A DNA stretch of 64,000 nt, taken from positions 51,105,885 through 51,169,884 of the forward strand of contig CAIIXF020000001.1 in NCBI GenBank assembly GCA_903813345.2, written 5' to 3'. This DNA is from Owenia fusiformis. Its lineage: Eukaryota > Annelida > Polychaeta > Sabellida > Oweniidae. Positions 1-64,000 of the stretch are shown in pieces (position 1 is the first letter of the stretch; every line of letters starts with the position of its first letter). The notes under the pieces are model-generated. The model made no database searches. It was not told the DNA's origin and was given only the letters and a program-made list of their open reading frames with translations. The translations under genes and the position numbers were made by a program.

Positions 1-545
1 TTTACAAAAATGTATGTAACTTCCTTCAAAATTGAGCTAGAAGCTTCAAATAAAAAGCATTTTAAGGCTCTTTTCTTCCTCTATCATCTTGGTCATATTT
101 CCATTGGTAATTCGCACCCCCTCCTGGCTACGCCAATGACATTGTAAGACGATTTGAAAAACAAGACAAATCAATCTTACTCTATTTTCAATAGTCCGTA
201 TGTTGGTACGTGAATTGTTTTGATTATGATTTAAATCTGTAAATAGCTATCGTTGCTTTAGCAGAGAGGTGACGTGTGTTAATTTGCATGATGCAACGTG
301 TAAGATTTTGATTATTAATCATAATTTAAGTTATCCCAATTTATGACAAAATGTCCACTGAATTGTAAATTGTTATGTCTTACAATGTCATAGGCGTAGC
401 CAGGAGAGGGTGCGATGGTGCGATCGCACCCCCCCCCCCATAACCAATGAAAATATGGCCATAACGATAGAGGAAGAAAAGTGCCTTAAAATATGCTTTT
501 TATTTGAAGCTTCTAGCTCAATTTTGAATCATGTTACATACATTT
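1..545. mobile_element. Foldback (long inverted repeat) element, left end cut by window
   Basis: Bases 1-155 and about 375-545 are inverted copies of each other with some divergence. Both contain the GCGTAGCCAGGA motif next to a poly-C/G tract, and the AGCTAGAAGCTTCAAATAAA-like arm. About 220 bases of AT-rich spacer lie between the arms. There is no coding capacity. The left boundary is outside the window, so the target duplication cannot be read. Confidence 0.6.
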
Positions 546-2399
546 TTGCAAATTCAAAACAAATCGTACACGTTTTCTCATAATCTATTTGTATTTTTCG
601 TTTTTTTGGGTACCCGTTTTTTTTGACCGGGTACCAAGTTTGAACCCAGCATGGAGGATTTACTACCCGGTACCCGGTTTTTTATACAAACCCTTTCTAG
701 ATATCAGCGTACATTTATTGTAACTCGCGTTTGCTAACATTTGCTCAGTTCTGAGATGAAGGCCACACGGGTAGTAAAAAGGCCAACGTTGGAACTATTT
801 GTGACCTACATCCCTATTTTCGTAATTAAAATGAAAGTTGAACCCTTCCCCTTTATTTTGATACCAAACAACAGCATGCTGGGTACTTAAAATTAGGTAA
901 ACTTTACTCCTCAAAAGTGCAAAAACTTAGCTTCTTATATAAGATAAGAAAATCAAAATATAGGGGATTGCAACAATTTCGGAAATTCGCGGAGGTCAAA
1001 GCCACATTTTGCGGGACTTCGCGGGACAATGCGGGACACGCGAATTAGCCTAATTTTGATCAAATTCGCGGGATAATCCCGCCATTCGCGGGACACTTGA
1101 CAGCTCTGTAATATGGAGATGAAGATGGATATGATCATTTTTTAAATATTTATGATCTAAAAATGGCTGATCTAAGAGGTATATTGTATTTATAGTGTAA
1201 TTACATTTTTTAATAAGTGTCATGTTTTCCTTATTCTGAAATAAGTACAAAGAAAAGTTGCACTTTTGAGATTCTAGAAATGACGGATGGTGATAAATAA
1301 TAAACAACTAACAAATGAGGACATTCACAGACAATAGACTGCTTTCTCCCATTGTTCTTTAGAGTGACGTACATCATTAGTAATATATAAATAAATATGA
1401 CAACACAAGAGGAAGTTGACTCTAATTTTTCATCACCAATCATTGCGTGAGGGGTCACATCAATACACCAATTTGTGATTTAAAAAAAAGCTATTGCATT
1501 GAGGGTTTTCATCTCCCTCTCAAAATGAGTTGATCAATGTTGTGAAATTATGGGTATATGTATCATACATACATATAGAGACATTCTTATTCTTGTTTAT
1601 TATACTTTATATGAGATTCCAACATAATTTTTTACAATACTGGCCCCTCTAATCCTCTGCCAAACTAATTGCTTCCAGTTTTAGTGAAACCAACATAAAA
1701 GTTCTCTCAACAATGGACAATATAAGCACAGCAATAATAATTGACAGCTTGAATTGGAGGAAGGGCAAATGATCGGTCCCTGAAGAATTATCACACTGTA
1801 TTCAGTAATTCCGATAAGAAGCATATAAAAGGATTAAATCCAATTAATATGTTTTAATTTAAGCATTCGCTGAAATGAATCTGAATGGAAACAGGAAATG
1901 ATACATTTGTCCGAATAAAAGAGAAGTTCAGTTTTTGATTTTCTAAAGCAGACAAGGGGCATTTGCTGATCAACAAACTGCACATTTACATGACTGTAAA
2001 AGGTAAACACATGAATATAATGCGCATGTTAAAATCAACAGAAAATATGGGAATAAAATATATGAAATGCATAGAGAGTTTTATGAAAAAAATGATACAT
2101 TCTAACATAAATCATAATATGATTGCTTAAAAAATATTATATTAAAAGTTTGTTTAGATACTAGTATGTGTTTATTCATTTAAACAAATATAACCAGCTA
2201 TATGCACTACTGATTATCAATAAAATAAATAATTCCTTTTTGTTTGTGATAGTGGATTGAAAACAAGTACATTTTATTAGATATGTTATATTCATATCTG
2301 GTAGTCATATTTGAAACACATCTGACAGAAACAAGTATTACCACAGGCTTCCAAGTGACAGGTATGCTATTCAAAGTAGTTCATAGGCAAAAACTAAAC
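546..2399. other. Intergenic, no gene seen
   Basis: AT-rich sequence without a convincing coding exon. At 600-700 there is a short inverted GGGTACC/GGTACCC motif. At 960-1115 there is a GC-richer patch with repeated GCGGGAC words that loosely resembles the CAGGCCTGTCAAC element at 36.1 kb and may be a degraded relative. Short ORFs here look random. Confidence 0.4.
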
Positions 2400-2800
2400 A
2401 AGGCATTAACATGACAAAATGTCACCACCTAGTTGCTCACAATATTTTCAGTTCAATCTTAAGTCAGATTTGAATTTCTGAGAACTTGTAGATGATTTTG
2501 AAAAAAAGAATTAGTCAACATGAAGCAAGTTGAAAAAATAACTTTTTGACCTTGAGAAAGGCATTGAAGGTCATTTATTTTTTGACCTTTAGAATATCAT
2601 TGAAGGTCAAATCTATATACAATAGTCAGATATGACCTTTTGAGAACTTGAGAAATTGGTCAATTTGAAACAAGTTAAAAAAATACCTTTTTGACCTCCT
2701 TTTAACCTTGAAAAGGTCATTGAAGGTCAAATCTCAAATCTAAAGTCAGATTTGAACTTCTGACTTTTGATGGTGACATAAATATGAAATGAAAAATGCC
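2400..2800. mobile_element. MITE-like element, TGTCACCACC family, copy 1
   Basis: It begins AAGGCATTAACATGACAAAA and ends with a diverged inverted counterpart (GGTGACATAA ... AAAAATGCC). The interior carries three or four direct repeats built on 'TTGACCTT...CATTGAAGGTCAAATCT'. Related copies occur near 9.87, 23.8, 52.7, 56.5 and 60.0 kb. No transposase is encoded, so it is a non-autonomous element. Confidence 0.55.
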
Positions 2801-3702
2801 ACATTGGGCTAATTTGAGCAAAATCAATTTTTTTTTGCAAATACATCCCTGGAGGATAATAAATCGATCAAAAAACTCATACCATTTCAGACAAGTAACT
2901 TTTTGGGAAATGACAGAATAAATTCTAGTCAGTAAATGATTCAGCAACAAATCACTGTCAATAAATAAGTGTTTTTAAGTCAAAGTAGTCTTTAGTAGAT
3001 ATTAACGCTTACACTAGTGACCAATTACAAGCTTTTTGTCATCAGCCTGTGGCCCTTTAAGAAATTTCTATTGCTATTACGATATATAAGAGCAGGAGGG
3101 GATATTGATTTCAATAAAATGTTGTTTAGGATTTCTAATCAGCAAAGTATAACATGAAATCTGAAAAATGGATGGAAATTATGTTCCTGCGATGATATAG
3201 TAGCTAAGAGCTAATAATTCTAATGGATCAACACCATTAATTGTGGCGGGTAAGGTTTTTTAATTTTCTATAAAACAGTAATTTTCAATAAAATCATAAT
3301 AACATGTGATCGATGTGATTTTATACCATTAGATAATATATGTATGATTGACACCATATTATCAAGCTAATGGGAAACACAAAAACAAATATCTTATAAT
3401 TTTATTATGAATAATATCTGGAAAATAAAATTAAACCAGTCTCATATTTGGATTATCTGATTAAAGAGAACAGAAACTAAAATGTCTGGGACATCTAACT
3501 CATATCCTGTTTAATAAGTAGTGATCTGTTTGGATTTGCATAGATATGATGTATTAATTGTGTATTAATTACAATTTATCTCATTTACAATTCAGCCAGA
3601 ACGGCAACGGGGTGCACTTTCTCAAGAATAGACAATTCCTAAATAAACCTATCAACGACAAAATTTGATTTGTTGAATCACACAAACATTTGAAGCATCA
3701 CC
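2801..3702. other. Intergenic / upstream region of the GPCR gene
   Basis: AT-rich region with no exon seen. It should contain the promoter and 5' UTR of the GPCR that starts at 3703, but no clear TATA box could be fixed. Confidence 0.3.
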
Positions 3703-5349
3703 ATGGTGACCTGCTGCAAACTTAAGTGGTATCTAATGGCGATTGCAGTAATCGGAAGAGGAATATGCACATTTGCAACTGAAGGACAAGCAAATTATAC
3801 AGAGACTTCAACAATTTATGTGAATACAACTGAATACATTGACAGTACAATGTCAACAAACAATACAGAGACAACTACAAGTTTTGTTAATACAGCACAA
3901 TACAAAGACAAAACAATCTCAGTGAACAATACAGAGGCGACCACAAGTAAAGTCAATACAACGCAATTTATTGATGATACAACATTGGCAAGTGACAGTA
4001 GTGACACGAACCATACAACATTGGAGCCAAGAGGAACAATGGGTAAATCTCGGACTGCCATGTTAATACCATTAGAACGATCTCGGTATGATATCATGAC
4101 TTACAGAGCAAAATGTGAGAACAGCCCCGTGGTACCAATATTTATCAATGAGACAAGGGTTGTATTAACCAGCGATCACTTCAGATGGCTCATCCTATGT
4201 GTAAACTCAGTCAATGCAAATAAGGTATGTGCTCCACCATTTAATCGTATCAGTAGAAAGTATGAAGACTACACCATAATGGGTATCGTAATTGACATCT
4301 ATATTTGTATCCCCTTATGTGTGCTTGGAATCATTGGCAACATTCTCTCATTCGTCACCCTTTCTCGTGAAAAGCCAAACACAAGTATAATTATTTTAAA
4401 ATCACTCGCTGTCATTGACAGCATATATCTATTGCTTGTGGTCGTGTTTAAACCCTACCACATTGCATACCACGACACTGAGTGGCTGAATAAATCATCA
4501 CATGACGAATTCTCTCATCAGTTTGAAATAGCCTCAAGTCATGCAGCTCCTGTCATTAATATGGCCCAGATGTGTAGCTCTTGGCTTGTGGTCCTTCTCA
4601 CCATTGATCGCTTTATTGCTATCTGCCATCCATTTAAGGCACTCACCTATTGCACTATAAAACGTGTGAGGGTTGGGATTTTAAGCATCATCGTGATCTC
4701 TATTGTGTATAACATCCCTGAATTTTGGGGGATCAGCTACAAGTGGATCTACCACGAATGCCTGAAGTTATGGATGGTGGCAACTGGAACGATCCGAGGC
4801 TCAATTGGTCAGCATATCCTCTACAGAACCATCTACGGTTTCGCAGGGAATCTCTTATTCAGGAATCTTCTCCCAGTTGTATTAGTTGTTTCACTCAATG
4901 GTCGTCTTGTTCATTCCTTGAGGGTCTCTCTTCAAAACCGAGACAAAATAATGGCAAACACAGAACACAACAACGAGCACCGAGATAAAAATATCACGGT
5001 CACCCTTTTAACCATCTCTTTTGTCTATCTAATTTGCATCCTACCGATGCTGGCTTTGAGTGTCCTTGACATTTATTTCTCATCTGTGCTTACAAATAAA
5101 CACAGTGATACGCTTATCTATTATACATCAGATAATGCATCATTTCAGATCTACATGAAGTTTGCACTGGTTGTTCAATTGTTAGTTAGGCTCAACTCTG
5201 CTATTAACTTTCTTGTGTATTGTTTTGTAAGAAAAGGATTCAGAGGGAAATTATGTAGCGCTTTCAAAATGGTGGTTCAAAGAGAAGGATCGCGTCAGAC
5301 CGTATCCAGTAGATATAAAACCTCTGATAAGTCAAAACAAAGTTATTAA
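3703..5349 (+). CDS. Rhodopsin-family (class A) GPCR, neuropeptide-receptor-like, single exon
   Basis: Predicted plasma-membrane receptor of 548 aa, uninterrupted. The ATG sits in a good context (CACCATGG) and opens a signal-peptide-like segment. Residues about 27-110 are a Thr/Asn/Ser-rich extracellular stalk made of about three degenerate 25-residue repeats with many N-x-T/S sites. Seven hydrophobic segments follow from about residue 194. TM1 has GNILSF. TM2 has LAVIDS, the usual Leu and Asp. TM3 ends in IDRFIAICHP near residue 300, so DRF replaces the classical DRY. TM6 has the ILPML proline. TM7 reads NSAINFLVYCF near residue 497, replacing NPxxY. A basic cytoplasmic tail closes it. This pattern fits the FMRFamide/peptide receptor-like group expanded in invertebrates. 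The family assignment is firm; the ligand is unknown. It lies 3' to 3' with the F-box gene on the other strand. Confidence 0.9.
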   Translation: MVTCCKLKWYLMAIAVIGRGICTFATEGQANYTETSTIYVNTTEYIDSTMSTNNTETTTSFVNTAQYKDKTISVNNTEATTSKVNTTQFIDDTTLASDSSDTNHTTLEPRGTMGKSRTAMLIPLERSRYDIMTYRAKCENSPVVPIFINETRVVLTSDHFRWLILCVNSVNANKVCAPPFNRISRKYEDYTIMGIVIDIYICIPLCVLGIIGNILSFVTLSREKPNTSIIILKSLAVIDSIYLLLVVVFKPYHIAYHDTEWLNKSSHDEFSHQFEIASSHAAPVINMAQMCSSWLVVLLTIDRFIAICHPFKALTYCTIKRVRVGILSIIVISIVYNIPEFWGISYKWIYHECLKLWMVATGTIRGSIGQHILYRTIYGFAGNLLFRNLLPVVLVVSLNGRLVHSLRVSLQNRDKIMANTEHNNEHRDKNITVTLLTISFVYLICILPMLALSVLDIYFSSVLTNKHSDTLIYYTSDNASFQIYMKFALVVQLLVRLNSAINFLVYCFVRKGFRGKLCSAFKMVVQREGSRQTVSSRYKTSDKSKQSY

Positions 5350-5654
5350 ATTGACAAATTGATTAATAACATTTATCTAATGTTATCCAGATTCACTTGC
5401 TATCAAATTAATGGACTCGTTCTCTATTATTATTCAAGATGTGTATGGTAGAATGAGTTTTATTCAAATTTGCAAGACAGATGTTGCCTAGTCTATTTAC
5501 AGTTATGCCTGATGTAATATTTACCTTAGATACTAGAGGATGTGTGGTTTGTGTTCTCTAGTATATCTTTTGCTAACAATGAATTAAATGGCAATCAGAG
5601 AGTCATTACCCAATATTGTAAATGTATTCTTTGCACACTTAGAGGAGGAAACAG

Positions 5655-6140
5655 CCCTAACTCCATTATTGGCTGATTATGTACCTTGTGTATATTATCT
5701 GTATATATTGACTGATTATGTGCCTAATTCTAGAGTAGATTTGTATATATTGACTGATTATGTGCCTATTCTAGAGTATCTTATCAGTATATATTGCCTG
5801 ATTATGTGCCTAATTCTAGAGTAGATTTGTATATATTGACTGATTATGTGCCTTGAATTCTAGAGTAGATTTATATATCGACTGATTATGTACCTTGAGT
5901 TCTAGAGTATATAATCTGTATATATTGCCTGATTATGTGCCTATTTCTAGAGTAGATTTGTATATATTGACTGATTATGTACCTTGAGTTCTAGTGTATA
6001 TTATCTGTTTATATTGCCTGATTATGTACCTTGAGTTCTAGAGTATATTATCTGTATATATTGCCTGATTATGTGCCTAATTCTAGAGTAGATTTGTATA
6101 TATTGACTGATTATGTGCCTATTCTAGAGTATCTTATCAG
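5655..6140. repeat. Minisatellite, about 42-50 bp units, first block
   Basis: Tandem array of 'TGACTGATTATGTGCCT...TCTAGAGTAGATTTGTATATAT' with two alternating variants (GTGCCTAATTCTAGAGTAGA and GTACCTTGAGTTCTAGAGTA). The same array resumes at 6465-6775, after the hairpin element at 6141-6465. The second block encodes the C-terminus of the F-box gene on the minus strand. Confidence 0.85.
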
Positions 6141-6465
6141 TATGTATTACATACCCAGCGAAGCATTTGTATTGAAGTCAATGGAGCTGAAGGTCGGCTA
6201 TATATTCCTGTATAGCCGCCAAACCTTTTACCATGACAATCTTATGACGTCATTTTGACGTCATGTTTCATTTCTTCCTAATTTCACTCGCACACAGACA
6301 CGTGGCGTCATTGATATAACGTAGCCATGATATAAAAGTATGTAGTACAACAGTTATGTCCGTATCATTGAATATATGCCTTCGGTCTGTCGTAATATAA
6401 CCCTCGCAAGCTCGGGCTATATTGGTGACAGACCTCAGGCATATATTCAATGATAGGGACATAAC
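6141..6465. mobile_element. Insertion with a hairpin half, inside the minisatellite
   Basis: Non-repeat sequence that splits the minisatellite. Bases about 6350-6467 form a long imperfect hairpin: CAGTTATGTCC...CATTGAATATATGCC pairs with GGCATATATTCAATG...GGACATAACTG. Further left there is a perfect ATGACGTCA-type pair around 6245-6263 and CGGCTATA...TATAGCCG at 6194-6217. The interpretation as a MITE-like insertion is inference; no target duplication was fixed. Confidence 0.5.
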
Positions 6466-6775
6466 TGCTAAATATTGCCTGATTATGTGCCTAGTTCTAG
6501 AGTAGATTTGTATATATTGACTGATTATGTGTCTTGAATTCTAGAGTAGATTTATATATCGACTGATTATGTACCTTGAGTTCTAGAGTATATAATCTGT
6601 ATATATTGCCTGATTATGTGCCTAATTCTAGAGTATATTTGTATACTAGTATATTGACTGATTATGTGCCTTGAATTCTAGAGTAGATTTATATATTAAC
6701 TGATTATGTGCCTTGAATTCTAGAGTAGATTTATATATTGACTGATTATGTACCTTGAGTTCTAGAGTATGTATT
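6465..6775. repeat. Minisatellite, second block, overlapping a coding exon
   Basis: This continues the unit family of 5655-6140. On the minus strand three units translate as HNQSIYKSTLEFKA-type repeats and end at a stop at 6646-6648, within the last exon of the F-box/LRR gene. Confidence 0.8.
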
Positions 6776-9700
6776 GTTTTCCCTGTGGCCACAACAGTTT
6801 GCAACTTGCTACAACTATTCACTGTCACTTGTTGTAAATTGAGCCATGTAGATAGGTCCAATCTGGAAAATATAATGAAAATATAAATATATACAATACA
6901 AATTTCATGGGAAATATTGTCTTAAAAAGAGTGTGTTCTTCTCATTATTTTCAGACTTAAATCCAATTGCATTAATCTTGAATTTGAAAAAATGATTTCG
7001 AGGAACTATCTTAGACAGGTTCAATAAGTTAATGACGAGTACGGACATTCAAGTTGCACCACAATAAAAACCCTTTGTAGAAAAAACACATGTACACTTT
7101 CATTATGTTTTATGATTTGCAATCATTTAATTTTGTGTGTTCTTGAGTATAAAACAGAGACACTGTTCTAGATAAGAACAGTATTTGAACAAGTTCTATT
7201 TCATCGATATAAAGATTCAAATTACCAATGTTAAATATATTTGATTTATCATTTATTTGTTGACCATATAAATATCTAGTGGAAGTATTCCTTTGTGTAC
7301 TTCTGAAAGTATAATGAGGGGCACTCAACCAAATCATATCTAAACAACTGACTGACAGTTTACTCAGTTAGGCCTGTCAGTGTAGGATTTGAGTATAGAA
7401 TAATGTGTTTATTGTAGGCTCGGGGAACAAAGAAAGCAGATGGTCTCATTATATTATTGAAAACATTGACCCTCTTGTATAGTAGACAGTGTACGAGGGT
7501 TGTCCCAGAAGTAATGCACTATATGGTCTAACTTTATCAATAATTGATATGTTTCCATGAAATTTTCAGTAAATGTTCCTTAAAGACATTTTGATTATTC
7601 TACAAATTTTCATGTTGACTGATAAAACTATATTGATGTTATAATAAAATCAAGTTGGTGTGTTCGGGTAGGATGGGGCAGGTTATACAGTCAAGTCAAA
7701 TGGAATAAAAAATTGAAAATATGAAATAATTAATCAACAAATACCATTTTGTGTAGCTATATGAAGTTGTCTCAAAAATAAATTATAAGATACTAAATTA
7801 CTATGAGCACATCTTAGATTTAATTGATGTTTATTGCACAGTGTCCCATTACACATTTTCTCAAAATATTGCCCTTTGCATGTTATGTACTTTTGATGCC
7901 TGCCAGGTCAAACACTCTTGGCAATTTCTTCCACTGTGGCTTGTGGAGTTTTTGCCTCCCATGTTTGGAGTTGCCATCCAGAGTCCAATCATCTCTCTTA
8001 AATCTCTTCTGCCACCTCATGATTGTAGTTCTATCTGGTATATACTCCTTATATAATTTTTTCATGGTAGCATAAGTTTTGCGTGGCTTTGAGTCCAAAT
8101 GAAGTATGAAATTAGGCCACCAAACGCAAAGCCTTCTGTTATCAGGTGAGAATTGCAGCCATTTTTGCAATTTGTTGACCGTGACTGTATTTGAATTTGT
8201 GACCATTGAACTGTGGGATTATGACATCACAGTGCTAAATGTCATTATTTGTACTTGGGTAACATCATGCTGAATAAATTTAACAATTTCCCAAACATTT
8301 TGATCATTTAAAAGAAAGAAATATTAATAAAATAACACTTTGGATCTTTTCATAATTAGAAAAATTGGTACCTGCCCCGCCCACCCCTACCCCTATGTTG
8401 CTATAGCAACCATATTAAGACTTAATATTAATGTTTGATGCTGAAACTTCAGGATATAATAGAAAAAACTTCAATGCTATATACACAAAATTTCAGCTGA
8501 ATTGAAGTATATCCAAGAAAGTTAGAGCATATAGTGCATTACTTCTGGGACAACCCTCGTATATATGCATCTAGTGGGCATTTCCCATAAATGTATTGTA
8601 AAGCCAATATACAAACTAATAAATATTGAAACATCAACGCTATATTTGTAGACTTACTTTCTTAAAAATGCACATTTGTTGATCTCTAAGTGTGTCAGTT
8701 GGTTGAGCCTGCATGCAGTGCAGGACAGAAGGTTGCCCTGTATGTTTGGCAGCATACTTAGGGAGAGAGACTTCAAGTTCACTGCACCAAACTGTGGGTC
8801 TAGTTCCCCTGAATAGCTATCAGCCTCCTCAGCAGTTACCAGGCCTTGATACCTGGCCACCTGGAAGGGTAAATGGATATGCTTCACATAAATTGTTAGG
8901 TTCTACAGCAAATCTGGGGGCCATTAACAGAAATTTTGTAAAGTTAAGAATTATTAAAGTTCATTGTTCTCTTTAGTATGATGTCATTATATCCATGGTA
9001 ACAATGTTAATGATCTCCAGGTTAAATTATACACTTATCAAGGTAGACAGAAAAAGTTTTCAATGTTGACTGAGATTGAGGTTGACAGTGAAATGGACAT
9101 ATATTATATACCAAATGGCCGTGATTTTGTACGACCTATAATCTGAACTGGATAATTTTCGTCATGGTAATGATGCATTGTAGGATTATTCTTGTAATTT
9201 ATCTGAACATTGGTGAATTCAAACAATTCCCCCAAAATACGAGGATTGTACCAATTCACCAAATATTCATCTGGATCAATAATTCAAGTTTTATTGCCTA
9301 TAATATTTGAAATACAACTTTTTGAAATCTTGACATTTTGAATAATATGTACTGACTAGTAAGTCATAATTATCTCTCCTCCAATAAAGACAATTAACCC
9401 TTTTACCGTATTAATCAAAATGCATCAATTTGCATCATCTTAACACATAACAATCTATATGCTCTCGACTCCTCCTAATAAACACATAGACCTACCTTTC
9501 TCCCTAGTAGTATCCCATCCACCAGTTCATTCTCAGTGATAACTGGACAGTTGTATACAGAGAGGTCTTTCAGCCCAGGCATCCGCAACAATATACCACT
9601 GGCATTTGTAAGATGCTATGAAAATGTGACTGTATATGTGTTAAGTGTATTGAGAAATTTTATAAATTTTTGGTACAAGTATCATTGAACGTTTATTTTG

Positions 9701-12700
9701 TAAAATCAAGGATTTAAAACCTTCATTTTGAAAAGTGGTCTGCGACTTCTTTTTGATTCGAACAGCCACTGAAACATCATTTTTGCCTTAAAATGTACAC
9801 TACGATACCCAAAGCTACCTTCGTGTTGATTTTCTCTGGCGATCAAGCTCAATAAATCACTATGATATACAAGGCATTAACATGTAAAATGTCACCACCT
9901 GCCATTTGTCACAGATGCTGACTGCCGAACACCAAATGTCAAATTCCAACTGCAGAACACAAAAAATGTTGGAGACAACAACAATATCTCCCTTGTGGTG
10001 GTGACATAAAAATGACATGTACTCACACTTAAAGCCAGTGTCTGTAATGTTTTTGACCAAAGCTCAACATAAGTCCAGTCATGGCCACCATGGTGTAATA
10101 CTCGGAGATTTGTCATAGATGGCAGCACTTGCTTACTGATGTCAGTTGGAGGCATACGTTTACATCCTGTGAGGTACAATTTCTCAACCTGATTTAATTG
10201 CTGTATTTGCAGAAGTTGATCTATCTTCAGACTAAAACATAATGCCACCATTATACATATGAACAAGATGCTTCATTTCATGAAATAATGAATAGTTACA
10301 GACATATTTATTTGGTTTGAAAATTATAATTATCATTGCAACTTATGCCTCGGTCACATTTGATCTTCGGCAACTGTACTGTGCCTGTAGGTTCCCAAAA
10401 TCGAGAGAAATATGCAGCACAATCAAAACTGAAGCTTAACTTTGAAAAACTCAATTGAATTTTGTATGTAAACATTGCTACATACAACCTCTGACATCAT
10501 GTACCTGGCTAATATATATTCTGGCATCTCTTGCGCAGCAAAAGGTGAATGGGTTTATTGAAAAGACCTATTCATACACTTACCTAGGACTATAAGAGAG
10601 ATTGACATCAGAAAGTGACAGACAGTGTATAGTGCACTTACCTAGGACTATAAGAGAGATTGACATCAGAAAGTGACGGACAGTGTATAGTGCACTTACC
10701 TAGGACTATGAGAGAGATTAACATCAGTAAGTGACGGACAGTGTATAGTGCACTTACCTAGGACTATGAGAGAGATTGACATCAGTAAGTGATTGACAGT
10801 GTATAGTGCACTTACCTAGGACTATGGGAGAGAGTGACATCAGTATGACGTACAGTGTATAGTGCACTTACCTAGGACTATGAGAGAGATTGACATCAGT
10901 AAGTGACGGACAGTGTATAGTGCACTTACCTAGGACTATGAGAGAGATTGACACCAGTAAGTGACGGACAGTGTATAGTGCACTTACCTAGGACTATGAG
11001 AGAGATTGACATCAGAAAGTGACGGACAGTGTATAGTGCACTTACCTAGGACTATGAGAGAGATTGACATCAGTAAGTGACGGACAGTGTATAGTGCACT
11101 TACCTAGGACTATGAGAGAGATTGACATCAGTAAGTGACGGACAGCAGTGGGGTAGGAACAATGTACGCCAAAACGCCAGTGCGTAGTGTTGAAAAGTGA
11201 GAATAAAAATTTTCCTATGTTCTTTAGTCATATTTTCTCATTGTTCATAAATTGTAAAAGTAATCTCGAGCACACTAGCCTAAAGAAATGTTTTGTGGAT
11301 ACCATATCATTATTGGTCTGTCTGGCAAATATCATTTAACAGATTGAATTCCCTTACCAACATGTTTTATTTCATGAAAATCGAGACTATCTTGAATTTT
11401 AAAAGTAAAATCGCGTTCTCTTCACGAATTTGAGAGAAAAACTGTTTTTTCATTTTTTCTGCATGTTCCGTAATGCTTATGCAAACTATGGTATCGTATG
11501 ATATGATTATAATGATGAACCTCTTTAAAAGATGTATATTTTTTTATTCTCCCCTACCCCGATTTTTCAATTTCACTACATCGATTTATATTCCGTTGCT
11601 ATGCAAAATCATAGACAGAAATTATAGTTAAGTCAGCAATTATCTATTTTCTTACTAAATCACCAATTGTTATTGGTAGTACTTCTTGAAATATGAATGT
11701 TAAAGACAAAAACAACTTGAAAATGCTGATTATTCAATAACACGTTTCATTGATTTCAGTTCTAGAAAAGCGATTACCTAGTTTTTTTTCATTTGAAAAA
11801 TAATAGATTCTTGTTTTATAACATTTTGGGCACCCCCTAAGTCACGTTGACCTCGATTTGACCTTTGTTGTGGGGGTGTTTTTTGTTTCATTGATCACGA
11901 ATGCGTTTCTTCATATCAATTGATCAAACTAGTTTCTTTAATCTGTACGTATTGTATTGCACAGTACACGATGGAATCAGACAATACTATATATCTAAAT
12001 TCAATTATTCGAAAATTATTAAAAAATCTCTTATTGTTTTGGAAATTGGTCGTCTCAATCGTTCAAGACATTAGCAAAGTGAGAATGATTTGTGTCGAGA
12101 TTTAAAAGATAGGCTTTCCAAGGTGATTTTAAATGATGAAAATCATTCGAACATTTTAAAGCACATTAAAAAGGTATCAGGGATTTAAAGCTTGCATATA
12201 AAATCGAAACGCCAACCTATACGTATGACCAATCGCCCATACAAATGCATCGCTTTAGTATTTCCGTTCACATTTAGGTTGTGAAAAACATTGCAAGCTT
12301 AAAATCTCTGTTTTCATAAAATGACATTTTACGAGCATAAAATAGGCGTTTTGATATAGAATATTGACACAATTGTTTCATATTTTTGGCGGGATTTTTG
12401 GCGTAGTGTTGAATTTACACCTTCCTACGCCCCTGGACAGTGTATAGTGCACTTACCTAGGACTATGAGAGAGATTGACATCAGTAAGTGACGGACAGTG
12501 TATAGTGCACTTACCTAGGACTATGAGAGAGATTGACATCAGTAAGTGACGGACAGTGTATAGAGATCACAGAAAGGGAATCAAGCCTACTAAGGTTCAA
12601 CTGGGTCATGTTGGAGGAGAGAATGGACACCTCTGCTAAATGTTCACATCCATCTGTTTTTAACTCAGATACTGGAAAAAGAAACATTGGGAAATGTAGG

Positions 12701-15700
12701 AAAATTCTTTTAAGTATATGGGGATAGGTGGTCAAATTAACATGTCAAACATTTGTTCAAGAAAACACAGAAATTCAATCTTAGTACAACAATTGAAGAA
12801 CAGACACAAGACCTGTTTTTTTTAGGTTTACTTAATATCATTTTGGGGATGGATTGACTATCATACTATTTTATGCAACACTTTCATTAGCAGCAGGTTA
12901 GCAACAAGTGATTTTCTCATGTTGCTTTTACAAAAATCACCTGTTTTTTGAGGAATTTTGCGAATGTTAACATGTTAAAATTATAACTTTGAATGATTTT
13001 GCCTGTTGTTTCCATTTGCTTTGCCTGTTGTCAAATATACATGCTCTAATGAAACCCTTGTATATGTCAAATAAATTGTTTTAGAACTAACAGTTCATAT
13101 TTACCTTAATGAGGGTTGCAAATAAGAGTTACATGGACATAGCGAGACTTCTCAACATTTTTATTATTTAATGCTTCATATATAAATCCACTTACATGAT
13201 TCACAGTTGAGGTGAATATGTCTAATGTTCTTACAATACGAGACATCAACACATTGTAGCTCAGCAGCACCACTAGACAAGTGGAGCATTTCAAAACCTA
13301 TAACAATTAAATAATAATAATACATGTATATCAAAATGGAAACACAAAGAGTAACATTAGAAACCAAGAATACTTCAGAGCTGACAGTATGTTGGTCCAT
13401 CAGTGTAATTAAGCCAATTGCATCTGAGGAAAAAATTATTTGAAAAGTAATTGAAACTGAAAACAAAACAAAAACACCTCTTGGCTGTGAGGAATATTAT
13501 TTGTGAAAGATGCACTCAATAGAATGGAATATTTGTTTTATATTCCAGATACATTTTTGAGATCAATTATCCAGACTGCCTGGTCTTACACAAGGATTTA
13601 TATTTATAAAAACAAATGTGAGATTGTGCAATTGTCAATTACCTGTACAGTTGTTGAGAATGAGTGTTTTTAAACAGGAGATCTCCAACTGTTGCTGAAA
13701 ACAGAGCAGAACAGGTTTGTATTAACATTTTGTGATATATGCATAACATGTAAAGTGGTTAATGATACAATATATAATAGGAATGAGCATATGGATACAT
13801 TTGAGTCATAGAGAAGTGCTTCCATAAAATAATTTATATGTATTATCACGACTTTCAAGAAATTTATTGGAAGTCAAAAACTATAGTCATTGACATTGTA
13901 ACAGTTACTCCACTAGGACTCTCTAGGGCATAATTTAACCTACCAGATCTGTGGAGATACCCCTCAGGCGCTTCGAACCTGATAAATCAAGGTGTTCCAG
14001 ACAAGGGCAGTTCTTACACATCACCTCTATGTTAGGGCCCTCCAGATATAAACCATGTAACCTACAATATAACTCAGGCCTTTATAATGTTGCTTTCTAA
14101 TGAACCTTCTCAAAACATCCCCTCTTCTATCGGAAACTTTCTAAAGACTAAGTATTTGTAGACCATTATACCAAGAAACATCCCTGAAAGTTTCAGATTG
14201 ATCCGTGAAAAAGAAAAGAAAGTATTTTGCATTTTTAGACATTTTTTGAACAAAGATAACAGAATTCTGGTTTGACCTCCAGTCAATTTAACTATTTCCA
14301 CATATCATTTACATGACCAGGATCACAATGTGCATGGTCAGAATGACCCTAAACATGATGAAATAACCTTTTTAGCCCTTTGAAAGTGTGACTGAAAAAA
14401 AGCTAAAAGTTAATTAACCTTTTCTAACCTTGAAAGGGTCATTGAAGGTCAAACCATACATGTAAAGTCAGATTTGAACTTCTGAAAACTTGTATATGAT
14501 TTGGAAAAAAATTGAAGTCAGTCTAAACAATATTTGTTAAGTTATTGGAATTTTTAAGAATTTGTTACAGACCCCAACCACCACCCGCCGATCACCAACC
14601 ACCAACCGCCAACCACCAACCGCTGACACTTTGTGGATATGGGGTGATTTCGTGAAAGATAATGTATTGAGAGCTCTTAAAGCGTAACTTATATATAGGC
14701 TTCATAGATGCCAATAATTTCTAAAATTATGTAAACCAAACACATTCTTCAACCCCTTGAATATTCTCTTTGAGGAATTTCTCTTAAAAATCCAATGATA
14801 TAGTTTCAAGCAGATTTTTAAATAACAGGAAAGTAAATATTGAATTCACACCTTATTGGATTGTGATATAAACGAACAAAAATAAAAGTGAGTTACGCTT
14901 TCAGAGCTCTAAATACATGATCTTTCACTATATTACCCCATATCCACAAAGTGCCGAGTGGACACTATGATAGAATTCTAAGTGTTTTGAATATAAGTAC
15001 ATAGGCACTTTACATAGTTCTCATTTTAGATTTTTCCACACTTTGGACCTCTTCAAATTCTCATAAATCAAAATCAGTATTGCTTATCAATACTGTACTT
15101 TAATCTGCACACATTCTTTATATCACGATGATCAAAACTAAAGAATACATTTTGCACACATTCCCACCATAGTATATTGATTAAATCAAGAATGCAGACA
15201 TAACCAGCAATAGTTAAATACCACCACAGTTTCCAATATGTCCACTCAGCCTAAACGAGCCAGGATTCAAGATGAATTTAGTGAGCAAGATGAAACTGCT
15301 GAGAAAAAAGAGAAAGATGGAGTATCATCACTGATGGAAGACTTTAATATACAGGATGATGAAAAACAAAGAACAGGACAGCCAGATGATTCAGGTTGGT
15401 GTAGGTTGTTTTATTCATCAAATCATTGATATGTATCCCCCAGTGCTAAATGGAAAGGACCAAAAATTATTACAGAACCCAGCAAGAAAAAGAAAATATC
15501 TAAGTGTACATCAGTTTAAGAAAACAAACCCCAACCATCCAAATCAGAATCCAACGTGAAAAGAAACAATGTCTAAAACCCCCTCCCACCATTCAAGTTC
15601 CATTATCACAATCCAAGAGCACAACACCAAGGGACATCAAGGTGGAGTCACTGGTATTGGGATTTATGAATTTTCTGTGGGAGACTTTCAGATGAAAAAA

Positions 15701-18700
15701 TAAAAGATTTTACAGACAGTTAATGAATGTTTATGCATACATTAAAACACTCATGGTTTTAAGGGATTTCTTCCCTGACGTTTTCCAATTTAATACCTGT
15801 AGACCTTTCAAATACTAGATTATAGTAAATCCTGAGCCTTTTTGGTGAACCATTGAAATTGGGAAAAGATCTTACTTTGCTGGGGAAATCTTTTTAGACA
15901 AATGTAAGACATTTTTGAGAATAAGTAAATCTCTACCTTGAAACTGTAAAAGTTTCAAACTGTGAACACTGGTTATGTGGGCCATTACTTTCTCAGATTC
16001 GAGATGTTTTTAATGTTTAAAGTCAAATATCAGGCCTCTTAAACTTCCACAAACTCGATCATCAGTTCCAACCTCGTTAACAACATTCTTCCACCTGAAC
16101 TACAGTTCGCACAATGCGAACATCTATTCTTTAGTCGCGAACCATCAATTCCTCTCTCCCAAACACATTTCTCAATTCCCGCACAGCATCCAGGTGGTTG
16201 GGATTCCAAATCATATCCCAATATGTCAGATGATATCACCGAACGGAGTGAAAAACATGGTTGTGCGCAGGATCACAAAGTTGACCCAATATTTTGTGTT
16301 TCTTAGAGCTTGAAAATGCTTTTATTAGACTCCAGATTGAAAATTTTTATTAAGGTCAAACGTCAAAATCTAGGTCAAATTTTCAAGTTTCCCAAATTTT
16401 CAATTTTCTTTCTAAACTTTTAGAACATATTCCTTGGAATCATTTTCTACATTTATCTAAGTATTTCAAACAATCCCCCTTCTATTTTTTGATGAAATTT
16501 TACAAATTAATCTTAATTAATTAATTAAGGGTTTTTCAGAATTCCAAATCTGGTTGACCCTCTATGACCTTTTAAAATAAAAAAGTCAAAATTTTTAAAT
16601 CTTTATTTTGAATTTTAAATTCATTAAATCATTATAAAAAGATCTTACCTCCAAAGGTCAGGAAACTCAAACTTTTGAGTGTCAAAGGTCAAGATTAAAA
16701 TCTAGGTCAAATTTCCAAGTGTCAATGGCCAAGATCTGAAACTCTGGGCTCGAATGGAGATAGGAACTGGTGATTTGCGACTAAAGAATCAATGTTTGTG
16801 TCGTCGGAACTGATGATCAGGTTATTGGGAGGCCTGAATTTGTACATGTATAGTAAAACCTTTTTTGCACTGCATAAGATTCTTCTTTTCCACTACGATA
16901 GTAGGTGTTCACTGTAATAGTGAGATTTTGTTCCATCTATCTTTAGTTCATTCTCAAATGTCCACTTCAAGGGGAAGGGGGGTGTTAGACATTATTTCTT
17001 TTCGCGTTAGATCATGGTTTTGGTGTATATAGGGTCTATTTTTTGCATGACAGGTTTAGAATTAGAATTTTCTTTTCTTTCAAAGTATCTTTACAGTTTT
17101 TAGTCCTCTCCATTTTGCACTTGTGCTTAGATATTCAGATGCTGAAGGATGTAAGAATTGTTTAAGAAACCGGCACTGAAATCACAATTTTTTCATAGGG
17201 ATCGAAACCAGCATAGTTTTCTCTTTATGACCATTGTGTTTGTGTTTTACGGAATATGAAGATGGCTTTGCGAATGGATGTTAACCCTTTAAAATGCCTA
17301 TGGACTTTGAGACTGGATTTTGTCTATCCCATATCATTTTCGACTGAAAGGGGACATTGTTTCTTTTCGTGTTAGATCGTGGTTTTGGGATACATGGGGT
17401 TTGTTTTTCTCATGACCAGTATACACTTAGAGTTTGATTTTTCTTGAAAGGTTACTGTAACAGTTTCTAGGTTCTATCAAGATTTGTCTTAATAATGACT
17501 GGTATGCACTTAGAGTTTTTCTTGCAAGGTTCCATTACAACTTTTGGTCCTTTCTTTTTGGCACTAGTGCTTAGATATATTATGATATGGCTGGATTATG
17601 ATCTAGTTACTGTTTAAGAAAGTATCAAATGAAATTTGTGAGAATTGAAGCTTACATGTCTGCTTTACTAATGTTGATATATATATGTTGATCTCTGGTG
17701 TGTTAATCAATATGATACCTTGTTTCACATTAAGATAAAGAAAGGTGTAAGGAATACGCTTTCATCAATTAAAACATAACAACAATGTGTCATATTCAAA
17801 AACTAACTGGTGAGAATTTGCGCGAACGAAGGTGGTAAGAAGAGACGTAATTATATAACTTTTGGCCCTGAGGTTTTCCCTCCTCTTAACCTCAACTAAT
17901 AATCTAGGCATGCACTATTTGTGCAAGACTAAAAATTGTAGACAATGTATGGTATGAATTAATATGTACCCAAGGAGGATTGGCTCCCAGGGTCTCAACT
18001 CGATATTCGACCTTGATCTTGATCGATGACAACATTGAAAATGTTGTTATTTTTTATATCATAACAACTGACAATTAATTCATAATCCGCAGTCCAAAAG
18101 ATTTGAACTTATACTGATCATTTCTTGTTTGTTTTGATTTTTATGTTTAGAAATAAGACCAAAACTTGCAATTCCAATTTTGCAGTGAAAAAATGGGGGA
18201 CATTTGAATTTTGTAATCATGACATGACAACGTGATAATAGGTCAAGGTCATAATACCATATATGACAATAATATCAATGTTGCATTCTGGAAGCCAATC
18301 CTCCTTGTATGTACCTGAATATATCATGGCACTCCCAAACTTTCTTAACATATGGAACTACCTTAATAAGTAGGTCAATCTTTAAAAATATTTTTGATGA
18401 CCAAATCTAGTAACAGAAATAGGAGGTGCTTACAGACAGAAGTTTCACTGTACAAGTATTATGCTCTGAAATAAAATTTCAAGATATTACTACTTGAACA
18501 TTATGGCAAAACATTGAAACATTCTTTTAAATAGCCCCCCTTGATGCAGCAAAGGGTAAAGAACGATTTCTACAAAGATCTCAATCACGTAAAGAAGCGA
18601 AAGAAAAGACAAAATTGACCCTCAATGACACTGGAGGTGAGACCAGCCAAAGTGATAAATAATGTCAAAAACAGTAATGAAGGACAGTTAAGTACTTTAT

Positions 18701-21700
18701 ACACACATACTACTAGGGGTCCCACGATACACGATACATATTTTGAATAGCGATACAAGCAACAACATTTACCTCACGATACAATACAAATGATATGAGC
18801 AAATAAAATATGGTAAATAAAGTTTGTGAAAATTTTCACAAGAAAATCAAAACCATTCAATCTTCCAGTTCTTATTTGATTTTAACATTATTTAATAACT
18901 GCTAGAATCTAGTTTTGCTTTATTTCAAGTCCCATTGTTGAATATTGAATGATGTTACCATGATATTTGTTCTCTCATGTCTTGACCATCAGCCATTTTT
19001 GTTGTTGTTTATCAATACGTATTCTAATTAAGGGAAATATATATGGTCACAATTTTCTTCAGCAAAGCTTGTGTCATAAACTTATAAATGAACGTTTTTT
19101 GTTTTGTCTTATATGTAGTTTTTGAAACAAATTGTAATCACGTTTTCGTAAACCAATACAGAAGCTGTATTTTAAAATAACGAATTGCCCATGTAATTTT
19201 AAAGCTAATGAGAGAATCAGCCCATTCTGATGATGCTTTCAACATTATTATTTCCTAATACTTAGAATGAAAGAGATTCCCCCGTTTAATCGCCCAATAG
19301 TTTTGACAGAAAAGGATGAAACAGGCATGGTTTCAACAGTTTTACGGTATGCTAAGTGGCTAATCAGGTTGAATATTGGTATCCTCGTATCGTAATCAAT
19401 TGTTTCGCGGGACCCCTAATACTGACCAACAAAGTACAAGAATTCATAACTTCAATAGACAGTTTCTAATGTACTATGTTTATTTTTTATTATTGAAGTA
19501 TTATTTAATGATCAGGATGTTTCAACAACCTAGTAATTGGGTAAAATGGTTCAAATAACAGGGCTTCATTTTTTTCTCTCTTGTCATTATGCTGATTCAT
19601 TTCAGAAACATCTAACTACATGTACAAACTAGGCCAAAAGATTGCTAAATTTGGCAAAGAGAAGAACAGCAAACAGATTAAACAACAGGCCAAAGACATG
19701 TGTGCACTGGCTGAAGAATACCTCAAGCTCACCGAGACATCAGCAGAAGGCTGGTACTTTGTAAAAGCATGTTGTCTCTTTAATGCTGCACTGAGGAGAT
19801 ACCAAAAGATTCAATGGGACATCAAGGATCAGGAAAACACTACAGGTAGTCAAGAAACTTATATCAAAAAAAGACTCCAGGTTATAGAGACAGAATTTTT
19901 AAAAAAAGTACCAAGCAACCCAAAGGTTAGCAATATGTCGACCTCAGAAAGTGCAATTAAATTTAGGTCATTGATAAATGAGGTGCGTGAATATGAGACA
20001 AACACTATCAACCATATTCATGAGAATGTAATGAAAATAGATTTGTCTGGCACGGCAGATATGAGTGAAGATGCCGAGATTCAAACAATTGAAGAAAGCA
20101 ATATATTTTACAATACAGTAACTGACAAGATAAAGGGTTTTCACAACTCAGTTATTGAGGATTGTATGAAGGTTTTAGGTGTCCCTCAATGTCGATATGC
20201 CATCTTAGGTCATGGCTCGTTGGCTCGTAAAGAGGCAACAGCCTGGTCAGATTTAGAGTTTTCTGTACTTTATGATCCAACAGAGAAATCCCCAGAACAT
20301 GTTGAGGATATCAAAGCATATTTTAGAGTACTTGCCCACTACATTCATATCAAAATCCTCAATCTAGCTGAAACACTTCCTTACTGTCTTAGCATCCCAG
20401 TTCTCAATGATCACAATAAGCTTCTTGGGGGAGTAAAAGATAATAACTTTTATGATGACATTACACCACAGGGTATCTCATTTGATGGTGCCTCTCCCTG
20501 GGCAAGCAAGACTCCACTGGGCCGCAAAGCGACTGCAAACAGACCTGAACCTATTGAACTCATTATGACCCTAACAGAGATGGCTGAATGCCAACAGGAG
20601 GAGAAGTCAGAGAAGGAGGGCTATCATCTAAGTGATGTCCTCCAGTCAAAGACTCTCTTACATGGGGATGGAGAGTTAGTTAATGAGTACACATCAATGA
20701 TTAATAAAATCCTTGCCTCTCCATCAAAGGGTACCCAGAAGTCAATAGCTTATGAACGAGGTATGGAGACCATGAAAGAAGATCTCGAGAACTTCTCTAA
20801 ACATCCTTTTACTCCAGAATCCCTCTCATCCCAAATACACACTAAGAAAGATATCTATAGGTTTGCAACAATATCTATCAATACATTAAAATTAAAGTAT
20901 GAATGCAAGTTTGATGCCCCCCTTGATATCCTAAGTGAACTCGAAAAGAAAGGTATAATTGAATCAAAGGCTTGCAGAGACCTAAAACTCATGGTATGCA
21001 TTGCTATTAACCTCCGTCACTTGGTATACAGCAGGTATAACAGACAACATGATGATATCTGCTTCACCCGATCACGAGATGAAAATGATCCATCAAAGTC
21101 AATGTCAGTTCGTGATTATAGTGCAATATTTCGGTTTTATTACACCTTTAAGCCTTGGCTAAATTTCCTTCAAGTCGAATGTAAAACCAGCCACCAAAAA
21201 GACTCTGACAATTGGAACTGGAAAAAAAGGTACTTTGAAAATTCCAACAATGTTAAAGGGGAAATTTTCCAAAATATGAATAATTTTGACAGTGCAATCG
21301 AGGCTTTTGAAAAAGAACATAATTCATTACAAGTTAAGGGCACTTTAAAACAAAGGAGTGACATAAAACATACATTGGGAATTTTGTATAAGAGCATAGG
21401 CAAGCATGATATTTCTTTAACTTATTCTGAAGAAAGTTTTCAAATTATAAAACAAGTTCATGGTGATGCTCCACACTCAGATGTATCCATCTCTTTACAC
21501 ACACTAGGTATAGTCAACCAGGCTAAAGGTGATTACATAAAAGCTCTGAAGTACTTCACTGACAGCCTAGAGATAGATAGGCAGATACATGGTGATGCTC
21601 CACATCCAGATGTAGCTATCTCTTTAAGCCAGCTAGGTACAGCCTACCTGGCTAAAGGTGATAATATTAGAGCTCTAGAGTGCTGCATTGACAGCCTTGA

Positions 21701-24700
21701 TATGAACAGACAGATACATGGTGATGCCCCAGACCCAGATGTAGCTGGCTCTTTACACCAGCTAAGTACAGTCTACCTGGCTAAAGGTGATAATATTAGA
21801 GCTCTAGAGTGCTGCATTGACAGCCTTGATATGAACAGACAGATACATGGTGATGCCCCAGACCCAGATGTAGCTGGCTCTTTACACCAGCTAAGTACAG
21901 TCTACCTGGCTAAAGGTGATAATATTAGAGCTCTAGAGTGCTGCATTGACAGCCTTGATATGAACAGACAGATACATGGTGATGCCCCAGACCCAGATGT
22001 AGCTGGCTCTTTACACCAGCTAAGTACAGTCTACCTGGCTAAAGGTGATAATATTAGAGCTCTAGAGTGCTGCATTGACAGCCTTGATATGAACAGACAG
22101 ATACATGGTGATGCCCCACACCCAGATGTAGCTGACTCTTTACACCAGTTAGGTACAGTCTACCAGAATAAAGGTGATTACATTAGAGCTCTAAAACACT
22201 TCACAGACAGCCTTGAGATGAAGAAGCAGGTCCATGGTGATGCTCCACACCCAGATGTAGCTGCCTCTTTCGCCCAGATTGGTGTAGTCTACCAGGCTAC
22301 AGGTGATAACACCAAAGCACTGGAGTACTTCACTGCTGGCCTGAAATTGAACAGACAGATACATAGTGATGCTCCACACCCAGATGTAGCTGCCTCTTTT
22401 GACCAGCTAGGTACAGTCTACCTGGCTAAAGGTGATAATATTAGAGCTTTACAATACTTCACTGATAGCCTAGAGATGTACAGACAGGTTCACGGTGATG
22501 CTCCACATACATCTGTAGCTGTCTCCTTAGACCGGCTAGGTACAGTCTACCAGGCTAAAGGTGATAACACCAAAGCACTGGAGTACTTCACTGCTGGCCT
22601 GAAATTGAATAGACAGATACATAGTGATGCTCCACACCCAGATGTAGCTGCCTCTTTTAACCAGCTAGGTACAGTCTACCAGGCTAAAGGTGATAATATT
22701 AGAGCTTTACAATACTTCACTGATAGCCTAGAGATGTACAGACAGGTTCACGGTGATGCTCCACATCCATCTGTAGCTGTCTCCTTAGACGGGCTAGGTA
22801 CAGTCTACCAGGCTAATGGTGATAACATTAGAGCTTTACAATACTTCACTGATAGCCTAGAGATGTACAGACAGGTTCATGGTGATGCTCCACACCCATC
22901 TGTAGCCGCTTCTTTAGACCGGCTAGGTACAGTCTACCAGGCTAATGGTGATAACATTAGAGCTTTACAATACTTCACTGATTGCCTAGAGATGTACAGA
23001 CAGGTTCATGGTGATGCTCCACACCCATCTGTAGCTGTCTCTTTAGACCGGCTAGGTACAGTCTACCAGGCTAATGGTGATAACATTAGAGCTTTACAAT
23101 ACTTCACTGATAGCCTTGAGATGGATAGACAGGTTCATGGTGAGGCTCCACACCAATCTGTAGCTGTCTCTTTACACCAACTAGGTACAGTCTACCAAGC
23201 GAAAGGTGATTACAATAGAGCTCTAGAGTACTTCATTGATAGCCTAGAGGTATACAGACGGGTTCACGGTGATGTTCCACACCCGTCTGTAGCTATCTCT
23301 TTACACCAACTAGGTACAGTCTACCAAGCGAAAGGTGATTACAATAGAGCTCTAGAGTACTTCATTGATAGCCTAGAGGTATACAGACAGGTTCATGGTG
23401 AGGCTCCACACCAATCTGTAGCTGTCTCTTTACACCAAATAGGTACAGCCTACCAAGCGAAAGGTGATTACAATAAAGCTCTAGAGTACTTCACTGATAG
23501 CCTAGAGATGGATAGACAGGTTCACGGTGATGCTCCACACACAGATGTAGCTGCCTCTTTAGTCTACATTGGAACAGTCTACTATTATAGAAATGATTAC
23601 AGAACATCATTAGACTATTTGAATAAATCATATGAGATGTATATGACTGTATTCAATGATGAAACCCATCCTGACATTGTTAACACTGCAAAGTGGATTC
23701 AGCTCTGCAAACAGCAATTAACTTAATCAATTAAGCATATCTGATATATCTAAATGAAGTGAATGAAAAAGCATAGTATTAAAGTGATAATAGAGGAAAT
23801 TATAGTTAAAGCAACACGGCATTAATGTGACAAAATGTCACCACCTGCAAATTGTTACAGAAGTGAAACAATTGTCACAGTTGAAGGTCAAACATAGGTC
23901 AAATCTGAATTTAAATCAAATTTAAACTACAAGGACTTTTAATTAGAAAGACCATTTTGACCTTTTTCTACCTTGAGATGGTGATCAAAGGTCAAATATC
24001 AAATCTAAAGGTAGGTACAAAATATTTCAAAGCAAATGCAAGACATATACGGAATTCGTGTGAAAAGTCTGAACGGAATGCGTTCGCTATTTTTCGACGT
24101 TTGTTTTTTTACCATATCGGCATTTTATAAAAGCAACCTTTTTAGATATCAACATGATGCCATGTTTAACAGACACATTCATCAGGTAATCGATCATCCC
24201 TAGCCCTTTTATCACATTACCAACTTTAAATCTGACCATACTGACCTATTATTATTAGAAAATGTTGTTATATTAGGGTCACAATTTGTAGATTTTACTT
24301 GAGTATACCAGAGTGCATTTACTACTGTTCTTATACTGCATATGCAAAGTAATGTAATGTATAGTCTAAACTAAATCCGGTTGACAAGAAATTGATGCAG
24401 GCCCTTTATCAAGAAGTATAACCTACCATGCTATCTGACCCGAATTAGCCACCTGGTGATGAAACTGATAACTACATACTACCACCTGGGTTAATAATAA
24501 ATTAGGACAACAACTTTGCATAATTATGAATTGTAACATTTGTTTTTTAAAAATATATAGCATCTAGAACTCACTGAACATGAGATAGTGAAAGGGTTAA
24601 GATTTGATAGAGCCAAGTAGGCAACATAGCGTTCCTAGTGTTTATATTTTTTACTTTAGCCACTTACCTCTCTCTTACCCCTTTTATAATAGATTAGCAT

Positions 24701-27700
24701 AACATGAAAAAAATCTGCCACAGATAGGTTGAAGTGAAATCAGTGAAGTTATTGTGATGAAGAAACTCATGCTTTCTGTTATATATAAATGACCTTCATG
24801 AAGTCATAAATCATAGTCAACTTTACCTTTATGCAGATGATAGTTCAATCTTTATGCCATTTAATAGGAAAGCTAATATCATTGAACAAAACCAGCATTT
24901 ACAAGCTGACTTAGTTAATTTATGGGAATGGTCCCAGAAATGGAAGCTTAAATTTAAACCTTCTAAAAGTCAAGATATGATTTTTAAAGGCTCAAGGAGA
25001 TGCAATCTCTTATATCCTCCTCTCTACCTAGGAAATGAGGTAATAAATAGAACCAGAACCCATAAACACTTAGGAGTCATTCTAGATGAGCATTTGAATT
25101 TTGAAGCCCATTTACAGGATATCATAAAAGCATGTAATATAATGTTAAATCCATTGAAACTTCTCAAGAACAAGATTCGAGCTAAACACTTAGAGAGGAT
25201 GTATCTATCATTTATTCTCCCAAACTTAGAGTATGGAAGTATATTATTTGAAAAATCCACTAAGTATAATATTATGAAACTAGACCAAGTTCACTATAGA
25301 GCAGCATTATAAGTAAGTGACTGCATTCATGGAACATCCACTGTTAAGGTTTCGAAATGTCTAAATTGGAATACCCTGTCTGAGCGGAGAAAGGAGAAAC
25401 GCTTACGTTTAATGTATGATGTATAATGTATGACAGAAATTGGTTCCACCTTATGTCCAAAAATTTTTTGATAGTTATCAAAATAAGCAACATAATATTA
25501 ATCTAAGAAAGTTAAGAGAATACACTATTCCAAAGTTAACTACACGTTCACAAAAGTCACCAATAATAAATGCCATAAGTGAATGGGAAGCCATTCCAAA
25601 TTATCTAATAAGTTCACCATCAAGAGTTACTTTCAAAACCAATTTACGTAAATTTTCAGGGAAAACGAAGCAATTAACAACCACAAACCTGGATCTTACA
25701 AGAAAAGAAGAAATTTTATTGAATAGAACAAGATGTGATTTCATTTTTACTGGTCATCTTTTCCAACATAATTTTCAAGGTATTGACAGTCCCAAATGCA
25801 TCTGTGGTTTTGAACAACAAACCACAAAGCATCTAATCTTCAAATGCCCTCTGTTGAATGTTATAAGAGAGAAACTTTGGGGGGAACCATGGGCTTTCAA
25901 CTAGAGTTGAAAGCCCATGGGGGAACTCAGGAACATGCCAGAAATGAACATTTTCTTTACAGGATGCTCTATAGAGCAAAAGCAGAATATCTTAATGTAT
26001 GGCAGAGATGGAGTTAGCATAACATGCAATTCTTCAATATTGAAGCATTTTACATCCTTTTTGTGTGAATGCATTGATATAATTATATAGTTTTAACACA
26101 TTCCTGCCATGCATACATACATGTTGGTAGTCATTTTTGTTGCTATTTTGTAAATTTGAATAAACTTTGTACTAACAGGGCCAATAATGCTGAATTTCAG
26201 CCTCGGCCCTGTCATTTGTAAATCATATTGTAAAGTAAAATAAAGAAACCATAAAAACTAAGAAACTCATGTATTTTTGGCATATATTTAATACTTGTGC
26301 TGGACAAATATAAAGCTGTGTGTAAATGCTAAATGGTGCATCTTATTGTTTCAAATATCTATGATAGGGATGTAAGTGTCATCTCCTCGAGCTGACATAA
26401 TCAAGCTAGGTACAAAGTTTAATCTCTTAGATAGAATGAAGACCTATATCTCCACAAAAAATGATCGTTCATACAGGTATGTTCTCCACTTTTGATGAAC
26501 AGATACAAACCAAGGGTAAAACCATGTCCCTCTCGGCTCATTTTTGTCAAAACTTTCAGTTTCGCTGTTTGGGAAAACGTCATAAAATGGACTGTATTCT
26601 CATTAACTTTTAATTTCGCAGGTAATTGCGTCATTTAAAAAGCTGCTTCTCTATTGGTTATATGTAAATCGTAAGTGAACTTCACATTCATAAATTAATT
26701 GTAGCATGTGTAGTGGACTTTCCGCGAAGAATCTTATTACCATACGAGGGGTGATCCAAAAGTCTTGGATGCCCTGCTCTAATTTTGTTGGTTTTTGATA
26801 GAATAGCTTTAAACTTTCAATAATAAAGACCAATAACCGAACTACTTTGTGCATTATTTTATGGAGAAACGATATATTTTATGAAGTTTTCTAGATAGTT
26901 TTTGATATAGGGACCCTGCCACCCTGAACAGTATTCGCACATGGCATCTTTCAGTCTTAAATGTTGCCGCCATTTGACTTGTTTCGGCGCGCAAGTCTTG
27001 ACCACTATCCTTCTTTGAATTTCGAATGTTAAACCATGTTAGTTTACTTCCTTTGTTACTTGGCAACCAATTAATTGTGCTTTAATTATAATGTCCCATA
27101 TGACAATGGCCGTATATGTCAAATTCTAAGAAAATGAAATCAGACAAGCAACCCTCATTCTGGTATCATATTTTGCTCCAAGATGGCTGTTGAAATGCAG
27201 ATTATGAAAGAAATCAAAGTGGAACAAAGAATACTATAAGATATTCTCACTATTATTGACCTTTAGCAGCTACCATATTCACGATACAGTCTAGATATGG
27301 CTCCGTGTGATTTTCTTCCTTTTCTCCAAGTTGAAAAAAGGGTTGAATGAAAATGTCTTTTACTCATTCGATCAGGTTTAGAGTGGCACTCCAGCAGCAT
27401 TTGTAGATACATAAGCAATGGCGGTTTCATAAATGTCTTTCATTCATTGGTAAAGCGATATAAAAATGTGTTCAAATTCATGGAAAATATGTTGAAAAGT
27501 AGGTCTTAATATGTGAAGATGATGATGGCAGATGACACTCAGATTGAAAATTGGAAATTCTCTCATATCATATCAACCCTCGTATATGGTGTCTCTAATT
27601 AAAACATTGACATAAACAAAGTATTGCACTGTATCCCTCAACATTCACGAGCATCAGTCTACTAACAAGGAAATCTGATGTTTAAAAATAGATTTCAAAT

Positions 27701-30700
27701 GGTGGAAGGACCCGGGGGTCACGAATATTTGACCAGATTTATTGCTTCAAGGTTAGGGAAATTGACACATTTATTTGGCCCCGGGGTAAGGAATTAGACA
27801 GGCCAAATTTTTTTTGTCAAATTCCCCACCCATGCCCGCGTGGGGGTCTCTCGCAAACTTTTGAATGGTGCATAAGACTCAAAGTGACTGTGAGCATTCT
27901 GATTTATCCATTGATACAGGAGGAAGATAAAGATAAGAGGCATGGCTTTAGCTAATGACATTGGATTGTTTTAATTATTGAAAAAGATGTCACCTTACCT
28001 TAGTGTAGTGATGTTGGAGAGAAGAATATTGCTGTCTTTGTGGGCTAAATCCAGATTGTACACATTGATACATCTAAACAAAACAAAACATGTACACAAA
28101 CTAGTGAATAACTATTGAAGCAATCGATATACATGTAGGCTATGACAAGAGCATGGTAGAAATGGCTTCTTCACATTATAATTTTCTTCACATTTCTACT
28201 TTAACTCTATTTGATGGGATAACAAGTATTAAAATCATTGATATATACATAACTTCTCAGTTAAAATAAACAAAACAAGACACAGGGTGAACAATTTTGC
28301 ATCCCTCGAGTAGAATATCAATATGTACTATTAATACAAAGAAGCCAAGTTCAAAATTTGATGACATCATTATTGCCTTGTTGCAGAAAGGATTTTAAGA
28401 AAAATGACAACAATAGCCACCTTAAAAAACAGCATGATAAAAAAACAAATCACATCCAGATATTCATACCAAAAAGTATCACTGAAAATATAAAATGAAT
28501 CCACGAAATGGTTTGCTTCAACTTTGACATGATCAAGGTTTTCTTCTAAATTCTAAGAGTCTGCTGTAAAGAAATGTAGGTGTATTCCTACTCACCTTGA
28601 GATTGTGAGAGAGTTGAGATGGCTCAATGTTGATACGAGGTCAACAATGACATGATTGCCTATCTGCTCACTCTCCCCAATGCTAAGAGTCTTTAATTTG
28701 TCACACTTTGCTGCAACTGCTTCAACTATGCAATGTAAATAAGAATCGGTGTGTCTGTCATGAGATAACATGGGAGTTGTTGAAATTAATACTGGCTCCT
28801 TATAAACGCATAAAATTGTTAGACTCTGATTGGTAGCTGAATTGCGATCAACCAAATTCAATTGGGTAAGGTTAGCTCAAGTAAGTCTTATTCAAAGGAT
28901 GTAGATAAAGCTCCCTTTTATTGAAAAGGGTACCTCAATATACAGCATATACATATATGTACATTTAATCCACTGACCAGGTACAGATAAGGATGTTTTT
29001 CTACATTTGACCTAACTACACAAGGTGAGTGATCCTGATGCTGTGTTTAAAATTCTTCACTTTGCTCCTTTTTCTTGTAAATCTATATAATTGCTTTCCA
29101 AACACTCATAAATATTAAATACCTGATCTATTAGTCATGCCATCATTTGCCAAGTCTATATGTCTCAGGTTGGGACAGAGTCTCAAAATCTCAAGTATCA
29201 TTAAATCATATGGTTGCCATGGAGACTCTGCTTCTTCTTCTTCTTCATTTTGCCCATCTTAGAAAAAAAATCATCATAAATCTAATATGATATGTGATAT
29301 CACAACTAGAAGGTCTGCTTGAATAGAGTACATATATCAACAAAGTTTCATCAGAGACCAAAAAATAAAAATTGTCTGTTCAGTTTGTTTAGCATATAGC
29401 TGACCTTATATTTTATTCTGCACATTGCCAAAGACTTCAATATTGCTTCAGATTTCTGTATTTTAAAAATTACATTGCACAATACGCAATTACTATATTC
29501 TTAACTTGTAAAACTGTTCAAAGTTGGTCATACACTGTAAATTCTTATAAAACTCCATGAAGTTGATTTAAAGAAAACAAGTTAAAATACAGGCAACTCA
29601 CCTCCTAGATCTGGCATGTGATTAGCTCCTTCATCACCTGCCACTCCTGCAGGTCCTTCAGCATCTACTATATCATTATTAGCAGCTGCATCATTAGCAG
29701 CTACATTATTGTCAGCAGCCAAATCATCACCTAAAGTGACATCATCATCTGCTGCATCACCAGATTCTACACCATTAACTGGTATGTCGCTTGGAGCTGT
29801 GGCACCATGATCTTCATCTTCAGGAAAGTCTACACTCCCCAACTTCAGAAACCCTTTAATAACAGAGAAAAGATAATTGAGAGCTTAAATATATTAATTT
29901 CCATGACAACAATTTATGACTTCAACTAAAAGGCCATGTGGTAATAACTTCAAAATGGTCAGAGGGAAAAGTTTCATCATAATGGGATTGACCTGGTTAA
30001 TTGTCACCAACAGATGAACATCGGATACAAAAGTGTAATCTTTTATCACAGACACTGACCACCGATGCATAAAACTAATTACAAAAATGGTAAGTAAAAC
30101 AAAAATTCAGAAACCATTTTGATGTAAAATGATTTCAACTGGTACCTGCATTAGGACACCTGGCTGCTACATGCATAATGTGCTTTTTCTGTGGGCTTTG
30201 GCAGTTGGTAAAGTCCAGTTTCCACAGTCTGTGCCTGGAACAAACAAGATAAATGCTATTTCAATTACAAGGATCACTAGGATTGTAAAATTTTGAACAC
30301 AAGCTACAATGTTTTACAGGGTGACGAAAAATGCCACCCACAAATTTTGGAATAACATTTTCAATAATTAGGGAACCTTCATGAATTTTTGTGTAGAGAG
30401 AGTGTGCATGTTCAATACATAAAAGGATGTTGTACTTATAAAGCATCAACATTTAATTTAAAGATATCACATTTGCAGTCCAGATATGTTCTCTGTGAAA
30501 TCATCAAAAAATGTTCAAAAATACAATTTTCTGATATTGGGATTTCTCTATCGCCATAATTTGAATCATTTGGATCACTTTTACATAGTACTTATTTTAC
30601 TTTATTTTCAATAATATGTCATATCTACCCATTTTTCCTTAGTATTTTGTCTTTGATGAGCTGACTCACTTATTAGCTAAGAAATAAAAATACAGATTTT

Positions 30701-33700
30701 CTAATTTACATTTTTGAGTGATTTGGTGTCAAAGCGTGCTTCCATTAAAAATTCAAAATATCTAAGTTACTGATGCTATGCAAGCACACCAATTTTCATA
30801 CAGTGAATACTCTAGCTACACATAAAACATGAAGATCCAATTATTATTGAGAAAATTATTCCTAAGTTTAGTGGGTGGCATTTTTTGAGTCACCCTGTAT
30901 AATGAAGGCCAGATCAAAATTAAAATAAAAAATCAACAATCACCTGGATAAAGTGTATTAACAAGTGGTTTTGAAATAAATAAGACATACACAAAAACAA
31001 CCCTAGAGTAGCAAATCCCATAGAAAAAAACTTTTTCATCTTATCACTCATCATTTTTTTAAAATAAAGATTCATCGAGACTTCTTCGTGAAAAGTCACG
31101 TGAATTTCGGCTTTTGCTCGGTCATATCCGGGCATCTCGGCTCCAAACCCAATCAGAAGTTTCAATTTTGAGTGACAATGCATATTAATTCTCAAGTCTC
31201 GCCCAATATATTTATGTATACGTTAACCAGGAAGTTGCGCTGACTACTTTTTGACAAGATCTACACCAATCATTTTACATGGCTCCATAGTGTATTAGAA
31301 ATTCCCTTTCAAGTTAAGAGCACAATAGGATGATAGGATCTCTACTTGAATTTTAGCTATATTTGAAAATTCCTCATTGAGCGCAGTCCCGGATACTCGT
31401 AAGTCACTCGTACTCAAGCAGAGGTCCTATTCCCATAAGATATTAATCTATACAATCTAGACAAAGATTGGGTCAATTGAATTCAGTGACCATCATAGAA
31501 ATTTTTTTCTTATGCATAGGTCGTTAGCTTCAATCAAATTTATCAACTTTCCCTGAAGTCATCTGCAAATAAAATTTGAACTAAATCCATTAGCCAGTAT
31601 TTGTGTTGCCAAAGATCATATTTCTTATAAAAATTAATAACTAGCTCTAATGGCACTGAAGACTAATTTTTTACCATGAATAATCTAAAACGACACTGAC
31701 ATTTTTAATCTTGGTCAACATCAAGGAGCATGTCACTTTTACAAGAATTTTTTTTTCACACAATTTACTTTTTAACTCAAAACTTACATAATCACAGGGT
31801 AAATGAACCAGCACATCCAATGGCAGAGTCATTGATGCTTCTTCTATTCAGGATAGTTATTAGAACCCATTCTGTGATTTTGAGGTGTTCTACTTACACA
31901 GGTTCAATATTTCATAATGGTGCATTCCACATTCAAGTTTGGAGGTGTTCCACTTACACAGGTTAATTTTACATTAAGTCAGTGGGTTATAAAAATGAAC
32001 TTTGAAAGTGTTTCACTTTCTGAGGTATTCCACCTTACAGAAATTTTCCAAACAGGTTTTATTGTATAATATTAGCAGATGGCTTTGTATAAAAAACCTC
32101 CTACCTCATACCCACCTACCCACAGATGTGGGACATGATACAGTCTTTGAAGGGTTCAACTTTAAAGATCTTAATTTATTAAATCTTAGTTTATGATGGA
32201 TTATAGATGCATTTGTAACGACCCTTGATAACAAGTTGCTACTACATCCCAGCTGGGTTGGATTCCCACTTGGGGCATCGAATTTAGCACACTTTCTTAC
32301 AATTTCTTTATCTGACTTGTTGGACCTATGCTCGCAGTCGTCAGTTATTTATTCCCCTGGGGCGCCCTTAGGTCAATACACATAAAAATGCATCCATATG
32401 CCTTTATTTATGGATCTGTCATCTGTCTAGTCTTCAATGACTGTATCATGTTCCACGTAGGTGGGTATGTGGGTATGAGGTAGGAGGTTTTTTATACAAA
32501 GCCTTAGCAGATAGTGTATAAAGTATTTTAGCAAATGGATAACATGTATATCTTTTAATGAAGATTTTATCTCAACAGAAGTATCTGCCCAAATCATTAA
32601 TCAAGGGTCTATCTCTGCAAGGATTTACTTGATGACATTGGCCAATCTTTGCACCATTAGTGATGTCAACAGGTGTGAAGATAATGACATTTAAATGGAT
32701 ATAGTGAACTTTTTACTTGTTTGAAAGATTAGACAAAGGCTTCAATGAAAAGAATGAGTTGACATTTTTTTATAAAAAAAATACAACAAAACATATTTCT
32801 ACAGTACCATTAAATAATTTTATTTTGGTAATTTAACAAGTTAAATAACAGAGAAAAATTTCTATAACTATTATAGAGTTATTCTACAAAAAATGGAGAT
32901 AACATCTTAAAGACAGTTTAAATAAATAGTCATGTAAGTATTCTACATTAACTCTAAGTGTCTACCACTCATAAGAAAACAAAATCCATATATCCAAAAA
33001 CCATGATCTTACATGAAAAGAAACTGGTATAACAATAATAATATGGACAGGTCGAAATGACCCTCTTCTTGCCTGAAATTGGATTTCAACTATACATTAT
33101 ATTGTTTTTCAGCATAATGGTAGTTGCAACCATCATTATATTCACATGGACTGCTTAATTCATGATTCCGATAGTTTCTGGTCGATAAATTGCATTTCCT
33201 TATTTCTGCACGTCTTCCTGAAGGGCAGGTAACATATTCCAGGGATTTGCAATTTGGATTTGAGTTACATTTGTTTCTACATTCAGCATAATTAACCACA
33301 TCTAGGTCTTCTTCAATGTTGTCATACCCAAGTATGCAAGTGTTCTGGATATCCAACCAATATCCTATTAAGATATAATTAAAATGTTTAAGTGACACAA
33401 AATAAAGAGATGAGTCTATTATAATCTCATAGTTTTGCACATATTTCCTAAAAAATCCAAAAGCTCTGATTTTATTCAATGAAATGACTTGATTTTTAGA
33501 GGTCACATGCAACTGTTTAATACTGTTTTGTTATTGTTGTTTATTATTTTCATGACTTTAAAAGAAAAATATGAACAAAGTCTGGTTTGAAAAACAATTT
33601 TCATAAAATTGTTTTTAGAAACTATTATACTCATAGCTTGGTCATTTCAAAATAATTTTCTTTGCTCAATATATTGACATACTCAGCATTACTTTCTTTT

Positions 33701-36700
33701 CCATTTCTTTCCAACTGTATACCTACCAATTGGGTATATCTGTCTATACTGGTAAGGTCCTCCTGGAATCAGACAAGGTACTTCGAAACTAGAAGTCTGA
33801 GAATTTTCCCCATAGAGCCAACACTCCATACCAGATGTGGAATATCTCACAGACTTGCATTGACTATAATATCCACAATACATCCAACATCTCCATATGT
33901 ATGGCACACCATAAGACACTGCTAACACTGCACCAGGATTAGTAAGACAAGCATTTGGTAGAGTTAGCAAATTAACTTGAGCTTTAGCATCTGCAATAAA
34001 AGACAAACATCAAATACAATACTCAATTATCAAAAACTGTCAACAAAACACGCTGTTTTGACATACAACAAGAATGTCAGACAACATGGATTTAAAAATG
34101 CTTTTCAAAGTTGCTTGACTAGAAAAACAGCAACTCCCCAGTACATAAGCCTACAACATGTGACTGGTATTTGAGTTACCAATTATACCAATTGGTGGTC
34201 AACATGGCCATCTTGATAAAAAAAAAAAAGTTTATTAATTCTCTCATTATTTACTTACTGCAATAAGCAATGAGTGTCGTCAATATGGCAGCAAATACTG
34301 CAAAAAACAAAACAACATGATATTAGTTTTTACCAATTTTTTTCTCATGTACAGATGTAAGGTAAGCAGAGCCAGGAGGTGTTGTACTAGTAAAACACTA
34401 AATAACTGAAGATCAAATCAATCAATCAAATGGGAATGAATGGGAATATATGGGAGTGAATGAACAAATACAAAGTTTATCAGTCTACTGGGCTAATAAT
34501 TTTTTATTGAAAAATGGAAATAACATCCAAATTAAAGTATGAATATTCAAAAGAGGACATTTTCATCTCTGTAAAATATCAAAATTGTCCAAAGCAGGTG
34601 TAACGTGCAGTAAACCGATTCAATAAAAGACAAGTCTCGGTTTGCAGAACGAAGTTCATCAGTCTACTGCGCTAATAATTTTTTTAATGAAAAATATAGA
34701 AATAAAACCCAAATTAAATTATGAATATTCAGAAGAGGACATATTTGTAAAAATATCAACAGAATGAAAGAAGAAATATGACAAAGTATGAACTGAAAAT
34801 ATAAGATAATAGTTTACCTTTCATTCCATTCATTTCTGCTTCCAATTTGCAGTCCTGCAGTCAAACTGATTGCTCCGGTGCTATTGAGTTTTAAACCAAT
34901 AACCATTTAGATAAATTATGATACTTTTATATTTAAAGGCTGTTCTCACTCCAGGACCCCACCAAAAAATGTAATGAAAATGCCATGAAATACAATTATT
35001 ACAACAGAGGTTGACTCATAGTTGTAAAGATGCCGTTGCAAAATACAGTGAAAACTGTAAGTGGAATACCCCCGTTAGTGGATTCAGTGGAACACCTCTA
35101 TAAGTGTAACACTCTAGAGTTCCAAGATCAATTGACTTAATGTTAAATGAGCCTCTATATGTGGAACACCTCCCAAATGGTACACTTTTTAGAGGTGTTT
35201 AAGTGTTCTACTTAGACAGGTTTTTCTGTACAAGACAAAAATGTCAAGAATGACTCATATGAAATCTCTCCAAATTTGCTTAATTAGACTCTGGAGTCTT
35301 TAGCACTACTTGCCTTTGTGGAAAAAAGTTTACCAGTACATTTCCTTGGAAAAGTTAGATTATTTGAGACCGGGTATATTATTTGCCATATAATTATACT
35401 TTAATGACAGGTCCATGGATCATGTTAATATTGAAGTCATTATAAGCAAATCTTTAAATTAAAAAAACATTTTCAAAAAGCTGGTACCTCAAACTCAGGT
35501 TTGTGACTGTAAAGACAAGCCTTTGAATCAAATGGAGACCCATCAGTTTATGGTGCATTTTTATAGTTTTGATATATGAAACTCCATTGTGGGATCCACA
35601 GCCTTTACTATCCTTTTGGAATAGTTCTCTCAAAAGCGTTAGGTAAAGAAGGGCTCTGATAAATCAGAATGATTAAACTCCTATATACTGTTATGTCTAA
35701 TGTAACCAATACATCCTTGTACAAACTAGTGAGTATAATGTTGTTGAAGACATACAAGTACGATGATTATATATCCTTGTACATTTTGTAGGAAGTATTT
35801 CAGTACATGTTTATCAATGCTATCTTTCTGCAGCAAGGATGACTCAAAGAACTCAATTTATTTTCAGAATTTTTAATTACCACGCAGCATTCAAAATCAA
35901 ATGTAATATGGCGGATCATCAATTTGCAATCATGCTTTAAGGGCTCTTTGATTTAAAAACATGCTCAGCAATAAAAATTTTCAGATAATGCAGACATAAA
36001 ATTGTTTCAACAATAAACATTTTCACTAAATGCAGACATAAAATTGAATTAAGTGTTCTTTGTGCAAATATTTTGTTGAGAATCATGGGATGAGGATGTG
36101 AGTTTATGCACATATCAATGTTGCCTTGTGGAACTTACAGGCCTGTCAACTGTCCCGCATTTTGCGTATTTGTCACGCATTTGCTGAAGAATTTGAAGGC
36201 ACGCCAGTTATTTTTGCGTGACAGAAAATGTCACTTAAATACGCATTTTACCTGGTAATTGTCAAGCAAAAATATTTCTGTAGAAAAATTTCTAAAAAAG
36301 TTCGTCTACACAGCAAAAATACGAACGCCGAAAAAAACGTACGCATTTCGTTCGGACCTTTCACGCAAATTATGTATATGTCACGCATTCCGTTCGAAAT
36401 TTTTCGTCCCCCCCCCCCGTTGATGGATGTCTTTAACCGCGAGCGTATTGAGCGCGAAAAATTTGAGGTGTACAAAATTTGGCAAGATGTAATAAAATTT
36501 AAACCAAGGTGTTCAAAATTTGGATCAAGGAGTTCAGATTTGGACCAAGGTGTCCACATTTTGAGGGCGAGGTGTTCAACATTTCCAAGTCACTCATGTT
36601 AGGTGTTCCCAAGTTGACAGGCCTGAACTTATCACATACCCCACAACATTGAACTTGTTTTACGTGCATTTACTCTGGCCACCTTACATGTATGCTCCTG

Positions 36701-39700
36701 TAATCAGGTTTACATATGTATCTGTTCAATAAAGCATGTTATTGATGCATAAACATAAATTCTCATAATTATGGATAAGTTTCAGCGTATAAGGTTTGAT
36801 CACATCAACTAACAGAGTATTAACATAGAAGGCCATGACATGAGTCATGTTATGACATGTCTCATATTATTGCAAATTAAACTTGCAAATGATTACAAAA
36901 GTGTAACAAGTGTACAGATACCAAATGGCAACCACTGGTCATAAATAGGAGCTTTATTTTCTTGGTGATAATGTAACCAATAAGATTAGATCAACAAAGC
37001 TTCAGGGATTCTTCCATTACAAATATGTGGCCTTGGATGTGACCATGACCTCTGGATCAAATATAACCTTGACCTTCCTGGACTACAATAAAGGGCATGA
37101 AGGGAGTGTATCTAATTACATAGTAAAAGAAGGTACCAGTAACTAGTTTTTGCTCTGGGTATCGCTGACTAATCTATTAGATCTATTTGAGCACTGCAAT
37201 TAAAATACTACGAGTCATTCAGATACATTCAGATATTTATCAGGAGTTGCCCAAATAGGACTGAATAGGACTTGGGTGAATCATGGACCTATATCTCTTG
37301 AGGATTGAGGTCCATGGGTGAATGGTACACTGAGTACGGTGCATAACTTTTACAAGCAAACTTTTGTTATGAGAAACAAATGTAAGATAACAATGCTCAA
37401 AAGTCCAAAACTATAATAAAAAGCTTGTGTGTACATATACATCTGTGCACCCCTAAAGTTACAAGCAACCTTCAAAGAGGGATCTATGACTTTCTGGGTC
37501 TGACTGATTGGAAAATGTTATTCCTCATCACTAATATACAAAACAACATATTTTTTCCACCTCGAAGTTCAAGACAGGAACTTAAGATGAACAAAGCTAA
37601 CCGACATAATGCAGATAAACACTCTACTTACCATAGTGTGGCGCAGGCGACTATGTCTCTTAGTGTCGTACATGTCTGGGCTACTCTGGTCAAGTCCTGC
37701 CACTTGAGATGACTGAGGATCTCAACAAGCATCTCAGATGAGAACACTTCTAACAGAGAGTAGTGTGTATAATATCTAAAAAATAAAGGAAATACTTACA
37801 AGAAGCTGAAGATAGCCACCAACAAAAACTTAACAGACTCTCTCAGGGAGACAAAGAATTCCTTTGAAAATCCCATCTCGGAGAAAACATTATATTTCGA
37901 AGAAAATACCTTTTCTTGTAATTTACACGGGATGTCATCGCCTGATTTGGTCAATGTTAGGGAGCAGGTCGTTTTTACAATAAATTTCAATATTTTCACA
38001 CAAAATATTTTTTTACTGAAAAACTGCTCATTCGCAGAGAAAATGTACTAGCACATGCAATGACAATGTCAATCACGCTTCTGTACTAAATTCGGCGGAA
38101 GTCTTTTATAATCTAATACGAAGTTACTAAAAAAGGCGCGAACGCCCTACACTCAAAATGATCCATTATAACTTTTTAACGTAATTTAACGAAGGCTTCT
38201 AATTATTATCCAAGATAGTCTAAATACCGATTAAAATATTTCTTACTTCAAACAGATACGCCGTCTTTTATTCAATTTTTTAAAAAATAATAAAAAATAA
38301 CTCTTGTCAATGTTAGGGAGCAGTCAATGTTAGGGAGCAAAATGATTTTATCAGAATATTAAAAATGTAGCAAATGGCCATTTAAAATATGTATGGCATT
38401 TATAAACTGAACAATTTTGTTTGTATGATTATTTGATACCCTTTGGGGAGGAAAGCGTTAAAATTGTAAGAAAATCATTGAAAAGGTTATTTTGCATTTT
38501 TTATTTTCAGCTAAATCCTGTTTACGTTCGTTTTAGAAATATTTAGATGCGAACCATTCCTTCTTTATTCGTTGACCTCTAACTGTAAATGAATGGATGT
38601 ATCGTTATATACACTTTTTGATGATGTCATCAGTTCACAATCCTAAATTGTGGATGATAAATTATCTGAACTGATATATAGGCTTGAGAAATCTCCGACA
38701 TCCTTCAGTTCTATGATTTGATATTTTCCTAGTATTAAAATAAGAGAGTTAGTTTCGCACTTATCTTTACGACCGGGTATCACCTGATAGCTGGCACAAA
38801 CGCTATGAAGGGCTCATTGCGCAGTTACATGTATGATAGTAGATTTTTACACGTATACTTCAATTTGTCAATACTCAGACAATGCAGTATATAACCGATC
38901 TCTGTTATATGTGTACCACTTGCTAATGATACTCTAAAGCCCGGTATACACCAATGGGACAAGTTTTATTATTCTAACATTTCTAAAATATGATTGGACA
39001 AAGTTTTAGACTTTCTTTAAGTGTTACCGGTCTATTTCAAAACAATAATTTATATACAAAGATGAGCTCATTTATTTAAATACAATATCATGAATAAAGG
39101 GAGATGTCATGTAATTATTGTATCTGGTTAAATTGTGTATATTGTGCTGAGCAATACTGTATGCTTGTAAGGTTTATACCAAGGGGTATAAAACAATCAT
39201 ACAATCTTGTCTAGTTTATAAATGACATACATGTTTGTAAAGGCCAATTACTCTGATATTCTGATAAAACCATTTCGCCCCACTGCATTGTTTGCTCCGC
39301 CACATTGATCATACTTATTTTTTATTATTTAAAAAAAATTAAAGAAAGGTGTACCTGTTTGAAGTAAGAAATATTTCAATATGTACTGAGATTATCCATG
39401 ATAATAATTAACTTTCCTTCGTCAAAAATCTTTGAGAGTCCATTTTCTGAAGATAACAAAAATGCAAAACAATTTTTTTTATCGATTTTGTTAAATTTTG
39501 TTAAGGCAAGGGGTTTAAAATAATCATTCAAACAATATTGTTTAGTTTATAAATGCCATACATATTTTAAATGGCCATTTGCTACATTTTTAATATTCTG
39601 ATAAAATCATTTTGCTCCCTAACATTGACTGCTCCCTAACATTGACAAGAGTTATTTTTTATTATTTTTTAAAAAATTGAATAAAAGACGGCGTATCTGT

Positions 39701-40142
39701 TTGAAGTAAGAAATATTTTAATCGGTATTTAGACTATCTTGGATAATAATTAGAAGCCTTCGTTAAATTACGTTAAAAAGTTATAATGGAAAAACGATCA
39801 TTTTGAGTGTAGGGCGTTCGCGCCTTTTTTAGTAACTTCGTATTAGATTATAAAAGACTTCCGCCGAATTTCGTACAGAAGCGTGATTGACATTGTCATT
39901 GCATGTGCTAGTACATTTTCTCTGCGAATGAGCAGTTTTTCAGTAAAAAAATATTTTGTGTGAAAATATTGAAATTTATTGTAAAAACGACCTGCTCCCT
40001 AACATTGACCAAATCAGGCGATGACATCCCGTGATTTAATGACCCCTGTATCTGTAATTGTAGCTTTTACTTACCCATCCTCGAGGAATTCTTCTCTATC
40101 CAAGCTCGAGTACGTCTTAACACCTTTTATATCTGATGCCAT
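6646..40142 (-). CDS. F-box / leucine-rich-repeat protein, 15 coding exons
   Basis: Likely substrate-recognition subunit of an SCF ubiquitin ligase. Coding exons in transcript order: 40142-40075, 37775-37632, 30234-30146, 29853-29602, 29257-29123, 28725-28596, 28073-27999, 14061-13944, 13694-13643, 13297-13196, 12671-12515, 10231-10027, 9615-9496, 8860-8658, 6862-6646. Each has AG and GT flanks, all phases agree, and they sum to 2067 nt (688 aa plus stop). Exon 2 holds the F-box (residues about 34-71; EMLVEILSHLKWQDLTRVAQ). Exon 4 is an acidic Asp/Ala/Asn-rich linker (residues 101-184). The remaining exons give LRRs of FBXL/AMN1 type, e.g. LEHLDLSGSKRL and LQCVDVSYCKNIRHIHLNC. The last exon runs into a minisatellite, so the final 30 or so residues are repeat-derived; an earlier donor there cannot be excluded. 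An AG just before the ATG suggests a 5' UTR exon further upstream. Precise orthology was not recognised. Confidence 0.85.
6863..7493. other. Intron 14 of the F-box gene, nothing recognised before the mariner element
   Basis: AT-rich sequence with no repeat or exon that I can support. Confidence 0.4.
7494..8559. mobile_element. Tc1/mariner-type element with TA target duplication
   Basis: The terminal inverted repeats begin CGAGGGTTGTCCCAGAAGTA and extend through GCACTATATG on both ends. They are flanked by TA at 7492-7493 and 8560-8561. The element is 1066 bp and carries an N-terminal transposase remnant on the minus strand at 7883-8206. It lies in an intron of the F-box gene. Confidence 0.85.
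7883..8206 (-). pseudogene. Mariner transposase remnant (N-terminal helix-turn-helix region)
   Basis: A 107-residue ORF containing KLYKEYIPDRTTIMRWQKRF, which looks like the second helix-turn-helix of mariner DNA-binding domains, followed by a GRQKLHKP segment like the linker. The catalytic DDE/D part is missing, so the product is not a functional transposase. It sits inside the inverted-repeat element 7494-8559. Confidence 0.6.
9870..10018. mobile_element. MITE-like element, TGTCACCACC family, copy 2
   Basis: It starts AAGGCATTAACATGTAAAAT, continues with GTCACCACC, and ends GGTGGTGACATAAAAATGAC. It ends only a few bases from the splice donor of the F-box gene exon 10231-10027. Confidence 0.6.
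10577..11145. repeat. 58-bp minisatellite containing an exon end and splice donor, block 1
   Basis: About ten copies of a 58-bp unit that includes CACTTACCTAGGACTATGAG and GACATCAGTAAGTGACGGAC. Read on the minus strand, each unit contains the last 44 nt of F-box gene exon 11 (encoding CPSLTDVNLSHSP) plus its GTAAGT donor. The array resumes at 12436-12562, where the genuine exon end lies. Confidence 0.9.
11146..12435. mobile_element. 1.29-kb terminal-inverted-repeat transposon, non-autonomous
   Basis: The ends are CAGTGGGGTAGGA and the inverse of CAGGGGCGTAGGA. It splits the 58-bp minisatellite and duplicates the 5-bp target GACAG (11141-11145 and 12436-12440); neighbouring uninterrupted units show GACAG once. 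No transposase ORF is visible. The interior at 12175-12310 contains a second, shorter repeat shared with 58.0 kb. The superfamily is not certain. Confidence 0.75.
12175..12310. mobile_element. Short MITE, GCTTGCATATAAAATCG family, copy 1
   Basis: It carries GCTTGCATATAAAATCGAAA and TTAGGTTGTGAAAAACATTG in the same order as 58012-58145, and the ends are inverted relative to each other (AAGCTTGCA / TTGCAAGCTT). It is nested within the 1.29-kb element. Confidence 0.6.
12436..12562. repeat. 58-bp minisatellite containing an exon end and splice donor, block 2
   Basis: Two complete units and part of a third. The innermost unit is the authentic 3' end of F-box exon 12671-12515 with its GTAAGT donor. 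Confidence 0.9.
14090..14420. mobile_element. Diverged single arm related to the 40.4-kb foldback family
   Basis: Shares GAACAAAGATAACAGA, ACCTCCAGTCA, GGTCAGAATGACC and AAACATGATGAAATAACC in the same order with 40480-40640 and with the inverse of 40980-41110. It lies next to F-box gene exon 14061-13944. Confidence 0.55.
14622..14966. mobile_element. Inverted-repeat MITE
   Basis: The left arm from ACTTTGTGGATATGGGGTGA through AGAGCTCT...AGCGTAACTTA pairs with the right arm GAGTTACGCTTTCAGAGCTCT...ACCCCATATCCACAAAGT. The arms are about 75 bp with mismatches and the spacer is AT-rich. It is preceded by a CCAACCACC-type simple repeat at 14570-14625. Confidence 0.6.
15238..23726 (+). CDS. Nucleotidyltransferase (GlnD/DUF294-like) fused to about 17 kinesin-light-chain-type TPRs
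   Basis: Three exons, 15238-15394, 18550-18636 and 19606-23726, join in frame into 1454 aa. The ATG at 15238 opens a Lys/Asp/Glu-rich head with a PKRAR nuclear-signal-like patch. Residues about 280-305 carry the nucleotidyltransferase signature: GHGS at 283-286, then SDLE with Asp297 and Glu299 as likely metal ligands. Residues about 495-560 (DILSELEKKGIIESKACRDL ... INLRHLVYSRYN) resemble the helical substrate-binding region that follows DUF294/GlnD transferases. From about residue 665 come 17 or 18 TPRs of 43 residues with consensus ALEYFTDSLEM and HGDAPHPDVA. Several units are nearly identical. The known family chemistry is nucleotide transfer to proteins or small molecules; the substrate here is unknown. 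A sensor or scaffold role is inference. The gene is nested in F-box intron 7 on the opposite strand. Confidence 0.85.
16020..16850. other. Degenerate inverted-repeat element in intron 1 of the nucleotidyltransferase-TPR gene
   Basis: ATCAGGCCTC ... GATCATCAGTTCCAAC near 16030-16075 is matched in inverse by GTCGGAACTGATGATC ... AGGCCTGAAT near 16794-16840. Between them lie several 'AAGGTCAA...TCTAGGTCAAATTT' direct repeats. This is probably an old foldback element; there is no ORF. Confidence 0.4.
18714..19424. mobile_element. hAT-like non-autonomous element
   Basis: The ends are TAGGGGTCCCACGATACACG and the inverse of GTATCGTAATCAATTG...CGGGACCCCTA. The GGGGTCCCACGATAC type of end is common among hAT elements. 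It fills most of intron 2 of the nucleotidyltransferase-TPR gene. No transposase was seen, and the target duplication could not be fixed. Confidence 0.55.
21661..22080 (+). repeat. Near-identical 129-bp tandem coding units
   Basis: Consecutive 129-bp units (43 codons) starting GATAATATTAGAGCTCTAGA at about 21660, 21789, 21918 and 22047. Three of them show no differences that I can find. They encode whole TPR units of the nucleotidyltransferase-TPR protein. Confidence 0.9.
23816..24010. mobile_element. MITE-like element, TGTCACCACC family, partial copy 3
   Basis: It starts CGGCATTAATGTGACAAAAT and GTCACCACC, followed by the 'GGTCAAACATAGGTCAAATCTG' type interior found in copy 1. The right end is not recognisable. 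Confidence 0.45.
24772..26259 (+). mobile_element. 5'-truncated LINE (non-LTR retrotransposon) with 12-bp target duplication
   Basis: AAGAAACTCATG occurs at 24760-24771 and again at 26260-26271, exactly flanking the insertion. The 5' end starts inside the reverse transcriptase. The palm motif YADD is encoded at about 24829-24840, followed by thumb-like KTHKHLG-type text and a downstream C-x-C...H...C knuckle (CICGFEQQTTKHLIFKCP). The reading frame is broken by a stop at 25310-25312 and a frameshift near 25420. The 3' end is A-rich (AAATAAAGAAACC). Dead copy; the clade is not assigned. Confidence 0.85.
24829..25904 (+). pseudogene. Reverse transcriptase remnant of the LINE
   Basis: Two ORF pieces, 24854-25312 and 25440-25904, are the C-terminal half of a LINE polyprotein in different frames. 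The YADD box lies just before the first. The stop at 25310-25312 and the frame shift make it non-functional. Confidence 0.75.
26745..27582 (+). mobile_element. Fossil mariner element
   Basis: The left end CGAGGGGTGATCCAAAAGTC and the right end ...TATCAACCCTCG are flanked by TA at 26743-26744 and 27583-27584. In the interior near 27270-27350 the plus strand reads PYSRYSLDMAPCDFLPF, the mariner catalytic-domain box around the last Asp. Stops and frameshifts make it inactive. It lies in intron 7 of the F-box gene. Confidence 0.75.
30317..30897. mobile_element. MITE with TA target duplication (Tc1/mariner type)
   Basis: CAGGGTGACGAAAAATGCCA at the left is matched in inverse at the right (TGGCATTTTTTGAGTCACCC). 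TA lies at 30315-30316 and 30898-30899. Length 581 bp, no ORF. It lies in intron 2 of the F-box gene, about 80 bp from exon 3. Confidence 0.75.
31880..32060. repeat. Short GGTGTTCCACTTACACAGGTT repeats
   Basis: Two or three copies of GAGGTGTTCCACTTACACAG with degenerate neighbours. A related block in inverse orientation lies at 35060-35225. This is probably the body of a pogo/Tigger-type MITE like the one at 45.66 kb. Confidence 0.4.
32081..32503. mobile_element. Long-TIR element with 9-bp target duplication (Mutator-like)
   Basis: The left end GGCTTTGTATAAAAAACCTC and about 70 further bases pair with the right end ...GGTTTTTTATACAAAGCC. TTAGCAGAT is duplicated at 32072-32080 and 32504-32512. 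A 9-bp duplication with long inverted repeats is typical of Mutator-like elements. Length 423 bp, no transposase. Confidence 0.75.
32819..32824 (-). terminator. Candidate polyadenylation signal (AATAAA) for the PAN-like gene
   Basis: AATAAA on the minus strand, about 265 bp downstream of the stop codon at 33090. Position and strand fit; usage is not proven. Confidence 0.4.
33090..34833 (-). CDS. Small secreted cysteine-rich protein with two PAN/apple-like modules
   Basis: Four coding exons in transcript order, 34833-34818, 34297-34259, 33990-33727 and 33364-33090, join in frame into 197 aa plus stop with GT-AG introns. The protein starts MNGMKVFAAILTTLIAYCNA, a clear signal peptide split over two exons. 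Exons 3 and 4 each encode one cysteine-rich module: PNACL...YCGYYSQCKSVRYS in the first, and NTCILGYDN...AECRNKCNSNPNCKSLEY in the second. The C-x-x-x-C-x-x-x-x-x-C-K-S spacing resembles PAN/apple domains, which bind proteins or glycans outside the cell. The exact family is not certain. It is nested in intron 2 of the F-box gene on the same strand, so it needs its own promoter; a TATA-like box lies about 90 bp upstream. Confidence 0.8.
34470..34750. repeat. Diverged tandem duplication of about 170 bp
   Basis: TTATCAGTCTACTGGGCTAA...GAATATTCAAAAGAGGACAT recurs as TCATCAGTCTACTGCGCTAA...GAATATTCAGAAGAGGACAT. It lies in intron 1 of the PAN-like gene. Confidence 0.7.
34924..34931 (-). promoter_or_regulatory. 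TATA-like box upstream of the PAN-like gene
   Basis: TATAAAAG on the minus strand, about 90 bp before the ATG at 34833, within the range that allows a start site near 34900. Sequence evidence only. Confidence 0.4.
36138..36625. mobile_element. TIR element with CAGGCCTGTCAAC ends and 6-bp target duplication
   Basis: It starts CAGGCCTGTCAACTGTCCCG and ends AGTTGACAGGCCTG. AACTTA occurs immediately on both sides (36132-36137 and 36626-36631). The interior is rich in CACGCATT words and has a poly-C tract near 36409. A 124-residue ORF on the plus strand has no recognisable domain and is probably fortuitous. Confidence 0.7.
37926..40033. mobile_element. 2.1-kb foldback element filling F-box intron 1
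   Basis: The ends are CACGGGATGTCATCGCCTGA and its inverse. The arms are about 520 bp (37926-38443 and 39510-40033) and highly similar. The 5-bp ATTTA flank (37921-37925 and 40034-40038) looks like a target duplication. The spacer contains a second, older and more diverged copy of the right arm at about 39160-39420. A diverged single arm lies at 44.49 kb. No ORF of note. Confidence 0.85.
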
Positions 40143-40414
40143 TCTACTGAAAAGAAAATGCATGATGAGAATGAAGGCTTAAATATTAAAGGTTGTTTAA
40201 AACTACCGTATTTAAGTGTTTTTCACTCCTTTTCAAAACATTAATACAGCATGTTGCTGCTTATATTTAATACTGACTTTTACTTACATATTTGAAGTAG
40301 ATATTTCATGCCATGTAAAGATAACAGAAATTGATTACATATTGACGGAATATGAGATGTTACAAGCAATGACTCCTACTTTTAGCAATTTTCAGAGACA
40401 TTTTGTCCAGTATA

Positions 40415-41180
40415 ATTAAGGTGCCATGGAAGTTAACAGGAAATGACAAAACAAAAAGTGACAAAACCATGCTGGATTTTGAAATTTTTTTGAACCAAGA
40501 TAACAGAGTTCTGTTTGGACCTCCAGTCAGTTTAACTAGTTCCACATGTTATTTACATGAGCGGGAACACAATGAAAATGGTCAGAATGACCATAAACAT
40601 GATGAAATAACCCTTTCCGCCCTCTGAAAATGTGACTGAAAAATAGCTAAAAGTAGGTGCTCAGGAAAGGTCAATGAACAGAATCTTGTGATTTTTTCAG
40701 TAAATGTGTCCAATATATTGCTCTAAATGATACAATCTTTGAAATTTTAAAATATTGTCTGAAACAATAATGGCAGAAAAAAGGAAAATAGATCGATTTT
40801 CAATTAAGTTTTTCTAATTTTTTTCTTTTTCTAAGAATGATATCAAATTTTTTTAAATTGTATCATTTAGGGCAATATATTGGGCACATTTTCTGAAAAA
40901 GTCAAAAGATTCTGTTCGGTGACCTTTCCTGAGCACCTTCTCTTAGCTATTTTTCAGTCACCTTTTCAGAGGGATGAAAAGGGTTATCTTCATCATGTTT
41001 ATGGTCATTCTGACCATTTCCATTGTGTTCCTGGTCATGTAAATGATATGTGGAACGAGTTAAACTGACTGTAGGTCCAAACAGAACTCTGTTATCTTTG
41101 TTCAAAAAAATTTCAAAATCCAGCATGGTTTTGTCACTTTTTGTTTTGTCATTTCCTGTTAACTTCCATGGCACCTTAAT
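40415..41180. mobile_element. Foldback element, about 320-bp arms
   Basis: ATTAAGGTGCCATGGAAGTT at the left is exactly inverted at the right end. The arms 40415-40735 and 40855-41180 share GACAAAACAAAAAGTGACAA, GGTCAGAATGACC and other words in inverse. The spacer is about 120 bp. It lies just upstream of the F-box gene start. Confidence 0.85.
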
Positions 41181-41280
41181 GAGGGGGCACTCAATTTAAA
41201 AGTACAATAACATTGCTGTTGCAATGGAAACGATTTCAAAGAACCAATCAAATTACGGAATAGTACATGCCTATTAAGGT

Positions 41281-41642
41281 CAGGGTGCATGATGGGAAAT
41301 TTTCTGCATTCCTCAATTGAGTCACATGTTATTTTTCTAACAAGAATCACTCCTTCCCCACATTGTCTATATCTTCCAGTTTTGCAAAAAGAGCGCACTT
41401 ATGTGCCTAGAAAAGACTTGTGAGAAGAATGTTTTGATAAAGTGTATAAAAACAAGAAAATTCAGTGAAAAAATTCAGAAAATTTTCAAAACAAATCTTC
41501 TCACAAGTCTTTTCTAGGCACATACGTGCATTCTTTGTGCAAAACTGGAAGATATAGACAATGTGTGGAAGGAGTGATTCTTGTTTGAAAAATAACGTGA
41601 CTCAATTGAGTAATGCAGAAAATTTCCCATCATGCACCCTGT
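41281..41642. mobile_element. Foldback element, about 150-bp arms
   Basis: CAGGGTGCATGATGGGAAAT at the left pairs with ATTTCCCATCATGCACCCTG at the right. The arms 41281-41433 and 41491-41642 meet across a 57-bp AT-rich loop. Confidence 0.85.
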
Positions 41643-42589
41643 CCTTTACATCCTGGTTGCTGAAGTGAGTAAAATCAAGGATGAAGAAATGAAATCATTC
41701 TTCATCCTAGGTAAAATATATGGACACAAATCCATCTTCTTCTTAGTGAAAGTGATGAAAATAAAAAAATTCTCAGACAGAAGTGTCTTTATATCTACGT
41801 CTTTATAAGCAGGTGGGGACCATTGACTATGATATCCCAGATCTTGAAGGGATGTAACCAAACATTTCAGAATCAAGTAGTAGATAACTGGGCCAGACGA
41901 GTTTGGTTAGAACATGAGATCCATGGTTAGATATACAAGTACACTCAAATTTTTTATTCTGTGAACCAGTTCATATGGTTAAAATAACGAAGGAATGTGA
42001 TGTAACCACATGTCTACTTAGCAGTTTGTTCTTTGTCATCCATCGGACGACGGACTAGGTTACATCGTGGAACGCAGCCAAACACGACACTGAAGGCAAC
42101 AGCATATCGATCTTGATCTTAGCAGAATTTTTGGAAATTTAGATCGTCCATTTTGCAAGCTCACGTGACTGATCATGGTGTCACGTGTCTGATCACGTGA
42201 CTAGTTACTGTATCGATCATGTAACTAAATGACGTGTTACCAAACCATGTCTTCATTGGAAAACGGTAGTAAATATTTTTGAAAATGTTTTGCGAGCATT
42301 TGCTACTGATTATAGAAGGCCTAATTACGCAATGAACAAAACTGCTAAATTGTTTTTCGTGCCTAACAGGCCTAGTACGACACGAACGAAACTGCTAAAT
42401 TTGAATTTTTAGTCTGCTTATTGATCTATTGATTCATAAACACCTGAAATGATGCATTCAAATAAGACAGCCTCCTAAATGAAAACACTACACATAAAGT
42501 GGTGAAAAACAACGAACTAAAGTTGATGAAAGATCGCAACGTTTGCTACTTTGTTCAATTAATAAAAAATTTGAGTCCATTTCACTGTT

Positions 42590-42945
42590 AAATTGCGTCA
42601 GTAAAAGCTAAAAAATAAGAAATCAAAATATCATTTTGCAATAAAAAATGGAAAAATATATTTCTATTGTACATGAATGACATTTGTATATCTTGGATTG
42701 CTTCTAGTTTGGCTTATAAAGTGTGTGGCCTCTTATATTTGGATGCTTCTCTGCCATGTTATTTTCAATAAGATTAACATGGCTGAAATTCTTCAAATTA
42801 CAAGACGGCACAGGCTTATTGCACAAAAAACTAAAAAATCTGAAATATACAAATGTCATTCATGTACATTATGAATATACTTTTCCATATATTATTGCAC
42901 AATGGTCTCTCAATTTCTTATTTTTGCCGTTCTACTGACGCAATG
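42590..42945. mobile_element. Foldback element, about 130-bp arms
   Basis: TTGCGTCAGTAAAAGC...GTACATGAATGACATTTGTA pairs with TACAAATGTCATTCATGTAC...CTACTGACGCAA. The spacer is about 100 bp. Plus-strand ORFs here are part of the element. Confidence 0.7.
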
Positions 42946-44101
42946 AACCAGCAGCCAGTGAAATGTAGAGGGATGCAGAATCAACAAAACTTTATCAAAT
43001 AAATAAGAAGGTTGTCTCAAGCTGTTTATATCCCATTATGATAAACAAATGGATCAAACATTGTATAAGTAAGTAAAGTAGATTGCACTGATTGTAATGG
43101 GTGCTCATTTGGGTAAACAAATCTAGAGCTAGAGACTCAGTAATAAAACAATTTTGATTGTTGGGCGATAATAGGGTAGAAACGATGACGCTTTCGTTTA
43201 TTTCAAAAGTTTCAAGAAAATTCTTATGTCATTTCCAATAAAAACATTTCTGTCGTTTTGATTGATGTAAAATCATTCATACAAACATACCTTAGTCTAT
43301 GTGAGGTAACCAGACGAGCAATCAATCAACATAAGTATAAGACTCTACTTTTTCATTTTCAATTTAGTAATTCACTGTCACGTGACTACTGTCAAGGTCA
43401 AGTTTGTTTTGAACTTGAGGGGGAGGGGCATGACCATCAATCTGTCATCTTGAAGTGTCTATCCCGGGTATCTATGCATTTAAAATATTGATCATCAAAA
43501 TATAATTTGTCAATACAAATTAAGGAAACACTTTTCGAAAAAAGGTGATTGGTCTATTTAAAGTTTAGTATATTTGAATTTCCCGCCCATTATAATATAG
43601 CAAAAGTTATAAAGTTCATCTTATACAATATACTATTTTCTATACACCCTGGAAAGATCAAGTTAAAGTATTATATCTACCATTTGATATCATGTTCATC
43701 CATACATTAGATCTAATAACATTTTTAAAATTTTCATGAGTTGGTGCGTTGTCCGAAGGGTGCATAATTTTCAAAATTAAGCCTAGCCTATTAGTGTTTA
43801 TCATGTTTCGATTAATTTTCTCGTTTCTTTCAACTCAAAATAAATTAAGATGTACATTATCATCGTAAAGTATTGCTAATTGATTAATTAATACGTAAAG
43901 TCATTATTTTATGTAAATTAACAATTTTTCAAACAAAGTCCTTTAAAACAGCTTTTTGAAATTCAAAACTGGGGTAAGAGTTTCTCAGTCACGGTCACTG
44001 TAATCAATAGAGAAGAGAAGAATGCAAAAATTAAAGAGAATACAGTTCGAAGAAGTCCATCCTTTATTACAAACAGACCATTCGGAATCCGAATTTTACT
44101 C
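42946..44101. other. Intergenic, no gene seen
   Basis: AT-rich with short ORFs only. No repeat or exon that I can support until 44.1 kb. Confidence 0.35.
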
Positions 44102-44163
44102 ACCTGAAATTGAAGCCTCGTCGATATCGACCCTTGGCACCATTTTGGATGAGACAAACTCCA
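44102..44163 (-). CDS. Candidate first coding exon of an unidentified gene
   Basis: On the minus strand an ATG at 44163 opens MEFVSSKMVPRVDIDEASIS and reaches a strong GTGAGT donor. Base composition is less AT-rich than its surroundings. Direct joining to the acceptor before F-box exon 1 (40146) would hit a stop, so it is either an alternative 5' exon with an intermediate exon or belongs to another transcript. It may also be fortuitous. Confidence 0.25.
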
Positions 44164-44235
44164 TCGTCCGAACGCAGGGTTCCAGACATCATCCACTCAC
44201 CACTAGGTTCCTTCCTTCCCCTCGTTCTAGCAGCG

Positions 44236-44283
44236 TTTTGGTCCCCAGCTGTAAGAAGGCCTTCTTACAGCTGGGGACCAAAA
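44236..44283. repeat. Perfect 48-bp palindrome
   Basis: TTTTGGTCCCCAGCTGTAAG continues to AAGG, then its exact inverse with no spacer. It extends imperfectly for a few more bases on each side. Such a structure would form a stable cruciform or hairpin. Confidence 0.9.
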
Positions 44284-44486
44284 TGCCGCTTGAAGTAGGG
44301 ACTCTGTTTAAGAGAATAATGTACCAGCAGAAAGGGATTTTTGTTATGCTTTGAATGGAACGAGTTTGAAGAAAAACGGTGCAGTACGAGACTCGTAATC
44401 CTTGATTTTCAAACATCCGGTAGGTCAAAAATTCAAATTAACGGTCGAAGTTAGTACCGCGTGTGAACATGTAAATCACAGGTTGA

Positions 44487-44885
44487 CGTCGCAGGTCGTT
44501 TTTACAAAAAAGTTCTCACAGTTTATTTTTTAACTCAAAAGCTGCTGATTCGCAGATAAAATAAAATGGTAATGTCAATCATTCTTCTGCACGAAATTGA
44601 TCGGAACCCTATTATCATAATTAAGAGCTTATCGTTATTATATTATGATTATAATAGTATACGAAGTTTTGAAAGAATAAACGTCATACACTCGAAATGA
44701 TCGTTTTTCCATTATAACTTTTTATCGACATCTCTAAACGAAGCCTATAATAAATATCCTGTGTGGATAGTCAAAAAACCGATCAAAATATTTGATACTC
44801 CCAAAAAGTACGACTTCCTTTACGTAATTGAAAAATACAAACAACTCTAAGAGCAGTCAACGTAAAGGAGCAAAAATATTTCATT
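44487..44885. mobile_element. Diverged single arm of the 2.1-kb foldback family
   Basis: Shares GCAGGTCGTTTTTACAA, CTGATTCGCAGA, AATGATCGTTTTTCCATTAT and the GAGCAGTCAACG...GGAGCAAAA end in the same order as 37970-38345. Identity is clearly lower than between the two arms at 38-40 kb, so this copy is older. Confidence 0.7.
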
Positions 44886-45418
44886 TAGAGCTTTTTTTGG
44901 ATTCAGGTTGTGATGCTCTTTGCTCTTAAATTCCGTATTTCTTTACATCATTCTGACATCTGATAGATCTGTGAAAAATATGTGAAAACGCCATTCATAT
45001 TCATCAATTAGAATTTAAGAATATATTGAAATCTATTGACATTCCATAATTACGGTCAAAGTTTTTGATTAGGTGTAGTGATTAAATATATTAGTCAGCA
45101 AATAATTTTCAAAAATTCTAAATTGTTTGGAATTTTGCTTAAAATTGAATCCATTATTTAAGTATGCTAAGACAATGAACTTTCTTGTTTAGAGTTAAAT
45201 GCCCTTCGATATCAACTGTAACATTTTGTTTTGCTTGTGAGTTATAAATATCAATCAATGGAAAACAATTATTCCTTCTCACCTTCCCATCGACTTTGTC
45301 AATTCCCAGATCCAATTTAGAATTTGTAAAAATTACATGCTCAGTAATATTAATAACTACAATCAGTTTAAGAGTTAAAATGAGTTAGATTTATGTAATC
45401 ATTAAGATTTGTGACACT

Positions 45419-45511
45419 AGCCTTGCCCAGGTCGGTATTTTTTATTTATCTGATCTTGAATTATTACCTAGAAATCAAGATAAGTAAAAGAGACCGACTT
45501 GGGGAAGGCTA
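45419..45511. mobile_element. 93-bp hairpin element with 10-bp target duplication
   Basis: AGCCTTGCCCAGGTCGGT...TTATCTGATCTTGA pairs with TCAAGATAA...GACCGACTTGGGGAAGGCT. TTGTGACACT is present on both sides (45409-45418 and 45512-45521). Almost the whole element is stem. Confidence 0.75.
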
Positions 45512-45659
45512 TTGTGACACTTACTTTATTTTAATATTTCAATTCGCCAGTATACAATTCATTTATTATTGAGATGTTTTCTAAAAACATTGGTTACCAT
45601 ACTTATTTCGCCATGGTCAAAAGTGATCATTTTTTAGAAATGCAGTACTCGTTTTAAGT

Positions 45660-46153
45660 ACAGTAAAACCTGTCTAAACTGAACGCCATTAGCACCAGCT
45701 AAAAGTGTTCGCAATAAGAGGTATTCACTGCATTCGAGGTTCTTGCATTCGCGAAACTATGGATTTTGATGTGAACACATTCTCAATAAATATTTATAGT
45801 TCTTTTGACCACATGCTTTACGGCACTCCAATAATATGAAAATCTGATTCAAATTAATTCAACAAGACATTAATATGATTGGGGCCTGTTTTTCAAAAAG
45901 TTTTGATTTCATAATAAACCGGTGATTTATAAAAAACATTTCACCAATGTTGTATGAAACATGTGATGTTTTATGAAAAATGTTCAGATTAGACAGGTTA
46001 ATTTTTCTGATATGACTGTTCACAGTTCAAATTGGGAGGTGTGCAGATTTCAATCTTTTAATATGGGGGTCAATGGGAGGACAAAATTGGACAGAAAAGT
46101 GTTCAGATTGGGAGGTGTTCATACAGATGTTCGGATATACAGGTTTTACTGTT
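45660..46153. mobile_element. Pogo/Tigger-like MITE (CAGTAAAACCTGT ends)
   Basis: The left end TACAGTAAAACCTGTCTAAA is matched in inverse by ATACAGGTTTTACTG at the right. The interior has repeats of GTTCAGATTGGGAGGTGT. A related shorter fragment begins at 61957 (ACAGTAAAACCGG). Confidence 0.6.
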
Positions 46154-46520
46154 TTACTGTTGGTTGTCACTTGCAAATAAGCTGTCAAAGTTGATTGACC
46201 TAACCCAAAACTGTAATTGTTGATTATAGCAACCCTATGAAACCAGCAACAGGCTAGTAAGAAATGTCCACAAATAAATCGCACTTTCAATATTGTTCTT
46301 GGAAATCAAATGTAAGGCAGGACCCAGAACACAATTGTTGAATTGAATAACAATGTTGGGACAGTGGCTTAGGATTAAAATGTACATATTACAATGGTTT
46401 ACTAGAAACTGGGTGCTGAATGAGACATTAAATGTACAGCAACAATAGCATACACATGGAAGTTTAGAAAAGCTAAATCTTAAAATAAGGCTGACAAAAA
46501 AGAATTCCTAACTCATCAAC

Positions 46521-47552
46521 ATGCGTTTACACATGAACCGAATTATAATTTTAATTGCAATTATAATTGGAGCATTGGTAATTTTATCAAACTATAGCAG
46601 GCTTAAAACATGGGATTTGTACCGGAGAAATGATCCAAGAGAGTTAAAAATGTTATCTAAGAGATACTCAATCAATGGATATTTCCACACTGAACGCTCA
46701 CGCATCACCAAGGTGATTATATTAACATACTACAGAAGTGGCTCCAGTTTCTTTGGAGAAATTTTCAAGAATAACAAGGAAATATTGTACATGTATGAAC
46801 CACTCAAGTTTTTGGAGGTTAAATACGGCAATTTAAATCTACAAATTGTTGGCCAACCTTTCCTTAGAGAAATCCTCAATTGTAACTTTGAGAGTAGCAC
46901 CTTCCTGGACATATGTAAGGAAAGTTATAAAATGGCATGGAAGAATATCTTCAAGGCTAACAACATATCTGACATATTTGACAGATGCAAAAACCGGAGT
47001 CTCAAAGTGGCTAAGATCATCCGACTGAATGATCTAGAACTTTTGGCATCCTATTTTGGCAGTGACACTGCGATTATACATTTAATGCGGGACCCTAGAG
47101 GTGTATTCAATTCTCGGAAATCACTCAGTGTAAAACATGCACCAAATCAGACTCCTCATCAGTTCAGAATAGCCGATATTACAAACACATGTAAGAGCAT
47201 TGTTATGAATATGAAATTCATCGCAACCTTAAGGGATTCAGTATACAAGCATCCAATTGATGGACCTATTGTTAAACAATACAAGTACAACGAATATGCA
47301 TATGATCCACTTAACACAGCAAAAGGTGTTTATGAAACTCTGAATATGTCTCTCCCAACAGCTGTTGAGAAATGGATTGATGACCACACCAAAATTACTA
47401 CAGATCATGATGCAAGTTCCACAAAACGTAACTCAAGTAGTGTCCCTACTAGGTGGATGCATGAACTTAATAAAAATATTATTCATGAGATCCAAAATAT
47501 AAGTTACTGTGCAGAGGCAATAAAAATGATGGGGTTTGAAATAATGAATTGA
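46521..47552 (+). CDS. Carbohydrate sulfotransferase (GlcNAc/Gal 6-O type, CHST-like), Golgi type II membrane protein
   Basis: Transfers sulfate from PAPS to a sugar hydroxyl, probably in the Golgi lumen. Single ORF of 343 aa. A short cytoplasmic N-terminus is followed by one signal-anchor helix (residues about 7-24, IIILIAIIIGALVILSNYS). The 5'-phosphosulfate-binding loop reads TYYRSGSSFFGEIF (residues about 69-82). The 3'-phosphate-binding segment reads IIHLMRDPRGVFNSR (about 184-198). These are the hallmark motifs of the GlcNAc/Gal/GalNAc 6-O-sulfotransferase group. The length fits a compact member of the family. An in-frame ATG at 46533 is an alternative start. AATAAA lies about 630 bp downstream. 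The sugar acceptor cannot be told from sequence. Confidence 0.9.
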   Translation: MRLHMNRIIILIAIIIGALVILSNYSRLKTWDLYRRNDPRELKMLSKRYSINGYFHTERSRITKVIILTYYRSGSSFFGEIFKNNKEILYMYEPLKFLEVKYGNLNLQIVGQPFLREILNCNFESSTFLDICKESYKMAWKNIFKANNISDIFDRCKNRSLKVAKIIRLNDLELLASYFGSDTAIIHLMRDPRGVFNSRKSLSVKHAPNQTPHQFRIADITNTCKSIVMNMKFIATLRDSVYKHPIDGPIVKQYKYNEYAYDPLNTAKGVYETLNMSLPTAVEKWIDDHTKITTDHDASSTKRNSSSVPTRWMHELNKNIIHEIQNISYCAEAIKMMGFEIMN

Positions 47553-48480
47553 GAAATTCCCCCATAATTCATTGAACAAATTGAAAATGGGTTCTAAATT
47601 AAGACAGATTCACCAGATTTTGAATGCATTAAACACATGGTTTGAAACCGACATTGGAACAGTACTTCATTTGCAAATGTAACAGTCTTTTGAATCTATA
47701 GGCCTACTATGTAAATGCAAAGACATAGTATAATGGATTATATTTATATATGAAGTGGTATTTCTTGTTGGCTAGAAAGCAACAGATCAATCCAAACCTG
47801 CTGGTTATGATGTCATTCTAGCAGATACATGTACAGTACAGGGATTAACTGGCTGCTCATTTTGAAATCTTCTTACAATTTTGTTGACGGACAAACATTG
47901 TTGCCGGACATCATACATCTAGTTACCTAGTTACCACGGTTCAGCAAAAGGGGTCAGGATTGATTGAGAAACTCTATACTGAACTGTATTTGTGCCATTA
48001 ATATTTGTAGATCAAATTCTTCTCATAAAGGAAAATACTAGACAGAAATGCTGAATTTCACTAAAACAGGAACTTCCTTTTAAAGTGTTTTATAGGGGTG
48101 TTTGAGTAGATATAGATTTTACAATCAAATTGTGAACTCTACCTAGTATATGAATTTGTAAAGAGCAATGCGCAATAATAATAATAAAGTTCATGTAATT
48201 ATAATGCTTATTTTTATGATTAGATGGCTGTTATGATGATTTTTAAAGGCACTCTTCCATTATTAATGAAACACAATGTCACTCATCGGTATAAAAATAA
48301 CCAGAACAACGGCAACGCCAAAGCGTAGCGAATCCCATCAAACAGAAATGGCTGGCATTTTTACAAACAAATAGCAAATATCATAAAACAACACACCAGA
48401 AAGGCCACCATTTTCAAAATGGTTGCTCACTAGCCAAGTTGTCATCAGAAGAAATAATATGCTTTTAAGTAGCCACCTCT
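47553..48480. other. 3' UTR and intergenic sequence after the sulfotransferase gene
   Basis: Non-coding, AT-rich. It contains AATAAA at 48183-48188, the likely end of the sulfotransferase transcript. No other gene seen. Confidence 0.4.
48183..48188 (+). terminator. Candidate polyadenylation signal of the sulfotransferase gene
   Basis: AATAAA in an AATAATAATAATAAAG context, 631 bp after the stop codon. Confidence 0.4.
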
Positions 48481-49420
48481 AAAATTTTTGAAAAATCGCT
48501 CACGAACTTGTAAAATAACACACATAAAAATGGTGGCCATTTTTCAAAATGGCCGACTACTCCCCAAAGTTTTATTAGACAATGTGCCATGTTTAAAGTA
48601 TTCACATATCAAATATGAACAAAATCGCTCCACTACTTTTCGAGTTATAGTAAAATACGTTAAAATGGTGGCCATTTTTCGAAATTGTTTTCAAAATGGC
48701 CGCCTTCTACCAAAAGTGTCATAGGACAGTGTGCCATGCTTATAGTATTCACATACCAAATATGAACAAAATCGCTCCACTACTTTTCGAGTTTTAGTAA
48801 AATACGTAAAAATGGCGGCCATTTTTCAATTTTCTTTTCAAAATGGCCGCCTTCTACCAAAAGTGTCATAGGACAGTGTGCCATGCTTAAAGTATTCCCA
48901 TACCAAATATGAACAAAATCCCTCCACTACTTTTCGAGTTATAGTAAAATACGTTAAAATGGCAGCCATTTTTCAAAATTGTTTTCAAAATGGCCGCCTT
49001 CTACCAAAAGTGTCATAGGACAGTGTGCCATGCTTATAGTATTCACATACCAAATATGAACAAAATCGCTCCACTACTTTTCGAGTTATAGTAAAATACG
49101 TAAAAATGGAGGCCATTTTTCAATTTTCTTTTCAAAATGGCCGCCTTCTACCAAAAGTGTCATAGGACAGTGTGCCATGCTTATAGTATTCCCATACCAA
49201 ATATGAACAAAATCGCTCCACTACTTTTCGAGTTATAGTAAAATATGTTAAAATGGCCGCCATTTTTCAAAATGGCCGCCTTCTACTAAAAGTGTCTATA
49301 GACAGTGTGCAATGCTTATAGTATTCACATACCAAATATGAACAAAATCGCTCCACTATTTTTTGAGTTATAGCAAAAATCGTAAAATGACGAGTAAAGG
49401 CCGCCATTTTTCAAGATGGC
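48480..49420. repeat. Tandem array of about 147-bp units
   Basis: Six to seven units marked by GGCCGCCTTCTACCAAAAGT, ATGAACAAAATCGCTCCACT and TTTTCGAGTTATAGTAAAAT. The GGCCGCC word recurs at about 48698, 48845, 48992 and 49139 (147-bp steps), then 49274. Each unit also has AAAATGGCGGCCATTTTT, which is self-complementary. A degenerate end piece continues to 49670. Confidence 0.85.
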
Positions 49421-49670
49421 TGCCATGTGCTTCTTTAATATCTACATTTGTAGCATTATTAATGTCCTTTATAATTTTTTCACATTTAAAACATATTGCT
49501 ATTACAGTTTTACATATTACACCTAAATTACTGTAAAATCGGCACTAAAATGGCCGCCATTTTGAAATGAGCGGCCATTTTGAAAATCGGCTTTCGAGCA
49601 GAACTTCTACCCCCATAGGGTATATGTGTACAAAATATGAACAAAATCGGGCCAACGGTATTTGAGTTAT

Positions 49671-49755
49671 TGCCCGGACGGACGGACGTACGTACGAACG
49701 TACGGACGTACGTACGAACGTACGGACGTACGTACGTACGTATGGACGGAGGCGT
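49671..49755. repeat. GGAC/GTAC simple repeat
   Basis: Tetranucleotide tract of CGGA, CGTA and CGAA words (e.g. ACGGACGGACGTACGTACGA), directly after the degenerate end of the 147-bp array. Confidence 0.9.
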
Positions 49756-49799
49756 TCCCTATATCCCTCCGAACTTTGTTCGATGGGATAATTAGATTA

Positions 49800-52261
49800 T
49801 GTGCGGGTATGCATGGCTTCTTCTTTCAATGTCAAAAACAGTTATCCTCTATAAACTCAAATTTCTGGCCTAAATATCAAATAATAACAACAACATTTAT
49901 ATATATATATGATTTACACATCCTATTATATTTGCAAAGCAATAGTTATCAGCCCTAAATTTAATATATCATAATTATTAACAGATATTCTAGCAAGTCA
50001 TGAGACACAATGTACATAATTATATCTCTTTCCCTAACCCATAGTTAATGCCACATTTTAAGAGAAGTAAATATATAAAGTGTGTGCTGAAATAAAATTT
50101 ATAAACAATCTGAAACACATGATTTCACATTTCTTTCTCAGTGGAAGTATTAACTTTCTAAGTTCTGTTTGAAGTATAATAACATCAACTAATGATTTCA
50201 CTGCCTTCATAACATTAATTCCCATATACATACAAACATGATTGTCAAAATAGCAACTTTAAATTTACACTGTGCATCCATTAGAGTTCATACCAGGCAA
50301 AGGTTTTAAAATAGAGTCTGTATTAGTAATGGATTATAACAGGATTTACCTTAAATTATAAATTGAACTACACGTTGAAACATCTCAAATTAAAAATAGG
50401 CCTTGATTGTGGACCTTTAATGTTCCAATTATGACAGTCTGAATCAAGAACAGTAAGATGAGAAGTAAATTGTGCAATGTAGCCTAGTTCTAACTCAAGA
50501 AAACATGATTACCAGTACTACAAAATGTATAATATCCAGAATTGACCTATCATTATGTCATGGATACAATATGTAATGGGAGAAAATGTTTCTGCATATG
50601 TCTACATGCAGTATGTAGTCTAGTACAAGTCCAATATGCTACAACTGACAGAAGTCCATTTGAACCCGTGACCTCAAATTGTTGGGAAGAATACCTGAAT
50701 AATAGTACATAATAGTTTACTCCTTATACCAAATGAACAACCAAATGACAAATCCATAAAATGTAACTTCAAAATTGTGTCAAAACAGACTTTGTATTTT
50801 AATTGTAAAGAGACTTAATGAGCATCCTGTCCAAGATTCAATACCTGATTATTTACACGGATTAAATACTTTAATATCAGATAATTTTATTGATAAAGTA
50901 AGTTGTAAGTAATCCATCACGATGTTCCAACTTGCTAGAAAATGATAATTTTAAACCTAACTTGATTATATTGACCCTAACTTTACCTGAGGGTGATAAT
51001 TATTAGTGATTACATTACAAGTTGTATACATACAAAAATAATCATTCCATTTGTTTGTACAATGTTCAATTTAGTAATAATACACATTTTCTGATATGTG
51101 TGTAAAAATACTCATAACCCTTCTTTAAATACACTTACACAAAATATCTCTGGACCATAGAAGCTTGTATTGCTATACGTTTGTACAGAATAATCAGGTT
51201 AAGGAATCAATTAATATAATATAAGTATGTACAAGTATAAGACACTTTGTGCTCTATCATATACAGTCTATTGATATATTACTATTTTGGCCATTTTCAC
51301 ATAGCCATTTTTAAAACACCACTGTACTCATAATAAAATCAACTCTAAGATGCTACACAAGCTTTCTATATAACGTAACAGATAGAATAGCAATACTCGA
51401 TTTACATATGATTGAATGTACATAATATAAATGAAAGATAAAAACAATCTAAAACTCAGAATTCATGCAAACATACAATTTTTACAAGTTGAAAAAAACA
51501 GTGCATATAATTCCAATCACCTAATAAAATACAATGTGTATGAAATGCACAATGTTGCATAACGATACACAAGTGAATCAAAACTCTTGAATATATTCAA
51601 TTATTTACAAATGGTCGAATCAATGAATTTTTACATTAAATTATACATACACTTTGCAATGTGTAATGGTTAGAAAAAATCATGCTAAAATATACATAAA
51701 ATTCATTACACACTAAAATTATTGTAATATGGACTAAAAATACACCAGGTATATGACACATTGAATTTCTGTAAGTTAGATTCATTCTCTGTATATACAT
51801 GTTATACACATATTTTTCATAGCTCAGCAGTACACAAATGTTTCTGTATGTGATACCTCATGGTAATTGAATATCTGAGAAAATATAATTTTAAAATTTC
51901 ATTGCTCAATGTCACTGCAATGCTATATGTTCACACCTCTACTGTTCACGAATGACAGGTCCCCATACTGTTGTTGTACAGGATTGTTGAATTAATAATC
52001 TAAGATGATCGATCCCTGTGATGTCCTACTTTGGTCAACAACAAGCTCTCTTCTTCATCACACAGTTAAACTAAAATCACTGTCTTTTCACTTTATTATA
52101 ATCTGTAAAACATTTCATAAAGCATCCTCCTAATTAAGATATTCACGATTAATCCTCCAAGACCATAAGTACCTTAACTATTGCCTTATATGGATGGATG
52201 GTGTTGCATAGGGGAATACACTATAACTTGGTAAATGTTACGTCATCTGAGAGATGAGCTC
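49800..52261. other. AT-rich region, no gene seen
   Basis: No exon recognised. The part nearest 52.2 kb is probably 3' UTR of the CDC14 gene; a minus-strand AATAAA lies at 52092-52097. Confidence 0.35.
52092..52097 (-). terminator. Candidate polyadenylation signal of CDC14
   Basis: AATAAA on the minus strand, 165 bp beyond the proposed CDC14 stop at 52262. Confidence 0.35.
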
Positions 52262-62898
<10,637 letters not shown>

Positions 62899-63061
62899 CT
62901 GGAAACAAATGAAAGTTATATTAACAGTTCGGTACATTAGTATAATACATGTATGTAAGTACATGCAAATATCAATACATATTTGTGACATAAAGTGCTT
63001 TGGTAATAAACCAAATGGACTTGCAAAATCTGCACAATGCCAGCTTGAGGAAATGTAAATG

Positions 63062-64000
63062 TTAGGGTTGGGTGGCTCCTGGTATGGGCCCAGCCCACAC
63101 AGGCCAGGTAGAGTGGCTTCAGGCCACACAGGCCAGGTAGAGTGGCTTCAGGCCACACAGGCCAGGTAGAGTGGGTTCAGCCCACACAGGCCAGGTAGAG
63201 TGGCCACACAGGCCAGGTAGAGTGGCTTCAGGCCACACAGGCCAGGTAGAGTGGCTTCAGGCCACACAGGCCAGGTAGAGTGGCTTCAGGCCACACAGGC
63301 CAGGTAGAGTGGGTTCAGCCCACACAGGCCAGGTAGAGTGGCTTCAGGCCACACAGGCCAGGTAGAGTGGCTTCAGGCCACACAGGCCAGGTAGAGTGGC
63401 TTCAGGCCACACAGGCCAGGTAGAGTGGCTTCAGCCCACACAGGCCAGGTAGAGTAGCTTCAGGCCACACAGTCCAGGTAGAGTGGCTTCAGGCCACACA
63501 GGCCAGGTAGAGTAGCTTCAGGCCACACAGGCCAGGTAGAGTGGCTTCAGGCCACACAGGCCAGGTAGAGTGGCTTCAGGCCACACAGGCCAGGTAGAGT
63601 GGCTTCAGGCCACACAGGCCAGGTAGAGTGGCTTCAGGCCACACAGGCCAGGTAGAGTGGCTTCAGGCCACACAGGCCAGGTAGAGTGGCTTCAGGCCAC
63701 ACAGGCCAGGTAGAGTGGCTTCAGGCCACACAGGCCAGGTAGAGTAGCTTCAGGCCACACAGTCCAGGTAGAGTGGCTTCAGGCCACACAGGCCAGGTAG
63801 AGTAGCTTCAGGCCACACAGGCCAGGTAGAGTGGCTTCAGGCCACACAGGCCAGGTAGAGTGGCTTCAGGCCACACAGGCCAGGTAGAGTGGCTTCAGGC
63901 CACACAGGCCAGGTAGAGTGGCTTCAGGCCACACAGGCCAGGTAGAGTGGCTTCAGGCCACACAGGCTAGGTAGAGTGGCTTCAGGCCACACAGGCCAGG
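63062..64000. repeat. 29-bp minisatellite running off the window end
   Basis: About 32 copies of GGCCACACAGGCCAGGTAGA plus GTGGCTTCA, GC-rich against AT-rich surroundings. Variant units (GTAGCTTC with AGTCCAGG) recur exactly 290 bp apart (63451 and 63741), which shows a ten-unit higher-order duplication. It probably lies in an upstream CDC14 intron. Confidence 0.95.

Follow-up and report, generated by a model that had tools for sequence, protein, structure and literature searches.

GlnE, the glutamine synthetase adenylyltransferase, is a bacterial enzyme with two nucleotidyltransferase (NTase) halves; its second-acid motif, like that of DrrA, reads D-x-D, and to our knowledge GlnE has no TPRs and DrrA/SidM has no TPR array. 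The cGAS-like receptors and CD-NTases have a Pol-beta-type NTase core. As far as the excerpted text of Domman et al. 2014 (PMC4209131) goes, the NEX2 family of Neochlamydia comprises 50 proteins with C-terminal TPRs, the majority with an N-terminal F-box; DUF294 is present in most members and an OTU domain in ten. In the same excerpt, computation predicted secretion of only two NEX2 members, and the tested members of NEX1, NEX2, PEX1 and PEX2 had a functional type III signal. The excerpt of a report on sea urchin NLRs (PMC4981915) describes 2A-like sequences with the motif D(V/I)ExNPGP at the N-termini of these proteins; these sequences serve both as signal sequences and in translational recoding.

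We analyzed a window of 64,000 nucleotides from the annelid Owenia fusiformis (genome 498 Mb) and, for one gene in it, derived the exon structure and a fold prediction and assessed conservation, family expansion, turnover of the repeats and distribution. An earlier note had placed this gene at 15238..23726. The NTase and the TPRs lie within its third exon, which is free of stops, and exons 1 and 2, flanked by GT/AG borders, join it in frame to give 1459 aa (Table 1). The translation of exon 3, P0001 (1373 aa), holds all catalytic and repeat parts; its first codon straddles the splice junction. The best protein matches of the window gene are Owenia fusiformis proteins, and one annotated paralogue, P0003, has a comparable N-terminus: KRTKLQEE and RFLQREQAQRQAREK in P0003 correspond to KRARIQDE and RFLQRSQSRKEAKEK in the window gene, GETSxYMYxLG comes next in both, and 90 and 86 residues, respectively, stand ahead of ETS. 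Splice borders, reading frame and this likeness support the three-exon model, a prediction from sequence. A Pfam scan of the exon 1 translation gave no match, and the N-terminal helical region of P0001 is partially conserved among relatives.

Table 1. Features of the window gene, in window positions.
Feature	Position	Strand	Basis
Exon 1, charged N-terminal tail, starts MSTQPKRARIQ	15238..15394	+	GT donor, in-frame join, likeness to P0003 N-terminus
Exon 2, 34 codons, includes RFLQRSQSRKEAKEK	18535..18636	+	AG acceptor, GT donor, likeness to P0003 RFLQREQAQRQAREK
Exon 3, entire NTase and TPR region	19606..23726	+	
N-terminal helical region, P0001 1-110	19605..19934	+	Predicted helices 4-14, 22-42, 50-72, 81-100
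Nucleotidyltransferase core, P0001 ~150-330	20052..20594	+	
Active-site motif G-H-G-S-x10-D-x-E, P0001 G202 to E218	20208..20258	+	Family alignment
D294 of ISFDG, candidate third carboxylate	20484..20486	+	Kept in 253/254
HEPN-like helical companion domain, P0001 ~380-528	20742..21188	+	
17 TPR units of 43 residues	21459..23651	+	Pfam, TRF, spacing count, HMM

Other features were seen elsewhere in the window. An open frame of 548 aa (3703-5349) matches rhodopsin-type GPCRs (7tm_1, E 4.1e-14) and one of 343 aa (46521-47552) is sulfotransferase-like (E 2e-8). A minus-strand frame (59235-59546) matches the DSP-PTPase phosphatase model Tc-R-P (6.7e-7). A reverse-transcriptase fragment (24761-25309; RVT_1 E 5.9e-6, below the Pfam cut-off) lies about 1 kb downstream of the window gene, and a 29 bp tandem repeat of 31.6 copies (63091-64000) reaches the end of the window.

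The GHGS motif with both acidic positions, which the earlier note had reported, is present as GHGS-x10-D-x-E; its numbering, Asp297/Glu299, must be corrected, since the two residues are 302 and 304 in the three-exon model. Conservation was counted from 205 proteins and 80 translated locus frames, 285 records in all, of which 258 had HMM matches. Eight were excluded (four duplicates and the partial P0021, P0025, P0123 and P0128) and four contributed two rows each, which left 254 rows. Proteins supplied 205 of these and loci 49; the rows are not independent, because an annotated protein and a genomic frame are sometimes the same gene. D216 is kept in 252 of the rows, E218 in 253, D294 in 253 and D284 in 247, so that the carboxylates expected of a GlnE/DrrA-type fold are intact. 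G204 is kept in 253 rows, S205 in 251, and K414, R419 and R471 in 252 each. The loss of Asp or Glu in orthologues, named beforehand as evidence against an NTase, was confined to two rows, P0089, which has N at D216, and P0090, which is gapped at both positions, and so did not refute the NTase. D294 is a candidate for the third carboxylate and D284 the other candidate; these roles are assigned from sequence. In six pairs drawn from the window gene and the three paralogues nearest to it (dS 0.26-1.30), NTase dN/dS was 0.087-0.151, and it was 0.134-0.399 for the N-terminal helices. Judged by these ratios the NTase is under purifying selection.

The Pfam model DUF294 (PF03445) reached 19.6 bits with P0001 entire and 21 with its TPR-free part, the curated cut-off being 21 bits; P0004, P0013, P0016, P0021, P0164, L001, L002, L003 and L005 scored above it. 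Although DUF294 alone is thus borderline, the NTase assignment is secure because of the family alignment and the predicted fold. This fold has an NTase core and a HEPN-like helical bundle in a GlnE/DrrA-like arrangement, and the protein adenylyltransferases GlnE and DrrA are its closest matches in the model comparison. A fold lacking such a core, the other refuting condition set in the note, was not observed. Hence, of the label GlnD/DUF294-type given earlier, the NTase and helical domain stand, while the nearest predicted fold is that of GlnE/DrrA. The structure-match lists contained no solved GlnD NTase, and for that reason they do not settle kinship with GlnD versus GlnE; a CD-NTase is listed with a score far below those of GlnE and DrrA. 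Probabilities from hhalign against the single GlnE halves were low (9.7 and 2.7 percent).

The note's count of about 17 repeats of 43 residues was exact: there are 17 units with a spacing of exactly 43. Pfam found 18 TPR_10 stretches in P0001 (E = 1e-130), and residues 548-616 form a weaker TPR-like stretch ahead of the 17 units. On the DNA level TRF found a tandem repeat with a period of 129 bp, 16.4 copies and a score of 2548. The picture of an NTase that looks intact, has a helical companion and is fused to a KLC-type TPR array therefore holds, with constrained catalytic residues and a predicted fold. The proposed change of the repeats is also borne out, because arrays of close paralogues differ in unit number and period. 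The window gene has 17 units with a one-unit period, L037 19 with a three-unit period, L038 15 with a two-unit period and L039 six, counts that rely on a pattern in the sequence and on a single open frame per gene. An HMM count gave from 0 (P0015, partial) to 15 units for 20 annotated Owenia proteins and 17 for the window gene. Units of one gene resemble each other more (means 0.67-0.85) than they resemble units of other genes (0.59-0.64), and dN/dS between units of one gene was 0.42-0.60, i.e. not above 1. Over 57 units, which are alike through duplication and hence not independent, variation was highest at positions 2, 5, 9, 12 and 13, which we take to be ligand-facing in TPRs (mean entropy 1.79 bits versus 1.03, permutation p 0.0015).

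The NTase region had 86 matches in the worm's own genome (E <= 0.001) on C1-C12 and five small scaffolds, 84 of them stop-free. Because four loci are split in two among these matches, they correspond to about 82 loci. The three closest of the matches are 88, 88 and 79 percent identical. Animal members bear the database name 'Protein-PII uridylyltransferase N-terminal domain-containing protein', and searches of an open-access library turned up no publication on the family in animals. With about 82 loci in the genome, a database name for animal members and the architecture in print for NEX2 of Neochlamydia, the suggestion of an 'undescribed system' is not supported in that form.

Pfam found OTU, DUF294 and TPR together in Owenia P0004, P0013 and P0021. 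In P0004 two tandem NTase regions (459-1017 and 1009-1610) follow the OTU domain, an arrangement that recalls the two NTase halves of GlnE. The OTU region, which spans two exons, had 31 matches in the worm genome, and 18 copies cover the second exon. A same-strand NTase match lies at most 15 kb downstream of 12 of these 18 copies, at 11 distinct NTase loci; this pairing was read from coordinates, and nearness is not proof of one gene in each case. When the OTU-containing worm region was used as a query, the five matches were all worm proteins, the query included.

A hydrophobic N-terminal stretch followed by (G/A)-G-(V/I)-(E/Q/H)-x-NPGP occurs in 11 of the 20 Owenia proteins (P0004, P0005, P0006, P0007, P0009, P0010, P0013, P0017, P0018, P0020, P0021), and in none of the 184 other proteins scanned. 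A 2A-like sequence lies at most 1500 bases upstream in 9 of 30 own-genome loci (L012, L013, L018, L020, L022, L025, L028, L033, L034). NPGP codons had no match in the window, and the window gene has no D(V/I)ExNPGP N-terminus.

Relatives occur in amphioxus, octocorals, tunicates and Chlamydiota, and also in the order to which a MAG titled Rickettsia typhi belongs. The protein search with the window gene gave 89 matches, the named ones being 20 from Owenia, nine from Branchiostoma, two from Dendronephthya, one from Paramuricea, two from Clavelina and one from Phallusia. A chlamydial query gave 251; among the matches listed (the best 120 of 251) were Parachlamydiaceae, Neochlamydia, Branchiostoma, Paramuricea and Xenia. 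Both searches scored only candidates sharing most words, and absence from them therefore means little. A scan of genome contigs found six loci; the MAGs that contain them bear the titles Parachlamydiaceae, Chlamydiae or Rickettsia typhi. No relative was found in the viral contigs scanned. The chlamydial NTase matched 33 of 232 genomes of the Chlamydiota, to which the MAG of L001 belongs, many of them weakly. Among 174 genomes in the order of G003, the MAG that carries L004, seven matched; six of the seven had E < 1e-20, including two already-known MAGs. An even draw from the phylum of G003 gave 25 matches in 398, with E < 1e-6 in G003 only.

A TPR scan covered L001-L005. Clear TPRs follow the NTase in L001 and L002, both from Parachlamydiaceae MAGs. 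Matches below Pfam cut-offs were found after the NTase in L003 and on both sides of it in L004, both in MAGs titled Rickettsia typhi; the frame of L005, which is truncated by the end of its stretch, had no TPR. In Neochlamydia P0164, F-box, DUF294 and TPR were confirmed. L001 (183-10782) contains three long tandem frames, of which two hold an NTase and the first is TPR-like by eye; the protein at 3083-7351 has weak PADLOC matches, over its NTase, to PDC-M70A (2.2e-5) and PDC-S09 (0.0015). A weak methyltransferase match lies ahead of the NTase in L002. Trees were computed from 105 selected rows and, after 38 unnamed/jgi, four long-branch and eleven more rows had been dropped, from 52. In both trees the rows group mainly by lineage, octocorals appear in separate places and the backbone did not resolve. 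An AU test rejected neither bacteria as one clade (p-AU 0.563) nor Owenia as one clade (p-AU 0.332). It follows from neither the backbone nor these constraints in which direction, or how many times, genes were transferred.

We consider it likely, with a probability of about 0.55, that the window protein acts inside the cell as a TPR-guided protein nucleotidyltransferase, probably an AMPylase. We infer catalysis, nucleotide, substrate and a role in conflict. The TPR solenoid would select the substrate protein, and an NTP would donate AMP, or less probably another nucleotide, to a side chain of the protein held by the TPRs; that protein would thereby be switched off or given changed partners. 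Duplication would have produced many enzymes with the same catalytic module and differing arrays; such a combination suggests that the worm has a large repertoire whose targets are many or changing. Since the closest described relatives that we found are effector-type proteins of intracellular bacteria, interaction with intracellular microbes is the likely setting. By analogy, an immune role of the worm family is plausible. Against an AMPylase targeted by its array we count the strict E in place of D-x-D, the low hhalign values and the repeat dN/dS not above 1. Furthermore, the lower rows of the structure list contain chains of related fold that act on other substrates (aminoglycoside transferases and MNT/HEPN pairs), so that protein AMPylation is not proven.

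It is possible, if less probable, that genes were exchanged: effector-type genes of intracellular bacteria would be the ancestors, or else the descendants, of the animal genes, whose products would act in the host cell in much the way of the bacterial proteins, perhaps now on endogenous targets, with no immune role. The clear order of NTase and then TPRs in L001, L002 and P0164 argues for such an exchange, as does the composition of NEX2 (F-box/OTU/DUF294/TPR), a tested representative of which has, according to the excerpt of its description, a functional type III signal. The NTase matches downstream of the worm OTU copies point the same way, the animals named among the matches, namely Owenia, Branchiostoma, octocorals and tunicates, are few and scattered, and the strong match in the even sample of its phylum is G003 alone. 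However, neither one-clade constraint was rejected on an unresolved backbone, the worm OTU region matched worm proteins only, and TPRs are weak in L003 and L004 and absent from the frame of L005.

It seems rather unlikely that the protein is an innate immune receptor-enzyme, NLR/cGLR-like, whose TPRs would sense a microbial or stress ligand and set off nucleotide transfer or messenger synthesis. The large expansion, the turnover of the arrays and the relatives in intracellular bacteria are consistent with this role, and so are the 2A-like N-termini, which are reported for sea urchin NLRs in the excerpt of PMC4981915. That the NTase is kept as a fold only, in a kinesin-light-chain-type adaptor acting through TPR binding, is very unlikely: more than half of exon 3 is KLC-type TPRs and many TPR proteins are pure adaptors, but the catalytic positions are almost totally conserved across animals and bacteria and NTase dN/dS is low.

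Returning to the TPR-guided AMPylase, animal AMPylation is discussed mostly through Fic-type enzymes; about 82 loci in one annelid that combine a GlnE/DrrA-type domain with TPR arrays that change would add an enzyme class beyond these. Because the family is akin to NEX2-type proteins, gene transfer between intracellular bacteria and animals can be tested directly. A broader scenario, which we regard as improbable in its entirety, is that the AMPylase family was transferred between intracellular bacteria and marine animals and that several animal lineages built from it large repertoires that act inside the cell on microbial or host-hijacked proteins by modifying them, some members being dually targeted by 2A-like signals; this would be an unrecognized enzymatic arm of invertebrate immunity.

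Compared with known systems, the window gene shares with the cGAS-like receptors and CD-NTases a Pol-beta-type NTase core. Identity with the N-terminal adenylyltransferase domain of DrrA/SidM is 11 percent, and the family has D-x-E, the second acid being strictly E, in contrast to the D-x-D of GlnE and DrrA. Several Owenia paralogues, not the window gene, resemble sea urchin NLRs, as these appear in the excerpt of PMC4981915, in a hydrophobic N-terminal 2A-like NPGP sequence; they differ in carrying NTase and TPRs instead of NLR domains, and before (V/I) the sea urchin motif has D where the paralogues have G, a difference of one position. NEX2, as excerpted from PMC4209131, is bacterial and mostly has an F-box N-terminus, whereas the window gene comes from an animal, is spliced, and yielded no F-box or OTU (the F-box scan covered exon 1 and TPR-free exon 3). 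Nevertheless, the window gene has a homologous DUF294-type NTase followed by a C-terminal TPR array, as NEX2 and the worm family do in common. OTU stands ahead of DUF294 in ten NEX2 members and in P0004, P0013 and P0021, and both families have undergone a large birth-and-death expansion with variable repeat number.
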